64,000 nt of DNA, taken from an uncultured Caulobacteraceae bacterium (GTDB lineage Bacteria > Pseudomonadota > Alphaproteobacteria > Caulobacterales > Caulobacteraceae). Where the stretch lies: positions 310,001 to 374,000 of the forward strand of contig CAKZPF010000006.1 of assembly GCA_937138625.1 (NCBI GenBank). Reading direction: 5' to 3'. The notes below the pieces were generated by a model, which did no database searches, was not told the DNA's origin, and saw only the letters and a program-made list of their open reading frames with translations. Position 1 is the first letter of the stretch. Each line of letters opens with the position of its first letter. Below are positions 1-64,000 of this stretch, in pieces. The translations under genes were made by a program, and so were the position numbers.

Positions 1-1
1 T

Positions 2-853
2 CCCAAAACCGGGCGGGTGCACACGTCATATTCCATGGCGGCGGCGGCCACGGGGCGGCTGGCCTCGACCGACCCCAACTTGCAGAACATTCCCATTCGC
101 ACCGAAGACGGCCGCAAAATCCGCACCGCCTTTGTGGCGCCTGCTGGTCACAGTCTGTTGTCTGCGGACTATAGCCAAATCGAGCTGCGCATCCTGGCCC
201 ATATGGCCGATATCGACAGCCTGAAACAGGCCTTTGCCGACGGCCATGACATTCACGCCATGACGGCGTCTGAGATTTTTGGCGTGCCGATCGCGGGTAT
301 GGACCCTATGGTGCGGCGCAAGGCCAAGGCCATCAATTTTGGCATCATCTATGGCATTTCCGCTTATGGTTTGGCGCGCCAGCTGGATATCAGCAACGCC
401 GAGGCGGCTGACTATATCAAAACCTATTTCCAGCGCTTTCCCGGCATTAAGGACTACATGGAGGAAACCAAGGCCCAGGTCCGCGAGCAAGGCTATGTCG
501 AGACCCTGTTTGGTCGCCGGGTGTGGCTGCCCAGCATTCATGCCAAATCCCAGGCCGAGAAGGCCTTTGCCGTGCGTGCTGCCATCAACGCCCCCATTCA
601 GGGGACGGCCGCTGATATCATCAAGCGGGCAATGATCCGCATGCCCGCAGCCCTTCAGGCGGCAGGGTTGTCGGCAAAGATGCTGCTGCAGGTGCACGAT
701 GAATTGGTCTTTGAAGTGCCAGATGGTGAAAAAGAGAACACCAAGACAACGGTTTGCCAGGTGATGCAAACGGCCGCCGAGCCCGTTATCAAACTGTCTG
801 TGCCTTTGGATGTGGATGCCAATTTCGGCCCAAACTGGGACGAGGCACACTAG
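2..853 (+). CDS. polA: DNA polymerase I, C-terminal polymerase domain (5' truncated)
   Basis: This is the 3' end of the gene for DNA polymerase I, which fills gaps in repair and replaces Okazaki primers. The reading frame is open from the window edge, so the GTG at 17 is not a real start. About 283 residues are visible, all from the palm and fingers of a family A polymerase. They include the ATGRLASTDPNLQNIPIR segment, motif A (DYSQIELR), the O-helix motif B (RRKAKAINFGIIYG) and motif C (LQVHDELVFE), ending in the usual NFGPNWDEAH tail. The catalytic aspartates of motifs A and C are intact. The exonuclease domains lie outside the window. It converges on the unknown gene at 885-2618. Confidence 0.97.
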   Translation, partial: PKTGRVHTSYSMAAAATGRLASTDPNLQNIPIRTEDGRKIRTAFVAPAGHSLLSADYSQIELRILAHMADIDSLKQAFADGHDIHAMTASEIFGVPIAGMDPMVRRKAKAINFGIIYGISAYGLARQLDISNAEAADYIKTYFQRFPGIKDYMEETKAQVREQGYVETLFGRRVWLPSIHAKSQAEKAFAVRAAINAPIQGTAADIIKRAMIRMPAALQAAGLSAKMLLQVHDELVFEVPDGEKENTKTTVCQVMQTAAEPVIKLSVPLDVDANFGPNWDEAH

Positions 854-884
854 ATATATTCGGTTAATCTAAAATAAAAACCTA

Positions 885-2618
885 TTAGGCCGCAGGATCG
901 ATACAGGCCGCAAGCGTGGTGAACTGTTTGCGCAAATCTTGGTTGGTGGCCAGGGTGCGGCGGGCCTCGTCTGTGCGCAGCAATATTTTGGCGGCTTGCA
1001 CCGCGCGCGAAGTGGCTGGCCCCGCCGGCACATGGGCATTGGCCACCAGTTTCAAAAGGGCAATGGCGCGTTCCAATGGGCCCGCACGGGTGTTTTGGGC
1101 AATCGAGGCAATCAGACCCTCTTGCTGTTCGATGCGGTCGCCCAAAATGCCAAAGCTGCTGTGAATGCCCTCTTGCTCTTCCTCGTCAAAATCACACTTC
1201 TGTACCAAGGATTGCAAATGCGAGAGTTGCTTCAGACGTGGCGCCAGAGGTTCGCGGTCATTCAAGAAGTGGCGCTCGACTTTGGGGCTGGTCAAATGCC
1301 CGCGGATGTAGCCCGCTAGCGCCCGTTTGTTGACTTTCCCCACCACTTGCTCGCTCAGCTGGAACAGGCGCTCCAGCTCTTCGCCTGCGTCTTCGGCTTG
1401 GGACAGGTAGCGGTCAATGGCTTCGCCGGCCACCAATTGTTTGCAGCGCTCGACCATGGCCTCGTGCAGATCCTCGGCGGGCAGCAGGGGGCCTGTGGAT
1501 GTCTTGAGGTGCGCTGACAGTTGCCGCACCAACGAGATCTCGCCGTTGATATCGTTGGGGCATAGCCGCTTGGGGCTTTTCATCTCTTTCAAGATCCGGC
1601 GCGCTACGGCTCCACGGGCGGCCGCAAACTCACCAGCGGCAAAGTGTTCACCCAAACGTTTGACGGTGGCCAAGGCCCGCTGGCGATCACATTCGTCGTT
1701 TTCTTCGACCGAAGTCAGAGGCTCGCTGCTGACCTTACCAGCAAACAGATCCGCCAGAGACAACAAGGATGTCCCCAGGTTCTTGCGGGCCCCGATCAAT
1801 TCGTTCAGCCCGGCTTCTCCGGCCACCACCTCACCCAATATGGCGTCAAGCGGCTGCAGCACAAAGGTGCGCAATTCACTATTGGCGGGGGCGGCATCCG
1901 AAAGGTTCAGCAGGCGATCCACCTTTTCAGACCAGTCTTTGCTGTTGGCCAGATACAGGCTGACAGCACCGGACAACCGATAAAAACCGCTCTTATCTTT
2001 GCGAAGTTTTTCAGCCACCTCGCCCAAGGTTTCGGGTTTGATCGTGGGAAAGATGTTCGCTTTGTGATCTTTGTAAAGTTTGTCGATAAAGGTGTCGGAA
2101 AGCTTGTGCAGCACCTTGATGATGCTTTGCACGGGAATTTTGGTGACGCTGGCCTCGGCGATGGCAAATTTTTGCACGGCGTGCTGCAACTCCATGCCAC
2201 TGGCATCAAGCTTTTCCACCAAATCTATACGGTGCAAGAATTCAAAGGGTGTGACCTTGTGCCGCGCCATCCAATTGCCCAGAACCCGTGACAAGGTGCG
2301 GCGCGAGTGCATGGTATAGAGGTCATTGGGCTCAACGCACGGAATGGGGTGCCGATCGGGGTCTACGGCCTTGGCTTTGTCTTGCGAGCTGTCGTAGCCA
2401 GACTCATGGATGGTCACCTGGCGGAACTCGCCGGTTTCGGCATCGAATTTTTCCTTGGTGACTTTGACGCGACCCAGTTTGTGTTCGCGCAACTGGTCGG
2501 CAGCGATCCGCAAGCCCGTGTCACGATCGGGTGCAACCTCGACCAAAGCCCAGTCCGCCCGAGGCGTGGCTTTTAGATAGATTTCATAATGGACCGATCC
2601 CGACGACATTTCCACCAT
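885..2618 (-). CDS. Conserved protein of unknown function, about 577 aa
   Basis: I do not recognise a named domain. The N-terminal 75 residues look beta-rich (HYEIYLKA, WALVEVAPD, GRVKVTKEKF). They are followed by a long, mostly helical, charged protein without signal peptide or membrane segments, so it is probably cytoplasmic. Codon use and GC match the neighbours, so this is a real core-type gene and not a shadow. The start at 2618 has no strong ribosome site; ATG 2609 is an alternative. It is transcribed away from chvI across a 96-base gap and converges on polA. A role in signalling or surface functions is possible but unsupported. Confidence 0.8.
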   Translation of the reverse strand: MVEMSSGSVHYEIYLKATPRADWALVEVAPDRDTGLRIAADQLREHKLGRVKVTKEKFDAETGEFRQVTIHESGYDSSQDKAKAVDPDRHPIPCVEPNDLYTMHSRRTLSRVLGNWMARHKVTPFEFLHRIDLVEKLDASGMELQHAVQKFAIAEASVTKIPVQSIIKVLHKLSDTFIDKLYKDHKANIFPTIKPETLGEVAEKLRKDKSGFYRLSGAVSLYLANSKDWSEKVDRLLNLSDAAPANSELRTFVLQPLDAILGEVVAGEAGLNELIGARKNLGTSLLSLADLFAGKVSSEPLTSVEENDECDRQRALATVKRLGEHFAAGEFAAARGAVARRILKEMKSPKRLCPNDINGEISLVRQLSAHLKTSTGPLLPAEDLHEAMVERCKQLVAGEAIDRYLSQAEDAGEELERLFQLSEQVVGKVNKRALAGYIRGHLTSPKVERHFLNDREPLAPRLKQLSHLQSLVQKCDFDEEEQEGIHSSFGILGDRIEQQEGLIASIAQNTRAGPLERAIALLKLVANAHVPAGPATSRAVQAAKILLRTDEARRTLATNQDLRKQFTTLAACIDPAA

Positions 2619-2714
2619 TGCCGATTGTTTATATTCATTTTGGTTGACTTTACGCCAATCGTGTTAATGTGACGTGAAGCATAAGGACAATTTCCCTGCG
2701 ATAAGGGTGATAAG

Positions 2715-3431
2715 ATGACGCACATCGCGCTTGTAGACGATGATGAAAACATTCAGACCTCGGTGGCCATGGCGCTCAAGGCCCAGGGCTATCAGGTCAG
2801 CAGCTATGGGGATGGGATGGCGGCCCTTGAGGGGGTGGCCACACACCCTCCAGACCTAATGGTTTTGGATATCAAAATGCCGCGCTTGGATGGCCTCGAG
2901 ACCCTGAAGCGTCTGCGTCAAAGTACGGACCTGCCGGTGATTATGCTGACCTCGAAAGACGAAGAAATTGATCAGATCCTGGGCTTCAACCTTGGCGCTG
3001 ATGATTATGTCACCAAGCCGTTCTCGCAGCGTCTGCTGATCGAGCGCGTGCGGGCCGTCTTACGGCGTGCCAATCCCGAGACCTCGGGTGCCGATACCAA
3101 AACGCCGGAAAGCACGCTGGTACGGGGGAAATTGCAATTGAACGCGGAACGCCACACTTGCCAATGGGATGGCCAGGAGGTGCGCTTGACCGTGACCGAA
3201 TTTCTGATCCTCGAAGCCTTGGCCAGTCGACCGGGCTACGTCAAAAGTCGTGACCAGCTGATGGATGTGGCCTATTCCGATGGGGTCTATGTCGATGATC
3301 GTACCATCGACAGCCACGTCAAACGGCTACGTAAAAAATTCCGGCAACTCGACAAAAGCTTCAATGCGATCGAGACCCTGTATGGGGTGGGCTATCGGTA
3401 CAAGGCTGATGCAGACGCACCGGTCGGCTGA
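2715..3431 (+). CDS. chvI: OmpR-family response regulator ChvI
   Basis: DNA-binding regulator that, with the sensor ChvG, controls envelope and acid-stress genes in Alphaproteobacteria. The receiver domain spans residues 1-120, with the acidic pocket D8-D9-D10, phospho-acceptor D52 and K in TKPFSQRLL. The LTSKDEEID and [15 protein letters not shown] segments are characteristic of ChvI. A winged-helix domain follows from about residue 135 and ends GVGYRYK. A good ribosome site (AAGGGTGAT) precedes the ATG. Its likely partner chvG is not adjacent but about 23 kb away at 26363-27859 on the other strand, which is unusual because the pair normally sit side by side. Confidence 0.9.
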
Positions 3432-4616
3432 TCAAGCGCTTTGGGCTTGGTTGCCAAAATTTTCGCGATAAACCGGCACCACATCAGGCAGCTTTCGGAT
3501 TTTTTTCAAACTCCACAGCTTGGCCAGTACGGCTTCCGAAAGCTCGAAGCCGGCGCTGAGGATCAAGCGGCCTTGCTCGTCTCGGATTTCTTGGGCTAAA
3601 CGGTCACCTGGGCGCAACCATGACAGGGGTGATGACACCAGACCAATGCGGTCGGCCACATCATCGCCACCCAAAATGGCGGTGCGGGCTTGGACCAAAA
3701 TTGTCGGGTCATACTGCCCGTCTTTAGCCTCCAGACGATCAAAGCGGCTTTCGGTGGGCTCATGGTCTTCGCAGATGTGATCCAGATCAATAATCACCTT
3801 CAAGGCGCGGGCCAGCAGGGGGATGTCCGTGCCGCTGACGGGGGCAGGCGGGAAGCCTGTGCCGTCATAGCCTTTGCGGTGATAGAATACGGCCTCGGCC
3901 ACACCCTTCAGGCGGGGGATGTTGACGATCAGGTTGCGGGCAATCTCTGGGCTTTCCGAGAGAATCTCTTGCTCGTCATCGCTCAGGGTCTTGCCGGCGC
4001 GGGCCTTGGCGCGCACCTCCGGCGGGGCGGTGATGTCGCCCAAGGCGTGCAGCATGATGGCGATATCCAGCTCCCAGGCGTGGGTGATTTTCATCACCTT
4101 GGCCAGACGCCGCCCCCAGTCGCGCATCCGCCGGGTGCGTTTCATGCTGTCGGGATCTACCAGTGACAAGACATCGGTCAACAGCTTCACGCTGCCGGCC
4201 AGGGTGTGCTCCAGCAGTTCCCGTTCGGCCACCTGCAGTTGGTATTGTTTCAGACCGGCCTCGATACCAGACAGCAGCTCTTCCGGCTTGCAGGGCTTGG
4301 AGAAAAAGCGAAAAATCTTGCCTTCGTTGACGGCGCGGGCGGCGGTCGCCTGGTCGGCATTGCCGGTCAGCATCATGCGCACCGTGTCCGGGTGGTGTTT
4401 GGCAGCCGTGGCCAAAAAAGCCGTACCGTCCATTTTGGGCATTTGCTGATCAGAAATGATCAAAGCAAATGGCCCCTGGTCTTGCAGGGTTTTGATAGCC
4501 TCCTCGCCGCCTTCGGCCAAGGTCAGGTCGTATTTGCGCCCCAGAGTGCGGCGGAAGGCCGATAACAGCTTAACGTCATCATCAACGATCAGAATTTTCC
4601 GAGTGGCGACGCTCAT
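3432..4616 (-). CDS. Response regulator with degenerate HD-GYP domain
   Basis: Receiver domain (residues 6-125, phospho-acceptor D56, pocket VDDD) joined to an HD-GYP-related output domain (about 140-300). The GYP element is present as GYDGTGFP at 249-256. The HD metal dyad reads HALGD at 190-194 instead of HDIGK, so the metal-binding Asp is missing, and other ligand positions also look altered. Cyclic-di-GMP hydrolysis is therefore doubtful; a binding or scaffold role is more likely. I chose ATG 4616, which overlaps the stop of the REC-HDOD gene (ATGA) and has an AAGGGAG ribosome site; a longer frame to 4661 would overlap more. It is the last gene of a three-gene signalling operon. Confidence 0.85.
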   Translation of the reverse strand: MSVATRKILIVDDDVKLLSAFRRTLGRKYDLTLAEGGEEAIKTLQDQGPFALIISDQQMPKMDGTAFLATAAKHHPDTVRMMLTGNADQATAARAVNEGKIFRFFSKPCKPEELLSGIEAGLKQYQLQVAERELLEHTLAGSVKLLTDVLSLVDPDSMKRTRRMRDWGRRLAKVMKITHAWELDIAIMLHALGDITAPPEVRAKARAGKTLSDDEQEILSESPEIARNLIVNIPRLKGVAEAVFYHRKGYDGTGFPPAPVSGTDIPLLARALKVIIDLDHICEDHEPTESRFDRLEAKDGQYDPTILVQARTAILGGDDVADRIGLVSSPLSWLRPGDRLAQEIRDEQGRLILSAGFELSEAVLAKLWSLKKIRKLPDVVPVYRENFGNQAQSA

Positions 4617-5830
4617 GCGGCTCCCTTTTCCGGTTGATTGGTTTGGATGGCTTGGCGCCAAGCCTCGAGGTGATCCGCGATGCCCAAGGCCTCGAGGTGC
4701 TCATAGTCTAGTCCCGAGGGTTTTTCATCATCAGCATCCGCCTGGCAGAGGGCTTCGGCGGCGTGAACAATGGTGGTGATATCCAGCGTGTTGTTCTGAT
4801 TCAGCGGCGCAAGTGCGGCAGGCGCGTGGTGCAGGGTGATGGCCTCGGTGATCGGGTCTGGCAGGCCCCATAAGGCCGCCAGATAGCCGCCTATGGCCGC
4901 ATGATCTGCCCCAAAAGCCGTGCTTTCTGCCGCCAGGCGTGCGTCATTTTCGATGGGGTGACTGGCCATCATGCGGTTGGCGGTTTCATACTGGTTCAGG
5001 GCCAGAACCAACCAGCCCATATCCGCCAGTAACCCGGCGGTGAAGGCCTGACCGATGTCATGACTGCTCAGGCGCTCGGCGGTGGCGATGGCTTTGGCCG
5101 CGGCGGCGGTTTTTTGCGCGTGTTCAGATGCCGCCCGCAAAAATGAGGTGGGCATGCCGCCGCGTTCAAAGGTAACCCACATGCCAGACGCCAGAACCAG
5201 TGTCGACAAACGATCTGTGCCCAAAAACCGCACGGCTGATAATGGCGTCGAGACATTCTGGAACGCACCAAAAAAAGGCGAATTGGCCAATTGCAGCACA
5301 CGCGCCGCCAGGCCAACATCTTGCTCGATAATCTCGGCCACGGTGTTGAGGTTGCTGTCGGGGTCACGCAGCACCCGCATCAGCTTGATATAGGCTTCGG
5401 GCGGGCTGGGCACCTTTTTCAAGGCCGCCGCCGTGCGTTGCAGTTTTGAACTTTGGATGCGGTCTCGCAACATCAACGAGCGCTTGACGATGCGCACGAT
5501 GGCCTCTGGGGGGCAGGGCTTAGTGATGTATTGATGGCTGAGGCCGATGATGCGCGGGAAGTCTTCGGGTTGGGTTTGGCCTGACAGCACGATGCGCACC
5601 ACCTCGGGCCATTGGCGCTCCACTTCGGTCAGCAAATCCGCGCCATCCATGCCGGGCATGCGCATGTCGGTGACAATCACGTCATAGCCTTTTTGTCGCA
5701 ACAGCTGCATGGCATGTTCGCCTGAAGGGGCAAAGTCCATCGTCCATTCATGACGCTGCGAGCGCAGGGAGCGGCGCAAGCCCTCCAGTACATTGGGTTG
5801 GTCATCAACGAACAGCACGCGGGTGGTCAT
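4613..5830 (-). CDS. Response regulator with HDOD output domain
   Basis: N-terminal receiver domain (residues 3-120) with pocket D9-D10, phospho-acceptor D55 and TKPCPPEAI. It is followed by an HDOD domain (about 135-340), seen in the LPXX-type segments [19 protein letters not shown] and [19 protein letters not shown] proteins are non-enzymatic relatives of HD hydrolases that usually scaffold signalling complexes. The start overlaps the stop of the upstream histidine kinase by four bases (ATGA), and its own stop overlaps the next gene the same way, so all three are translationally coupled. The kinase upstream is the obvious phosphate donor. Confidence 0.88.
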
Positions 5831-7221
5831 GGGGCAGAACTTTCAGCAGAGGGGGCGTCGCGGCTCTGCAAAGGCAGACGGATAACAAAGCAGGCGCCTT
5901 CTTGGTACAGAGGGTCCAAGTGCAAAGAGCCACCATGTTTTTTCACAATGATAGAATGGCAAATGGCTAGGCCCTGGCCTGTGCCCTTGCCGGGGTCTTT
6001 GGTGGTAAAAAAGGGGTCGAAAATGCGCTCTTGAATATGGGCGGGCACACCCAGGCCGTTGTCCTTGATGCGCACTTCGGCCCAATCGCCATCTTGGCGG
6101 GTTTCGATGGTGATCAGGCCCGGGTTATCCTCGGTCTTGGTTTCGGCCAAGGCGTCGGCGGCGTTGACCAGCAGGTTCAAAATCACCTGATTGATTTCGC
6201 CCGGGTGGCAGGGCACCGGGGGCAAGCTGGGGTCAAAGTCCATCTGCAAATTGGCGATATATTTCCACTGATTGCGGGAGATCACCGACGTGGTCTCGAT
6301 GGCTTGGTTCAGGTTGATTTCTGACTTTTCCTTTTGGCCGGGGTGGGAAAACTCTTTGATGGCCTGCACAATCTCGCTGACCCGGCTGACGCCTTCTTTG
6401 GCTTCGGTGATGGCCTTGGGGATTTCAGCCTCTAAGAAATCAAGATCAATGGCGTTCGCCAATGAGGCCGAGACCTCGACCAATTTTTGCAAGGGGGGCA
6501 CGGTGCGTGCGGCCTCACGAAGCTCGGCATAGCTGTCGAGCAGGCTTTTGAAATCTTCGAAACTGTCGTTCAGAAATTGGATGTTGTCGCCCACATATTG
6601 AATGGGGGTGTTGATTTCATGGGCAATGCCGCCAGCCAAGGTGCCCAAGGACTCGAGGCGCTGGGACTGGGCCAGCTCGCGCTCCAGTTCGGCGCGTTGG
6701 GCTTCGGCCTTTTTGATGGCCCGCAGGTCGCGTAGGACCAGCACCACCGAGTCATGGTGCACGCCTGCCAAAAACTTGGCGGAGATTTCAACAGGAAACG
6801 ACGAGCCGTCGGCCTTGATGGCTTCGCCTTCGCAATGGCTGCGGTTTTGCGCCATGGTGATCACGTCTTGGCCTTCGGGCAATTTGACGTGTTGATGCAC
6901 AGGCCGCCCCAGGCACAGGGTTTCGCGCACATCGATCAGATCTTCGATGATGCGGTTGACGGCCTCGATACGGCCATCTTGTTTCAACACCAACACACCG
7001 ACGGGAATGGTGTTCAAAATGGTGCGTAGCCGGGCAGAATGATCCCATAGGGCGGCGGTGGCTTCCTCCAGCTCCTGGTTGACGGCGTTCAGACGCCGCA
7101 GGTTGTCCTGCAAGTGATCTTCGGCGGCCTGGCGCGCCTCGGCTTCGGTTTGCAGCTGAGCTTTCAGCTGTAGAACCTCGTCAAAGTTTGAATCGGGAGT
7201 GTAAGCTGGGTTGTTTGACAT
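5827..7221 (-). CDS. PAS-domain sensor histidine kinase
   Basis: Soluble hybrid-less histidine kinase of about 464 residues. It starts with a coiled coil (residues 12-60) and a PAS domain (about 65-190, [23 protein letters not shown]). The dimerisation domain carries the phospho-acceptor His in [14 protein letters not shown], and the ATPase domain has an N box ([11 protein letters not shown]), DNGLGVP and the GTGQGLAI lid. There is no transmembrane segment, so it senses a cytoplasmic cue or a partner. ATG 7221 (GGAA upstream) is preferred over TTG 7227. It leads the operon with the REC-HDOD and REC/HD-GYP-like regulators. Confidence 0.9.
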
Positions 7222-7378
7222 CGCCAATTTCCGCTATGGTTGTGCTTAAAAATAGCAGTTTGGCATTAAGTCACTGTAAATCTGTAAGATTAATGCTCGT
7301 TAGCCATACAAGGCCTTGATTTGGGTCTTGATTTCAGGCGAGAGCTTAGACAAGACTCGGTTGCGAAAGGGTCCTGAT

Positions 7379-7657
7379 ATGATCAAATCGAAATTGATAA
7401 ACAAAATTGCAGACCAACATCCCAATCTGACGACGCGTGATGTCGAACGTGTTGTGGACAGCATTTTGGACACCATCACGGGCGCCATGTGCCAAGGCAA
7501 GCGTGTCGAGTTGCGGGGCTTTGGCGCCTTTTCTGTGCGCAAACGTGATCAGCGCAAAGGCCGCAATCCCCGCACAGGCGAGACCGTCGAGGTCAAGGCC
7601 AAGCACGTGCCTTTCTATAAGATGGGCAAGGATATGAAAGACCGCCTGAACGCCTAG
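7379..7657 (+). CDS. ihfB: Integration host factor beta subunit
   Basis: Small DNA-bending protein of the HU/IHF family, 92 residues. Characteristic segments are [14 protein letters not shown], the beta-arm lead [14 protein letters not shown] and [12 protein letters not shown], with the DNA-intercalating Pro in RNPRTG. It acts with IHF alpha in nucleoid organisation and in recombination or transcription complexes. The frame extends upstream to 7316, but ATG 7379 gives the standard family length and has an AAAGGG ribosome site upstream. It is divergent from the histidine-kinase operon and followed after 36 bases by the lapA-like gene, a common alphaproteobacterial arrangement. Confidence 0.95.
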
Positions 7658-7693
7658 GCCTTCGTGGCAATCCTGTAACCAAAGGCAACATGC

Positions 7694-7984
7694 ATGCGAC
7701 TATCGTTGATATGGGTGGTATTGGTGGCGGCCTTGGCGGCCTGGTTGGCCGCGGCCAACCGCACGCCGGTGTGGTTTAGTTTCGATGCCCTCTCTGATGT
7801 GGGCTCGGGGCCTGGGGTGAACACGCCCTTGTTTGGCCTGGTCTTGGGGGCTTTTGGCCTTGGTGCCATCTGTGGCGGCATTGCTGTGTTTTTCTCGACC
7901 TTGTCGGTGCGTAAGCGTGCCCGCGAAACCCGTCGTGAGGCCAAGGGCTATGTCGCGGCCCAGGAAACAGGCCAGAGCGTCTGA
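7694..7984 (+). CDS. LapA-domain small inner-membrane protein
   Basis: A 96-residue protein with two membrane segments (about 4-20 and 47-72) and a basic cytoplasmic tail (RKRARETRREAK). This is the layout of the LapA/YciS family (DUF1049), which in enterobacteria takes part in lipopolysaccharide assembly together with LapB. The N-terminal segment (WLAAANRTPVWFSFD) is typical. It follows ihfB, as in many Alphaproteobacteria. In relatives the tryptophan genes trpF, trpB and trpA usually come next, but here accD follows directly after a 214-base gap. Confidence 0.85.
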   Translation: MRLSLIWVVLVAALAAWLAAANRTPVWFSFDALSDVGSGPGVNTPLFGLVLGAFGLGAICGGIAVFFSTLSVRKRARETRREAKGYVAAQETGQSV

Positions 7985-8198
7985 GACTTTGGTGGTGTTC
8001 ATGGCTTTGACCCTGATGATGACGGCTGTCTTGATCGTGATGGGAATGTCCAAAAGATTGCAGGACTCACGGGGGGGCGTGGCCCCTATCTTGCTCGGGG
8101 ATTGGCAAATCGATCGGCCCACGCTGTCGCCCTGGACTTCATTGACATCAGGCAGAAGGGGCTAGCCTATGGTGCGATCAGCACAAAGGATGGACACA

Positions 8199-9074
8199 AT
8201 GTCAAAAGACAAAGCCCGATCAGACGGTTGGCTGTCGCGACTGGTGCGCCCAGGCGTGAAGGCCGAGACCAAGCGGGACACGCCGGATAATCTGTGGGTG
8301 AAATGCCCGGTTTCGGGCGAAATGGTCTATCGCCCGGATCTCGAGGCCGCTTTGTGGGTGACCCCTGCCGGGCACCATATGCGGATTGATGCCATCAAGC
8401 GCTTGTCGGTGACCTTTGATGACGGCAACTATACGCTGATTGACCTGCCGGATGTGGCTGAAGACCCCCTGACCTTTACCGATGACAAACCCTACGAAGC
8501 CCGGCTGAAAGCCGCCCGCAACAAAGTGGGGCGCAAGGACACCATGCTGGCCGGCCATGGCGAGATCCAAGGCGAGCGGGCTGTGGTTTTGGTGCAGGAT
8601 TTTTCCTTTATGGGGGGCTCGCTGGGTATGGCGGCGGGCGAGGCCTTTATTGCCGCGGCCACCCATGCCCATGATCACAACATGCCCTTTGTCGTGTTCA
8701 CGGCGGCGGGCGGGGCGCGTATGCAAGAGGGCATCTTGTCCCTGATGCAGATGCCACGCACCACCTTGGCTTTGCAAATGCTGAAAGACAAAGGTTTGCC
8801 CTATATTGTGGTCCTGACCGATCCCACCACGGGGGGGGTTACGGCCTCTTATGCCATGTTGGGGGATGTCCACCTGGCCGAACCTGGCGCTTTGATCGGC
8901 TTTGCTGGCCCCCGGGTGATCGAGCAAACCATCCGCGAAAAACTGCCGCCTGGCTTTCAGCGCTCGGAATATCTGCTGGAGAAGGGCATGGTGGACCGCG
9001 TGGTGCCACGCGCCGAACTGTCCGAGACCTTGGCCAAGATCATTCGAGTGTTGATGAGCGCGCATAAGGCCTGA
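8199..9074 (+). CDS. accD: Acetyl-CoA carboxylase carboxyltransferase subunit beta
   Basis: Beta subunit of the carboxyltransferase that makes malonyl-CoA for fatty-acid synthesis, about 291 residues. The crotonase-type core is clear ([51 protein letters not shown]). The N-terminal zinc ribbon found in E. coli AccD is reduced to one cysteine (C36 in [10 protein letters not shown]); the other three positions are not Cys (CPVS, TPAG). ATG 8199 is chosen because AAGGA lies 8 bases upstream; 8169 and 8190 are other in-frame starts. folC begins within a few bases of its stop, so the two are co-transcribed. Confidence 0.95.
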
Positions 9075-9078
9075 GGTG

Positions 9079-10416
9079 ATGACGCGCCCACCTGGCGACC
9101 AATCTGCCAACACCATCCCCTCTCAAGACCCCGAAGCGATCTTGCAGGCGCTTTCGGGTGCGGGCTTGAAGCGGTTTCCCCGTAAAATTGATCTTGGTCT
9201 GGATCGCATCCTGGCGGTGTTGTCGCGCCTTGGGGATCCACATCTGCGCCTGCCGCCGGTGGTGCATGTGGCGGGCACCAATGGCAAGGGCTCGACGGTG
9301 GCCATGGTGCGCGCCATGCTCGAGGCCGCTGGCCAGCGGGTGCATGTCTACACTTCGCCGCATTTGGTGCGTTTGACCGAGCGCTATGTGGTGGCCGGCC
9401 AAGAGATCGCGCCCGCAGACTTGGCGGCGGCCCTTGCGCGGGTGGCCGAGGCCGCAGGCGAGGCCCCGCTGACAGAATTCGAGATCATGACCGCCGCAGC
9501 TTTTGTGGTGTTTGCTGACACGGATGCAGATTACACCCTGTTGGAAGTGGGTCTGGGGGGGCGCTTGGATGCCACCAATGTGGTCCGCCCGCATCTGAGT
9601 GTGATCACGCCCATCAGCCTTGATCACCAAGCGTTTTTGGGCGAGAGCCTGGCCGAGATTGCCGGTGAAAAGGCCGGAATTTTGCGGCCCGAGGTGCCCG
9701 CCATCATTGGCCCCCAAGACCCGGAGGTCATGGCCGTGATTTTGGCCCGTGCCGAGGCATTGGGCACACCGCTCACCCTGTGGGGGCAAGACTATCAAGG
9801 CTACGAGAGTATGGGGCGGCTGGTGGTGGAAACGCCTGATGCCGTAATGGATCTGCCCTTGCCCGTCTTGGCGGGGCGGCATCAGATCCAGAATGCCAGT
9901 GTGGCCGCAATGGCCGCCCACGCCCTGGAGGTGTGCGAGCCGGAAATCGTCATCGGTCTCGGTCAGGCCCAGTGGCCAGGGCGGCTGCAACGCTTGGGAC
10001 CCGGTCCCTATACGGCCGCCGCAGCAGGTGCCGAGGTTTGGATTGATGGTTGTCACAATGCCTCGGGCAGCCAGGCGACGGCCGAGTTTTTTGCCGAGCT
10101 GAATGCCCGAGACCCGAGACCGTTGACGGTTGTGATGGGGATGCTGGCCAATCGCTCTCCGCGGGATTTGATGGCGCCGTTTGCGGGGCTGGCGCGTCAG
10201 GTCATCCATGTGCCGGTGCCGGGGGCAGAGTGCGTCTCTGTCAGCGCTATGCACGACGCGGGCGAGGCGCTGGGCCTGCCGGTCATTTCAGCACAAACGG
10301 TGTTAGACGCCATCAAAACCGCAAGCGCCCAGGGAACGGGGCGCATCGCCATTGTGGGTTCGCTCTATTTGGTGGGTGCGGTCTTGGCCGCGCACCATAT
10401 GCCTTTTAAGGCTTAA
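9079..10416 (+). CDS. folC: Folylpolyglutamate synthase / dihydrofolate synthase
   Basis: Cytoplasmic Mur-ligase-family enzyme that adds glutamate to dihydropteroate and extends folate polyglutamate tails. The ATP-binding loop HVAGTNGKGSTVAM and the EVGLGGRLDATN motif are diagnostic, as are TPISLDHQAFLG and the C-terminal DGCHNASGS. Length (about 445 residues) is normal. The start is ATG 9079 or GTG 9076, both just after the accD stop. Its stop TAA shares the palindrome TTAA with the stop of the convergent trxA. The accD-folC pairing is conserved in Proteobacteria. Confidence 0.95.
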   Translation: MTRPPGDQSANTIPSQDPEAILQALSGAGLKRFPRKIDLGLDRILAVLSRLGDPHLRLPPVVHVAGTNGKGSTVAMVRAMLEAAGQRVHVYTSPHLVRLTERYVVAGQEIAPADLAAALARVAEAAGEAPLTEFEIMTAAAFVVFADTDADYTLLEVGLGGRLDATNVVRPHLSVITPISLDHQAFLGESLAEIAGEKAGILRPEVPAIIGPQDPEVMAVILARAEALGTPLTLWGQDYQGYESMGRLVVETPDAVMDLPLPVLAGRHQIQNASVAAMAAHALEVCEPEIVIGLGQAQWPGRLQRLGPGPYTAAAAGAEVWIDGCHNASGSQATAEFFAELNARDPRPLTVVMGMLANRSPRDLMAPFAGLARQVIHVPVPGAECVSVSAMHDAGEALGLPVISAQTVLDAIKTASAQGTGRIAIVGSLYLVGAVLAAHHMPFKA

Positions 10417-10736
10417 GAGGCGTTTTCGGAAATCCACTCGGAAATTTTGCTTTTTGGCATGGCCCCAACCTTGGAGGAGGCCACCTGCCCATCTTTGAAG
10501 ATCATCAAAGTGGGAATGCCACGCACCCCATATTTGCTGGGCGTTGAGGGGCTGTCTTCGATGTTAACTTTGGCGATGGTGATGGTGCCGTCCATTTCTT
10601 CGGCCAGTTCCTCAAGGGCGGGGGCGATTTGCTTGCAAGGGCCGCACCATTCTGCCCAAAAGTCCACCAGCACGGGGCCAGAGGATTTCAGCACTTTGTC
10701 TTCGAAATCATCGTCATTTACGGCAATGGTGGGCAT
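10413..10736 (-). CDS. trxA: Thioredoxin 1
   Basis: Cytoplasmic disulfide reductase of 107 residues with the classic active site WCGPCK at 30-35 and the cis-proline loop GIPTLMIF. It supplies electrons to ribonucleotide reductase and other targets, and possibly to the LMW-type arsenate reductase at the end of this window. It lies 24 bases downstream of addA on the same strand and may be read from the long tsaE-addA operon as well as from its own promoter. Its stop codon overlaps that of convergent folC. Confidence 0.97.
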   Translation of the reverse strand: MPTIAVNDDDFEDKVLKSSGPVLVDFWAEWCGPCKQIAPALEELAEEMDGTITIAKVNIEDSPSTPSKYGVRGIPTLMIFKDGQVASSKVGAMPKSKISEWISENAS

Positions 10737-10760
10737 GTTCAGTCCTTTCCGGGCTCATAT

Positions 10761-13700
10761 TCAGATATATTCAGAGGTAGGCTGTTGTGGGGCATCATTC
10801 AAGGTCTGATCGTGTGCCAAAATGTCTTTATCTCTCAGGCGCACCACGCGCGGGCCATCGGTCCAGATCAGAACGGCTTCGATGGGCACGCCGGGCTCGG
10901 CCGCTTGCAACAGTTGCACATAGCGCCGCAGCTGACGCCAATAGGCATCGGGGATCTGAGTTTTTGGCGCGGGGCGATTGGTTTTGAACTCAATCAGACG
11001 ATAGCCGGCATCTGTGCGCACCAGGCGATCAAGACGCCCTTCGATGTAGCCCACATCTGGCAAGACGCCGGCAATGGGCACTTCGGCCCGGGAGTCAGGG
11101 CCAAAGGCCTCGGCGCACTCAGGATGGGTCAAGACGCTGTGGGTGGCGCTAAAAATCTCTTGGCGTTGCTCGGGGGACAGCTCGGGCTCCTGGGTCAACA
11201 CCCGCTCGGCCTGCTGGGCCCAATCGGCTTGGGGCACATCAGGCAACAGGGCCAGCAAACTGTGGATCAACCGCCCGCGCCGAAACCGATCCACGCCCAA
11301 CAGCGGTGACAGGGTGGGCTCGTCTTGGTGCAATGCGGGCGGGGGCACAGGCTCAGACGAGGGTGTCAGCCATTCGGGGGCAGGGGTGGGCGTCGATGTC
11401 TCGGCTGACGTCTTTGGCGTGGGGACAGTGATCACATCCGCGCCCAAGATCCGCATGGTTTGGTCCTCGTGGGTTTCCACGCGCACGGGCACGCCTTGGT
11501 CATGCAAAGCGTTCAGGGCGTCTTGCGCCAGAGCCATCCAGCTGAGGGGGCGTTTATCCTTGCCCATATTCCTTGGCCAGGTGCCGCAAATGATCAACTG
11601 GTCGCGGGCGCGTGTAAAGGCCACATAGCCCAAGCGCAAATATTCGGCATAACTGGCGTCATCGAAGGCTGTGATCGTTTCCTTGGCGTCCGGGTCCTGT
11701 TTGTGGGGCCAAATCAAGCCCATGTCAGGATGCGGATAATAGGGGTCGGAGTGGCTGGATTTGCCCATCTTCACCCGACAACTGTCCGGCACGATCACGA
11801 TGGGGGCCTCGAGGCCCTTGGCGCCATGAACCGTCATCACGCGCACGGCATCGGCCCCGTGTTCAAACTCGCGCTTGATATCAAGCTGGGTGCTGTCAAT
11901 CAGCTCAAGGTATGGATGCAAACCTGGCGGCAAGCTGGGTTGGCTGTTTTGGGCGTGGGCCAAAAAGGCTTGTAGGGCGTCCTCGGTTTCCGGTCCCAGT
12001 CGCCCACACAGCCGCTGCCAAATCGTATGACCCTCAGGGTCGTGCCGAAACACCGCTGCATAGAAGAAGGCAAAGGCGGATTGCCGGGGCGCGGCGCTGA
12101 TGGCCCATTGCACAAGGTCATAGGCCGCCTGCCAATCGGGACGTTCGGCGTGACGGGTCGCAAGCGCTGACCACAAAGATCCCTCGCGACCATAGGCCAA
12201 GGCAAACAGGCTGTCTTCGTCAACATCGCACACGGGCGAGCGCAACAGCTCGGCCAGGGTCAGATCATCGCGCGGCATCAGTCCCACCCGCGCCAGACGC
12301 ACCAGGTCTTGGACGGCGAGCGTTTGAAAGACTTGCAAGCGGTCCGCCCCCGCCACCGGCACCCCATGGGCACGCAGGGCATCGAGGATGGCCGTAAACA
12401 GCGGTCCCCGGTTTTGCAGCAAAATCATGATGTCGCCGGGTGTGGCCGCGCGGGGGTCGCCATCTTTGCTGAAGACCTGGGTGTGGTTGTGCAAACGCGC
12501 GGCCACGGTGCGCGCCACCTGATCGGCCAGAACCAGGCGGGGGTCTTGCTCATCCACCTGGTCTAGAGGGTCTTGCCAATGCGGTGGTTGGCCGCGGGGG
12601 GGGGGCTCGAGGGCGGACCACACCTCCACCCGGCCCGCATGGGTGCGCACGGCGGTGTGGGGGTTGTTTTTATGGGGATTGTCCTCGGGGCCCATGCTGG
12701 TCTCGGGAATGATGGTTTGGGCCCCAGGCAAAGCCAGCACGGCATCCACAAAGCGCAAGACCTCCGGCACTGTGCGATAACTGGTCCCCAGCTGGGCCCG
12801 TTGCCAAGGGTGACCACTGGCGGTCGCGCGGGCTTCGTAATCTTGACTGGCTTCTAAAAAGGCCAAAGGCTCGGCCCCTTGAAAGCTATAAATTGACTGT
12901 TTCAAATCCCCGACGGCAAACAGGGTGCGGGGGCGATCTTCGGCTTGGCGACCAGCGCCCGCGAAAAATTCCGAGGTCAGGCCCGCGATCATCTGCCACT
13001 GTGGGGGGGCGGTGTCTTGGGCCTCATCCACCAAAACGTGTGAAATTTCGCCATCCAGCTTATACAGCACCCATTGCGCGCTTTCCGCCGTACTCAGAAG
13101 CCGGGCGGTGGCGGCGATCATATCGTCAAAATCGACAACGCCTTGGGCACGTTTGGCCGCTTGGTAATGGACGTGGGCGCGATGGGCCAGGCGCAAGCTG
13201 GCGGTGGTCATCAGGGCCGTGTGGGCGCGAAATGCGCGCTGGGCTGTATCACGACCAAGCGCCTGCAGGTTTTGCAAGGCCTCGGCGGCTTCGGGGTGGG
13301 CTTTGGCAAAGGGTTTGGTGCACAGTTTGGATGTGCGGATTTCACCTTTGGTGGTCAGCATCAGCGCTTGGAACGCGGCTAAACGCTGTGCTGACGGTGC
13401 GGTCTCATCAAGCATTTGATCCAAGAGCGGGGCGGTGTTCTTTTCGGTTGAGGCGGTGCCGGTTTTTAACGGCGTCAAGGCGGCCTTCAGCGCGCCAATC
13501 TCGGCCTGAGCGAGGCCCGCCCGCCATTCCGCGTCAGGCGTGGTGGGGGTTGTGAACCCGCGCCCATGCCAAATGGCGGTCAATAAGGCCTCGAGGCTTT
13601 CCGACTGGGTGATCGCGGCGGCGATGCGGTCGCGTTGCGCGAACAAGGCTTGCAGGGTCTGGTCCAGGCGGTCTTCGTTCAAATGCGCGACCAGGGTGGA

Positions 13701-14246
13701 AAAGGCGGCAAAGTCCTCGGGCGTCTCAGTATGGGCCAAACGCTTGAGGGTCTGTTGACGCAATTGCGCGGCATCGGTCTCGTCCAAAATGGCAAAACCC
13801 GGCGTTAAGCCGGCCTCCAGCGGGAAGCGATGCAAGACATGTTCGGCAAAGGCATGCAGGGTCTGGATGCGCAACCCGCCAGGCGTTTCGAGCGCACGGG
13901 CAAACAAGGTCCGCGACCGCCGCAAGGTGGCGGCATCATAACTTTCAGCAGCCGCGTTCCGGTCTTCCAAGCGTGCCAAATGCTGACGCAGGGTCTCGTC
14001 ATCGGCCGTGGCCCAGTCGCCCAACAGACCAAACAGGCGCGCACGCATTTCCGTGGCGGCCGCCTTGGTATAGGTCAGACACAAGATGCTGTCCGGGTCC
14101 GCGCCTGAAACCAACAGCCGGGCCACGCGACTGGTCAGGGTATGGGTTTTCCCCGCCCCGGCATTGGCAATCACCACGCAGCTGGTGTGGGGGTCGTGGG
14201 GCGGCACTGGGGCCCCAGCGCGATCAGCAGTGTGATCAGTCACCAT
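10761..14246 (-). CDS. addA: Double-strand break repair helicase AddA
   Basis: Helicase-nuclease subunit of the alphaproteobacterial AddAB complex, which resects double-strand breaks for RecA. It is a UvrD-type helicase of about 1161 residues: Walker A NAGAGKT at 28-34, motif II LVDEAQD, motif III-like GDLKQSIYSFQGA, motif V VMTVHGAKGLEAP and motif VI YVAFTRARDQL. A RecB-family nuclease domain ends the protein, with GRLDRLV and a variant EFKT where DYKT is usual. ATG 14246 has a GAGGAG ribosome site and overlaps the addB stop by 11 bases; the longer frame to 14303 is not needed. Confidence 0.95.
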   Translation of the reverse strand: MVTDHTADRAGAPVPPHDPHTSCVVIANAGAGKTHTLTSRVARLLVSGADPDSILCLTYTKAAATEMRARLFGLLGDWATADDETLRQHLARLEDRNAAAESYDAATLRRSRTLFARALETPGGLRIQTLHAFAEHVLHRFPLEAGLTPGFAILDETDAAQLRQQTLKRLAHTETPEDFAAFSTLVAHLNEDRLDQTLQALFAQRDRIAAAITQSESLEALLTAIWHGRGFTTPTTPDAEWRAGLAQAEIGALKAALTPLKTGTASTEKNTAPLLDQMLDETAPSAQRLAAFQALMLTTKGEIRTSKLCTKPFAKAHPEAAEALQNLQALGRDTAQRAFRAHTALMTTASLRLAHRAHVHYQAAKRAQGVVDFDDMIAATARLLSTAESAQWVLYKLDGEISHVLVDEAQDTAPPQWQMIAGLTSEFFAGAGRQAEDRPRTLFAVGDLKQSIYSFQGAEPLAFLEASQDYEARATASGHPWQRAQLGTSYRTVPEVLRFVDAVLALPGAQTIIPETSMGPEDNPHKNNPHTAVRTHAGRVEVWSALEPPPRGQPPHWQDPLDQVDEQDPRLVLADQVARTVAARLHNHTQVFSKDGDPRAATPGDIMILLQNRGPLFTAILDALRAHGVPVAGADRLQVFQTLAVQDLVRLARVGLMPRDDLTLAELLRSPVCDVDEDSLFALAYGREGSLWSALATRHAERPDWQAAYDLVQWAISAAPRQSAFAFFYAAVFRHDPEGHTIWQRLCGRLGPETEDALQAFLAHAQNSQPSLPPGLHPYLELIDSTQLDIKREFEHGADAVRVMTVHGAKGLEAPIVIVPDSCRVKMGKSSHSDPYYPHPDMGLIWPHKQDPDAKETITAFDDASYAEYLRLGYVAFTRARDQLIICGTWPRNMGKDKRPLSWMALAQDALNALHDQGVPVRVETHEDQTMRILGADVITVPTPKTSAETSTPTPAPEWLTPSSEPVPPPALHQDEPTLSPLLGVDRFRRGRLIHSLLALLPDVPQADWAQQAERVLTQEPELSPEQRQEIFSATHSVLTHPECAEAFGPDSRAEVPIAGVLPDVGYIEGRLDRLVRTDAGYRLIEFKTNRPAPKTQIPDAYWRQLRRYVQLLQAAEPGVPIEAVLIWTDGPRVVRLRDKDILAHDQTLNDAPQQPTSEYI

Positions 14247-17139
14247 AGCCACTCTCCTCGGGTTCCAGGCGTTGCCATTCCTGAACCCGGGCCAATTGGT
14301 CATAATCGCCGCCGTCGCGACAGAATTTCGGGGCCTTGCGGCTCAGAAACGGTGTGGATGGCTCGGCCACCTGGGCCATAAAGGCCTTAAAGGCTCCGGC
14401 CGCACCTGCTGGCGTCCCCAGCTCGCCCGCGCAATTTCGCATCAATAGGGGCTCGCGGGCTGAGCCCAATTTTATATACGTAAGATCTAATATATACTGT
14501 GCCGCTATTCCGGGAAAACCGTCAGATTGCAAAATCCAACCCAACAGCGGCAATTGGGCCGCAAACCCGCCTTTGATCTGATTTTGGCTCGGCGGCGTGC
14601 CGGTTTTGTAGTCAATAATTTCTGCTCCCTTGGGGGTGACATCGATACGGTCCGCCTGCCCGCGCAATGTGACCGGGCCATAGTTTTCAATCTCGACAGT
14701 CAGGCGCCCGTCGATTTCCACATGGGTGGTGCGCGGCTGGCTGCGCGTGGCCTCGAGCGCCAGCAGGGCCGCGATCACGGGCGCGAAGCGCTCTTGTTCT
14801 CGCGCGGCGTGTTCCTGCGAAAAACCGACGTCTTGCAGGGCTTTGGTAAAGGCGGTCATCATGGTCTCAGGTGTAGGCAGGTGGCCATCTTGGTGGCGCA
14901 AACTCTCTAGAGCGCGGTGCCAGGCGGTGCCCCGTTCCGCGTATCCCGGTGCTCCCCCCAGCGGCTTGAGGGGGCGTAGCTTCAAGACAGATTTGGCATA
15001 AACCGCATAGGGATCCCGCACCCAAGTCTCGAAGGTGGTCACAGACACCGACCGGGGCCGCGCGGCCACCGGTGGGCAGGGGGCCGGGCGCGGGGCAGGC
15101 AGGCGTTGATGGGGCTGATGTTCAAGGGCGCTCCAGTGATGGTAGGTCTGAACGGTGGGTCGAGGCACATTGGCACCGCGCATCACGGTTTCAAGACGCC
15201 AAACCCAACGCGACGCCAAGGCGGGCTTACCATCCAGGGTTTTGCGCTTGACCAGCACCACCTGGGGCGAACAGGCGGCTTGGAAAAAGTCATGAGCCGA
15301 AAGCCCAATGCGGGCTTCAAGGGGCGGCAACCCCAATTGCGCGCGCAAAGACCGCGACATCAAGACTTCAGGCTCGACCATATGAGGCCAGACCCCGTCT
15401 TCAAGACCGGCCAGAACCACGCGGTCCGCATCCACAAGGCGGGCTTCCAAGGCCCCCAGCAGCTCAATGGCGCAGGGCGTATCCGGCGGGGGTGTGGGGG
15501 CGGTTTGGCGGCGCAACAATTCGGGCAATACGCGCACATAGTCTGATTTGCTGATCGGCCCCATCAGGGCCCCGTGGGTCAGAAGGTCCGTTAACAGATC
15601 TGCGACCTCGGCGGCCCCGGTGACGCGCCATAGGCTTGCGGCCCCGTCCGCGCACAAGGCCTCGAGGGCATGGAGGTGGCCCTCGAGCCAATCTGTCAGC
15701 GCCTGAGGCTCCGGCTGCGTGCCCAGGTGCAACAGGCGCTGCAGGTGGGCCGCCAGCGCCCCCGGCAGGGGGGGCAGCGCATCCCGTTTGGGCCCGCGCA
15801 AATCGTGGTCAAGGGCATAAAGCGCATCGGGGTCCAGGCCCAAGGCGGGGTGTTTCAACAGGGCCAGCAGACGGTGGGGGGCGGTGATATCCTCGAGGGT
15901 GGCTGCCGACAGGGCCAACAGCTGACCAAAATCACAGTCGGACAGCGGCACCCCGAAACTGGTATGGTGGGCCAGGCCCTTGCGGTTCAACTCAGCCGAG
16001 ACTCGCTGGGACAGGGTCAGATCAGGGCAGACCAAAACCGCGCGTTCGGCCCCTTCGGCACAGGCGTCTTGTAGGCACAGCGCGATCATGCGTGCGGCCT
16101 CGAAGTCATGTTCGGCCTCGATCCACTGCAGACCCTCAAGGCCCAAGTGAAAGGGATCGGAGCCATCCCCTTGGCGCAGTTCGGCGATGCGGCGCGGCCA
16201 ATCTGTGGTGGCATCGGCAGGCGTCAAGCTGGCGCTGAGCAAGCGGCGACGTGCCAGCTGACGGGCACTGTCGCGGGTGGCCGGCAGGGTGGGTACATCT
16301 TGGGGGGGCAGGCCCAAACGCGCCAGCGCCATTTTCAGGGTCCATTGGGGATGACCGGGATCAACGGCATCCCAGGCCTCGGAGTCCATGTCTTGGTCCA
16401 AGCCGGGCAAGATCACATAGCCCTGAGGCAAGTGGGCGACGGTGGCCATCACCTCGGCAACAGCCGGCAGGGCAGCTGTCGAGCCCGCCATGATCACAGG
16501 ACTGGATGGCGGAGTTTCGGCCAAGATCTCGGCCAGGCGTCGGATCAGGGCCATTTGCCGCGCGCTGGGGTCCATCAGGTTTTGCTCATCAAGCCACGCA
16601 GGCCAGGCCTTGGCCACAATATCCAGAAAGGTTGCCGAGTGTTGCCAGTGGGCGGCCATGTGGTCGGTGACAAGATCAGCGAAGCTTTGGGCGGGTTCGA
16701 TGCTAGCAAAGTGACAGGCTTCCAGCAAACGGGCCAGATCACCCGCCAAGGCCATGGCCTGATCGGCGCGCAGATCGGTGTCTTGGGCCGCATACCAGCG
16801 CCGCACTAGCTGTGCCAAAACCAACAGGCGTTGCCAAACACTGGCAGCAGGACGCAAGCCCTGTTCCAGGGCCTGGGGCGCCAGGGGCGGCACATCGGGC
16901 TCCAGGTCGCCCAAGGTGTGCAACTGCGGCAGGATCAGGGCCCGTGCCTCAGAGGTTCTAGGCGCCTGTTCAACCAGCGCCCGCCCAAGCGCGCGACTGG
17001 CACGGCGGGTGGGCAACAGCACCAGCATCTCTTGCAAGGCCGTGGGGGTGTGATCAGCCAGATCCCACATCAGGCGGGCCACTTCGGGCGCGAAGGGATG
17101 CCCGGCAGGCAGATTGAAAACCTGTGGGAGCGTGCTCAT
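14236..17139 (-). CDS. addB: Double-strand break repair protein AddB
   Basis: Partner of AddA, about 967 residues. It is the alphaproteobacterial form: an N-terminal inactive helicase-like region (EMLVLLPTRRASRALGRAL) and a C-terminal PD-(D/E)XK nuclease with DGRLTVEIE, GQADRIDV and IIDYKTG. No Walker A motif is apparent. ATG 17139 overlaps the murU stop in an ATGA, so translation is coupled; a frame extending to 17433 lies inside murU and is rejected. The product acts with AddA on DNA ends in the cytoplasm. Confidence 0.94.
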   Translation of the reverse strand: MSTLPQVFNLPAGHPFAPEVARLMWDLADHTPTALQEMLVLLPTRRASRALGRALVEQAPRTSEARALILPQLHTLGDLEPDVPPLAPQALEQGLRPAASVWQRLLVLAQLVRRWYAAQDTDLRADQAMALAGDLARLLEACHFASIEPAQSFADLVTDHMAAHWQHSATFLDIVAKAWPAWLDEQNLMDPSARQMALIRRLAEILAETPPSSPVIMAGSTAALPAVAEVMATVAHLPQGYVILPGLDQDMDSEAWDAVDPGHPQWTLKMALARLGLPPQDVPTLPATRDSARQLARRRLLSASLTPADATTDWPRRIAELRQGDGSDPFHLGLEGLQWIEAEHDFEAARMIALCLQDACAEGAERAVLVCPDLTLSQRVSAELNRKGLAHHTSFGVPLSDCDFGQLLALSAATLEDITAPHRLLALLKHPALGLDPDALYALDHDLRGPKRDALPPLPGALAAHLQRLLHLGTQPEPQALTDWLEGHLHALEALCADGAASLWRVTGAAEVADLLTDLLTHGALMGPISKSDYVRVLPELLRRQTAPTPPPDTPCAIELLGALEARLVDADRVVLAGLEDGVWPHMVEPEVLMSRSLRAQLGLPPLEARIGLSAHDFFQAACSPQVVLVKRKTLDGKPALASRWVWRLETVMRGANVPRPTVQTYHHWSALEHQPHQRLPAPRPAPCPPVAARPRSVSVTTFETWVRDPYAVYAKSVLKLRPLKPLGGAPGYAERGTAWHRALESLRHQDGHLPTPETMMTAFTKALQDVGFSQEHAAREQERFAPVIAALLALEATRSQPRTTHVEIDGRLTVEIENYGPVTLRGQADRIDVTPKGAEIIDYKTGTPPSQNQIKGGFAAQLPLLGWILQSDGFPGIAAQYILDLTYIKLGSAREPLLMRNCAGELGTPAGAAGAFKAFMAQVAEPSTPFLSRKAPKFCRDGGDYDQLARVQEWQRLEPEESGYGD

Positions 17140-17846
17140 GCCCAGGCGGCCTCGGCGTCGGCGCGCGCGTCCGGGTCGCCCACATGCATCCAGCGGCCCG
17201 GCATGGGCAGACCATAAAGACGGCCCGCACGCTCGGCCCGCTGCCAAAAGGGATGCAGAGATTGGCGACCGGGTGTGGCGTCGGCAAACAGGCGCGGGTG
17301 CAGAATTTGCACGCCACAATAGACATACGGGGCCTCGGGCCGGTCGCCCCGAAACTGCAAACGGCCATCTGGGTCCAGGCTGGCGTCGCCGCGTCCCGCA
17401 TAACCCAAAGCTGTTTTGCGATCCGCAAGCCACAACACCCCGTCCATGCGATCAGTATCAAAGGCAGTGGCCAGGGCCTGCAGACTGGGGGGCTGAGTTT
17501 CACGCCACAGGCTGTCGATATTGGCGCAAAAAAAAGGCTGACCCGCAAAATGTGGCAAGGCCTTCACGATCCCGCCGCCGGTTTCCAGCAACGCATCCCG
17601 TTCATCCGATATGACCACCTCGAGGTCCGAGCGATGACGAAGGTGCGCTTCCAGGCGGTCGGCAAAGGCGTGCACATTCACCACAGCGCGGGTCACGCCA
17701 GCGGCCTGCAGACGATCAAGCATATGATCGATCAGCGCCCGCCCGCCGACCTCGACCAAGGCCTTGGGCCGGTCCAGCGTCAGGGGACGCATGCGGGTGC
17801 CCAGACCTGCCGCCAGCACCATGGCGGTGGTGATGGGCGCGCTCAT
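17136..17846 (-). CDS. murU: MurU-type nucleotidyltransferase (UDP-MurNAc synthesis from MurNAc-1-P)
   Basis: A sugar-nucleotidyltransferase of 236 residues with the N-terminal signature MVLAAGLGTRMRPLTLDRPK and the acceptor loop ETGGGIVKAL. In Pseudomonas and Alphaproteobacteria, MurU turns MurNAc-alpha-1-phosphate into UDP-MurNAc. This bypasses the fosfomycin-sensitive MurA route in peptidoglycan recycling. The specific MurU call rests on its 4-base overlap with the AmgK-type kinase gene, the known partner. Without that context it could be called a mannose-1-phosphate guanylyltransferase-like protein. Confidence 0.85.
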   Translation of the reverse strand: MSAPITTAMVLAAGLGTRMRPLTLDRPKALVEVGGRALIDHMLDRLQAAGVTRAVVNVHAFADRLEAHLRHRSDLEVVISDERDALLETGGGIVKALPHFAGQPFFCANIDSLWRETQPPSLQALATAFDTDRMDGVLWLADRKTALGYAGRGDASLDPDGRLQFRGDRPEAPYVYCGVQILHPRLFADATPGRQSLHPFWQRAERAGRLYGLPMPGRWMHVGDPDARADAEAAWA

Positions 17847-18925
17847 GTCATCACCTCAGGCTGGTGTTGGGCAAGCCATTGCCGCAGGGGTGCCAGTTCC
17901 GGGGTGTGCACATGGCGCTGCAGAATCTGTTTCACACGCGGCATAAAGGCCAAATAGCGGGGCTTATGGTCCCGCATGGCCAGGCGGGCAAACACGCCCC
18001 AAATGCGCACCGCGTTCACCGCCCCAATGGCCGTAATCTCGGCGGCCAGATCGGCGCCATAATGATCGCACCAGCGCGTGATCAGGCGCTGACGCACACT
18101 GTCGGGCACATCGCGGCGGACATCTTCGACCAACATCACCAAGTCCCAGGCCGGGTGCCCCGCAATGGTGTCTTGGAAATCCAACAGGCCCAAATGGCGC
18201 AGGCCTGGCCGATCAGGCAGAACCATCAGGTTTTCGGCGTGATAATCTCGTAACGTCATCACGGGTGTCCGCGCCAAAGCCGGGCCCAACAGCGCCGACC
18301 AGATCCGGTCCCAATCAGCTCGTGCCGCATCGGATACTGGGGGGGCAGCCGAAAGCCGGGGGCCCCAGTCCAACATCAAGTCCGCCCCCGATCGCAGCAC
18401 CATCTCGTCCATGGACAAAATGGGCCAGGGGGCATCGGTGCCGACAGTTTTGGGCACAGGGGCCTGTTGGATCACAAGGGCGATGTCGGCCGCCAGGTCA
18501 TAGAGGGTTTGGGTCTCGGTTTCGTTTGCTGTTTCAAGGGCCTGAGCCAGCAGGGCCTCGCCAAAGTCTTCAACCAAGGCCAAACCCTGGGGGTGATCAA
18601 CGGCCAAGATCTCGGGCGCTGATACCCCCAGATCCCGCAACCATTGGGCCACGCCCACAAAGGCTTCGGTGCGATTGGCCGCCAGACGCATTTGGGCATT
18701 GGGGCCAAGTGCCCGGCGTTCGGCGGCGGTGGCGGTGGGGAGGCAGGGCTGATGCTCGCCCGGGGGCGAGACCATCAACAGGGCGCTGTGGCCGGGCTGT
18801 GTCAGTCGATAATATCGCCGCGAGGAGGCATCGCCGGACAGGGGTTGGATATGGGCACGCGCCCAGCCCGCCGCTTGTAAAAACGCCATCTGGTTGGTGG
18901 TCAGGTCATGTGTGGCGGTGGTCAT
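17843..18925 (-). CDS. amgK: AmgK-type MurNAc/GlcNAc anomeric kinase
   Basis: Aminoglycoside-phosphotransferase-fold kinase of 360 residues. Visible features are the N-lobe LSGDASSRRYYRL, the hinge LVEDFG, the catalytic loop LRDYHAENLM and the metal-binding LLDFQD. AmgK phosphorylates the anomeric carbon of MurNAc, feeding MurU next door. It overlaps both tsaE (upstream) and murU (downstream) by four bases. It is placed between a tRNA-modification gene and DNA-repair genes, an order conserved in many Alphaproteobacteria. Confidence 0.88.
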   Translation of the reverse strand: MTTATHDLTTNQMAFLQAAGWARAHIQPLSGDASSRRYYRLTQPGHSALLMVSPPGEHQPCLPTATAAERRALGPNAQMRLAANRTEAFVGVAQWLRDLGVSAPEILAVDHPQGLALVEDFGEALLAQALETANETETQTLYDLAADIALVIQQAPVPKTVGTDAPWPILSMDEMVLRSGADLMLDWGPRLSAAPPVSDAARADWDRIWSALLGPALARTPVMTLRDYHAENLMVLPDRPGLRHLGLLDFQDTIAGHPAWDLVMLVEDVRRDVPDSVRQRLITRWCDHYGADLAAEITAIGAVNAVRIWGVFARLAMRDHKPRYLAFMPRVKQILQRHVHTPELAPLRQWLAQHQPEVMT

Positions 18926-19401
18926 GCGGGGGCGGTCCAGGTTTTCAGGCTATCGATCCAGTGTGCGGGGGCGTTGATGTGCACGTGGCGCGGGGTATCG
19001 GTGGGGGCACTTAAGGTTATGGCGATGCTGTCTTCGGGGATCAGGTCCCCGGCACGCTCTGGCCATTCAATCAGGACCAGGCCACCATCATCTGTACCTC
19101 CCGAAAGGGCATCTTCAAGACCCGCTTCCAGGGCCTCTTCGGGGTGATTCAGACGATAAAGATCAAAGTGCCAAATGGGGCCATTGGCGTGACCATAACG
19201 ATGCACCAAGGTATAGGTCGGGCTGCTGGCATCGGTTTGCCCCGTGAGGCCTGCGATCAACCCCTGCGCCAGGGTGGTTTTGCCGGCCCCCATAGGCCCC
19301 GATAAGGTCAGCACATCGCCAGCGGTGACCAGGGCGGCCAAATGATGGCCCAGGGCATGGCTGGCGACGGCAGTGGGCAGGGACAAAGTGATCTCTGGCA
19401 T
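18922..19401 (-). CDS. tsaE: tRNA t6A biosynthesis ATPase TsaE
   Basis: P-loop ATPase that supports the TsaBD complex in making threonylcarbamoyl-adenosine at position 37 of ANN-decoding tRNAs. Walker A GPMGAGKTT lies at about residues 35-43, and the family motifs SSPTYTLVHRY and HFDLYRL follow, then EWPERA. ATG 19401 gives about 159 residues, the usual length; a TTG start at 19446 would add 15 residues. It is the first gene of the operon running through amgK, murU, addB and addA. Confidence 0.93.
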   Translation of the reverse strand: MPEITLSLPTAVASHALGHHLAALVTAGDVLTLSGPMGAGKTTLAQGLIAGLTGQTDASSPTYTLVHRYGHANGPIWHFDLYRLNHPEEALEAGLEDALSGGTDDGGLVLIEWPERAGDLIPEDSIAITLSAPTDTPRHVHINAPAHWIDSLKTWTAPA

Positions 19402-19511
19402 GATGGTTTCATTTATGCGGGTTACGCAGACAACGGCAAGGGGCAATCCTTTAGGGGGGCAGGCCCAAGCCCATTCTGGTCTTTTTCTGTGGCGCAGGCT
19501 AAGAGGGGATT

Positions 19512-20744
19512 ATGTCAAAACACACACTTGTTTCCCCTGTGGTCATCATTGGTGCTGGTCATGCCGGTGGGGCCGCCGCCTTTGAGCTGCGCCGTGCAGG
19601 CTTTGCGGGGCCAGTGGTGCTTTTGGGCGCCGAGGCTCATGGCCCCTATCAACGCCCACCTTTGTCCAAAGCCTGGTTAAAGGGCGATGCCAGCCCCGAG
19701 GACATCTGGCTGCGGGATCAGGCTTGGTACGCCGAAGCCGATGTAGAGCTGCGCCTAAAAACGCAGGTGGTGGCCATTGACCGTCAGGAGCAAGTGGTGA
19801 CCCTGGAGGGGGGAGAGGCGTTGCCCTATGGCCAGTTGATTTTGGCCACGGGGGTGCGCTCACGCCCCTTGCCGCTGCCGGGGCACGCGCTTGCGGGAAT
19901 TTACCAATTGCGGGATTTGTCAGATGCCGAGGCCTTGAAGGCGGCGCTGGCCCAGGCCGAAACCGTGACCTTAGTTGGGGGTGGCTATATTGGGCTTGAA
20001 GTGGCGGCGGTGGCGCGGTCCCAAGGCAAGGCGGTGCGTGTGCTTGAGGCCGACAACCGGTTGATGCGTCGGACAGCCAGTGCCGAATTGGCGGCCCATA
20101 TGGCAAGGGTGCATTCCCAACGGGACGTAGATCTGCGGCTGGGGGCTCAGGTGGTCAGCTTTGACGGCACAGATCATGTCGAGGGTGTCACCTTGGCCAA
20201 TGGCGAGACCTTGCCGACGGATCTGGTGATTGTGGCTGTGGGGGCGGTGGCCAATGATGATTTGGCCCGGGACGCGGGGCTGGCCTGTGACCAGGGCGTG
20301 GTGGTGGACGCCCAAGCCCGCACAGAGGATCCGCATATTTTTGCTATCGGAGATGTGGCGGTGCGGCCGTTCGATACCGGGCCTGTGCGCCTTGAGTCCG
20401 TGCACAATGCCCTCGAGCAAGCCAAGCAGGTGGCCGCCCACATCACCGGACGCCCACTTCCCCGCCTGAGTGCGCCGTGGTTTTGGTCGGACCAATATGA
20501 TCAAAAGATCCAGATCGCAGGGCTGATGCGGCCGGGGTTGCGGCCTGTGGTGCGCCAGGATGGCCAGCAGGGGCCGCTATCGGTTTTTCACTTGGCGGGG
20601 CAGCAGCTCGTTTGCGTCGAAGCGGTCAATGCGCCTGCGGACTATATGGCAGGGAAACTGATGCTGGAAAAAGGGGTGCCGGTGCGCGCCGATCAGCTGG
20701 CGGATGTGGGGCAGGATCTTAGGACGCTTTTGCAGCCTGCTTGA
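19512..20744 (+). CDS. FAD/NAD(P)-dependent ferredoxin reductase
   Basis: A 410-residue flavoprotein of the putidaredoxin/rhodocoxin reductase type. The FAD-binding loop VIIGAGHAGG begins at about residue 11, YQRPPLSK is the family signature, and the NAD-binding loop LVGGGYIGLE lies near 155. ATGVRSRPLPLPG and the C-terminal IFAIGDVAVRP are also typical. It probably reduces the [2Fe-2S] ferredoxin encoded at 22120-22434 on the same strand; such pairs serve cytochrome P450s or Fe-S/heme pathways. No P450 gene is in the window. Its 3' end overlaps the convergent gene by 26 bases. Confidence 0.88.
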   Translation: MSKHTLVSPVVIIGAGHAGGAAAFELRRAGFAGPVVLLGAEAHGPYQRPPLSKAWLKGDASPEDIWLRDQAWYAEADVELRLKTQVVAIDRQEQVVTLEGGEALPYGQLILATGVRSRPLPLPGHALAGIYQLRDLSDAEALKAALAQAETVTLVGGGYIGLEVAAVARSQGKAVRVLEADNRLMRRTASAELAAHMARVHSQRDVDLRLGAQVVSFDGTDHVEGVTLANGETLPTDLVIVAVGAVANDDLARDAGLACDQGVVVDAQARTEDPHIFAIGDVAVRPFDTGPVRLESVHNALEQAKQVAAHITGRPLPRLSAPWFWSDQYDQKIQIAGLMRPGLRPVVRQDGQQGPLSVFHLAGQQLVCVEAVNAPADYMAGKLMLEKGVPVRADQLADVGQDLRTLLQPA

Positions 20745-22050
20745 TGCCATGGCGCAAATCTTCGGGTAAATCAAACTGACTTAATACGTCAAAGACCGTG
20801 GCCACATGGGCTTGGGCGGGATTGGCGGCCTGACACATCAGGCCCAAAACAAACATCAAACGTGGTGCGGACATCTGGAGATCTGGGTTCTGTAACATCA
20901 AGGCCGTCTCTTCTGGATAATCCCGCGCCCAGCAGGCTGCCATTTCATGGTCTTCACCTTCAAAACTCAGCAGCATCAACACCACGGCGGACAGGTCCGG
21001 AGCGGTGGTGAAATCCATGGTGTTCATCACAAAGGTGATGGCCATGCGCACCAGACGCACTTGGGTACCCAAATCCAACGTTTCCAAACTGGCATTGCAA
21101 AGATCATCAAGATAACGATCAAGATGCGTCAGTCGCGTGGCCCAGGGGCCGCGTAGACCGGACTCGGCATGGCTGGGATTTTTGCGCCGCCAGGCCTCGA
21201 TATGTTCGAACAGTTCCAAATGGGGCACATACGGACTGGTGGAGATCACCTGGCCTTGGCAATCTTTGGGCAAGCGGGTGCGCACATAGGCCTCTTCTTT
21301 TTGCGCTTTACGCGTGTCAAATAATATGTCGCGGCGCACATGGGCAAAGGGGCGGCCGACCATATTGGGCCGCAGCAGTTTCAGGCCCGTATGAAAGGCG
21401 CGCCTTGGGTCGCGTTGGATGTGAACACCTGACAGGCTTAGGTATTTGAACAGGGCATACTCTCCCACCAAACGGTTTCGGTCAAAGCCAGGAAAGCCCG
21501 TCTGCATCCAGGTGAACATATGCGCATAGACCGCCATGGCCGCTGCCCCACCGATGGCATATACGTCTTGGAAATGAAAACTGTTGGCCGCGTCAAAGCC
21601 GAAAATCTCGGTTTCAGACAAGTTCAGATCGGGGCAGGGGCCGTCAAACAGACAATCATAGCGCACACGGGCATACAGATCGTAGGCTTGGTCGTGCGCC
21701 AGCGCCAACTGCAGAACCCGCCCCACGGCAAAAAACATATCATAGGCAAAGGGCTGGGGGTTTTCGGGGAACAGAGGGGCCATTTTGGCCTGCAGATCAG
21801 AAAAATCAGGCCGAGGCTCAACGATCATATCCACGGGCGCATAGGCGGCTTTGAGGTCCTCAAGCTCGGCGGGGTCAACTTCGTCCCACAGGTGCAAGAA
21901 GAAATCGACATCATAGCCGCTGAAATGGGTTTTCAGGCTGTCGATGCAATGCCGCCAAGTGCGCGGTTGACCACTGAGACAGACGGCCATGCGCTTTTGG
22001 GTCTGGGGCAGGGCGCCAGACGCATCCGTATGGGGTGGCGGCTCGGTCAT
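20719..22050 (-). CDS. Glycosyltransferase-like protein of unknown function
   Basis: A 443-residue protein without signal peptide or membrane segment. The N-terminus reads MAVCLSGQPRTWRHC and then DVDFFLHLWDE, a pattern typical of poorly described glycosyltransferase-like proteins. Residues 130-220 (YARVRYDCLFDG, GFDAANSFHFQDVYAIGG) resemble a nucleotide-sugar-binding fold with a possible acidic motif. The C-terminal 180 residues are helical with no clear match. I infer a cytoplasmic transferase for surface glycans. It sits on the opposite strand between the ferredoxin reductase and ferredoxin genes. Another possible start is the internal ATG at 21990. Confidence 0.6.
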   Translation of the reverse strand: MTEPPPHTDASGALPQTQKRMAVCLSGQPRTWRHCIDSLKTHFSGYDVDFFLHLWDEVDPAELEDLKAAYAPVDMIVEPRPDFSDLQAKMAPLFPENPQPFAYDMFFAVGRVLQLALAHDQAYDLYARVRYDCLFDGPCPDLNLSETEIFGFDAANSFHFQDVYAIGGAAAMAVYAHMFTWMQTGFPGFDRNRLVGEYALFKYLSLSGVHIQRDPRRAFHTGLKLLRPNMVGRPFAHVRRDILFDTRKAQKEEAYVRTRLPKDCQGQVISTSPYVPHLELFEHIEAWRRKNPSHAESGLRGPWATRLTHLDRYLDDLCNASLETLDLGTQVRLVRMAITFVMNTMDFTTAPDLSAVVLMLLSFEGEDHEMAACWARDYPEETALMLQNPDLQMSAPRLMFVLGLMCQAANPAQAHVATVFDVLSQFDLPEDLRHGIKQAAKAS

Positions 22051-22119
22051 CCTTCAGATGTGACAGAGAATGCTGAACAGGTCGTTGACGCCGCCTTTAG
22101 GGCGTCTTAAGAGACTCCT

Positions 22120-22434
22120 ATGACCAAGATCATTTATCATGACCCACAGGGCAAAACCCACGACATCGATGTCAAGCCTGGCCAATCGGTGATGGAGGGG
22201 GCTGTGCGCCATGCCATTCCCGGTATTGATGCCGACTGCGGCGGGGCCTGTGCCTGTGCCACCTGCCACGTTCATATAAAGCCCGATTGGTGGGACAAAG
22301 TCGGAGCCCCCAATCCCATGGAACAATCCATGCTGGATTTTGCCGATAATGTTACCGAGCACTCGCGCCTGAGCTGTCAGATCACGGTTTCAGAGGCCCT
22401 TGAGGGTCTTGAGGTCACCATCCCCGAGGCTTAG
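22120..22434 (+). CDS. [2Fe-2S] ferredoxin, adrenodoxin/putidaredoxin type
   Basis: A 104-residue ferredoxin with ligands C40, C46, C49 and C86 ([11 protein letters not shown], then RLSCQI), the spacing of the vertebrate-adrenodoxin/putidaredoxin class. It carries electrons in the cytoplasm, most likely from the reductase at 19512-20744. The acidic patch after the cluster ([10 protein letters not shown]) is the usual reductase contact. It converges on divL with 26 bases between the stops. The class includes both P450 partners and Fe-S assembly ferredoxins; the absence of isc genes nearby leaves the role open. Confidence 0.93.
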
Positions 22435-22460
22435 GGGCGGTCCTTTCTCTATAGGAATCG

Positions 22461-24758
22461 TTAAATCGCCTCGGCCACAGAGGGGTGATCAGCGGTGTCG
22501 CCTTGGGCGGGGGCCTTGGCCTTGCGCGGCAAATGGCAAGTGACCTTGGTGCCCTTGTGGGGTTCGGATTGCAGCTCCACCCAACCGCCATGCATGTCGA
22601 CAAAACGATGCACCAGCGACAGCCCAAGGCCCGCGCCGCCATGCTCGCCCACTTCAAAGCTTTCAAAAACGCGGGCCTGGTCTTCGGGCTCGATGCCGCT
22701 GCCGGTATCCTCAACCCAAACCAGGGCCTCGTCACCGCGCATATCTGCTCCCACGGTGATTTGCCCCCCGGCGGGGGTATGGCGAATGGCGTTCGAGAGC
22801 AGGTTATAAATCACTTGTTTCAGGCGTTTCTCGTCGGCTTCGATGGGACTGAGCTTGCTGGCGATCTGAGTGTCGATGTGCAGACGTGTGTCTTCGGCCT
22901 TGGTGGCCAACAGGGACATGGCCGAGCCTATGGTATCTTTTAGGTCCACCTGACCCAGGTTCAGCTCCATTTCCCCCGCGTCAATGGTGGCCAGATCCAA
23001 AATGTCTTCGATCAATTTGTTCAATTGATCGGCGGCCTCGCGGATCGAGCCCACTTGGCCCTTTTGCTTGTCGTTCAACACACCACCGATGCCGGCATCC
23101 ATCAATTCGGCATAGCCCATGATGGTGGTCAGCGGATTGCGCAGTTGATACGAGACATGGCCGACAAAATCCGACTTCAGGCGGCTGGCTTCCTCAAGGG
23201 CCTCGGCGCGATCGCGCAAGGCGGCCTCGACGCGGCGGCTGGCGGTGATATCGGCAAAGGCAATTAAGGTGGCGCCATCGGGCAAGGGGCGCGAGCGATA
23301 GGTCACAATATGCCCATCGTTGCGGGTCATCTCGCCGTGAGATTCCACACGGGCTTCGGGCGTGGGGTCGGTGACGCGGGCTTTCAGGGCGGTCCAGACT
23401 TCGCGGTCAGGCAGCAGTGGCAGGCACTTGTCCATGATTTCGTCGAACAAAGGCTCGGTGGCACAATCATCCCGGCCCAACTGCCACATGTCCTCAAAGG
23501 CAGCATTATAGAGCCGTAGACGGCCGTCGGCGGAAAACACCGCTACCCCTTCGTGCAGCTTATCCAGCGTGGCCTTTTGCACCGCAATCAGGGCGTTGTA
23601 CTGGGATTTCAAGGACAACTCGTTGGTCATATCCTCGAACAACAACAACAGGCCGCCCATGGGGTGGGGCTGACGAAAAACCCGCAAGGTGCGACGGTCC
23701 GGCAGGGTCCACAGCTCGTCGGGGGCGTCTTTGAGCTCGGAATAGAAATTCAGCTCACGCTGTTTCCACTCGTTGAAATCCCGTGTTTCCGGCAGACGCC
23801 TGCGCTCACGCAGGCGGTCCAAAATGGCGCTATGACTTGGGCGATCCGCAAGCCAAGCGGGCTCCAGCTCCCACATCTCGGAAAAGGCGCGATTGAAAAA
23901 GATCAAGCGCCGGTCTTTGCCAAAAATCGCCACGCCATCGGCCAGGTGGTCAAGCGTTTGGTCATGGGCATCTTGGTGGCGGGCCAGGGCATCTTCGGCG
24001 GCTTCCATGCGCGTGACATCAAAAGCCATCAAGGCCACCCCGTCCCCACTGGGCTGGGCGTGCACACTGTAAAGCCCGCGTTGGCCATCCACCACGATGT
24101 GGGCGGTGCGCTGTAAGGTGCTGTTTTGGCTGAGAGCCTCTTTGCCCAGGCTGGTGGCTTCACGGGACAATTCGATTGTGTTCGCCAGCACGTCTTCAAG
24201 ACTTTTGGCTTCCACCGCCGAAAGATAGCGACTGTTGGCCCAGCTGATTTCGCCATGGGCGTTCAACCGCCAGGCTGGGAAGGGCGCGCGTTCTAGCATA
24301 TCGGCCAGGCTGTTGATGTCGGACGGTGTTTTGGTCTTGTCCTCGGCCTTAACGGCCCAAATCACAGGGCGGCCGTTGTTCAAGTTGCCCTCAAGGATCA
24401 AGCGCTCACCGGCCGGGGCTCGACAGGTCTGGGAAAAGCTGCGGCCATGTTCCAGCAGGTCCGTGATCACGGTTTCAGCGGGGTGACCGTTGTCGAGCGT
24501 GAGCTTGCAAAAGGCCTGATAGATGGCTTCGGCATCAGCGCGGTCATCCAGGCCCAACAGTTTGCGCACCATATGGGTGCCGGCGTGCGGCACCGTCAGG
24601 GTTTTCTGCCCTGCCCCGTCATCCAAGATCAGGCCAAGACCCGGCAGCGTTACGATCAGGCGCTGGGGCTGGCCCGGGGACTTGCGAAAGGCCAAGGCCG
24701 CGGCAAGGGCCACCCCCCCCACGGCCATCAATCCGGCGGCGAAAACTCCGCTGTCCAT
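22461..24758 (-). CDS. divL: DivL-type PAS pseudo-histidine kinase with Tyr at the phospho-acceptor
   Basis: Membrane-anchored sensor of 765 residues: one N-terminal membrane segment (about 3-25), a PAS array (about 155-500, e.g. ERAPFPAWRLNAHGEISWAN, LADGVAIFGKDRRLIFFN, LHEGVAVFSADGRLRLYN), a DHp domain and an ATPase domain (NLLSNAIRHTP, EDTGSGIEP, GGAGLGLSL). The H-box reads HVSYQLRNPL, so Tyr537 replaces the phospho-acceptor His, the hallmark of Caulobacter DivL (about 769 residues). DivL steers the CckA-CtrA cell-cycle pathway by binding DivK. The tyrosine codon is TAT at 23150-23148. A CtrA-like site lies 80-96 bases upstream. Neighbours ahcY and tsaE are typical for divL. Confidence 0.88.
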   Translation of the reverse strand: MDSGVFAAGLMAVGGVALAAALAFRKSPGQPQRLIVTLPGLGLILDDGAGQKTLTVPHAGTHMVRKLLGLDDRADAEAIYQAFCKLTLDNGHPAETVITDLLEHGRSFSQTCRAPAGERLILEGNLNNGRPVIWAVKAEDKTKTPSDINSLADMLERAPFPAWRLNAHGEISWANSRYLSAVEAKSLEDVLANTIELSREATSLGKEALSQNSTLQRTAHIVVDGQRGLYSVHAQPSGDGVALMAFDVTRMEAAEDALARHQDAHDQTLDHLADGVAIFGKDRRLIFFNRAFSEMWELEPAWLADRPSHSAILDRLRERRRLPETRDFNEWKQRELNFYSELKDAPDELWTLPDRRTLRVFRQPHPMGGLLLLFEDMTNELSLKSQYNALIAVQKATLDKLHEGVAVFSADGRLRLYNAAFEDMWQLGRDDCATEPLFDEIMDKCLPLLPDREVWTALKARVTDPTPEARVESHGEMTRNDGHIVTYRSRPLPDGATLIAFADITASRRVEAALRDRAEALEEASRLKSDFVGHVSYQLRNPLTTIMGYAELMDAGIGGVLNDKQKGQVGSIREAADQLNKLIEDILDLATIDAGEMELNLGQVDLKDTIGSAMSLLATKAEDTRLHIDTQIASKLSPIEADEKRLKQVIYNLLSNAIRHTPAGGQITVGADMRGDEALVWVEDTGSGIEPEDQARVFESFEVGEHGGAGLGLSLVHRFVDMHGGWVELQSEPHKGTKVTCHLPRKAKAPAQGDTADHPSVAEAI

Positions 24759-24837
24759 ACGCGCTTCAGTCCCCCAACGTTCGTGTCCTTAGCGAATCAG
24801 AGAATAGCGCGAATTGGGCGGTGTCGGTAGGGAGAAG

Positions 24838-24854
24838 GTTAACGAAGCGTTAAC
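24838..24854. promoter_or_regulatory. CtrA-like binding palindrome upstream of divL
   Basis: The sequence has TTAA, seven bases, then TTAAC, matching the CtrA consensus TTAA-N7-TTAAC on both strands because it is a 7-base-arm palindrome (GTTAACG-AAG-CGTTAAC). It lies 80-96 bases before the divL start and after the ahcY hairpin, where a divL promoter is expected. A TATTCT hexamer (24806-24801 on the minus strand) is a candidate -10. A GANTC methylation site is at 24794-24798. Confidence 0.6.
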
Positions 24855-24878
24855 CCTTTTCCTCCTGAACCGATAAGA

Positions 24879-24904
24879 GACGGAAAACCTTACGGCTTTC
24901 CGTC
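24879..24904 (-). terminator. Hairpin between ahcY and divL, possible ahcY terminator
   Basis: Inverted repeat with 8-base arms GACGGAAA and TTTCCGTC and a 10-base loop, starting about 11 bases past the ahcY stop. On the minus strand the following run (TCTTATCGGTT) is only weakly T-rich. On the plus strand TTTTT follows, but no plus-strand gene needs it. It probably ends or attenuates ahcY transcription before the divL promoter. Confidence 0.5.
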
Positions 24905-24914
24905 CGACTTTTTG

Positions 24915-26321
24915 TTAGTAACGGTAATGATCCGGCTTGAACGGTCCCTCGGCGGGGATGCCGATATAGCTGGCTTGCTCGTCTGACAGTTTGGTCAACT
25001 GCACACCCAGTTTTTCTAGGTGCAACATAGCGACCTTTTCATCCAAGGTTTTGGGCAGGGTATAGACTTTGTTCTCGTACTGGCTACGGTTCACGAAAAG
25101 CTCGATCTGGGCCAGGGTTTGGTTGGTGAAGGAGGCACTCATCACAAAGCTGGGGTGACCGGTGGCGTTGCCCAAATTCACCAAACGTCCTTCCGACAAC
25201 ACAATGATGGCGCTGTCATCGGGGAATTTCACTTCATGGACCTGGGGTTTGATCTCGGTCCATTGGAAGTTTTTCAGGGCCCCGATTTGGATTTCGCTGT
25301 CAAAGTGGCCGATGTTGCAAACAATGGCGTTGTGCTTCATGGCCCGCATGTGATCGACGGTGATGACGTCTTTGTTGCCGGTGGCGGTAACAAAGATATC
25401 GGCGTTGCTGACCACGTCATCCAAGGTGCGCACTTCATAGCCTTCCATAGCCGCTTGCAATGCGCAAATGGGGTCAATTTCGGTGACGATCACCCGGGCG
25501 CCACCGGCGCGCAGGCTTTCGGCCGAGCCTTTGCCCACATCACCATAGCCACAAACGACGGCGACTTTGCCGGCCAGCATCACATCGGTGGCGCGGCGGA
25601 TGGCATCGACCAGGCTTTCACGGCAGCCATAAAGATTGTCGAATTTTGACTTGGTGACGCTGTCATTGACGTTGATGGCAGGGAAGGGCAGGCGGCCTTG
25701 CTTTTCCAGCTGATATAGACGGTGGACACCGGTTGTGGTTTCCTCGGACACGCCTTGGATGGCGCTGCGCAGCGTTTTGAACCAGCCTTTGGGCTTGCTG
25801 TTCAAATACGCCTTGAGGGTTGCGAAAAAGGCGACCTCTTCTTCGTTTTGCGGATTGTCCAAAACGCTGGGGTTGTCTTCGGCCTCGGCACCCAGGATGA
25901 CAAACATGGTGGCGTCCCCGCCGTCATCCAGAATGATGTTGGGGGTGGTTTCGCCCCACTCGAAGATTTTGCCCACATAAGCCCAGTATTCTTCCAGTGT
26001 TTCGCCTTTTTTGGCGAACACGGGCGTGCCGGTGGCGGCGATGGCGGCGGCGGCGTGGTCTTGGGTCGAGAAAATGTTGCAGCTGGCCCAACGCACCTCG
26101 GCGCCCAAGGCTTGCAGGGTCTCGATCAGCACCGCGGTCTGCACGGTCATGTGCAGGCAGCCGGCGATGCGCGCGCCTTTCAAGGGCTGGCTCGCGCCAA
26201 ACTCGGTGCGGGTTTGCATCAGGCCGGGCATTTCATGCTCGGCGAGATCGATTTCTTTGCGGCCAAAGGGGGCGAGGTCCATATTGGCGATGGCAAAATC
26301 ATGGGTCATTGCTGTGTCCAT
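24915..26321 (-). CDS. ahcY: Adenosylhomocysteinase
   Basis: NAD-dependent hydrolase that splits S-adenosylhomocysteine into adenosine and homocysteine, completing the methyl cycle. At 468 residues it has the bacterial length with the 40-residue insert. Family motifs include [15 protein letters not shown], the catalytic [15 protein letters not shown] and [13 protein letters not shown], the NAD loop [13 protein letters not shown], and the C-terminal KPDHYRY. ATG 26321 has GGAG eight bases upstream. It follows chvG by 41 bases on the same strand, so no long leader or SAH riboswitch fits. The PTS genes that often lie between chvG and ahcY are absent. Confidence 0.97.
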
Positions 26322-26362
26322 TGTTCAGTCTCCAGAAAACGTCAGTGAAATCCTGGTGTTTA

Positions 26363-27859
26363 TTAGGCCTTTTGTTGGGGAAAGGCCACCACAAATCGAG
26401 CCCCTTGGATCTGGCCGTGCTCATCCGTTCGATTTTCCGCACGGATCTGACCGCCGCAGATCTCGATGATCTGTTGGGCGATGGCCAAGCCCAAGCCGGA
26501 GTGCTGACCGGGACCTTTGCTGGTGTTAGGGCGGTGCGTGTAAAAGCGCTTAAAGATATGCGGCAGGCTTTCGGGCGCAATGCCAGGACCATCATCGTCA
26601 ACATGGATCTCAACCTGGCCATCTGTCGCCTGCACCCCCACCCGCACGCAACCGCCAGCGGGACTAAAGGTCAGGGCGTTGTCAATCAGATTGCGCACCA
26701 CGCGGCCCAAAGGATCCTCGAGGCCTCGAACCCACAGCGGGCCATCGCTTTCGGATGTTAGCTGCACGCTGACGTTCCGATCATGTTCGAGATGACCATA
26801 AGCCCTAACGATATCCCCCACCAATGCGCTCAGGTCCAGAACGCCCATGGGTGCGGTGGCGGCTTCGGCCTCCAGGCGGCTCGCGGCCAAAATTTCACTG
26901 ACCAAGCGGTCGATGCGCGCCACATCATGGGCGATGATTTTGCGCAATTGGTCTTTGTCGGCTTCGGTCTCCACCACTTCCAAGGTTTCAATGGCCGAGC
27001 GAATGGAGGCCAGCGGATTTTTCAACTCGTGCGCCACATCGCCCGCAAATTGTGCGCTCAGTTCGGCGCGTTCCGTCAGGCGTGTGGTCATGGCCTCGAG
27101 GGCGCGGGCTAGGTGGCCAATCTCGTCTTTGCGGGCCATCATTTTGGGCACTTGCAAGCGACGGCGTGTGCCCAGGCGCACCTGGTCAGCGGCACGCGCC
27201 AGGCGGATCATGGGCCGCACCACCGCACCCGCCAGCCAGGCGTTGGAGATGATCAATACCATCAAGGCGGCGATCACAAAGGGCAACAACGCGCGCCGTT
27301 CAGCGGCAATCACACTGTCGATATCAGTGCCATCCAGCACCAAAACCCCCAAGACCGCTTGCACCCGCTGAATGGGTACGGCCACGCGGGCCACATGTAG
27401 GCCATGGGGGGTGTGGCGCTCGCCGGTGACCACCTCGCCGCGCAGCACCTGGGCCATTTCGTCTTGGCTGAGGGGGCTGCTGAGTGGCAAACGGACCATG
27501 GGTTTGGCGCCTCGCCGTTCAGGCAGGGCCCGTTGCTGAATGTCATGGGAGACCGCGGCATGGGAAGCGATCAGCCGCCCTTCGCGATCATACAGCCGCA
27601 AATCTGTGGTGGCCGAAAGGGGGATGCGCTCCAGCACCAACATCGCACGATCAGCTTCCAGCATCGGCTCGGGGTCGCCGACAGTGGCCACATCCGCCAA
27701 AATGCCCGACACCAACCCCGCCTGAGACAACAGCCCGTCAATGCGGGCCTCTACCAGGCCCTTGCGCATTTGGTTCAGCCATAGGCTGCCCATCACCAAA
27801 ACCAACAGGGCCAAACCATTGAGCAACACGGCCCGCCGCGCCAAGGGAGAGCGCATCAT
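26363..27859 (-). CDS. chvG: Sensor histidine kinase ChvG
   Basis: Inner-membrane kinase of 498 residues: membrane segment at about 10-29, a periplasmic region of about 160 residues, a second segment at about 192-214, HAMP, then a kinase core with phospho-acceptor H277 (GDVAHELKNPLASIRSAIETLE). The ATPase domain shows NLIDNALTFSP, DDDGPGI and GLGLAIA. The H-box and following SAIETL segment match ChvG, which with ChvI governs envelope and acid responses. Its place directly upstream of ahcY supports this. The cognate chvI is about 23 kb away (2715-3431). Start MM at 27859 has only a weak ribosome site. Confidence 0.85.
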   Translation of the reverse strand: MMRSPLARRAVLLNGLALLVLVMGSLWLNQMRKGLVEARIDGLLSQAGLVSGILADVATVGDPEPMLEADRAMLVLERIPLSATTDLRLYDREGRLIASHAAVSHDIQQRALPERRGAKPMVRLPLSSPLSQDEMAQVLRGEVVTGERHTPHGLHVARVAVPIQRVQAVLGVLVLDGTDIDSVIAAERRALLPFVIAALMVLIISNAWLAGAVVRPMIRLARAADQVRLGTRRRLQVPKMMARKDEIGHLARALEAMTTRLTERAELSAQFAGDVAHELKNPLASIRSAIETLEVVETEADKDQLRKIIAHDVARIDRLVSEILAASRLEAEAATAPMGVLDLSALVGDIVRAYGHLEHDRNVSVQLTSESDGPLWVRGLEDPLGRVVRNLIDNALTFSPAGGCVRVGVQATDGQVEIHVDDDGPGIAPESLPHIFKRFYTHRPNTSKGPGQHSGLGLAIAQQIIEICGGQIRAENRTDEHGQIQGARFVVAFPQQKA

Positions 27860-27941
27860 GATCCCACCATCATATCCGCCAAAGCCAACCGCATACCGCC
27901 AACAGACCGCAGCTTTGGGGGTGTGTCAATTGTTCGAAGCG

Positions 27942-28301
27942 TCATGAGGCCGAGGACCCGAAGCGCTGACGGAGATACTGATAGCACCAGGCGCCCAGTG
28001 CCACGCCAACGCCATTGGCGAGCATATCAAGCCACGAGGCCTCGCGCCCGGCCGTGCCCCAGCCTTGCAACAGTTCCATCACCACGCCCATGGCCACCAG
28101 ACCCAGACCCAGCGCCAACCGAGACCGCCCCCGGGTGGCCGCCAACGCCATCAGCATCAACAGCCCATAGGCCCCCATGTGCTGGAATTTATCCAAAATA
28201 TGAGACGGTGTGCGCAGCGGCGTGTCCGCCGCCAAAGAGCCATAGGCCACCAGCCCCAACACCAGCAGAAATCCCACCACAAAGACAAACCGCTTTTTCA
28301 T
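27942..28301 (-). CDS. VanZ-like membrane protein
   Basis: A 119-residue protein with about four membrane segments. The conserved charged motifs of the VanZ family are present: [12 protein letters not shown], then ELLQGW and [18 protein letters not shown]. VanZ-like proteins are found near envelope and polysaccharide genes; their biochemical role is unclear. ATG 28301 gives the standard length, so the longer frame to 28577, which overlaps phhB, is rejected. It is 82 bases upstream of chvG on the same strand. Confidence 0.8.
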
Positions 28302-28416
28302 GCTCGTCCCATGCCCGGAAATCACGGATCTGGCAAGACGAGGCCCGATGCTGGCCTTGTCAGTGGCGTGCGGACACGGTACCCAAAGGCAGGAACACAA
28401 AACACAGGAGACAGCC

Positions 28417-28707
28417 ATGACCACCACCATGACCCGACTGGGTGCCGAGGCCACCATCAAAGACCTGAACGGTTGGTCAATTGTGGATGGCCGCGACGCC
28501 ATCAAAAAGACCTTCAAATTTTCGGATTTTAATGCGGCCTTTGGTTTCATGAGCCGCGTGGCCCTGCATGCCGACAAAAATGATCACCACCCCGAGTGGT
28601 TCAATGTTTACAACACGGTCGAGGTGACGTTGTCCACGCATGACGCCGATGGCGTCACGGAAAAAGACGTGAAATTGGCCAAATTTATGGATCAGCTGAC
28701 GAGCTAA
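28417..28707 (+). CDS. phhB: Pterin-4a-carbinolamine dehydratase
   Basis: A 96-residue enzyme that dehydrates 4a-hydroxytetrahydropterin, regenerating the cofactor of aromatic amino-acid hydroxylases. The active-site pattern [20 protein letters not shown] is complete (His-His, Pro-Glu-Trp, Tyr-Asn and the His of THD). The start ATG 28417 follows an AGGAG ribosome site. It is divergent from the VanZ-like gene across 115 bases. No phenylalanine hydroxylase is in the window; in many Alphaproteobacteria the gene stands alone. Confidence 0.95.
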
Positions 28708-28713
28708 GACCGC

Positions 28714-29115
28714 CTAGTTGACGATCACCGACCCCATCAGCAACTCAGCCCCTTCTTTGCCCAGGGCCTCGTCGGTGGCGCGTTGCAGGTTGCGGGCCAA
28801 GGTTTCGACGTCAGGCACGGTTCCGGGCCGATAATAGGACATGGAAAAGCGCGTCAGGGCCTGATTGTGGGCGGCCCGCAGGCGCGGGGCAATTTGCTCG
28901 GCGTATTCTCGCAAATCTTCGTCTTTGATGACCAGGCCGATTTCAATGTTCATAATCCCACTGAACCGGTAGGGCCCCCCAACCGAGGCGGTCAAAGGCG
29001 GCAACATCAAAAAGTTGGTATCGGCCGTCACCTTTTTCTGTTTTGACGCAGCAAAAGCGGGCGAGGCCCCCATCAGGGCCGCGACACAGATCATCAGACA
29101 TAGACGTTTCATCAT
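28714..29115 (-). CDS. Exported FliL-like protein of unknown function
   Basis: About 133 residues with an N-terminal signal peptide (hydrophobic run LCLMICVAALMG, likely cleavage after AFA). The mature part reads MLPPLTASVGG, NIEIGLVIKD, then a helical C-terminus ending in GAELLMGSVIVN. It resembles the periplasmic domain of FliL-type proteins, but no flagellar genes are nearby, so motility is not implied. Several start codons (29121, 29115, 29112) are possible and the ribosome site is weak. It converges on phhB. Confidence 0.7.
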   Translation of the reverse strand: MMKRLCLMICVAALMGASPAFAASKQKKVTADTNFLMLPPLTASVGGPYRFSGIMNIEIGLVIKDEDLREYAEQIAPRLRAAHNQALTRFSMSYYRPGTVPDVETLARNLQRATDEALGKEGAELLMGSVIVN

Positions 29116-29183
29116 CCACACAGTATAGCGGATGGGCGTTTACAAACCGTTGCCCGGCAGCAGATTTTCGCGGCTATGCGCGA

Positions 29184-29561
29184 TCAGCTGGCGACGGTTT
29201 CCACTGATTTCAGCCATTGGCGAGCGGCATCGAGCTCATCGCGTTTAAAGGTGCGCACCTCGCACGGCAAAATGGCGCCAAAAAAGCGGGCAAAGGGCCC
29301 AAGCCAACCCAGATCCGAGACCACGGCGCAGTGGCTGTAATCTTTCATGTGTTTGAAATCGAACTTGGCCCCTTCCCACCACAAGCTGGCGTCGAAGCCA
29401 TCATAGTGGCGAATGTCTTCCAGGATCTTCACGGGGCCGTGGGCTTTGATAAAGGCTTCAAAGCGCGGCATGATCTCGTCATACTCGGCTTTGGTGACTT
29501 TGCCGTCGATGATGATTTCCACCAGATTGTGTTCGGGGTCTTCGCGATACTGTGTGGTCAT
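29184..29561 (-). CDS. SpoIIAA/STAS-like small protein
   Basis: A 125-residue cytoplasmic protein of the SpoIIAA-like family (PF11964-type): GKVTKAEYDEIMPRFEAFIKAHGPVKILEDI, then WWEGAKFDFKH and a C-terminal RTFKRDELDAARQWL. The fold is a STAS/CRAL-TRIO-like alpha/beta domain that probably binds a lipid or a partner protein. An AGGAGG ribosome site sits at the right distance before ATG 29561, so the longer frame to 29705 is rejected. The gene reads away from tRNA-Ala. Confidence 0.8.
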   Translation of the reverse strand: MTTQYREDPEHNLVEIIIDGKVTKAEYDEIMPRFEAFIKAHGPVKILEDIRHYDGFDASLWWEGAKFDFKHMKDYSHCAVVSDLGWLGPFARFFGAILPCEVRTFKRDELDAARQWLKSVETVAS

Positions 29562-29714
29562 GGGGGCCTCCTGTTGGTCTGTGTGATTGTTGTTCTGTTT
29601 CGGCAGTTTAACAGGCCGCGCATCAACAGGCCATAGTGACCCCGCGCCGCGGCACGGGCAGGCCACCGGATCATCTTGACAGAGGGCAGTCGCGCGCCTA
29701 ATCACGGGGGCGAT

Positions 29715-29790
<76 letters not shown>

Positions 29791-29893
29791 TTTTTTCGCT
29801 CGCGGCCGTTTCGCTGCGCTCAAGGCCTCCGCGGGGGCGGCCTGACCGGCCGACGTGCCGTCGCACGCGCCGCCTCATTTCACTCGGCGGATT

Positions 29894-30769
29894 TTATGTT
29901 TCCTGCAGGGTTGGCCGCTGTTCTGGGGCAAATTTTACAGAACAAGCGCCTAACACTGCTGATAATGCAATTATGAAGGTGAAGACGGCTATAGCAAATT
30001 GTATACGTACGGAATCCAGATGCCGCCTCTTGTTTTCTTGGTAACCCGCTAGCGTGTTTATAGCTTTTGGCGTAACTGTATAGTAAATATCTTTGCGCAC
30101 GAGATCTCCGGACTCAGCAAATGCATCAAGTAAGAGATTCAAGCGATTTAGTGTTCTTTGGGAATTTGGATGGTGAATCCATCTTGTGGTGCGCAATTCG
30201 CTCATGAGACTAAAGGCGCTAAACTTATGTTCGAACGGGTCGTAGTGAGTATTTGCGATTTCTCGGTCAGGGCCCAAGTGTCTTTCAATGATATATTCAA
30301 GTAGAACCATATTGTCTCGGATAACCCAAAGGGGACGCTTATTGAAGTGCCACTGCGCTACATTGTTCCACATAATCCGGCCCCACACTTCAATTTTGAA
30401 AAGGCGAAATGTGTGGGCCCATAAAAGGCTGTGAGAATTTGTGTATTCTTCCCAATAATTCTTATAATAATGACTTATGCTAAGCGGGTGTTGAAGCGCA
30501 TCACTCAGTGGCATCTCTTCATCGACTACGAATGCTCCAGTGGCATCAGGCCTTCTGACGTCTAGAATACGGGTGTTGGGATCATACCCCACCACCATGA
30601 ATTCATTTGCAAAATAAATTAAATACCCATCGTTCTTTTGCGCGGATTCGCCAGTTAAAGGGATGCTGTTGGGTGCCTTTTTAGCAAGCAGCTTTGGCAA
30701 TAGTCTGTGAAGAATCTCTTCTGGGGTTGCTTTCTTTAAGGTCAATAATTTTTTCAGTCTGCCCAGCAT
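29894..30769 (-). CDS. AT-rich orphan protein with C-terminal membrane anchor, unknown
   Basis: A 291-residue protein I cannot assign. It is clearly more AT-rich (about 40-45% GC by eye) than its surroundings and uses codons rare elsewhere in the window. The first 220 residues look soluble with many aromatic and charged residues (SHYYKNYWEEYTNSHSLLW, IRDNMVLLEYIIERH). A single membrane segment lies at about 256-276 (FAIAVFTFIIALSAVLG), so most of the protein would face the cytoplasm as a tail-anchored product. Residues 190-240 resemble a winged-helix-like segment, which is speculative. Its position right after tRNA-Ala suggests acquisition by transfer. The ribosome site is weak. Confidence 0.7.
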   Translation of the reverse strand: MLGRLKKLLTLKKATPEEILHRLLPKLLAKKAPNSIPLTGESAQKNDGYLIYFANEFMVVGYDPNTRILDVRRPDATGAFVVDEEMPLSDALQHPLSISHYYKNYWEEYTNSHSLLWAHTFRLFKIEVWGRIMWNNVAQWHFNKRPLWVIRDNMVLLEYIIERHLGPDREIANTHYDPFEHKFSAFSLMSELRTTRWIHHPNSQRTLNRLNLLLDAFAESGDLVRKDIYYTVTPKAINTLAGYQENKRRHLDSVRIQFAIAVFTFIIALSAVLGACSVKFAPEQRPTLQET

Positions 30770-30823
30770 TCTTTTATGATAGACATGGGTAAGAATAAGG
30801 CAACTCTAAAAAATTAGATCAAG

Positions 30824-31687
30824 CTATTGTTCCCCCCGCATAAACCGCACCATATCCTCAGTCACCGGGGCGGTGTGGGGCCACAAGCCTGACAGGGCGC
30901 TCATGATGCCGATATGCCCGAGCTCGGGGTAAATCTTGGTCTCGACTTGGCCGTCATGTTGACGAATGGCCGCGGCCAGCCGCTCGAGATTAAACTCGCC
31001 GACCACATCATCGTCTGCGCCATGCAGTAACAGCATCGGCGGCTCGGTGCCGTTGACAAAGCGATCGACTTTCATCTCGTCATACCGCTCGGGCGGGCCA
31101 AAGACCTCGGTATAGGGGGCCTCTTTGGGCGTGAAGCTATAGGGCCCCGCCAGGCCAATAAAACTCTGGTAAATATCCGGCTTCAGGTCATGGGCGGCCA
31201 GGAAGCTTCGGTTGGCCAGCAGCATGGCCCCGATGTGCGCGCCGGCGGAATGCCCAGCCAGGTGCAGGGCCTTTAGGTCTCCGCCATGATCGGCGATGTT
31301 GTCCACCAGCCAGCGGCTGGCCAGGGCCAGATCCTCGACATAGCCAGGGTGGGTCTGGCGTGGATATTTGGCGTAATCGGCGATCACCACCACAAACCCG
31401 CGTTGGGTGAAGCGATTGGCCACAAACCGATATTGCCACCGTTCGCCATCGGTCCAGCCGCCGCCGTAAATGAACATTAAAACGGGCGCGGGGCCGCTAA
31501 CGTTGTGGGGTCGGTAAACATCCAGCTTCTGCCAGGGCTGTGGGCCATAGCTGTGGGTGCTGTGCACAGGGTTCGGGGGGATGCGGCTGGGTAAGTTCAC
31601 CAAGAAAAACCCTGCCGACTGACAGGCGCTGAGGCTGAGGGAGATCATCACCGCCAGCACGGATCGAAAGGAGGAGGGCATGCTCAT
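30824..31687 (-). CDS. Alpha/beta hydrolase (esterase/lipase-type), probable lipoprotein
   Basis: A 287-residue exported hydrolase. The signal ends in a lipobox-like SLSAC, suggesting membrane anchoring as a lipoprotein. The fold is that of hormone-sensitive-lipase/carboxylesterase relatives: oxyanion motif YGGGW (the usual leading His is Tyr), nucleophile GHSAGAH, acid HGADDDVV and the catalytic His in ELGHIGI. Substrate is unknown; small acyl esters are likely. ATG 31687 is chosen; 31681 is also possible and the longer frame to 31804 would spoil the signal peptide. It is divergent from the SulP gene. Confidence 0.85.
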   Translation of the reverse strand: MSMPSSFRSVLAVMISLSLSACQSAGFFLVNLPSRIPPNPVHSTHSYGPQPWQKLDVYRPHNVSGPAPVLMFIYGGGWTDGERWQYRFVANRFTQRGFVVVIADYAKYPRQTHPGYVEDLALASRWLVDNIADHGGDLKALHLAGHSAGAHIGAMLLANRSFLAAHDLKPDIYQSFIGLAGPYSFTPKEAPYTEVFGPPERYDEMKVDRFVNGTEPPMLLLHGADDDVVGEFNLERLAAAIRQHDGQVETKIYPELGHIGIMSALSGLWPHTAPVTEDMVRFMRGEQ

Positions 31688-31837
31688 GGCCCATAGCGTG
31701 CCTGTGGTCGCGTGCGGGGACAAGATGGGACGTGCGCCAGACTGTGAAGGCACTTGTGTTGCTAGGGGATTTCTGTAGGGTCGCGGCTTCGTTTTTTCCG
31801 CCAAAATGCGGTCAGACTCTCATCAGGACCCTTCGTT

Positions 31838-33397
31838 ATGTCATTGTCGTCTTATATTCCCCGTGACCCCCGTGCCATCAAAACCGAGGTCTTGTCAGGC
31901 CTGACCGTGGCGCTGGCCTTGGTGCCCGAGGCCGTGGCCTTTGCCTTTATCGCGGGCGTTGAGCCCTTGGTGGGTTTGTATGCAGCCTTTTTGGTGGGGT
32001 TGGTGACGTCCGTTTTTGGTGGCCGGCCCGGCATGATTTCCGGCGCGACCGGGGCCTTGGCCGTCGTTATGGTCAGTTTGGTGGCGCAACATGGCGTCGA
32101 GTATCTGTTCACCACCGTGGTGCTGATGGGCATTTTTCAGATGCTGGCCGGTGCGTTTCGCCTGGGGAAATTCATTCGTATGGTGCCGTACCCGGTGATG
32201 CTGGGGTTTGTGAACGGGCTGGCGATTGTGATTTTCCTATCGCAATTGGGGCAATTCAAAACCGTGATGCCAGACGGTTCGCTGTCGTGGCTGCCGGTAC
32301 CCCAGATCATCATCATGTTGGGGGTGGCGGCGTTGACCATGTTGACCATTGTTGTGCTGCCACGTTTGACCAAAGCCTTCCCCGCGCCGCTGGCGGGGAT
32401 ATTGGTGGCGACAGCAGCGGTGATTTTTACGGGCCTAGAGACCCGCACCGTGGGCGACTTGGCGCATATCGCCGGTGGCTTCCCCAGCTTTCATATCCCC
32501 AGCGTGCCCATCACCTTCGAGACCCTGCGCATCATCGTGCCCTATGCCTTGGTCTTGGCCGCCATTGGTCTGATCGAGAGCTTGCTGACCTTGACCTTGA
32601 TTGACGAGCTCACAGACACACGCGGGCGCAACAGCCGGGAATGTCTGGCCCAGGGTGCGGCCAATGTCCTTACCGGGTTTTTTGGGGGCATGGGCGGTTG
32701 CGCCATGATCGGCCAAAGCATGATCAACATCAATTCCGGCGCCCGTTATCGCTTGTCGGGCATTTGTGCGGCGCTGTTTTTGCTGTGCTTCATTTTGTTT
32801 GCTTCGCAATGGATCGAGATGATCCCTGTGGCGGCCTTGGTAGGTGTCATGTTCATTGTGGTGATCGCCACCTTTGAATGGTCGTCTTTGCGCATCATGG
32901 GCAAAATCCCGCGCGCGGATGCGTTTGTGATTGTGCTGGTTTCAGGGGTGACGGTGGTCACAGACTTGGCCATTGCCGTTGTGGTGGGCGTGATCGTTTC
33001 CGCCCTGGTGTTCGCTTGGCAATCCGCGCGCCATGTCTATACAGACGTCGTCGAGGAAACCGAGACCAAAAAGGTCTATGTGCTGCATGGGCAGTTGTTT
33101 TTTGCCTCCATCAGCACTTTCCGTGATCTGTTCTCGCCCAAAGAGGACCCAAAAGATGTGGTCATCGATTTTCGCCACTCGCGGGTTTGGGATCACTCGG
33201 CGCTGGAGGCCATTGATGCCTTGGCCGAGAAGTATATGCAAAATGGCACCCAACTGCATCTGCTGCACCTCAGCCCCGATTGCAAACGGCTGTTGCAAAA
33301 GGCGGGACACCTTGTGGAACCCGACGACGACAGCGATCCCCATTATCGCGTGGTGGTGGACTACAAAGACCACCCGCCCAGCAATGTGGTGGAATAA
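31838..33397 (+). CDS. SulP-family anion transporter with STAS domain
   Basis: Inner-membrane transporter of 519 residues, with about ten or more membrane segments followed by a cytoplasmic STAS domain from about residue 405 (KKVYVLHGQLFFASISTF, VVIDFRHSRVWDHSALEAIDALAEKY). The SulP signature region is visible early (SGLTVALALVPEAVAFAFIAGVEPLVGLYAAF). Substrates in this family include sulfate, bicarbonate and dicarboxylates; the sequence alone does not decide, and no sulfate-assimilation or carbonic anhydrase gene is adjacent. It stands alone with a 150-base upstream region. Confidence 0.92.
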   Translation: MSLSSYIPRDPRAIKTEVLSGLTVALALVPEAVAFAFIAGVEPLVGLYAAFLVGLVTSVFGGRPGMISGATGALAVVMVSLVAQHGVEYLFTTVVLMGIFQMLAGAFRLGKFIRMVPYPVMLGFVNGLAIVIFLSQLGQFKTVMPDGSLSWLPVPQIIIMLGVAALTMLTIVVLPRLTKAFPAPLAGILVATAAVIFTGLETRTVGDLAHIAGGFPSFHIPSVPITFETLRIIVPYALVLAAIGLIESLLTLTLIDELTDTRGRNSRECLAQGAANVLTGFFGGMGGCAMIGQSMININSGARYRLSGICAALFLLCFILFASQWIEMIPVAALVGVMFIVVIATFEWSSLRIMGKIPRADAFVIVLVSGVTVVTDLAIAVVVGVIVSALVFAWQSARHVYTDVVEETETKKVYVLHGQLFFASISTFRDLFSPKEDPKDVVIDFRHSRVWDHSALEAIDALAEKYMQNGTQLHLLHLSPDCKRLLQKAGHLVEPDDDSDPHYRVVVDYKDHPPSNVVE

Positions 33398-33454
33398 GGT
33401 GTGGGGCCTCGCTTTTGGCTTGTGCCTTTGGGGCCGTGCGGCTAAGTCACAGCC

Positions 33455-33838
33455 ATGATGCGCAGGTTCATCAATCCTTCTTATCGTCTCGTGGCCCAGG
33501 TCTTGGCCTTGGTGCTGGGTCTGCAGTTGATGCTGCCCGGGGTGACGGGTCTGGCGCTGGTGCCCCAGGCCACCGTTGCGGTTCACGAGGTCTGTACCGC
33601 CGAGGGCCTGGCCACTGTGACAGATCAGGCTCCACGCCCAACGCCCGGCGCGATCAAATGCGGGTTTTGCCTGATCGGCGCTACGGGTTTTGGTGGCGGC
33701 TGCGGGGCTCTGGCACCGGCACTGACGGTGCCCACACCTTTGCAGACGGCACCGGTGATTGCGGGTTTGCCACAGCCCGAGCCGTTGATGGGTTATGTTC
33801 ACCCCAATGCGGTGCGGGGGCCACCCATCATCCTTTGA
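33455..33838 (+). CDS. DUF2946-like secreted protein with CxxC motif
   Basis: A 127-residue protein with an N-terminal hydrophobic signal or anchor (VLALVLGLQLMLPG), the motif HEVCTAEGL and then KCGFCLIG, which match the DUF2946 pattern. Such proteins are often found next to copper-handling and heme-handling genes and are thought to bind metal through Cys/His. It is 36 bases upstream of a Met/His-rich outer-membrane protein, and the two likely form an operon ended by the terminator at 34907. A copper link is inference from this context. Confidence 0.7.
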   Translation: MMRRFINPSYRLVAQVLALVLGLQLMLPGVTGLALVPQATVAVHEVCTAEGLATVTDQAPRPTPGAIKCGFCLIGATGFGGGCGALAPALTVPTPLQTAPVIAGLPQPEPLMGYVHPNAVRGPPIIL

Positions 33839-33874
33839 GATTAATCACCCCAATTCAACTCAAAGGACAATCTG

Positions 33875-34885
33875 ATGAAAATGACTGTATACGCAGCCCT
33901 GATGGCGGCTGCCGCGATGACCGTATCTGCCCCGGCAATGGCCCATGTGCATGGCGTGCCGGACCCTGATGACCATGCCCCCATTGGTGTGATGGGTGAT
34001 CATACCCACAAAACCGGTGAGTGGATGGTGAGCTATCGGTATGCGCGTATGGATATGCGCGACGCGCGTTCAGGTACGACGGACCTGACCACCACAGACG
34101 TTCTGGCCCAAGGCTTTATGATGGCGCCCACCAAAATGAACATGGAAATGCACATGTTCGGGGCCATGTATGCGCCGTCTGATCGCGTAACCTTTATGGC
34201 CATGGTGCCCATGATCGACAAGGAAATGGAGATGCGCAACGCCATGGGTATGCGCATGACCATGGACACCTTTGGCATCGGCGATGCCAAACTGGCGGCC
34301 AATGTGGTGGTCTTCAGCCGGGCCGATATGGACCGCCTGGAACAGCTGCATATCAATCTGGGCCTCAGCGCGCCCACCGGCAGCATTGATGAAACCAATG
34401 CGGCGGGGCAGCGCTTGGGCTACCCCATGCAGCTCGGTACGGGCACTGTCGATCCCACCATCGGGCTGACTTACCTTAAGCACCAAGGCGCTTGGTCATG
34501 GGGGGCGCAAGCCAAGGGCACCCTGCGGCTTTATGATAACAAGCACGACTATCACCTGGGCGATGAGGCCGAGGCCACCGTGTGGACCGCGCGTAATCTG
34601 CGGCCCTGGCTGAGTGTCTCAGGGCGTGTGAATGCCAAGGCCTGGGGCAATATCGAAGGGGCGGATGCCAGTCTGAACACCATGATGACGCCAGGCAATC
34701 GTGCAGACCTGCGCGGTGGCGAGCGTGTCGAACTGGGGCTTGGCGCCAATTTTATTGTGCCCCAGGGGCAATTGAAGGGCCATCGTTTTGCCCTTGAGGC
34801 CCTGGTTCCCGTGTACCAAGACCTTGATGGGCCGCAGCTGCAAGCCGACCATCGTCTGGTGGCCGGGTGGCAGTATGCGTTCTAA
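33875..34885 (+). CDS. Met/His-rich outer-membrane beta-barrel, probable metal-related transporter
   Basis: A 336-residue exported protein (signal ending APAMA, mature AHVHGVPDPDDHAP). The mature N-terminus is His/Asp-rich and residues 55-130 are very rich in methionine (MEMHMFGAMY, MEMRNAMGMRMTM). Alternating beta-strands and a terminal aromatic (QYAF) fit an outer-membrane barrel of the phenol-degradation MetA-like family (PF13557-type). Such genes accompany copper-resistance genes in other bacteria. It is coupled with the DUF2946-like gene and followed by a strong terminator. No CopA or regulator lies nearby. Confidence 0.75.
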   Translation: MKMTVYAALMAAAAMTVSAPAMAHVHGVPDPDDHAPIGVMGDHTHKTGEWMVSYRYARMDMRDARSGTTDLTTTDVLAQGFMMAPTKMNMEMHMFGAMYAPSDRVTFMAMVPMIDKEMEMRNAMGMRMTMDTFGIGDAKLAANVVVFSRADMDRLEQLHINLGLSAPTGSIDETNAAGQRLGYPMQLGTGTVDPTIGLTYLKHQGAWSWGAQAKGTLRLYDNKHDYHLGDEAEATVWTARNLRPWLSVSGRVNAKAWGNIEGADASLNTMMTPGNRADLRGGERVELGLGANFIVPQGQLKGHRFALEALVPVYQDLDGPQLQADHRLVAGWQYAF

Positions 34886-34906
34886 GATTTAGGCCACGCT
34901 AAAACG

Positions 34907-34937
34907 AAAAGGGCTGCCGGGTGTCAGCCCTTTTTTG
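34907..34937 (+). terminator. Rho-independent terminator after the outer-membrane gene
   Basis: GGGCTG and CAGCCC arms (34911-34916 and 34925-34930) extended by AAAA/TTTT, with an 8-base loop and a T6 run at 34931-34936. It lies about 20 bases after the stop at 34885. Because A-runs flank the other side, it can also end the convergent? transcription on the minus strand coming from 36520, so it may be bidirectional. Confidence 0.9.
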
Positions 34938-34954
34938 TTGTCTGTGCGCAGGGC

Positions 34955-36520
34955 CTATAAGTCCGCACCCTCTTCGTCTTCGTCTCCGGCCCAGTGCACG
35001 TGGTAAAGCTCGAAGCGTCGGTCTTTTAGGTTTTGCACAGTGCCCGAGTTGCGGCTGACGTTCAGCTGATCAAGGCGCAAATCCGCGAACGTAATGGTCT
35101 CGGTGTTGGCGTCGGCAACCGCGGCAATCCCATCACGGGCAAAGGGAAAATCGCATGGCGTGTAAACACCGCTTTCCGCATAGTGGACATCCATATTTTC
35201 GACGTCCGGCAGGTTGCCGACAATGCCGGCGGTGACCACATAGATCTGGTTTTCCACCGCACGCGCTTGTGCGCAGTATTTGACGCGCAGGTGGCCTTGG
35301 CGTTCGTCAGTGCAATAGGGCACAAACAGGATTTTGGCGCCTTGGTCGGTCAGGTGGCGGATGGGTTCGGGGAACTCGACATCATAGCAAATTTGCACGC
35401 CGATCAGACCACAGTCTGTGGGGATGGCCTTCAGCTTGTCACCGCCTTTGATGTTCCACCAATGGCGCTCGTTAGGGGTGGGATGAATTTTCGGTTGGCT
35501 ATAGACCGCGCCGCTGCGCAAAAACACATAGGCATGGTTTTCAATATCGCCCGAGGCCACACGCGTGGGATGCGAGCCCCCGATGATATTGATGTTGTAC
35601 GACACCGCCAGGTCTTGCATCAGGTTCACAAAGCGATCGGTGTAGGCGGTGATTTTTTGGATCGATTCATAAGGGCTGAGGCGTTTGGGCTCGATCGAGA
35701 GCAGGGGGATGGTGATCAGCTCGGGGAACAGCACAAAATCCGCGCGATAATCGGCGGCGACATCGACGAAATATTCGATCTGTTTGGCAAAATCATCAAA
35801 GGATTTCACCTTGCGCACTTGATACTGCACGGTGGCGATGCGCACAGCGTTTTGGGTGCGCCCGCGGGGTTGGCGCGCCTTGGGCGAGAGGGCATCGACC
35901 TCGGGGTTGCGCCACAGCATGTGGGTGGCATAGCCCAGTGAAGGCTTGTCAGATGGCAGGTAAGATTTCAAAATGCCAATGACCTCGAAGCCATTGCGGG
36001 TTTGAAAGCCCAAAACCGGGTCGCGGATCTCTTTGTTTAGGGCCTTTTCCACATAGCCTTCGGGCGTTTTGCAGGCCTTGATGCGGCGCGCCAAATTGGG
36101 CATACGGCCGCCAAAAATAATGCCTTTCAGCTCCAGGTCCTGGCACAACTGCTTGCGGGCATCATACAGGCGCTGGCCGATGCGCTGGCCGCGGTATTGC
36201 TCATCGACGCAGACCTCCATGCCATAGAGGTAATCCCCGTCCGGATCATGGCGCGAGGCAAAGCCGTTGCCGGTAATCGACCGCCAGCTATGGGGCTTAA
36301 GGGCGACATCGCCATTGATGATGAAGGTGGCGCAGTGGCCGACGATTTCTCCGTTGTATTCGGCGACAAACTGTCCTTCGGGGAAGCTGGAGATCTGACC
36401 CCGCACCATATCGGCGCTGAGGTAATGCTCGCCATAAACATTGCGATTGAGCCGCACAATTTTGGCGATGTCTGACAAGGTGGCCAAACGCACCACCAGA
36501 TGAATGGGTTCGACTTTCAT
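34955..36520 (-). CDS. GNAT acetyltransferase fused to a nitrilase-type carbon-nitrogen hydrolase
   Basis: A 521-residue two-domain protein. Residues 8-200 are a GNAT acetyltransferase (LSDIAKIVRLNRNVYGEHY; acetyl-CoA loop QYRGQRIGQRLYDAR). From about residue 225 to the end it is a nitrilase-superfamily amidase with the full Glu-Lys-Cys triad: Glu in FPELITIP, Lys in the segment SQPKIHPTPNE, Cys in GVQICYDVEFPE. It should act on a small amine/amide in the cytoplasm; substrate unknown. It lies 74 bases downstream of rimK on the same strand, suggesting shared expression. This fusion occurs in other bacteria. Confidence 0.88.
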   Translation of the reverse strand: MKVEPIHLVVRLATLSDIAKIVRLNRNVYGEHYLSADMVRGQISSFPEGQFVAEYNGEIVGHCATFIINGDVALKPHSWRSITGNGFASRHDPDGDYLYGMEVCVDEQYRGQRIGQRLYDARKQLCQDLELKGIIFGGRMPNLARRIKACKTPEGYVEKALNKEIRDPVLGFQTRNGFEVIGILKSYLPSDKPSLGYATHMLWRNPEVDALSPKARQPRGRTQNAVRIATVQYQVRKVKSFDDFAKQIEYFVDVAADYRADFVLFPELITIPLLSIEPKRLSPYESIQKITAYTDRFVNLMQDLAVSYNINIIGGSHPTRVASGDIENHAYVFLRSGAVYSQPKIHPTPNERHWWNIKGGDKLKAIPTDCGLIGVQICYDVEFPEPIRHLTDQGAKILFVPYCTDERQGHLRVKYCAQARAVENQIYVVTAGIVGNLPDVENMDVHYAESGVYTPCDFPFARDGIAAVADANTETITFADLRLDQLNVSRNSGTVQNLKDRRFELYHVHWAGDEDEEGADL

Positions 36521-36594
36521 ACGGTCCTCATCGTGTCATTGTGCTTGTGTGTATAGCCTCAGACCGGATTGCGGCCACTCGAGCCAGAGGCGTT

Positions 36595-37500
36595 CTAGCC
36601 CCGTCCTCGGGTCTTGGTTTTACCAGGCACGGCCTTTTTTTCCAGAAACTCGATAATGGCCCCGGCCACGTCCTTGCCGCTGGCGGTTTCCACGCCCTCA
36701 AGGCCTGGTGACGAGTTCACTTCCATCACCACAGGGCCATGGTTGGAGCGCAGCAAATCCACACCGCATACGTTCAGCCCCATGGCCTTGGCGGCCGCAA
36801 GTGCAGTGGCGCGCTCTTGAGCGTTGATTTTCACCATGGTGGCCGAGCCGCCACGATGCAGGTTCGAGCGGAAATCCCCCTCGCGCCCTTTGCGCAACAT
36901 CGAGGCCACCACCCGATCCCCCACCACCAGGCAGCGGATGTCCTCGCCATTGGCTTCTTTGACAAACTCTTGCACCAAAATGTTGGTGTCCACACCGCCA
37001 AATGCTTGGATGATGCTTTCGGCAGATTTTTGGGTCTCCCCCAGCACCACACCGATGCCCTGGGTGCCCTCCAGCAGCTTGATGACCACGGGCGCGCCGC
37101 CGGCCATATCGATAATTTTCTCAGGATCAGAGGTGCGGTGGGCAAAGATGGTCACCGGCAGCCCAATGCCTTTTCGCGCCAACAGCTGCAAGGAACGCAA
37201 CTTGTCGCGCGATCGACTGACGGCCACGCTTTCGTTCAGGGGGTAAACGCCCATCATTTCGAACTGGCGCAGCACGGCCGCCCCGAAATAGGTCACCGAA
37301 GCCCCAATGCGGGGAATGACGGCATCAAAGCCCTTCAGCTTTTCATTGTCATAGATAATTTCCGGGCGATGGGCAGTGATGTTGATATAGCACCGCAGGT
37401 GGTTGATCACCTGCACCTCGTGGCCACGCGCTTCCGCCGCCTCCACCAGGCGTTTATGGGAATACAGATTGGGATTTCGACACAGCAAAGCAATTTTCAT
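36595..37500 (-). CDS. rimK: RimK-type ATP-grasp ligase
   Basis: ATP-grasp ligase of 301 residues close to E. coli RimK, which adds glutamates to the C-terminus of ribosomal protein S6 and makes poly-glutamate. Family motifs are [73 protein letters not shown] and [14 protein letters not shown]. Context is a RimB-like protease upstream and a GNAT/nitrilase fusion downstream. In Pseudomonas, RimK works with a RimB protease on ribosomes. The nearby hpf gene adds a ribosome theme. Confidence 0.92.
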
Positions 37501-37554
37501 GGCCCATCCGTACCAGGCTTTTTTGCCGCTGTCAGCGGGTGTTAGCGCTCCGGG

Positions 37555-38001
37555 TTACGAAATTGGCTTTGGCCCCGCCAAGAAGGATTGACCGGGCACC
37601 ACCATGGCCCGACCTTTCATGGCTTCGCGGCCCAGCAACAGCTGGAATTTCATTTTGTGCCGGTCCGTCAAGGTCAATTCGATGGGCCAGGTTTTCCCGC
37701 CAATGGTGATGTGGGTACCAATCACGGCGCGGTGCTCGATGCCGCCATTGGAGCTTTTGATGTCACGCGTTTCCAACAATGGGGCCGTTAGGCGCACGGG
37801 TTCGCGTTTGTGGGCCAAGCCCTCGCAAAAGGTGGTGAAACTGACCGTAGGATTCGGTCCATCTTGGCAACAGAGGTCAGTGGCGTGCAACGCTGATGTG
37901 CGCGCGCCCGTGTCCACCTTGGCTTTGATGCAGACGTCGGCAAAATCGGGAAAGGTCACCCATTCCCGCCAGCCCAGCGGTATCAGCCCCTCTGTTGCCA
38001 T
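37555..38001 (-). CDS. RimB-like retropepsin-fold protease (annotated elsewhere as ATP-dependent zinc protease)
   Basis: A 148-residue protein with the aspartic-protease-like motif VDTGARTSALHA at about 31-42, followed by RDIKSSNGGIEHRAVIG, ELTLTDRHKMKFQLLLGREAM and a conserved C-terminus. Families of this type are annotated as ATP-dependent zinc proteases, but the DTGA motif fits a single-domain retropepsin that dimerises. In Pseudomonas the relative RimB is encoded beside rimK and trims glutamate-modified S6. ATG 38001 is used because the frame to 38040 overlaps hpf. It lies between hpf and rimK on one strand. Confidence 0.82.
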   Translation of the reverse strand: MATEGLIPLGWREWVTFPDFADVCIKAKVDTGARTSALHATDLCCQDGPNPTVSFTTFCEGLAHKREPVRLTAPLLETRDIKSSNGGIEHRAVIGTHITIGGKTWPIELTLTDRHKMKFQLLLGREAMKGRAMVVPGQSFLAGPKPIS

Positions 38002-38012
38002 GATGTGGATCG

Positions 38013-38606
38013 CTAGTCGTCTTTGCCCGGGTCGATCCAAGCGATGTTGCCGTCATGACGCTTGTGCACCACATTCAGCCGCCCGGTTTTCACATTGCGG
38101 AAAACCATGGCCATTTCATCGGCCAGTTCCATTTCCATCACCGCCCCGCTGACGGACAAGGTTTTCACCTTGGATTGGGTTTCGGCAATGATGATGGGGG
38201 CCGGATCTGCGCGGGTGGCCAGTTCGCCGTCATCCTCGGCGTGGTCGTCATCAGCCTCGCGGATCACATAGGCCATGGCGTGCTCAATGGCTTGGGCCTT
38301 TTGGGCTTCGTTATGGCTGCGCAAGCGTCGCTTGTAACGCCGCAGACGCTTCTCGATTTTTTCAAGGGCGTTTTCAAAGGCTAGGGGTGCCTCTTTGCCT
38401 TCGCCCGTGGCTTGCAACAACGCACCAGACGGTAGATGCAAAACGCAATCCGCCCGGAAGCCATGCCCTTCGCGGCTGATGGTGATGTGGCCACCATCGC
38501 ACGGACGGCCAAAATGTTTGTCCACCACATCGGCAATGCGGTCTTCGATGGTGGTGCGCAGCGAGGCGCCAATGTCCATTTGTTTGCCACTGATTTGTAA
38601 GGTCAT
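38013..38606 (-). CDS. hpf: Long-form ribosome hibernation promoting factor
   Basis: A 197-residue protein with an N-terminal HPF/YfiA domain (residues 1-105: LQISGKQMDIGASLRTTIEDRI, then FENALEKIEKRLRRYKRRLR) and a C-terminal dimerisation domain (about 140-195: VFRNVKTGRLNVVHKRHDGNIAWIDP). Long HPF joins two ribosomes into inactive 100S dimers in stationary phase. In many Alphaproteobacteria rpoN-hpf-ptsN form a cluster. Here neither rpoN nor ptsN is present; a RimB-like protease and rimK follow, and an RNase D-like gene precedes by 20 bases. Confidence 0.95.
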   Translation of the reverse strand: MTLQISGKQMDIGASLRTTIEDRIADVVDKHFGRPCDGGHITISREGHGFRADCVLHLPSGALLQATGEGKEAPLAFENALEKIEKRLRRYKRRLRSHNEAQKAQAIEHAMAYVIREADDDHAEDDGELATRADPAPIIIAETQSKVKTLSVSGAVMEMELADEMAMVFRNVKTGRLNVVHKRHDGNIAWIDPGKDD

Positions 38607-38626
38607 GGGGTCTCCCTTTCTTATGG

Positions 38627-39244
38627 TTAGCTGTGAGCAAAAATATCGTTGTCGGCCCAGCCGGCCAGATCCAATAGGGCGCGCTGGGGCAGAAACGCGA
38701 AACAGGCCTCGGCAAGATCCATACGCCCTTCTCGCACCAGGCGCACATTCAAGGCCTCGCGCAGGCGGTGAAGATACAACACGTCCGAGGCTGCATAATT
38801 CAGTTGCTCGGGGCTCAGCTCTGCGGCGGCCCAGTCGGAGCTTTGCTGTTGTTTCGAGAGCTCAACGCCGATCATTTCCCGGGTCAGATCCTTCAGGCCA
38901 TGGCGGTCGGTATAGGTCCGCGCCAACTTTGAGGCGATTTTGGTGCAATAGACCGGCCCCGCCATCACACCCAAATGGGTGTACAGCATCGCCAGATCAA
39001 AGCGGCCAAAATGATAGAGCTTGGTGATGTTGGTGTCCGCCAACAGAGCCTTGAGGTTCGGGCAGTCATAAGATTGGCGATCCATCTGCACGACATGGGC
39101 GGTGTCATCACCCGCTGACAGTTGCACGACACACAAGGTGTCACGGTGCAGGTGCAGGCCCGTGGTTTCAGTATCCACGGCCACAGCATCGCCCCATTCA
39201 AGGTCGGCTGGCAGGTCGTTTTTGTGAAAATGGATCGTGGTCAT
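38627..39244 (-). CDS. RNase D-like 3'-5' exonuclease
   Basis: A 205-residue single-domain DEDDy exonuclease. The catalytic acids are visible in AVDTETTGLHLH (Exo I), GRFDLAMLYTHLG (Exo II) and YAASDVLYLHRLREAL (Exo III, with the Tyr). It lacks the HRDC domains of full-length RNase D, as is usual for this alphaproteobacterial family, and probably trims structured RNA ends such as tRNA. A hairpin with G5/C5 arms lies at 39280-39298 in its leader. It is followed by hpf after 20 bases. Confidence 0.9.
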   Translation of the reverse strand: MTTIHFHKNDLPADLEWGDAVAVDTETTGLHLHRDTLCVVQLSAGDDTAHVVQMDRQSYDCPNLKALLADTNITKLYHFGRFDLAMLYTHLGVMAGPVYCTKIASKLARTYTDRHGLKDLTREMIGVELSKQQQSSDWAAAELSPEQLNYAASDVLYLHRLREALNVRLVREGRMDLAEACFAFLPQRALLDLAGWADNDIFAHS

Positions 39245-39442
39245 GTTGTGAACTCTTACTCTAGCAGGAATCTCTTAATGGGGGAAGTACAAGCCCCCAG
39301 CCGAAATGAAAAGCAAAAACATATGCGGCCTTTATACGCAGCTTGGCATCTGGAGCAGATGAGGCGGCGGCGCCGGTTGCAACCCTGCACGACTATGTTA
39401 CGGTCCGGATCCTTTGAAAAACAAAGCATAAGGTGAGCGTGC

Positions 39443-41221
39443 ATGTGTGGATTTGTCGGAGAGATCCGTTTGGACGGCGAGATGGCCTCGTTGCAAACCG
39501 TGGAAAAAATGGCCGAAGTGATTGCGGCCCGGGGTCCGGATGGCTATGGCGTTTTCCACCAAAACCACATTGCGCTTTCGCATCAACGCCTGAAAATTAT
39601 GGACCTTAGCGACCATGCTGCCCAGCCGATGGTGGATAACGAGCTGGGATTGGTTCTGGTCTTCAATGGCGCAATTTATAACTACCAAGAGCTGCGCACG
39701 GAGCTGCAAGCCAAGGGCTATCATTTCTTTTCGACAGGCGACACCGAGGTGATTTTGAAAGCCTATCACGCCTGGGGCAAAGACTGCGTCAAGCGTTTGA
39801 ACGGCATGTTTGCCTTTGTGGTGTGGGAGCGGGACACCGATCGCGTGGTCATGGCCCGCGACCGCTTGGGCATCAAACCGCTCTACTACCAAGCGACACA
39901 AAATGTGGTGCGGGTGGCCTCGACCTTGCCGTGCTTATTGGCGACAGGTGACGTGGACACCAGCATCGATCCCGTGGCCTTGAATTATTATATGAGCTTC
40001 CATGCCGTGGTGCCTGCGCCTCACACTATTCTGAACGGTGTGCGCAAACTGCCGCCGGCGACCATTGCCGAATTAAAGCCCAATGGCACACTGGAAATGG
40101 AGCGTTATTGGCATGTGAATTATGTTCACAGCACCGCCGATCAGGGGCGTTCAGAAGAGGACTGGGCCGATGAGGTACAAGAGGTTCTGACCCAGGCCGT
40201 TAAACGCCGCTTGGTGGCCGATGTCTCGGTGGGGGTGTTGCTTTCTGGTGGTTTGGATTCCTCTTTGATTGTCGGTTTGCTGCATGAATTGGGGCAGCGG
40301 GATTTGCAGACCTTTTCGGTGGGCTTTGAAACCGTAGGGGATGAGGAAGGCAACGAGTTCAAATACTCTGACCTCGTGGCTGAGCATTATGGCACGCGCC
40401 ATCATCGCATCAACGCCACCCACGAGATGCTGTTGGGCAATTTATCGGATTGTGTCGGCGCGATGTCCGAGCCCATGGTCAGTCATGATGTGATCGGGTT
40501 CTACCTCCTAAGTCACGAGGTCAACAAACACGTCAAGGTCGTGCAAAGCGGCCAAGGGGCCGATGAAGTGTTCGGGGGGTATCATTGGTATCCGCCCATG
40601 CTGGACGCCCCGGCGGCCAAGGCTGTCGATACCTATGCCGATGTATTTTTCGACCGGGACTTTGCTGATTATAAAAATATGGTGGCCTCGGGCTTAGTGG
40701 GCCAAGATCATGCCCGCCAGTTTGTCACCGACCACTTTGCCCAAGACGGTGCCGAAGCGCCTGTTGATAAGGCCATGCGCCTTGATACCCATGTCATGTT
40801 GGTGGATGACCCGGTCAAACGGGTGGACAATATGACCATGGCTTGGGGTCTCGAGGCGCGGGTGCCGTTCCTGGATCACACGGTGGTCGAATTGGCGGCC
40901 CGTATTCCCGCCGAGCATAAACTCTCGCACGGTGGCAAAGGCGTGTTGAAGACGGTGGCGCGGCGGTTGATTCCACACGCGGTGATCGACCGACCCAAGG
41001 GCTATTTCCCGGTGCCGGCGTTGAAATATATCGAAGGGCCGTATCTGGATATGGTGCGGGATTTGATGACCTCTGAGCGCGCGCAGGCTCGGGGGGTTTT
41101 CAATATGGATGCCATCGAGACCTTTATGCAGTCGCCACGGGATCACATCACGCGTTTGCGGGGCTCGAAACTTTGGCAAATGGCGGTTTTGGAGTATTGG
41201 TTACAAGAGCACGGTCTTTAG
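39443..41221 (+). CDS. asnO: N-acetylglutaminylglutamine amidotransferase (asparagine synthase family)
   Basis: First gene of the NAGGN osmoprotectant trio. At 592 residues it has an N-terminal glutamine amidotransferase domain with nucleophile Cys2 (MCGFVGEIRLDGE) and a C-terminal asparagine-synthase-type ATP domain (LLSGGLDSSLIVG, VQSGQGADEVFGGYHWYP). In Sinorhizobium, AsnO amidates N-acetylglutaminylglutamine to the final dipeptide amide. Its trio partners follow at once: the synthetase at 41267 and the M42 peptidase at 43048. Upstream 198 bases separate it from the divergent RNase D-like gene and should hold an osmoresponsive promoter. Confidence 0.92.
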   Translation: MCGFVGEIRLDGEMASLQTVEKMAEVIAARGPDGYGVFHQNHIALSHQRLKIMDLSDHAAQPMVDNELGLVLVFNGAIYNYQELRTELQAKGYHFFSTGDTEVILKAYHAWGKDCVKRLNGMFAFVVWERDTDRVVMARDRLGIKPLYYQATQNVVRVASTLPCLLATGDVDTSIDPVALNYYMSFHAVVPAPHTILNGVRKLPPATIAELKPNGTLEMERYWHVNYVHSTADQGRSEEDWADEVQEVLTQAVKRRLVADVSVGVLLSGGLDSSLIVGLLHELGQRDLQTFSVGFETVGDEEGNEFKYSDLVAEHYGTRHHRINATHEMLLGNLSDCVGAMSEPMVSHDVIGFYLLSHEVNKHVKVVQSGQGADEVFGGYHWYPPMLDAPAAKAVDTYADVFFDRDFADYKNMVASGLVGQDHARQFVTDHFAQDGAEAPVDKAMRLDTHVMLVDDPVKRVDNMTMAWGLEARVPFLDHTVVELAARIPAEHKLSHGGKGVLKTVARRLIPHAVIDRPKGYFPVPALKYIEGPYLDMVRDLMTSERAQARGVFNMDAIETFMQSPRDHITRLRGSKLWQMAVLEYWLQEHGL

Positions 41222-41266
41222 GCCGTGTCTAACCGCAGATCAGACCGGCCACATGAGGGGGATGCC

Positions 41267-43018
41267 ATGCGTCCATCAGACCAAATCGAAGCCAGCCTTA
41301 ATCCGCTCACCTCGCCATCTTTGAAAAGCTGGGGCGATACGCCCAAGAATCGGCCGCTGCCGCAAAACAATGTGATTGTGGAATGTGGCTGGGGCCGGCT
41401 GGCGTTCGCCCATACCTTTACCAGCAACACCAACATTGCTGATGTCTTGGCGGATGAAAAGGCGGGCTATCGGGATCTGGCCATTTATTTGCGCGACCCC
41501 CATGTGGTGGTGGCCAAAGCGCCGCAAGAGCTGTTTATTGATCCCTCGTTCACCTATCGGTTATTGCTGACGGATTGGGATCCCCCCGTCCATCATGACC
41601 GCCCCTATTTGATCCGCTCGCTGAACCCCACCACGGACATCGAGGCCGTGAACCGCATCTATCGCGCCCGTGGAATGGTGGTGGTGGATGAAGGGTTTTT
41701 GCGCCAGACCAATCGCGCGAAGGCCATCACCTATTATGTGGCCGAGGATAAACAAACCGGTCGCGTCTTGGGTGTGTCCATGGGTATCGACCATGGCCTG
41801 GCCTTTGCCGACCCTGAAAACGGCAGCAGTTTGTGGGCCCTGGCTGTTGACCCGCAAGCCCCGCATCCGGGGATCGGCGTGGCGCTGGTGAACCACATCG
41901 CCGAAGGGTTCTACGCCAAGGGGCGCAGCTTTATGGATGTGTCGGTGATGCATGACAACACCGAAGCCATTGGACTTTATGAGCATATGGGCTTTCATCA
42001 GGTGCCGGTCTTTTGCGTGAAAAACAAAAATGCCATCAACGAGACCCTGTTTACGGCGTCCGCCCCAGACGAGCATCGCCTGAACCCATATGCCACCGTC
42101 ATCACCGATGAGGCCCGCCGCCGGGGTATTCGTGTGGATGTTCTGGATCCGGTGGATAACTATTTCCGTCTCAGCTTTGGTGGACGCAGCGTCACCTGTC
42201 GCGAGTCGCTCAGTGATCTGACCTCGGCGATTGCCATGAGCCAATGTGCCGATAAGGCCACCTGTTATCGGTTGTTTTCTCGGGCTGGCCTGCGGGTGCC
42301 GGCACAACAGGTGGCGGCAAGCCCTGCGGCCAACCATGCTTTCCTAGAGCAATATGGCGCTTTGGTGGTGAAACCGGCTGTGGGCGAGCAAGGGGCTGGC
42401 ATCACCATGGATGTCACCACCAAGAACGAGCTTGAAGACGCCTTGCAGCATGCAGCCCAGGTGCACCACAAAGTGATTCTCGAGGAAATGGTGCAGGGTG
42501 ATGATGTGCGCATTGTTGTCATTGACGACGAGGTGGTGGCCGCCGCCGTCCGCCGCCCGCCCGAGGTGGTGGGCACAGGGCGCCATTCGATCCTGGAATT
42601 GGTGCACAAACAAAGCCGCCGCCGCGAGCAGGCCACGGGGGGCGAAAGTCGTATTCCGTTGGACGATGAACTGAACCGCACCGTGGCCAATGCGGGCTAC
42701 ACCCTGGATGATATATTGCCCACCGGTGAATCCTTGGTGGTGCGGCGCACGGCCAATTTGCACACCGGTGGCACCATTCATGACATCACGCCGGATGTGC
42801 ACCCGGAACTGAAAGCGGCGGCCATTGAAGCCGCGCGTGTTTTGAACATCCCTGTGGTGGGCCTGGATTTATTGGTGCCAGATTATCATAAACCAGATTA
42901 TGTGATCATCGAAGCCAACGAACGCCCAGGCCTGGCCAATCACGAGCCCCAGCCCACCGCCGAGCGCTTTGTCGATATGCTATTTCCACAAAGCAAGACC
43001 CGCAATCCTAACCGATAA
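41267..43018 (+). CDS. ngs: N-acetylglutaminylglutamine synthetase (GNAT plus ATP-grasp)
   Basis: A 583-residue bifunctional enzyme that makes the N-acetylated dipeptide for NAGGN. The N-terminal part holds a GNAT domain (about residues 110-270, ALAVDPQAPHPGIGVALV, VMHDNTEAIGLYEHMGF). The C-terminal part is an ATP-grasp ligase (SQCADKATCYRLFSRAGLRVP, VVKPAVGEQGAGITM, LEEMVQGDDVRIVVID, IIEANERPGL), related to glutathione-synthase/cyanophycin-synthetase types. ATG 41267 is preceded by GAGGGGG; a GTG at 41225 would extend the frame to the asnO stop. It is the second gene of the trio. Confidence 0.93.
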   Translation: MRPSDQIEASLNPLTSPSLKSWGDTPKNRPLPQNNVIVECGWGRLAFAHTFTSNTNIADVLADEKAGYRDLAIYLRDPHVVVAKAPQELFIDPSFTYRLLLTDWDPPVHHDRPYLIRSLNPTTDIEAVNRIYRARGMVVVDEGFLRQTNRAKAITYYVAEDKQTGRVLGVSMGIDHGLAFADPENGSSLWALAVDPQAPHPGIGVALVNHIAEGFYAKGRSFMDVSVMHDNTEAIGLYEHMGFHQVPVFCVKNKNAINETLFTASAPDEHRLNPYATVITDEARRRGIRVDVLDPVDNYFRLSFGGRSVTCRESLSDLTSAIAMSQCADKATCYRLFSRAGLRVPAQQVAASPAANHAFLEQYGALVVKPAVGEQGAGITMDVTTKNELEDALQHAAQVHHKVILEEMVQGDDVRIVVIDDEVVAAAVRRPPEVVGTGRHSILELVHKQSRRREQATGGESRIPLDDELNRTVANAGYTLDDILPTGESLVVRRTANLHTGGTIHDITPDVHPELKAAAIEAARVLNIPVVGLDLLVPDYHKPDYVIIEANERPGLANHEPQPTAERFVDMLFPQSKTRNPNR

Positions 43019-43047
43019 CTTACACTCGCCGTGTAAAGTCAGGACCT

Positions 43048-44193
43048 ATGAACCAGACCACAACACCCCTTCCCATTGATCGTGATTACATTCTGAACAC
43101 ACTGCAAGCGCTGTTGGCGATTCCCAGTCCCACAGGCTTTACGGACCAAATCGTGCACCACATCGGCGAGGAGTTGCAAGACCTCGAGGTACCCTTCGAG
43201 CTCACCCGTCGTGGGGCCATACGTGCCACCTTGCCCGGGGCCAATCGTTCGCCAGATCGGGCGGTGGTGGCGCACCTCGATACCCTTGGGGCCATGGTGC
43301 GCGAGCTGAAGGACAATGGTCGCCTAGCGGTCATGATGATCGGTCATTGGTCGGCACGCTTTGCCGAAGGGGCCCGCGTGACCGTTTTCACCGACACGCA
43401 GCAATTTCGCGGCACGATTTTGCCACTGAAGGCCTCGGGCCACACCTATAACAAAGAAATCGATACCCAGCCTGTCAGTTGGGACAATTTGGAAATTCGC
43501 ATTGATGAACAGGTGCGCAACCGTGATGACCTCGAGGCTATGGGCTTTCACGTTGGCGATTATGTCTCCATTGATACGGGCACCGAGATCACGCCTTCGG
43601 GCTTTATCAACTCACGGCATCTCGATAACAAGGCCGGCGTTTCGTGTTTGCTGGCGGCCATCAAAGCCATCAAGGCAGCGGGCTTGACCTTGCCGGTTGA
43701 TTGCCACCCCTTGTTTACCATCACCGAGGAAGAAGGCACCGGGGCCTCATCGATTTTGCATGGCGATGTGGCCTCGATGGTGGCCATTGACAACTCGACG
43801 ATTGCGCCGGGCCAGAACTCGTCGGAATATGGCGTCACCATTGCCATGCGCGATCAATCGGGCCTGTTTGATTACCACCTGACCCACAAACTCATTAAGC
43901 TTTGCCAGGAGCAAGAGATTCTGCACAAGCGCGATGTCTTTCGCTTTTATCGCTCAGATTCGGCCGCAGCCCTCGAGGCCGGCAACGACATCCGCACGGC
44001 CCTTGTGTGTTTTGGGCTGGATGCCTCTCATGGCTATGAGCGCACCCATATTGACTCGCTTGTGTCTGTCACCCAGCTTCTGTGTGCCTATATGACCAGC
44101 GAGCCCAAGATCGCCCACGATAAAAACGAGCTGGGTCCGCTGGAGGGCTTTACCCATCAAGTGCCGCACGATGAGGGTGACAATGCGTCCTAG
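43048..44193 (+). CDS. NAGGN-system M42-family peptidase
   Basis: Third gene of the trio, 381 residues. Metal ligands of the M42/M20-like aminopeptidases are visible: VVAHLDTLG, SRHLDNKAGV, TITEEEGTGAS with the catalytic Glu pair, AIDNS, and SHGYERTHIDS near the C-terminus. Its role in the NAGGN pathway is unproven; it could degrade or turn over the osmolyte when stress ends. The stop TAG shares the palindrome CTAG with the stop of the convergent symporter gene. Confidence 0.9.
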   Translation: MNQTTTPLPIDRDYILNTLQALLAIPSPTGFTDQIVHHIGEELQDLEVPFELTRRGAIRATLPGANRSPDRAVVAHLDTLGAMVRELKDNGRLAVMMIGHWSARFAEGARVTVFTDTQQFRGTILPLKASGHTYNKEIDTQPVSWDNLEIRIDEQVRNRDDLEAMGFHVGDYVSIDTGTEITPSGFINSRHLDNKAGVSCLLAAIKAIKAAGLTLPVDCHPLFTITEEEGTGASSILHGDVASMVAIDNSTIAPGQNSSEYGVTIAMRDQSGLFDYHLTHKLIKLCQEQEILHKRDVFRFYRSDSAAALEAGNDIRTALVCFGLDASHGYERTHIDSLVSVTQLLCAYMTSEPKIAHDKNELGPLEGFTHQVPHDEGDNAS

Positions 44194-45608
44194 GTGTTTT
44201 TAGAGGGTAGCCCACCTTCAGCAGTGTCCGAGGCGCCAAGCCATCGGCTGATGACAGTTGTGGCCACCAGATCTCCTGTCACGTTCACAGAGGTGCGCGA
44301 CATATCCAATATACGGTCGACACCGATGATCAAGGCCATGCCCGACGGCGGCACACCGAACCCCTCCAACACGCTGGCCAAGATCACAATGCCCACGCCG
44401 GGTGTACTGGGCGCCCCGATCGAGGCACCAATGGTGGTAACCATCAACAAAATCAACTGCCCGGCGCTGAGGTCAATGCCAAACACCTGAGTCAAAAAGA
44501 CAGCGGCCACAACCTGATACAGCGCGGTGCCATCCATGTTCACTGTGGCCCCCAGGGGGATCATAAAGCGCACGATGCCAGGCGGCAGCTTCATTTTCTC
44601 TTCCGCGGTTTGGATTGAAACGGGCATCACCGCCGCAGATGACGAGGTGGAAAAGGCCAGCAGCATGACCTCTTTGATCTGCCCCAAAAAGGTTAGGGGG
44701 TTGCGGCGACCCAACAACAAGATCACCAGCAAATAGACTGTCAACAACAGCACCAGTCCCAGCAAAACACTCAGGACATACACCCCCATGCCCAGCAGCA
44801 CATCTATACCCACCTTGATGGTGATTTGTGCCAACAAACCAAAGACCGCAAAGGGCACCAGAACCATACCCCAACTGACGATGCGCATGGAAATGTCCAT
44901 CAAGGAGCCCGCCAAATCCAACAGCGGCAGGGCCTTGCGTCGCGCCAAAGAGGCGGCGGCCAAACCCATCAAAATCGAGAAGATGACAACCTGAAACATG
45001 CTTTGTTCCAGCGCCGCTTGCAGGGGGTTGGTGGGGATCACACCGACAATGTGCCGAGGCAGGGTGGCGGCGGTGCTGAGGGCTTCGTTACTCAAAGTGG
45101 TTGGGCCCAGGGCGCTTTCAGCTTGGGGATGGCTGGTGACCACCGCGTGTGCGTCCTGGCTGCCCAACTGGGCTTGCACCAGACTTTGGTCGACATATTG
45201 ACCCGGGTTGATCCACAGCACCACAGACAAGCCGATGCAGACCGCCACCGTGGTCGTGGTCAAAAAATAAGGCAAAACGCGCAGACCCACACGGCGCAAG
45301 GCGGCCATGTCTTCGTTGCTGGTGATGCCCAGAATGATCGAGCAAATCACCAGCGGCACCACAATCATCTGCACAAGGGCCAAGAAGATCTGACCCGGCA
45401 GGGCGAACCATTCGGCCAGCAAGTCGGCGGTGCTGGGCTCGACCCAGGCCCAGCCATGGGGGGAGAGCGCCACGCCAGAGCCAACACCTATGACCATGGC
45501 AAAGACAATTTGCGCCCATAACCGGGAGCGGATCAGGCCGCGCAGGGCACGCAAAGAGCCTGTCAGGTCAGGAAACAGATGGCGGACCGGTTTGGGAAAG
45601 GTGGGCAT
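44190..45608 (-). CDS. Dicarboxylate/amino-acid:cation symporter (DAACS family)
   Basis: Inner-membrane transporter of about 472 residues with the GltP/DctA fold: multiple membrane segments, the serine-rich hairpin AFSTSSSAAVMPVS (HP1), the family motif PLGATVNMDGTALYQ, and MVTTIGASIGAPSTPGVG (HP2). It imports glutamate, aspartate or C4-dicarboxylates with cations. A long periplasmic insert (about residues 128-200) is larger than in GltP. ATG 45608 (AAGG upstream) is preferred over TTG 45614. Its place after the NAGGN trio may be fortuitous, but glutamate is a NAGGN precursor. Confidence 0.9.
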   Translation of the reverse strand: MPTFPKPVRHLFPDLTGSLRALRGLIRSRLWAQIVFAMVIGVGSGVALSPHGWAWVEPSTADLLAEWFALPGQIFLALVQMIVVPLVICSIILGITSNEDMAALRRVGLRVLPYFLTTTTVAVCIGLSVVLWINPGQYVDQSLVQAQLGSQDAHAVVTSHPQAESALGPTTLSNEALSTAATLPRHIVGVIPTNPLQAALEQSMFQVVIFSILMGLAAASLARRKALPLLDLAGSLMDISMRIVSWGMVLVPFAVFGLLAQITIKVGIDVLLGMGVYVLSVLLGLVLLLTVYLLVILLLGRRNPLTFLGQIKEVMLLAFSTSSSAAVMPVSIQTAEEKMKLPPGIVRFMIPLGATVNMDGTALYQVVAAVFLTQVFGIDLSAGQLILLMVTTIGASIGAPSTPGVGIVILASVLEGFGVPPSGMALIIGVDRILDMSRTSVNVTGDLVATTVISRWLGASDTAEGGLPSKNT

Positions 45609-45738
45609 GGCCAAACCTTATCCCCAGGACGGTGGGGCAACAAGGGCATTTTGAGGGCATGTCACGTGTGTAGATGGCCTTGTTTCCAAGGCGAGTCGAG
45701 ACAATGGCACGTGCCAAGGCGCTTACCAAGACCAGACC

Positions 45739-46299
45739 TTATGACGGTGAAGGCTCGGCGTGTTCTTCCTTGCGATTGAGCGTTTTCTCGTTGGCCGGCG
45801 TATATTTATGGGCCCGTGGGTCATCAAAGCCATAGCGTTCGTTTTCAAACTCCAGCACATCCGCAAGGTGATCGGGCAATGTGTTTTCGTCATACTGGCT
45901 GAGGTTTTTGTCGTGCTCTGCCTGCAAGCGCTTTTGAACCTCGGGGTGCAGTTCATCTCGCAGCAGGCCCAAGATGGTCGGGTCCGCCGCCATCACCAAC
46001 CGATCATAGTCTTGGTGGTGGTCGTATAAATCCTTGGCCACACGTTTCGCGAATTCGAGTTTTTCGTGGGCCCGAGGATCAGTGGGCTCGGCATAGCTTT
46101 CGCCACCCGGCATTTGTTGATTTTTATTGCGGCCACGGCGGTCACTGACCATCTCTTGGGTCGGGGGCAGGGTGTGCTGCAGGCGATGATGGGGCCGCAG
46201 TCCACTTTTGGGGCCCTCATAGACATAGATGGCCGCTTCCTCAGCCGAGGCCACAAGCAGCCATGCAGATTGGGAAAGGGGGAGATCATTATGGGACAT
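45739..46299 (-). CDS. Host attachment family protein
   Basis: A 186-residue cytoplasmic protein of the host-attachment family (PF10116-type), originally linked to plant attachment by Agrobacterium. The N-terminal beta part is WLLVASAEEAAIYVYEG, and the family core is EFAKRVAKDLYDHHQDYDRLVMAADPTILGLLRDEL. In other proteins of the family this fold resembles release-factor eRF1 domain 3, so a translation-stress role is equally likely. An AGGAGG ribosome site fixes ATG 46299. It is isolated, with gaps of about 125 bases on both sides. Confidence 0.85.
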   Translation of the reverse strand: MSHNDLPLSQSAWLLVASAEEAAIYVYEGPKSGLRPHHRLQHTLPPTQEMVSDRRGRNKNQQMPGGESYAEPTDPRAHEKLEFAKRVAKDLYDHHQDYDRLVMAADPTILGLLRDELHPEVQKRLQAEHDKNLSQYDENTLPDHLADVLEFENERYGFDDPRAHKYTPANEKTLNRKEEHAEPSPS

Positions 46300-46428
46300 G
46301 GGGCACCTCCTGTTCAGATGACGCAATTGATGAATGGAGCCTCTAGGCTGAACTGGTGCGGACTAATTTTCTATGCGCACGAAGGGCTGCCAGATCAGCT
46401 CGTCATAAACCAAGGTGTATTTTGAAGA

Positions 46429-47592
46429 TCATAAAGACGCTGGCACCAGCTTCACAAGCTGGCCATTATCGTCATCCGTCAGAAGATAAAGGGCGCCATC
46501 CTGGCCTTGGCTGATGGCACGAATGCGCCAGCCTTTGCCCTCCAACAGACGGTGTTCCTCGACCACGGTGTTGCCATCCAGGACCAGGCGCACTAGGTGC
46601 TGGCCAGCCAAGGCGCCAATAAACAGATTGCCCTGCCACTGGGGAAACGCTTGGCCCGTGTAAAAGGCCATCCCAGAGGGGGCAATCGACGGCGTCCATT
46701 GATACAAAGGCTCGGCGAACCCTTGTCCGGCATGGTCGTCTTTGATGGGCATCAGGCTGTAATGGCGGCCATAACTGGCTTTGGGCCAACCGTAGTTGGC
46801 TCCTGGTTTAGGAATATTGATTTCGTCCCCGCCCCGCGGGCCATGTTCATGGATCCAGATCTGCCCGGTTTGGGGGTGGCGGGCGGCACCTTGGGGGTTG
46901 CGATGCCCATAAGACCAGATTTCCGGCAAGGCCGTCGGCTGGTCGACAAAGGGGTTCTGGGGCGCGGGTGCCCCTGTGGGTGTGATGCGGATGACTTTGC
47001 CCAAATGATTGTCCAAAGTTTGGGCCTGGTCCATGTGATCAAAGCGTTCGCCCAAGGTCACAAACAGGTTGCCGTCATGGGCAAAAACCAGGCGCGAGCC
47101 AAAATGGTTGCTGCCTTTCACTTTGGGGTGCTGGCGGAAAATGACACGCACATCCTCCAGGCCGGTCTCGGTCAGGACCGCCCTTGCCACGGCTGTGCCA
47201 GATGTGTCTCCTTGGGCTTCGGCATAGCTCAGAAATAGCGTGCGCGTCTTGGCAAAGTTTGGATCCAAGACCACATCCAGAAGCCCCCCTTGCCCCTCGG
47301 CATAGACGTCCGGAACCCCGGCCAAGGGATCCGACACCGTGCCATCCATGCTGACCCGCCTAAGGGCCCCGGATCGCTCGGTGACAAGGATGTCGCCGTT
47401 CGGTAAGGGCGCGAGACCCCAGGGGTGGTGTAAACCCTGGGCTATGATTTCGACTTGGGCAGTGTGGGGGATTGGTGTGTCATGATGGTCAGGGTTGGTG
47501 GCCGCCTGTGTATATTGGCTTGCGGCATAGATCGCCACCAGCAGCACAAGACCGCCAGTCCAAAAAAGCCAAGGGCTGCGCTGTTTCATCAT
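46429..47592 (-). CDS. PQQ-dependent sugar dehydrogenase family protein (YliI-like)
   Basis: A 387-residue protein with an N-terminal membrane anchor or signal (FWTGGLVLLVAIYAAS) and a six-bladed beta-propeller of the soluble aldose sugar dehydrogenase family. Typical segments are LHHPWGLAPLPNGDILVTERSG, GGLLDVVLDPNF, YSYGHRNPQG-type text (EIWSYGHRNPQG) and WIHEHGPRGGDEIN. It oxidises aldoses in the periplasm with PQQ as cofactor, if PQQ is made; no pqq genes are in the window. It starts at the MM pair around 47592, shortly after tRNA-Leu on the same strand. Confidence 0.88.
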   Translation of the reverse strand: MMKQRSPWLFWTGGLVLLVAIYAASQYTQAATNPDHHDTPIPHTAQVEIIAQGLHHPWGLAPLPNGDILVTERSGALRRVSMDGTVSDPLAGVPDVYAEGQGGLLDVVLDPNFAKTRTLFLSYAEAQGDTSGTAVARAVLTETGLEDVRVIFRQHPKVKGSNHFGSRLVFAHDGNLFVTLGERFDHMDQAQTLDNHLGKVIRITPTGAPAPQNPFVDQPTALPEIWSYGHRNPQGAARHPQTGQIWIHEHGPRGGDEINIPKPGANYGWPKASYGRHYSLMPIKDDHAGQGFAEPLYQWTPSIAPSGMAFYTGQAFPQWQGNLFIGALAGQHLVRLVLDGNTVVEEHRLLEGKGWRIRAISQGQDGALYLLTDDDNGQLVKLVPASL

Positions 47593-47655
47593 GCGCCAAG
47601 GCTACAGACCTGGGCGGCGACCGGCAAGAGCCGTCTGATGCTTGCGGATTGTGTG

Positions 47656-47743
<88 letters not shown>

Positions 47744-47843
47744 TAAGGGGGCAGTTCTTAGCGGGTTCATGGGACGGGGTCAATCGCGATTCGCGCAAAC
47801 TCTGAAAATTGTCTATACTCAGGGGACAATAAGGGAGATTCAG

Positions 47844-48167
47844 ATGAAACTGGTCATAAAAACTGTGGCTGTGTTCGGGGTCATCGCCCTGATGGGCACC
47901 CAAAGCGCCAAGGCCAAACAGACCATAGAGACGGATGCGGACGAGCGCTCCGTTCGCCATGAAACGGAAATTGTCCTCAAGGCCGGAGAACGTCTACGCA
48001 TCAAAAGAATGAAACACGGTGAAGACTTGGTCTGTGAAGTGAAGCGACCTACGGGCACTTATATTCGCAAGGTCAGCTGCGTTCCGGAATCTGACTTTGC
48101 CCGCCAAGAACGTTTCGCTAAGGATTATCTCTATCGTTTCCGAGAGAAGACCTTCCAGGTCCGCTAA
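47844..48167 (+). CDS. Small secreted protein, tandem paralogue A
   Basis: A 107-residue protein with a signal peptide (MKLVIKTVAVFGVIALMG, likely cut after AKA). The mature part has two cysteines in the pattern LVCEVKRPTGTYIRKVSC and a helical tail (ESDFARQERFAKDYLYRF). ATG 47844 has an AAGGGAGA ribosome site; the longer frame back to 47472 crosses tRNA-Leu and is rejected. The next gene is a paralogue 23 bases downstream. The pattern recalls small alphaproteobacterial secreted proteins of the vCxxExPTGSxxxxKxC type. Function unknown. Confidence 0.78.
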   Translation: MKLVIKTVAVFGVIALMGTQSAKAKQTIETDADERSVRHETEIVLKAGERLRIKRMKHGEDLVCEVKRPTGTYIRKVSCVPESDFARQERFAKDYLYRFREKTFQVR

Positions 48168-48190
48168 GCATCTGCCACAAAGGAGTTCCT

Positions 48191-48505
48191 ATGCTTAATA
48201 AATTTATAGCCTTGCCCGTAATGGCCCTGGCCCTGAGTGTCCCGCAATGCCTGTGGGCAGCAGAGGGGCAAACACAAGCCAAGCCCAAATCAGAAACCGT
48301 AATGCGTGATGGCGAAAAGGTGCGCATCAGACGTATGGAAAAAAATGGGGTGAACATGGTCTGCGAAATTCGCAAACCTGTGGGGTCTAATCTGCGCAAA
48401 AAAGTGTGTATGTCCGAAGAGGAATACGAAGCTCATGCGCAGGCGGCCAAGGATTACCTCGATCGTACCTTTGAAAATGGTTATGCGGGGCCCGGCAGCG
48501 ATTGA
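48191..48505 (+). CDS. Small secreted protein, tandem paralogue B
   Basis: A 104-residue protein with a signal peptide (ALPVMALALSVPQCLWA). It is clearly related to the gene 23 bases upstream: EKVRIRRMEKNGVNMVCEIRKPVGSNLRKKVC aligns with ERLRIKRMKHGEDLVCEVKRPTGTYIRKVSC, including both cysteines, and SEEEYEAHAQAAKDYLDR with the helical tail. A ribosome site AAAGGAG precedes the ATG. Probably a recent-to-old local duplication forming one operon. No catalytic motif is seen; disulfide formation between the two cysteines is likely in the periplasm. Confidence 0.78.
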   Translation: MLNKFIALPVMALALSVPQCLWAAEGQTQAKPKSETVMRDGEKVRIRRMEKNGVNMVCEIRKPVGSNLRKKVCMSEEEYEAHAQAAKDYLDRTFENGYAGPGSD

Positions 48506-48600
48506 TTTGTGAGCCAAGAGTGTTGCACTTGAGTGTTACGCTTGGCCTTGTCAAGTTCGCTATGACGACCTATGCCTGAGTTTACAAAACGAGGTGAAAC

Positions 48601-49569
48601 ATGGCTGACTTGGTAACGGTAATTGGGGGCTCGGGCTTTGTTGGGCGCTATGTGGTGCGGGCGCTGGCTCGGGCCGGGTATCGGGTGCGGGTAGCGGTGC
48701 GTCGCCCCCATTTGGCTGGGGATCTTAGGGTTCACGGTGATGTGGGCCAAATCGAGCCCGTCAAATGTTCCGTGCATCGCCCGGCGGATCTTGAAAACGC
48801 CATTCAAGGGGCGGATGCGGTCGTGTATTTGCCTGGCGTTCTGTATGAACGCGGTCATCAGAACTTTGATGAGCTAAGCCACCAAGGGGCCGAAGCCGCC
48901 GCCCAAGCGGCGAAAAACGCAGGCGCAAAGCGATTTGTGTTGGTGTCGGCTATTGGCGCGGACACCAAAAGCCCATCACGCTATGGCCAAGCCAAGGCCA
49001 AGGGCGAGGAGGCCGTGCGGGCGATCTTTAAATCCGCCGTGATCTTGCGCCCTTCCATTGTGTTTGGGCCTGAAGATGACTTTTTCAACCGCTTTGGGAA
49101 AATGGCCACACAAGCGCCCGCTTTGCCGCTGATCAATGGCGGCAAGACCAAGTTTCAACCTGTTTACGTGGGTGATGTGGCCGAGGCCGTGGTGCGGGCG
49201 ATCTCGACCGAGGCCGCGGCGGGTAAAACCTATGAGCTCGGTGGCCCCCAGACCTATAGTTTCAAAGCGCTGATGGAAATCGTATTGCAGGAAACCCAGC
49301 GGGACCGCTGGCTGCTGCCCTTGCCCAGTTTCATTGTCTTGCCCATTGGCTTTTGTTTGGCCTTGATGGCGCGGATGATCCCGTTCTCTCCGCCCATAAC
49401 CCACGATCAGGTGCAGATGTTGAAGCGTGACAATGTGACCGGACGCGGGGCCAATGGCCTGAAGGATCTGGGTGTCACGCCCACAGCGCTTGAGGTGATC
49501 GTGCCGCAATATTTGGTGCGCTTCCGGCCTCAGGGGCAGTATTCGCCCTCGCGCATTTCGCGGGTCTAG
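48601..49569 (+). CDS. Complex I NDUFA9-family NAD(P)-binding protein
   Basis: A 322-residue atypical short-chain dehydrogenase with the N-terminal Rossmann loop VIGGSGFVGRYVVRAL and SAIGADTKSPSRYGQAKAKGE, which holds the Tyr-x-x-x-Lys-like dyad. A hydrophobic stretch at about 240-260 (PSFIVLPIGFCLALMARMI) could contact the membrane. In alphaproteobacteria and mitochondria such proteins attach to respiratory complex I. It converges on uppP with only 3 bases between the stops. It could also be a NAD(P)H-binding accessory protein for quinone pathways. Confidence 0.85.
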   Translation: MADLVTVIGGSGFVGRYVVRALARAGYRVRVAVRRPHLAGDLRVHGDVGQIEPVKCSVHRPADLENAIQGADAVVYLPGVLYERGHQNFDELSHQGAEAAAQAAKNAGAKRFVLVSAIGADTKSPSRYGQAKAKGEEAVRAIFKSAVILRPSIVFGPEDDFFNRFGKMATQAPALPLINGGKTKFQPVYVGDVAEAVVRAISTEAAAGKTYELGGPQTYSFKALMEIVLQETQRDRWLLPLPSFIVLPIGFCLALMARMIPFSPPITHDQVQMLKRDNVTGRGANGLKDLGVTPTALEVIVPQYLVRFRPQGQYSPSRISRV

Positions 49570-49572
49570 GGC

Positions 49573-50370
49573 CTAAAGAAACAGCAAAAGGCCCAGGGCC
49601 CCCACGGCAATGCGCCACCAGGCAAACGGCGCAAAGCCGTGCGTGCCCACGAATTTCAGCAAGCCTTTGACCACCACGGCGCCCGCTCCAAAGGCCGCGA
49701 CAAAGCCGATCATGGTCAGGTGAATGTCGCGTTCTGTGATCGCCCCCCAGTTTTTATACAGATCATAGGCAAATGCCCCGGACATGGTGGGCAAGGCCAA
49801 GAAAAAGGAAAACTCGGCTGCCGCTTTTTTTTCCACACCCAGCAACAAGGCCCCCACAATGGTCGCGCCCGAGCGCGAGGTGCCGGGGACCAGCGCCAAA
49901 CACTGAAACAGGCCGATTTTCAATGCCGTTAGCAAGGGCAAGGAAAAGGCATCCTGATGGGGCGTTTTAAAGTCTTTTTTGTCGGCCCACAGCAGAACAA
50001 AGCCGCCCAAGATCAACATCACACAGATCAGCACCGGGGTCTGGAAAAACACGCCCTTGATCACCCCATGCAAGCTGGCCCCCAAAATCGCTGCGGGCAA
50101 AAAGGCGAGCAACACACCCAGGGCAAATTTCCGCGCACTGGGGTCGGTGGGCAGACGCACGGTAAGGTCCAGGCACTTGCGCCAATAGACCGTGATGATG
50201 GCCAATATGGCCCCCAGTTGAATCAAAATTTCGAAGGTGAAGCCGGTGTTTTCAAACCCAAGCGCCCGGCCCAACAACAGCAAGTGCGCCGTCGAGGACA
50301 CGGGGATAAACTCTGTCAGGCCTTCCACCAGGCCCAACAGCAAAGCTTGTAATGTTTCGAGCGGTACCAT
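49573..50370 (-). CDS. uppP: Undecaprenyl-diphosphatase
   Basis: Inner-membrane phosphatase (BacA type, 265 residues) that recycles undecaprenyl diphosphate for peptidoglycan and polysaccharide export; it gives bacitracin resistance. Both active-site segments are intact: EGLTEFIPVSSTAHLLL and PGTSRSGATIVGALLLG, and about eight membrane segments are visible. ATG 50370 follows an AAGGGGG ribosome site. It diverges from the CDF transporter gene at 50488. The neighbouring fzlA makes this a small envelope/division locus. Confidence 0.95.
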   Translation of the reverse strand: MVPLETLQALLLGLVEGLTEFIPVSSTAHLLLLGRALGFENTGFTFEILIQLGAILAIITVYWRKCLDLTVRLPTDPSARKFALGVLLAFLPAAILGASLHGVIKGVFFQTPVLICVMLILGGFVLLWADKKDFKTPHQDAFSLPLLTALKIGLFQCLALVPGTSRSGATIVGALLLGVEKKAAAEFSFFLALPTMSGAFAYDLYKNWGAITERDIHLTMIGFVAAFGAGAVVVKGLLKFVGTHGFAPFAWWRIAVGALGLLLFL

Positions 50371-50487
50371 CCAGCCCCCTTTGCCACAGCCGATCAAACC
50401 CGTCGAGGATTAACAAACCCTGAGGGAATCTGGTTGTGACGCACGACCTGACTGGCTTTTTTGCCAAAAGCGCGGCACAACATCTGT

Positions 50488-51459
50488 ATGGCTGGCCCTG
50501 ATACTCACCCCCCGTCTGCGCCGTTATCTGCGGCACCTTTGACCGCCCCGGACAAAAGCCGTTTGGTGCGCCGGGCGGCCATGGCCTCGGTGACGGTGGC
50601 CTTGGTTTTGATGGGATTGAAGCTCTGGGCCTGGTGGCAAAGTGGCTCGGTGGCGGTGTTGTCCTCGTTGACGGATTCGGGCCTTGATGCCTTGGCCTCG
50701 ATTGTGACGCTGTTGGCGGTGCGCTATGCCGCCAAACCCCCGGATGAGGAACACCGTTTCGGTCATGGCAAGGCCGAGGCCTTTGCCGGGTTGTTCCAGG
50801 CGGCTTTGGTCATGACCTCGGCGGTTTTGGTCGGGCGCGAGGCCGTGGTGGCCCTTTTGAATCCGCAGCCGTTGTCGCAGTCTGGTGCGGCCATAGGGGT
50901 CATGGGGGTCTCGATGGTCTTGACCTTGGGGCTTGTGATGTTCCAGGCCCACGTCCATCGGGCCACAGGCTCGGTGGCCATTGCGGGGGATCGCCTGCAC
51001 TATGTGGGGGATCTGCTGGGCAATTTGGTGGTGCTGCTGGGTGTGGCCGTGGCCGGTTTGTGGGGCTGGCTCTATGCTGATGCCCTGGCGGGGTTGTTGG
51101 TCTGTTCCTGGCTGATTTGGGGTGCGATCCAGGTGCTCTCCGAAGCCGCCAATCAACTGATGGACCGTGAATTGGATGACCAGGAGCGTGAACGCATAGC
51201 CCAGATTGTGGCCGCCGTGCCGGGCAGTTTGGGGCTGCATTATCTGCGCACACGGGCCTCGGGTACGCATATTCATATGCAATTCCATTTGGATGTGCCA
51301 CCAGACCTGAGCTTGGTCGAGGCTCATGAGCTGATGGTGGCGGTGGAAAACGCCTTGTTGGGGGTGTATCCTGGGGCGGATATCTTGATCCACCCCGACC
51401 CCAAAGGCGAGGCCGAACCCCATGGCAGCGATGTCTTTGATCCCAATGGCCTGAGATGA
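50488..51459 (+). CDS. Cation diffusion facilitator (FieF/Zn-Fe efflux type)
   Basis: A 323-residue CDF transporter with six membrane segments and a C-terminal cytoplasmic domain rich in His (GTHIHMQFHLDV). Site A residues are visible as DSGLDAL (Asp-x-x-x-Asp) and HYVGDLL (His-x-x-x-Asp), the FieF pattern for zinc or iron. HRFGHGKAEAFAGLFQ is the family motif. ATG 50488 is used; TTG at 50461 would lengthen the N-terminus. It overlaps fzlA by four bases (ATGA), so export and division genes are co-translated. Confidence 0.9.
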   Translation: MAGPDTHPPSAPLSAAPLTAPDKSRLVRRAAMASVTVALVLMGLKLWAWWQSGSVAVLSSLTDSGLDALASIVTLLAVRYAAKPPDEEHRFGHGKAEAFAGLFQAALVMTSAVLVGREAVVALLNPQPLSQSGAAIGVMGVSMVLTLGLVMFQAHVHRATGSVAIAGDRLHYVGDLLGNLVVLLGVAVAGLWGWLYADALAGLLVCSWLIWGAIQVLSEAANQLMDRELDDQERERIAQIVAAVPGSLGLHYLRTRASGTHIHMQFHLDVPPDLSLVEAHELMVAVENALLGVYPGADILIHPDPKGEAEPHGSDVFDPNGLR

Positions 51460-52157
51460 CGGACGAAGCCCCAACCCTGACGCGTACCCTGTTGGCCGCA
51501 CCCTTTCATGAGGACTCGCGCACCGCGCTGCTGGTTTTGGGGGAAAAGGGATTGCATCACCGTTGGCGGCGGGAAAATCACCTTAACATCACCGACGACA
51601 TCCGCGCCCTGAACCCGGCCGGGCGGTTGCCCATTTTGCTGGAGGATCAAGGCGGCGAGACGGTGGTGATTTGTGAAACGCGGTCCCTGTTGCCCTATGT
51701 GGAAGACATCACTCCCAACGCGCCTCTTCATCCCCCCACGCCCTTGGGCCGGGCCGAGATGTGGCGGCTGATCAATTGGTTCGAGGTTTCCTTTGCTCAA
51801 CAGGTGGGCCAAACCCTGGTCTATGAAAAAATTGACAAGGCCCTGGGCAAAATGGGCCCGCCAGATGCCCAGGCCATGCGCCTTGGGCTTTATGAGCTGC
51901 GGGGTCACCTTGAATATCTGGGTTGGCTGTTGGATCGACGCCACTGGTTGGTGGGCGATCACATGACCCTGGCCGATCTGGTGGGGGCGGCGCATTTGTC
52001 ATTGGTCGATTATTTGGGCGACGTGCCATGGTCGCAAGCGCCCTTGGTCAAGGAGTGGTATGCGCGCCTGAAACAGCGGCCGTGTTTTCGCCCCCTATTG
52101 GACGTACAAGTGCCCGGTTTGCCACCAGTGCCCGAGTATTATGACCTCGACTTCTAA
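51456..52157 (+). CDS. fzlA: FzlA-type GST-like cell-division protein
   Basis: A 233-residue glutathione-S-transferase fold protein with an N-terminal thioredoxin-like domain (RTLLAAPFHEDSRTALLVLGEKGLHH) and a helical C-terminal domain. The C-terminus (VPGLPPVPEYYDLDF) matches the acidic, aromatic tail of FzlA, which binds FtsZ in Caulobacter and helps trigger constriction. Location beside uppP and queG is conserved for fzlA. It lacks a clear catalytic Cys or Ser, consistent with a structural role. It overlaps the CDF gene at its start and queG at its end (about 17 bases). Confidence 0.82.
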   Translation: MTDEAPTLTRTLLAAPFHEDSRTALLVLGEKGLHHRWRRENHLNITDDIRALNPAGRLPILLEDQGGETVVICETRSLLPYVEDITPNAPLHPPTPLGRAEMWRLINWFEVSFAQQVGQTLVYEKIDKALGKMGPPDAQAMRLGLYELRGHLEYLGWLLDRRHWLVGDHMTLADLVGAAHLSLVDYLGDVPWSQAPLVKEWYARLKQRPCFRPLLDVQVPGLPPVPEYYDLDF

Positions 52158-53298
52158 GCCCAAACTCAGCGTGGAACGGCGGTTGGCGGCCAAGGCGCAA
52201 AGCCTGGGCTTTGAGGCCTTTGGCATTGCGGATGCAAGCGTGCCTTGGACACATGATCAGCATTTGCTGAAATATCTTCAGCAAGGCTGGCAAGCGGAGA
52301 TGGACTGGATGGCCGAAACCGCCGAGCGGCGCGCCCATCCCACGGCCCTGTGGCCTGATGTGAAATCGGTGATCACGCTGGGCACATCCTATGCGCCGCC
52401 CCATGACCCGCTTGAGGACCTGGACGGCAAGACGCAAGGGGCGATATCGGTCTACGCTAGTCGTGCCGATTACCACGAGGTCATCAAAGGCCGCCTGAAA
52501 GAGCTGGCCGCCCAGGTCGTGAAACTGACGGGTGCCGAGGTGAAGGTGTTCGTCGATACGGCCCCCGTGATGGAAAAGCCCTTGGCCCAACGGGCGGGCC
52601 TTGGCTGGGCCGGCAAACATACGGTGTTGGTTAGCCGTCAGCACGGCAGTTGGCTGTTTTTGGGATCGATTTTCACCACCGCTGCGCTGACCACGAGCCC
52701 GAGCGAGACGGACCATTGCGGCAGCTGCACCCGGTGCCTGGATATCTGCCCCACGCAGGCCTTTCCCGCGCCTTATAAGCTCGATGCCAGGCGCTGCATT
52801 GCCTATTTGACCAATGAGCATAAAAGCCAAATCCCCCTCGAGTTTCGCGTGGCCATCGGCAACCGCATTTTTGGCTGCGATGATTGTTTGGCCGTATGCC
52901 CGTGGAACAAATTCGCTCGCACCAGTCGGGATCACAAATTGGCCTACCGCCAGGATTTGCGCGGTCTCGATTTGGTGGCGTTGTCGCAACTGGATGACGC
53001 CAGTTTTCGCCAGCAGTTTCGCAAAACGCCGGTTAAACGTCTGGGGCGTGATCGGTTTGTGCGCAATGTGGTCCTCGCCATGGGCAATGCAAACAATCCC
53101 CACATGACAGAGCCCCTAAGGGCTCGGTTGTGTGATGACAGTGCCTTGGTGCGGGGCATGGCGGTTTGGGCACTTTCTCGGTATTATGTGCCTCAGATGA
53201 TGCGCACACTTTATGAACCCCACAAAACCATCGAATCGGATGCCGAGGTGCAGGCCGAATGGCAGCGGGCCTGCGCGGATACCCAGGGGGGACTATGA
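52141..53298 (+). CDS. queG: Epoxyqueuosine reductase
   Basis: Cobalamin-dependent iron-sulfur enzyme (385 residues) that reduces epoxyqueuosine to queuosine in tRNA. Two [4Fe-4S] motifs are clear: CGSCTRCLDICPTQAF and CDDCLAVCPWNKFA. The C-terminal HEAT-like part (FVRNVVLAMGN, LVRGMAVWALSRY) is complete. The start overlaps the fzlA end, and its stop overlaps gmhB by four bases (ATGA). No queA or other queuosine genes are in the window. Confidence 0.96.
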   Translation: MTSTSKPKLSVERRLAAKAQSLGFEAFGIADASVPWTHDQHLLKYLQQGWQAEMDWMAETAERRAHPTALWPDVKSVITLGTSYAPPHDPLEDLDGKTQGAISVYASRADYHEVIKGRLKELAAQVVKLTGAEVKVFVDTAPVMEKPLAQRAGLGWAGKHTVLVSRQHGSWLFLGSIFTTAALTTSPSETDHCGSCTRCLDICPTQAFPAPYKLDARRCIAYLTNEHKSQIPLEFRVAIGNRIFGCDDCLAVCPWNKFARTSRDHKLAYRQDLRGLDLVALSQLDDASFRQQFRKTPVKRLGRDRFVRNVVLAMGNANNPHMTEPLRARLCDDSALVRGMAVWALSRYYVPQMMRTLYEPHKTIESDAEVQAEWQRACADTQGGL

Positions 53299-53816
53299 CC
53301 CCGGTGATGCGAAAACCCATTGCCTTCCTCGATCGTGATGGGGTGATCAATATCGACAAGGGCTATGTGCATCGCCCCCAGGATTTTGAACTGGTTGCAG
53401 GAGTGGCAACGGCCATTCAGCGCTTGCGCCAGGCGGGCTATTGGATCGTGGTGGTGACCAACCAATCGGGCATTGGCCGGGGGTTGTATACCGAGGCTGA
53501 CATGCATGCCCTGCACGATCACATGAAGGCGAAATTGATTTCCGATGGGGCGGAAATCGATAAGATCTATCATTGCCCCTACCACCCCCAGGCCACGGTG
53601 GCGCGCTACAAGGCCGATCACCCCGACCGCAAACCCGCGCCAGGCATGTTGTTGCGGGCCTTTCGGGATCTCGATGCCCGACGCGAGGGCAGCTTTCTGG
53701 TAGGGGATAAGGATACGGATCTGCAAGCCGCTGCTGCTGCGGGCATTCCGGGGCATTTGTTCACGGGTGGCGATCTTGCGCCCTTTATAGACCGGCTGTT
53801 AACGGCCAAGGCGTAA
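53295..53816 (+). CDS. gmhB: D-glycero-D-manno-heptose 1,7-bisphosphate phosphatase-like HAD protein
   Basis: HAD-IIIA phosphatase of 173 residues for ADP-heptose (lipopolysaccharide core) synthesis. The catalytic motif FLDRDGVINIDKGYV, motif II VTNQSGIGRG and motif IV VGDKDTDLQAA are all present. The zinc-binding loop normally has four Cys/His ligands; here CPYHP is kept, but the second half reads DHPDRKPAPG with no Cys, so zinc binding is doubtful. ATG 53295 overlaps the queG stop and has a strong GGGGGGA ribosome site. No other heptose genes are in the window. Confidence 0.85.
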   Translation: MTPVMRKPIAFLDRDGVINIDKGYVHRPQDFELVAGVATAIQRLRQAGYWIVVVTNQSGIGRGLYTEADMHALHDHMKAKLISDGAEIDKIYHCPYHPQATVARYKADHPDRKPAPGMLLRAFRDLDARREGSFLVGDKDTDLQAAAAAGIPGHLFTGGDLAPFIDRLLTAKA

Positions 53817-53826
53817 ACTGGTTTCC

Positions 53827-54480
53827 ATGAAACTGTTTCTCGACACCGCATTGATCGAAGACGTGGACGCGGCCTTGGCCACCGGCCTGGTTGAGGGCCT
53901 GACCACCAACCCCAGTTTGATGGCCAAATCCGGGCAGCCGATGATGGCGCAGGTGGCGGCGTTGGCAGCCCGTGTGCCTGGCCCGGTCAGCGCTGAGGTG
54001 GGGGCCTTGAACACCGAGGGCATGATCGCCGAGGGCAAGGCGCTGGCGGCCATTGCCCGCAATGTGGTGGTGAAATTGCCCCTGACCGAGGCGGGCCTGC
54101 AAGCGTGCCAGGCTTTGCGTTATGCCGACATCAAAACCAATGTCACCTTGTGTTTTTCCGCCGCCCAAGCCCTATGTGCCGCCAAGGCACGGGCGACCTA
54201 TGTCTCGCCATTTTTGGGGCGGGTGGATGACAATGGCGGGGATGGTTTGCAAATGCTGCGGGAGATTCGCACGATTTTTGACCGCATGGACACCAGCACA
54301 CAAATCTTGGCGGCTTCGGTACGCACGGTGGATCATGTGGTGGGGGCCGCGGTGGCGGGTGCCGATTGTGTGACCCTGCCGCCGAACATCTTCCATGCCC
54401 TTTATCAGCACCCCCTGACAGACAAGGGACTGGCCGCCTTCACCGCTGACTGGGAAAAGGCGGGGCTCAGCATCCTATAG
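53827..54480 (+). CDS. fsa: Fructose-6-phosphate aldolase / small transaldolase
   Basis: Small transaldolase-family enzyme of 217 residues (TalC/FSA subfamily): MKLFLDTALIEDVDAALATGLVEGLTTNPSLM at the N-terminus, the Schiff-base lysine in NVVVKLPLT, TNVTLCFSAAQALCA and SPFLGRVDD. Members act as transaldolase or fructose-6-phosphate aldolase; the sequence alone does not separate these. It is 10 bases after gmhB on the same strand and convergent with transketolase, an arrangement that keeps pentose-phosphate steps together. Confidence 0.93.
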   Translation: MKLFLDTALIEDVDAALATGLVEGLTTNPSLMAKSGQPMMAQVAALAARVPGPVSAEVGALNTEGMIAEGKALAAIARNVVVKLPLTEAGLQACQALRYADIKTNVTLCFSAAQALCAAKARATYVSPFLGRVDDNGGDGLQMLREIRTIFDRMDTSTQILAASVRTVDHVVGAAVAGADCVTLPPNIFHALYQHPLTDKGLAAFTADWEKAGLSIL

Positions 54481-54502
54481 ACCGGGCTTGGCTTCGACAG
54501 AG

Positions 54503-56494
54503 CTAGGCTTCAACGGGGCCTAGGGCGTGTTCAGCAGCCTGCACAACCGCGTCCGCTGTGATGCCGAATTTCTCATACAACACAGGGGCGGGGGCTGAGG
54601 CCCCAAAGCTGTCCATGCCAATGAACAGGCCGTCGGCACCGATGATGCGGTCCCAACCTATACGCACGGCGGCCTCGATACCGATTTTGATCGGGGCCTC
54701 GCCGATGACGCTGTTCTGATAGGCGGCAGATTGCGCAAAGAAGCGTTCGAAACACGGCAGGGAAACCACACGGGTGGGCACGCCTTGGGCTTCCAGTCGC
54801 TTTTGGGCCTCAACGGCCAAGCTGACTTCTGAACCACTGGCAAACAGGCTGACTTTGGCCGGGCCTGAGGCCTTCACCAGTTCATAGCCGCCTTTGGCAC
54901 ACAGGTTTTCACTGGGTTCTGATAACCGCACCGCCGCCAGTTTCTGGCGTGTCAGGGCCAGAACGCTGGGGGTTTGAGTTTGCTGCAGGGCCACCTGCCA
55001 GCACTCGGCGGTTTCAATGGCGTCCGCTGGGCGGAAAACGTTCAGGTTGGGAATGGCCCGCAGGCTGGCCAGGTGTTCCACCGGTTGGTGGGTGGGGCCA
55101 TCTTCGCCCAAGCCAATGCTGTCGTGGGTCATGACATGAATGACCCGCACGCCCATCAGGGCCGCCAGCCGCAGGGCGGGGCGGGCATAATCGGCGAAGA
55201 CCAAAAAGGTACCCGAATAGGGAATGATGCCGCCGTGCAAGGCCATGCCGTTCATGGCGGCGGCCATGCCATGCTCGCGCACGCCGTAATGCACATAGCG
55301 CCCCGCATAATCTTCGTGTGTGAAGGGCGTCATGGCTTTGGTTTTGGTATTGTTCGACCCGGTCAGGTCCGCCGAGCCGCCCATCAGTTCCGGGATGGCG
55401 GGCACCAGGGCCTCCAGGGTGTCGCCGGAATGCTGGCGGGTGGCCTTGGCGGGGTGGCTGCGGGCGGCCTCGGCGATGTGGGTGCGCAGGGTTTCGAATT
55501 GCTCGTCACTGACGGTGCCGGACATAGCCGCATCAAAATAGGCCTTTTCCGCACTTTGGGCGTGACGGGCTTGCCAAGCCTCGTGGGCCTCTTGGCCGCG
55601 AGTGCCCATGGCGCGCCAGGCCGCCAAGACCTCATCAGGGATCTCGAAGGGAGCATGGGGCCAGTTGAGGGTGTCCCGCGCTCCGGCGATTTCTTCGGCA
55701 CCCAAGGGCGCCCCATGGGTTTTGGCCGTGCCCGCCAGTGTCGGCGCCCCCAGGCCAATGGTGGTTTTGCAGGCGATCAGGGCGGGTTTGTCTTGGTGTT
55801 GCGCCCAGGCAAGGGCGGCGGCGATCTCGTCAGCGTTGTGGCCATCAATGGCTTTGGTGGCCCAGCCCATGGCCTCGAAGCGGCGGCATTGATCACCAGT
55901 TTCCGCCATATGCAGGGGGCCATCAATGGAAATGGCGTTGTCGTCCCACAGAACGCACAGCTTGTTCAGACGCAAATGCCCAGCCAGCGCAATGGCCTCT
56001 TGGCTGATCCCTTCCATCAGACAGCCGTCCCCGGCAATCACCCAGGTGCGGTGATCCACCAGATCATCACCAAAGCGAGCGTTCAAATGACGCTCGGCCA
56101 TGGCCATGCCCACGGCGGTGGCCAAACCTTGGCCCAGCGGGCCGGTGGTGGTTTCCACGCCAACCGTGTGGCCGAACTCGGGGTGGCCTGGGGTTTTCGA
56201 GCCCCATTGGCGAAACTGTTTCAGATCTTCGATGGTCAAACCGCCGGTGCCGGTCAGGTACAACAGGGCGTATTGCAACATCGAGCCATGCCCCGCCGAC
56301 AGCACAAACCGGTCCCGATCCGCCCACGCGGGGGCTGCCGCATCGAATTTCAGGGCGTGTTGGAACAAAACGGTGGCAACATCGGCCATGCCCATGGGCA
56401 TGCCCGGATGGCCGGACTGGGCGGCCTCGACGGCATCCATACTCAGGAAACGGATGGCGTTGGCCAGGTCATCATGACGGACTTCTGTGTTCAT
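54503..56494 (-). CDS. tkt: Transketolase
   Basis: Thiamine-diphosphate enzyme of 663 residues that moves two-carbon units in the pentose phosphate pathway. Typical elements are [21 protein letters not shown], the TPP-binding [13 protein letters not shown] with Asn downstream, [18 protein letters not shown] with the catalytic Glu, and the C-terminal domain with [17 protein letters not shown]. It is on the minus strand, 58 bases after ilvA, and converges on fsa. Confidence 0.97.
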
Positions 56495-56552
56495 GCCCCG
56501 CTTTTACTGAAACCCACAAGAAGCGCAAGGGATGATTCGCCCCTCATCGGCC

Positions 56553-57773
56553 TTAGGTGCGGTTTTGAAAGCCCGCGGCCAGCAGCGCGTTCAGGATCTC
56601 TTGGCTGTGTTCAGGGCCACGGGTCTCGATGCTGAATTCGTACTCGACACATTTCACGGGCAGGTCGAGCTCCAGCCGGTCATGGACAACATGTTGGATG
56701 TTGCCGCCCATCTCGCCAATGATGCCCGTGATTTTGGCCAGCACACCGGGGCGATCTTCGCCTGAAATGCGGAACACGGCCAGGCGACCATCCCGCTCCA
56801 TCCCACGCATCAAAACTTCGGATAGGATGCGGGTATCGATGTTGCCCCCGCACAAAATCAGACCAATTTTTCGCCCCTTAAAGCGTTCAGGGGCTTTCAG
56901 CATGGCGGCAAGTGGCGTGGCGCCGGCGCCCTCGGCGACCGTGCGCTCGTAGTTGGCATAGTGGCATATGGCCTGTTCGATAAAGCCTTCTTCAACCTCA
57001 ATGATCTCATCTATCAAATGCCCAGCCAACTTCAGGGGCAGTTGCCCCACGGCCTTGACGGCAATGCCCTCGGCGAGGGTTGCCCCGCCACAGGGTGCAT
57101 CAATGCCGGCGCGCGCCGCCTTGAACGACGGGTACAAGGCGGCCTCGACGCCGGTGATGCGGATATCAGGGGTGATGGCCTTGGCGGCAATGGCGTTGCC
57201 AGAAATCAGTCCACCACCGCCAATGGGAATGATCAGATCATCGAGATCCGGGTGCTCCTCGAGCATCTCAAGGGCGACAGTGCCTTGCCCCGCCATCACC
57301 GTCAGCTGATCGAAGGGGTGCAAAAACACCAGATTATCAGCCTGCTGGATTTCCATGGCTTTTTGTTTGGCGGCGTCCACGGTTTCGCCATGCAACACCA
57401 CGCGGGCGCCATAGCTGCGGGTTTGTTCAACCTTCACGATGGGGGCGTGCACAGGCATGACAATGGTGGCGGGAATGCCCAGGCGCATGGCGTGATAGGC
57501 AACCCCTTGGGCATGATTGCCCGCCGACATGGCGATGACACCACGAGCTTTTTCCGCGTCACTGAGCTGGCAGAGGGTGTTATAAGCACCGCGCTCTTTG
57601 AACGACGAGGTATATTGCAGGTTTTCATACTTCACCCAGACCTCGGCCTCGGTCAGGCGGGTCAGGTGGGGGGCGTAGCGCATGGGTGTGCGCACGACAT
57701 GGCCCTGGATCCGGTCGTGGGCGGCGCGAATATCCGCAAGCGTAAGGGTCTCGTCTTTGGTCATCACAGTCAT
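56553..57773 (-). CDS. ilvA: Threonine ammonia-lyase with C-terminal ACT domain
   Basis: PLP-dependent deaminase making 2-oxobutyrate from threonine, the first step to isoleucine. About 406 residues. The PLP lysine is in YTSSFKERGAYN and the phosphate-binding loop is IGGGGLISG. A single ACT domain ends the protein (about 330-406, LAVFRISGEDRPGVLAKITGII), the form with one ACT domain. ATG 57773 is chosen; ATG 57764 is also possible, and the longer frame to 57806 lacks support. It is followed by tkt. Confidence 0.92.
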   Translation of the reverse strand: MTVMTKDETLTLADIRAAHDRIQGHVVRTPMRYAPHLTRLTEAEVWVKYENLQYTSSFKERGAYNTLCQLSDAEKARGVIAMSAGNHAQGVAYHAMRLGIPATIVMPVHAPIVKVEQTRSYGARVVLHGETVDAAKQKAMEIQQADNLVFLHPFDQLTVMAGQGTVALEMLEEHPDLDDLIIPIGGGGLISGNAIAAKAITPDIRITGVEAALYPSFKAARAGIDAPCGGATLAEGIAVKAVGQLPLKLAGHLIDEIIEVEEGFIEQAICHYANYERTVAEGAGATPLAAMLKAPERFKGRKIGLILCGGNIDTRILSEVLMRGMERDGRLAVFRISGEDRPGVLAKITGIIGEMGGNIQHVVHDRLELDLPVKCVEYEFSIETRGPEHSQEILNALLAAGFQNRT

Positions 57774-57837
57774 GGGGCCGGAGAGTAGGCGGGCCTTTGA
57801 AAACAATCAATAGACTTGTGAGCCAGCAGACCCGAGC

Positions 57838-58914
57838 TTAACCATAGAGGCCGCGATAAACATCCAAACGCCGCATGGCCTTGCCGGGCAGGTGGCTGAA
57901 GCGTCCCCAGTCTTTCGACTCGGCCAAGTCCCGCACCCCATAAAAGGCTTGGCGGGACCAGGCCATGGGCCCATGGCCGGTGATACAGCCGTGAGCAATG
58001 GCATTGCCGCCATTGCAGATTTCTTTTTTGAACCGATAATCGCCCGAGCCAAAATCCAACAACCGGTAGGGCGTGTCTTCGAGCTTTTCAATCATCAAGC
58101 AGACCTTGGCCAAGCCGGGGGAGTGCTGGGCGTAATCACGATTGAAGCCCAAAAGCCAGCCGTGCATCACACTGGCCGAGCACAGATTGAAACTGGCCGC
58201 CGCTAGCCCATCGCCGATGTGCAAGGTGGTGACCACGGCGTGCATATGGGGACTGTCGGAGGCCAGGGCCCGTTCAAAGACCTCCATCACCCATTTGTGG
58301 GCAAAAATATCAACGGTGTTGGTGGCTTGGTGCTGGGCTTGTTTCCAATCGATCAGAGTCTGAAAATCATCATGATTGCGGGAGACCGGATTGATCACCA
58401 CAGCGCCCACATCGCGCTCGGCCTTGCGAATTTTCTTTTGTGTGCGCTGAAAAAATTTAGAGCCAGAGGCCTTTTTGTCCTCGAGATAGGCCTGAAAACC
58501 ACCGGACAGATCCACCGAATGGGAGATGTCGTGCCCATGAAAGTAAGGGGCGAAACTCGTTTGCTTGGTGATCCAGTGAATAAAATCAAGACGCCCCACA
58601 CCCATCGCGCGCAGCATGGCCTTGGGGTCAATCTCCAGATCAGCAGCCCCGATCACACCTTGATAATCACACAAGGGTGCACCCAAAGGCATGGCGGTTA
58701 ATGGCCCCGTGCGGTAGGGCAAAAAGCCCACAATCTCTTGACCATCCTTGATCAGAAGCACTCGGCTGTCCTTGGGACGGACCGCGCCGATCATTTGTGT
58801 GTATTCAGGGGTAAAATAGGGGCCAGCCAGGGCTGGGTCGGCCGCTTGCAGGGCGCGCCAGCGGTCGATCAGGCCGTCGTCCAGCTCGGCGGGGGTGATG
58901 ATCTCAAAGGTCAT
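57838..58914 (-). CDS. CelD/BcsL-type GNAT acetyltransferase
   Basis: About 358 residues of the double-GNAT CelD/FemAB-like type. The first part has a substrate-side domain (ADPALAGPYFTPEYTQMI, LPYRTGPLTAMPLGAPLCDYQG) and the second an acetyl-CoA/FemAB-like fold (SKFFQRTQKKIRKAERDVGAVV, LLDFGSGDYRFKKEI). Such proteins acylate or transfer groups in exopolysaccharide or cellulose pathways and act in the cytoplasm. No polysaccharide operon is adjacent, so the substrate is unknown. ATG 58914 is used; 58932 is alternative. It lies 64 bases upstream of ilvA on the same strand. Confidence 0.8.
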   Translation of the reverse strand: MTFEIITPAELDDGLIDRWRALQAADPALAGPYFTPEYTQMIGAVRPKDSRVLLIKDGQEIVGFLPYRTGPLTAMPLGAPLCDYQGVIGAADLEIDPKAMLRAMGVGRLDFIHWITKQTSFAPYFHGHDISHSVDLSGGFQAYLEDKKASGSKFFQRTQKKIRKAERDVGAVVINPVSRNHDDFQTLIDWKQAQHQATNTVDIFAHKWVMEVFERALASDSPHMHAVVTTLHIGDGLAAASFNLCSASVMHGWLLGFNRDYAQHSPGLAKVCLMIEKLEDTPYRLLDFGSGDYRFKKEICNGGNAIAHGCITGHGPMAWSRQAFYGVRDLAESKDWGRFSHLPGKAMRRLDVYRGLYG

Positions 58915-58965
58915 GCCCGGCAGTATGGCCAAAAGCGGTTAAAGATCCGTGTGATGGTCCATACG

Positions 58966-58991
58966 AAAACGCCCTGCCATATGACAGGGCG
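58966..58991 (-). terminator. Rho-independent terminator after the S9 peptidase gene
   Basis: Arms CGCCCTG (58970-58976) and CAGGGCG (58985-58991) with an 8-base loop. On the minus strand the hairpin is followed by TTTTCG. It lies about 25 bases after the stop of the S9 peptidase at 59017 and before the acetyltransferase start at 58914. Confidence 0.85.
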
Positions 58992-59016
58992 CTTTGCATT
59001 ATATGGGGTGTGCACT

Positions 59017-61041
59017 TTACTCGGCAGTTGGGGGCGCTTCGCTGGGCAGTGGGATGTTGAACACCTTATGGAAGAACATGGTCATGGCTTCGCGTTCTTC
59101 CCAGATGTTTTCCAGCTGACCAAAACCATGGCCTTCGTCGCCCAGCATGTACCAGGTCTCGTTGCCATTGCTGCGAACCTCCGAGACGATTTGCTCGGCC
59201 TCGGACATGGGCACGCGCGGATCATTGGCCCCTTGGATGACAAACAACGGATCTTCGATGTTGTCGGCATTGGTCAAGGGCGAGATGCGATCGAGCCAAT
59301 CCCGCATGGCGGGATTGCGCTCATCGCCGTACTCGACGCGGCGCAGATCACGGCGGTAGCCTTCGGTGTTTTCCAAGAAGGTGACGAAGTGGGAAATGCC
59401 CACATCATCGATGGCGCCCACAATTTTGTCAGGATAGGTGGTGGCCGTCGCCAGGGACATATACCCCCCATAAGAGGTCCCCATCACCGCCACACGGTCG
59501 GCGTCCATGTTGTCTTGGGTGCCAATCCAGGTCAGCAGATCACCGGCGTCCTCGACGGATTTCAGGCGGTTTTCGGCATTGTCCAACGAAACATACGCTT
59601 TGCCATACCCCCGTGAGCCGCGCACGTTGGGGCGAATGACCACCGCGCCCAGTTCATTGACGAAATATTGTGCATTTTTGTCAAAGCCGGGGCGGGCTTG
59701 GCTTTCGGGCCCGCCGTGGTAATGCACAATCACCGGCCGGGGCCCAGGGAATTTTTCAGGATCTGGGGTGTAGACAAAGGCCGGGATCTGATCACCATTT
59801 TTGTTGGGGTAGCGGATCACCTCTGGGGCCGTGAAGGCTTCGGGTGACAGTCCGCCCAGGTCATTTTCCACCCAAAGTGTCAGGTCTTGGCTTGCAAGGT
59901 CCCAGGTATAGGGGGCCACCAGATTTGTGGATTCGTTGAGGTTGAAACCCAGTTGGCTGCCATCGTCATTAAAGGTCAAGCCCGAGATCAAACCCGGCGG
60001 CAGGTTGGGCCCTGGCAACTGATCACCAGTGTTGAGATCCAGGATATAAAGCTTTGAGAGCCCATCTTCATTTTTCACATAGGCGAGCTTGGTGCGGTCA
60101 TCGGAGATGTTCCAGGTTTCCACATCCCACTTATCATCAGCGATCAGCGGGGTGAGCGTATCCGTGGCCAGATCTAAGCGGGCCAAACGGCGGAAATCTG
60201 ACCCCTCGTCAGTGACCAAAATCAGCGATTTGCCATCGCCCGAGAACACCGCACCGCCATAGGCAATGTCATAATCACGGGGGTGGACCTCTTTGACCTC
60301 ACCTGTTTCCAGGTCCAGCATGTGATATTCACTGTTGGTGATGGATTTATAGCGACTCATCAGCATAAAGCGCCCATCGGGGCTGATGTCGCCGCCATAA
60401 TTCGAGCCATCATGGCTGAAGACCTCGCGCCGACTGTCGGGGTCATCAGGGTTCATCATCATGATGGTATAGGTGCTGCTGTTGGGCTGAGAGCGTGTCC
60501 AGATCAACCTTTCCCCATCATCACTGAACCAGGCGCCGCGGTTGCGGGTGCCGGGTTCTGAAAGCTCGATCACCTCGCCATCAGGTTTTTGCAAAAACAG
60601 GCCCGTGAACTCGTTGCCATTGATATCATCGGAAAACAAAAACTCGTCGTCATGCTGGGGCCGCGCATAGGCATTGCCCAGACCTTCGGGGTCTCGGGTC
60701 AGCATGGTGCCGGGCTTGAGGGGGGTATCCGTGCGGTGGACCTGCACGGGGTCCTCGCGGTTGGGGCGGATCGAGTAGTAGATCTCGCCATCCGTATCAA
60801 AATCCAAAAAGCCCGAGCCCCGTGCATCATGATAGGGTTGCCAGCTTTTTTTGATGGCGGCGGGCGCTTCGGGCACATTCTCCATATACAGCTTGGGCGT
60901 TTGCCGGATGAAATCCGGGGCGGCGTCTTTGTTGGTGGTGGCCAGGCGTACCAGGCGGTCATTGACCACGCCTTCAAATTTATCGCTGCGCTCGGCGTGG
61001 GTGGTGTCGGTTTTGGCGTTGATGCCTGTGGTGTGGCCCAT
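59017..61041 (-). CDS. S9-family prolyl oligopeptidase-type peptidase
   Basis: A 674-residue serine peptidase: N-terminal beta-propeller (about 60-400) and C-terminal alpha/beta hydrolase. The catalytic triad is Ser523 in GTSYGGYMS, Asp607 in GANDPRVP and His638 in GDEGHGF. There is no signal peptide, so it probably acts on peptides in the cytoplasm. ATG 61041 has an AAGGGAG ribosome site. It is followed by a terminator and preceded by a peptide-type ABC ATPase gene 76 bases upstream, a plausible uptake-and-digestion pair. Confidence 0.93.
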   Translation of the reverse strand: MGHTTGINAKTDTTHAERSDKFEGVVNDRLVRLATTNKDAAPDFIRQTPKLYMENVPEAPAAIKKSWQPYHDARGSGFLDFDTDGEIYYSIRPNREDPVQVHRTDTPLKPGTMLTRDPEGLGNAYARPQHDDEFLFSDDINGNEFTGLFLQKPDGEVIELSEPGTRNRGAWFSDDGERLIWTRSQPNSSTYTIMMMNPDDPDSRREVFSHDGSNYGGDISPDGRFMLMSRYKSITNSEYHMLDLETGEVKEVHPRDYDIAYGGAVFSGDGKSLILVTDEGSDFRRLARLDLATDTLTPLIADDKWDVETWNISDDRTKLAYVKNEDGLSKLYILDLNTGDQLPGPNLPPGLISGLTFNDDGSQLGFNLNESTNLVAPYTWDLASQDLTLWVENDLGGLSPEAFTAPEVIRYPNKNGDQIPAFVYTPDPEKFPGPRPVIVHYHGGPESQARPGFDKNAQYFVNELGAVVIRPNVRGSRGYGKAYVSLDNAENRLKSVEDAGDLLTWIGTQDNMDADRVAVMGTSYGGYMSLATATTYPDKIVGAIDDVGISHFVTFLENTEGYRRDLRRVEYGDERNPAMRDWLDRISPLTNADNIEDPLFVIQGANDPRVPMSEAEQIVSEVRSNGNETWYMLGDEGHGFGQLENIWEEREAMTMFFHKVFNIPLPSEAPPTAE

Positions 61042-61117
61042 TGGTGTTCTCCCTTATCAGATTGTGGTTTCCACGGTTGTTATGCGTCTTCTGACGCGCA
61101 GGTGTGGCGTGCTGGCC

Positions 61118-62950
61118 TTACAAGACGGGGTCGTGCTCGGCTACGAAATGGCCAGGCTCAACTTCCTCGAGTTTTGGCACATACACCGGCGCAGTTTCAT
61201 CATCACTGAGCTTCGAGGGCAAAAAGCGCAAGGCCGCACGCGGGTTCAGGGGTGAGGGCGGGTCGCCTTCGAGTTTCAAACGCTCACGCGTGCGCTCGAC
61301 AGTGGGGTCGGGAATGGGGGCCGCCGACAACAGCGCCCGAGTGTAGGGGTGGCGCGCGTCCTCGTAAATCGTTTTGCGATCGGCCAGTTCCACAATGCGG
61401 CCCAGATACAAGACCATAATGCGATGAGAAATCTCACGCACCACCGCCAGGTCATGGCTGATGAACATCAAGCTCAGGCCGAACTCTTTTTGCAGCTCGA
61501 TCAACAGGTCCAAAATCTGGGCCTGCACCGTCACATCCAACGCCGAGACGGCCTCGTCGCAGATCACCAATTTCGGTTGTAAAATCATGGCGCGGGCAAT
61601 GCCGACACGTTGGTTTTGCCCGCCCGAGAGCTCGTGGGGGTAGCGATTGATGAGATTGGGATCGAGACCCGATTTTTTCATCATCTCCCGCACCAGAGGC
61701 TCGGTGTCTTTGATTTCAGGTTTGAAGACGCGCAAGGGCTCGGCGATTGAGGAGCCAACGGTCATGCGGGGATCAAGCGAGGCCAAGGGGTCTTGGAAGA
61801 CAATCTGCAGATCCTGACGGGCCTTGCGCAGGCTGTTTTTATCCAGTGCGGTGATGTTGCGGCCAATGACACTGACAGCACCACTGACCCCCTCGGCAGA
61901 CGGCAACAGCCGCAGCACAGCCCGCGATAAGGTGGATTTTCCGCAACCGCTTTCGCCCACCACACCCAGGGTTTCCCCCTGGCGGATTTGGAAACTGACT
62001 CCATCCACGGCCCGCAAGGGCATGGTTTTTGGAAACAGACCGCCACCGGCTTTGACGGGGAAGTGAACCTTGATGTTCTCGGCGTCCACCAGAACAGGGG
62101 CGTCGTCAGGCACGGGATCGAGGGTCACGCGGCCCCCGCGATCGGCGCGATCGAGACGCGGGATGGAATCCAGCAGGTCACGAGTATATTGGGTTTTGGG
62201 TTTGGCGAACAAAGGCTCGACGTCACCGGCTTCGACATATTCGCCGTGGCGCATAACCTGCACCCGGTCACACATCCGCGCCACCACACCCATATCGTGG
62301 GTGATCAGGATGATCGAAGTGCCGGTATCACGTTTCAGCTCGTCCATCAGATCCAGGATCTGGGCCTGCACGGTCACATCGAGGGCCGTGGTGGGCTCGT
62401 CGGCGATCAAGAGCTCGGGCCCACACAGCATCGACATGGCGATCATCACGCGTTGGCGCATCCCGCCTGAGAGCTCGTGCGGGAATTGGTTCAGGCGCCG
62501 TTTGGCTTCGGGGATGCGGGTGCGGTTCAACCAATCCAGGGCGTGTTTGTCCGCCGCCTCGCCACGCAGATCGGTGTGCAGGCGCAACATTTCGCGCATC
62601 TGCTTGCCCACCGTCATATGGGGCGTCAGCGAGGTCAGCGGATCTTGGAAGATCATCGACATCTTCTCGCCGCGAATGGCGTTCAGGGTTTTCGGTTTGA
62701 TGCCCACCAGTTCGGTATCATGAAACTTGATCGAGCCTTCGATGTGACCATTTTTGGCCAGCAAGCCCATGGCCGCCAGGAAGGTCTGGCTTTTGCCCGA
62801 GCCACTTTCACCCACAATGCCCAGGCATTCGCCCTTATCAACCGCAAAGGAAATGCCTTTGACGGCTTCGATCAAGCCATCGTGGGTTTCAAATCGCACC
62901 CAAAGGTTATCGGCACTGAGAACGGGGGTGGAAGACTGAGAATTTGACAT
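61118..62950 (-). CDS. Fused dipeptide/oligopeptide ABC transporter ATPase (two NBDs)
   Basis: About 610 residues holding two complete ATP-binding domains of the DppD/DppF (GsiA-like) type. The first has Walker A GESGSGKSQ, signature LSGGMRQRV and Walker B LLIADEP; the second has GESGCGKST, LSGGQNQRV and LVICDEA. Each has the peptide-importer ATPase C-terminal extension. ATG 62950 has an AGAGG ribosome site. No permease or substrate-binding gene is in the window; the flanking genes are an S9 peptidase and aqpS, so the partners must be encoded elsewhere. Confidence 0.93.
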   Translation of the reverse strand: MSNSQSSTPVLSADNLWVRFETHDGLIEAVKGISFAVDKGECLGIVGESGSGKSQTFLAAMGLLAKNGHIEGSIKFHDTELVGIKPKTLNAIRGEKMSMIFQDPLTSLTPHMTVGKQMREMLRLHTDLRGEAADKHALDWLNRTRIPEAKRRLNQFPHELSGGMRQRVMIAMSMLCGPELLIADEPTTALDVTVQAQILDLMDELKRDTGTSIILITHDMGVVARMCDRVQVMRHGEYVEAGDVEPLFAKPKTQYTRDLLDSIPRLDRADRGGRVTLDPVPDDAPVLVDAENIKVHFPVKAGGGLFPKTMPLRAVDGVSFQIRQGETLGVVGESGCGKSTLSRAVLRLLPSAEGVSGAVSVIGRNITALDKNSLRKARQDLQIVFQDPLASLDPRMTVGSSIAEPLRVFKPEIKDTEPLVREMMKKSGLDPNLINRYPHELSGGQNQRVGIARAMILQPKLVICDEAVSALDVTVQAQILDLLIELQKEFGLSLMFISHDLAVVREISHRIMVLYLGRIVELADRKTIYEDARHPYTRALLSAAPIPDPTVERTRERLKLEGDPPSPLNPRAALRFLPSKLSDDETAPVYVPKLEEVEPGHFVAEHDPVL

Positions 62951-63034
62951 CGGGCCTCTGTGGTCCTGTTGTGGATGATCCTGGGCGCTATGGGATACAA
63001 AGCCCAAGGGGGTACAAAGCCTAAGACCTTAACG

Positions 63035-63709
63035 TCAGATTTCAGGATTTCCAGTCTCTTTTGTCAGCCAGCGAAATCCCCAGGCCGCTAAGACCGCCCC
63101 AATCAGTTGTGCGACAATGAACGCCAGGGTGTCTTCGGGGCTGATTCCGGTGAAGGTATTGGTGAACAACCGGGCGATGGTGACCGCTGGATTGGCAAAA
63201 CTGGTGGAGGCCGTAAACCAATAGCCCGCCGTGATATAAAGCCCCACCGCGGGCCCGACAAAATCCGGTCGATAGCGCACGCAGGCCAAAATGGTGCCCA
63301 CCAAGCCGAAGGTCGCGATCCCCTCGGCCACCATTTCACCGGGCGTGTTGCGGGGGTGGTAAGCGATTTGCACAATGGTTTCGGAAAACATCAGATGCGC
63401 CAGACCCACACCCACAATGGCGGCCAGAATTTGGGTTAAGATGAACGGCAGCAGATGACCCTTGGGCATGTGCTTGTTCATGGCCATCACCAAGCTGACA
63501 GCCGGATTGAAATGGGCACCCGACAGCTTGCCCAAACAGACGATCAGAACGGTCAGAATGGCCCCGGTGGCGATGGTGTTGGCCAGCAGTGCCAGGCCAT
63601 CGCTGTCCCCGGCCAGGCGTTCGGCCATGATGCCCGAGCCCACGACGCCCATGAGCAAAAAGGCGGTGCCCACGGCCTCGGCGGCCAGTTGTCGAGATAA
63701 ACTGGTCAT
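63035..63709 (-). CDS. aqpS: Aquaglyceroporin, AqpS type (arsenite exit)
   Basis: MIP-family channel of 224 residues with six membrane segments and two NPA loops: GAHFNPAVSL and SFANPAVTIAR. It overlaps the stop of an upstream thioredoxin-type arsenate reductase gene (TGATG at 63711-63707). In Sinorhizobium AqpS is encoded with arsC and lets arsenite leave the cell after arsenate reduction. The same role is inferred here from the coupling; the channel may also pass other small neutral solutes. Confidence 0.9.
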   Translation of the reverse strand: MTSLSRQLAAEAVGTAFLLMGVVGSGIMAERLAGDSDGLALLANTIATGAILTVLIVCLGKLSGAHFNPAVSLVMAMNKHMPKGHLLPFILTQILAAIVGVGLAHLMFSETIVQIAYHPRNTPGEMVAEGIATFGLVGTILACVRYRPDFVGPAVGLYITAGYWFTASTSFANPAVTIARLFTNTFTGISPEDTLAFIVAQLIGAVLAAWGFRWLTKETGNPEI

Positions 63710-64000
63710 CAGGCGGGGTGGTGGCCCATCGCGCCGATATCATCCAGACGGCTTTTCAGGGACATTTTATCGAGGCTGGCCAGGGGCAGGTTGGCAAACA
63801 CGTCAAGACGGGCCGCCATTTGTCGGTAGGCGTCGGCGAAGGCCAAAGCAATTTCCGCAGGGGTGCCTTCGACGGCGGCCGGGTCGGGGATGCCCCAGTG
63901 GGCGGTCATGGGTTGGCCTGGCCAAGCGGGGCAAACCTCGCCCGCCGCGTTATCACAAACCGTAAAGACAAAATCCATTTTGGGGGCCGAGGGCACGGCG
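63709..64000 (-). CDS. arsC: Arsenate reductase, thioredoxin-coupled LMW-PTP type (5' truncated)
   Basis: The C-terminal 97 residues of ArsC, reading off the right edge of the window; the GTG at 63996 is not a true start. The segment VFTVCDNAAGEVCPAWPGQP holds the second and third redox cysteines (Cys-x7-Cys) of the thioredoxin-dependent class, followed by HWGIPDPAAVEGTP. The N-terminal P-loop with the first Cys is outside the window. It reduces arsenate to arsenite using thioredoxin and is coupled to aqpS. Upstream an ArsR regulator is expected but not visible. Confidence 0.93.
   Translation of the reverse strand, partial: AVPSAPKMDFVFTVCDNAAGEVCPAWPGQPMTAHWGIPDPAAVEGTPAEIALAFADAYRQMAARLDVFANLPLASLDKMSLKSRLDDIGAMGHHPA

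Follow-up and report, generated by a model that had tools for sequence, protein, structure and literature searches.

The window, by which we mean the whole 64,000-nucleotide stretch analyzed here, carries divL on its minus strand (22461..24758), a gene with an ATG start codon that encodes a PAS-rich histidine-kinase-like protein of 765 aa and was recognized through the ORF itself, Pfam, a PDB match, and a tree. The kinase-like module of the product comprises a DHp domain (HisKA, residues 528-595; 22974..23177, minus strand; Pfam, 4.1e-18) and a CA domain (HATPase_c, residues 642-746; 22521..22835, minus strand; Pfam, 1.4e-28), the latter retaining in the alignment the N, G1, F, and G2 box residues, as in Caulobacter DivL. 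The PAS region produced Pfam matches with PAS_7, PAS_4, and PAS_8. A PAS_7 domain (residues 269-380; 23619..23954, minus strand) and a PAS_4 domain (residues 398-509; 23232..23567, minus strand) are also seen as PAS-like folds in the predicted structure, which exhibits further such folds at residues about 147-247 and possibly 41-137, making three to four overall; this model has a pTM of 0.36 and is therefore read at the level of domain folds only. The N-terminus bears a hydrophobic anchor (residues 5-23; 24690..24746, minus strand), the only such stretch according to the hydrophobicity of the sequence.

Upstream of divL lies ahcY, encoding S-adenosylhomocysteine hydrolase (24915..26321, minus strand), and downstream tsaE (18922..19446, minus strand), both supported by Pfam and conserved in related loci. 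Between divL and tsaE, on the opposite strand, we observed a 2Fe-2S ferredoxin-like gene (22120..22434, plus strand) and a FAD-dependent ferredoxin reductase-like gene (19512..20744, plus strand), and beyond tsaE an AmgK-like phosphotransferase gene (17843..18925, minus strand); these three were named from the sequence of their ORFs and are likewise conserved neighbors. This order, from ahcY through divL, the ferredoxin/oxidoreductase pair, and tsaE to the AmgK-like kinase, was found whole or in part in many related loci. The ahcY/tsaE neighborhood is not universal, being absent near several Caulobacteraceae divL genes, and was taken as supporting the DivL identity and not as defining it. A ChvG-like kinase gene (Sensor_TM1, HAMP, HisKA; 26363-27859) adjoins ahcY, and such a kinase beside ahcY is also present at other divL loci. 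One ChvG match located about 0.6 kb from the divL center in the neighbor survey proved to be DivL itself and was left out of the neighbors. Elsewhere in the window (2715-7227), a PAS kinase clusters with three regulators, one of the OmpR type and two whose output domains are HD or HDOD-like.

The phospho-acceptor position and the placement of the kinase

The most pronounced feature of the DHp domain is the residue at the phospho-acceptor position, where a TAT codon (23148..23150, minus strand) specifies Tyr537, the counterpart of Caulobacter Tyr550. The earlier note had read the motif HVSYQLRNPL with this codon in place of a His codon, which the minus-strand sequence bears out (...gtc ggc cat gtc tcg TAT caa ctg cgc aat ccg ctg...). 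In the PDB sequence search the motif was aligned to NVSYELRTPL of Caulobacter DivL with Tyr537 on Tyr550, and the column was invariant in two alignments of 17 and 25 sequences, which makes chance or sequencing error a very improbable cause. His534 (codon 23157..23159, minus strand), which had been raised as an alternative acceptor, was rejected because it lies opposite Asn in Caulobacter DivL (GNVSYELR) and its column varies among N, S, T, E, and H in relatives; neither the PDB alignment nor the alignment with relatives placed any other His at the acceptor. The H-box of an active HisKA histidine kinase has an acceptor His, and the window protein has Tyr537 there. Among the 16 HisKA matches in the genome, window DivL included, the acceptor His was found in all 15 other kinases, 14 of which were scored by the motif SH/AH plus D/E (the ChvG of the window among them) and the 15th (L044, AHDLRN) by eye.

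Several lines of evidence place this protein with DivL. The best PDB sequence match was Caulobacter DivL (4q20, 1e-55; next match 1e-30), which was also among the top fold matches and had the highest identity listed there, 42-43% over DHp-CA. A maximum likelihood tree of the DHp-CA region (52 rows) recovered the window protein together with 4q20 in a 17-row Caulobacterales clade with support of 96/97, whose members include Caulobacter, Brevundimonas, Maricaulis, and Hirschia; by whole-protein match, the nearest named relatives were from Maricaulis, Hyphomonadaceae, Hirschia, and Henriciella, which makes it very likely that the organism belongs to the Caulobacterales. Independent loss of the acceptor by an unrelated PAS histidine kinase would be conceivable in view of the DHp-CA domains being common to many kinases and of the 15 other HisKA proteins in the genome, yet the placement inside DivL, a match extending over the PAS array beyond the kinase module, and the conserved gene order speak against it, leaving this reading a negligible probability. 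The 15 other kinases all fell outside the DivL group, and the HisKA search of the genome together with the tree revealed no candidate fitting DivL better. None of the 25 best NCBIfam matches named DivL, all of them being other kinases far under their cut-offs, and a scan of viral contigs found no relatives.

Taken together, sequence, tree, PAS array, single N-terminal anchor, and gene neighborhood support the window gene as a divL ortholog. The earlier note had argued for this orthology from the PAS array, the anchor, and the ahcY/tsaE neighbors, all three of which were recovered, and both the alignment and the DHp tree that it proposed as checks agree with it. This is an ordinary ortholog, well known and expected in the group on which most DivL work has been done.

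Variation of the acceptor residue among DivL proteins

The same note held that the Tyr substitution defines DivL, which is too strong. We examined the best DivL-like match in each of 98 alphaproteobacterial genomes (among them that of the window), drawn from strongest, middle, and weaker matches of a protein search unselective for Tyr; the named loci were left out of this estimate because they had been found partly through a pattern holding SY. The acceptor was Tyr in 79 genomes, His in 5, and another residue in 14 (Thr 3, Gln 3, Phe 2, Gly 2, and Val, Arg, Lys, and Glu 1 each). The Tyr is thus typical of DivL, being usual and not universal. It does not define the protein, since in other genomes the DivL encoded between ahcY and tsaE has His (three forms) or Phe (one form) at the acceptor.

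The His forms at this locus (SHELRTP or THDLRSP) were observed at L183 (G041), L217 and L227 (G265), and L165 (G203), and the Phe form at L167 (G189). In G093 and G240 the best DivL-like match also has His, and the ahcY-tsaE context is absent in the stretch read. A second DivL was ruled out as the explanation of the His forms because the runner-up kinase in these genomes scores far lower (e.g., 404 vs 141 bits in G041). On a quick FastTree tree with the acceptor column removed, His at the acceptor needed four changes, at least three of them forced by the starred branches, the exact number being unsure given the long branches and the method. Other acceptors were seen in the DivL-like proteins L202 (G043; Val), L212 (G146; Phe), and L166 (G267; Arg). 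The DivL-like proteins of small-genome alphaproteobacteria (L145-L154) are full-length and divergent; their acceptor is Thr, Lys, Gln, Gly, or Glu, and in some the H-box motif is broken. The weakest matches (the Thr, Gln, Lys, Glu, Gly, and Arg forms) are divergent, and ahcY stood beside none of them in the stretches read. Tyr550 has been described as conserved in homologs with Ala in Magnetospirillum as the sole exception (PMC4211667); the position is more variable than stated there, His included, and the His-bearing forms make possible kinase activity of some DivL proteins testable.

This variation also bears on whether the window protein might be a catalytically active kinase, with Tyr537 or a different residue as its autophosphorylation site, in line with the former designation "tyrosine kinase DivL". 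The CA-domain box residues are intact and the PDB title retains "tyrosine kinase", but Caulobacter DivL with the same boxes has no autokinase activity, and Val, Phe, Gly, Lys, or Arg at the acceptor in relatives argues against a required phospho-Tyr; we regard an active kinase as very improbable. Since the box residues are kept, the CA domain may bind ATP; Caulobacter DivL with these residues intact binds it weakly (PMC4211667).

Predicted DivK docking, the cell-cycle circuit, and known DivL systems

In Caulobacter, where the binding-switch mechanism was tested, DivL has neither kinase nor phosphatase activity; it binds DivK~P via a docking surface, with its PAS domains giving selectivity, and stimulates CckA (PMC4211667). 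The docking roles were assigned there to R553, T557, Y562, H579, and A601 (PMC4211667), and four of these five positions are identical in the window protein (R540, T544, Y549, and A590 for R553, T557, Y562, and A601). The fifth, H579, which Caulobacter DivL needs for DivK~P binding (PMC4211667), corresponds to Gln568; among relatives (n=110) this position holds Tyr in 88, His in 17, and Gln in 2.

The genome (2,023,278 bases, completeness 98.8%) encodes the partners. DivK matches Caulobacter DivK (1m5t) at 3e-60, its gene standing directly before that of PleD (NCBIfam), and CckA matches the structure 5idj at 2e-91; its NCBIfam score of 710 lies under the equivalog cut-off of 1000 despite the strong match to CckA structures. 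CtrA and CpdR are both above their NCBIfam cut-offs, ChpT and GcrA were recovered by genome family search, and DivK, CckA, ChpT, and CtrA thus all share the genome with window DivL. SciP, PopZ, PleC (named from sequence only), and a DivJ-like kinase are also encoded, and the one N6/N4 methylase is a CcrM-type candidate. The CckA-CtrA circuit that the earlier note had taken to be implied in this organism was in this way found gene by gene. Full-length DivL is known to co-occur with DivK in Alphaproteobacteria (PMC2877005, PMC9430884). A complete Caulobacter-type CtrA control circuit, pseudokinase included, hence persists in a Caulobacterales genome of about 2.0 Mb, which is expected in itself.

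Very probably, then, the window protein is a DivL ortholog that acts, most likely, as a DivK~P-sensing pseudokinase controlling CckA. Because Tyr537 replaces the acceptor, its DHp-CA module would stand outside His phosphotransfer and would serve as a docking platform sensing DivK~P; its preference for phosphorylated DivK would be set by the PAS array. Free DivL would stimulate the kinase activity of CckA and thereby CckA-ChpT-CtrA phosphorylation, and binding of DivK~P would switch CckA to the phosphatase state. By analogy with Caulobacter and Hyphomonas, the protein presumably binds DivK~P, controls CckA, lacks kinase activity, and localizes to the pole.

In a variant compatible with this pseudokinase reading, DivL would signal to CckA largely without DivK, following a proposal made for Hyphomonas neptunium. 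DivL and the rest of the downstream part of the circuit are essential to Hyphomonas, a relative from the same taxonomic order, which can dispense with DivK (PMC7200025), and the Gln at the H579 position points the same way; against this, DivK is encoded beside pleD, four of five docking residues are retained, and a two-hybrid test showed H. neptunium DivL to retain DivK binding (PMC7200025), so that we consider such independence unlikely. It is decidedly unlikely that changes in this lineage (H579 to Gln568, D595 to Glu584) have rewired part of the DivK input, with DivL answering mainly another input via the PAS array, as suggested for Hyphomonas.

Compared with known systems, the DivK~P-sensing pseudokinase proposed here shares with Caulobacter crescentus DivL (PDB 4q20; PMC4211667) the acceptor Tyr, the PAS array, one N-terminal anchor, the DHp-CA fold, the docking Arg, Thr, Tyr, and Ala, and the full partner set. 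At the identity given above for DHp-CA the two are diverged orthologs, differing in Gln568 for H579, Glu584 for D595, and Asn652 where Caulobacter has His. Hyphomonas neptunium DivL comes from the same taxonomic order and belongs to the same circuit, and DivK is dispensable in that organism (PMC7200025). The short or degenerate DivL proteins of Rhodobacterales and Anaplasmataceae are homologous to the window protein in the PAS part; they mostly lack the kinase-like module and occur where DivK is absent (PMC9430884, PMC4426382), whereas the window's genome has both the module and DivK.
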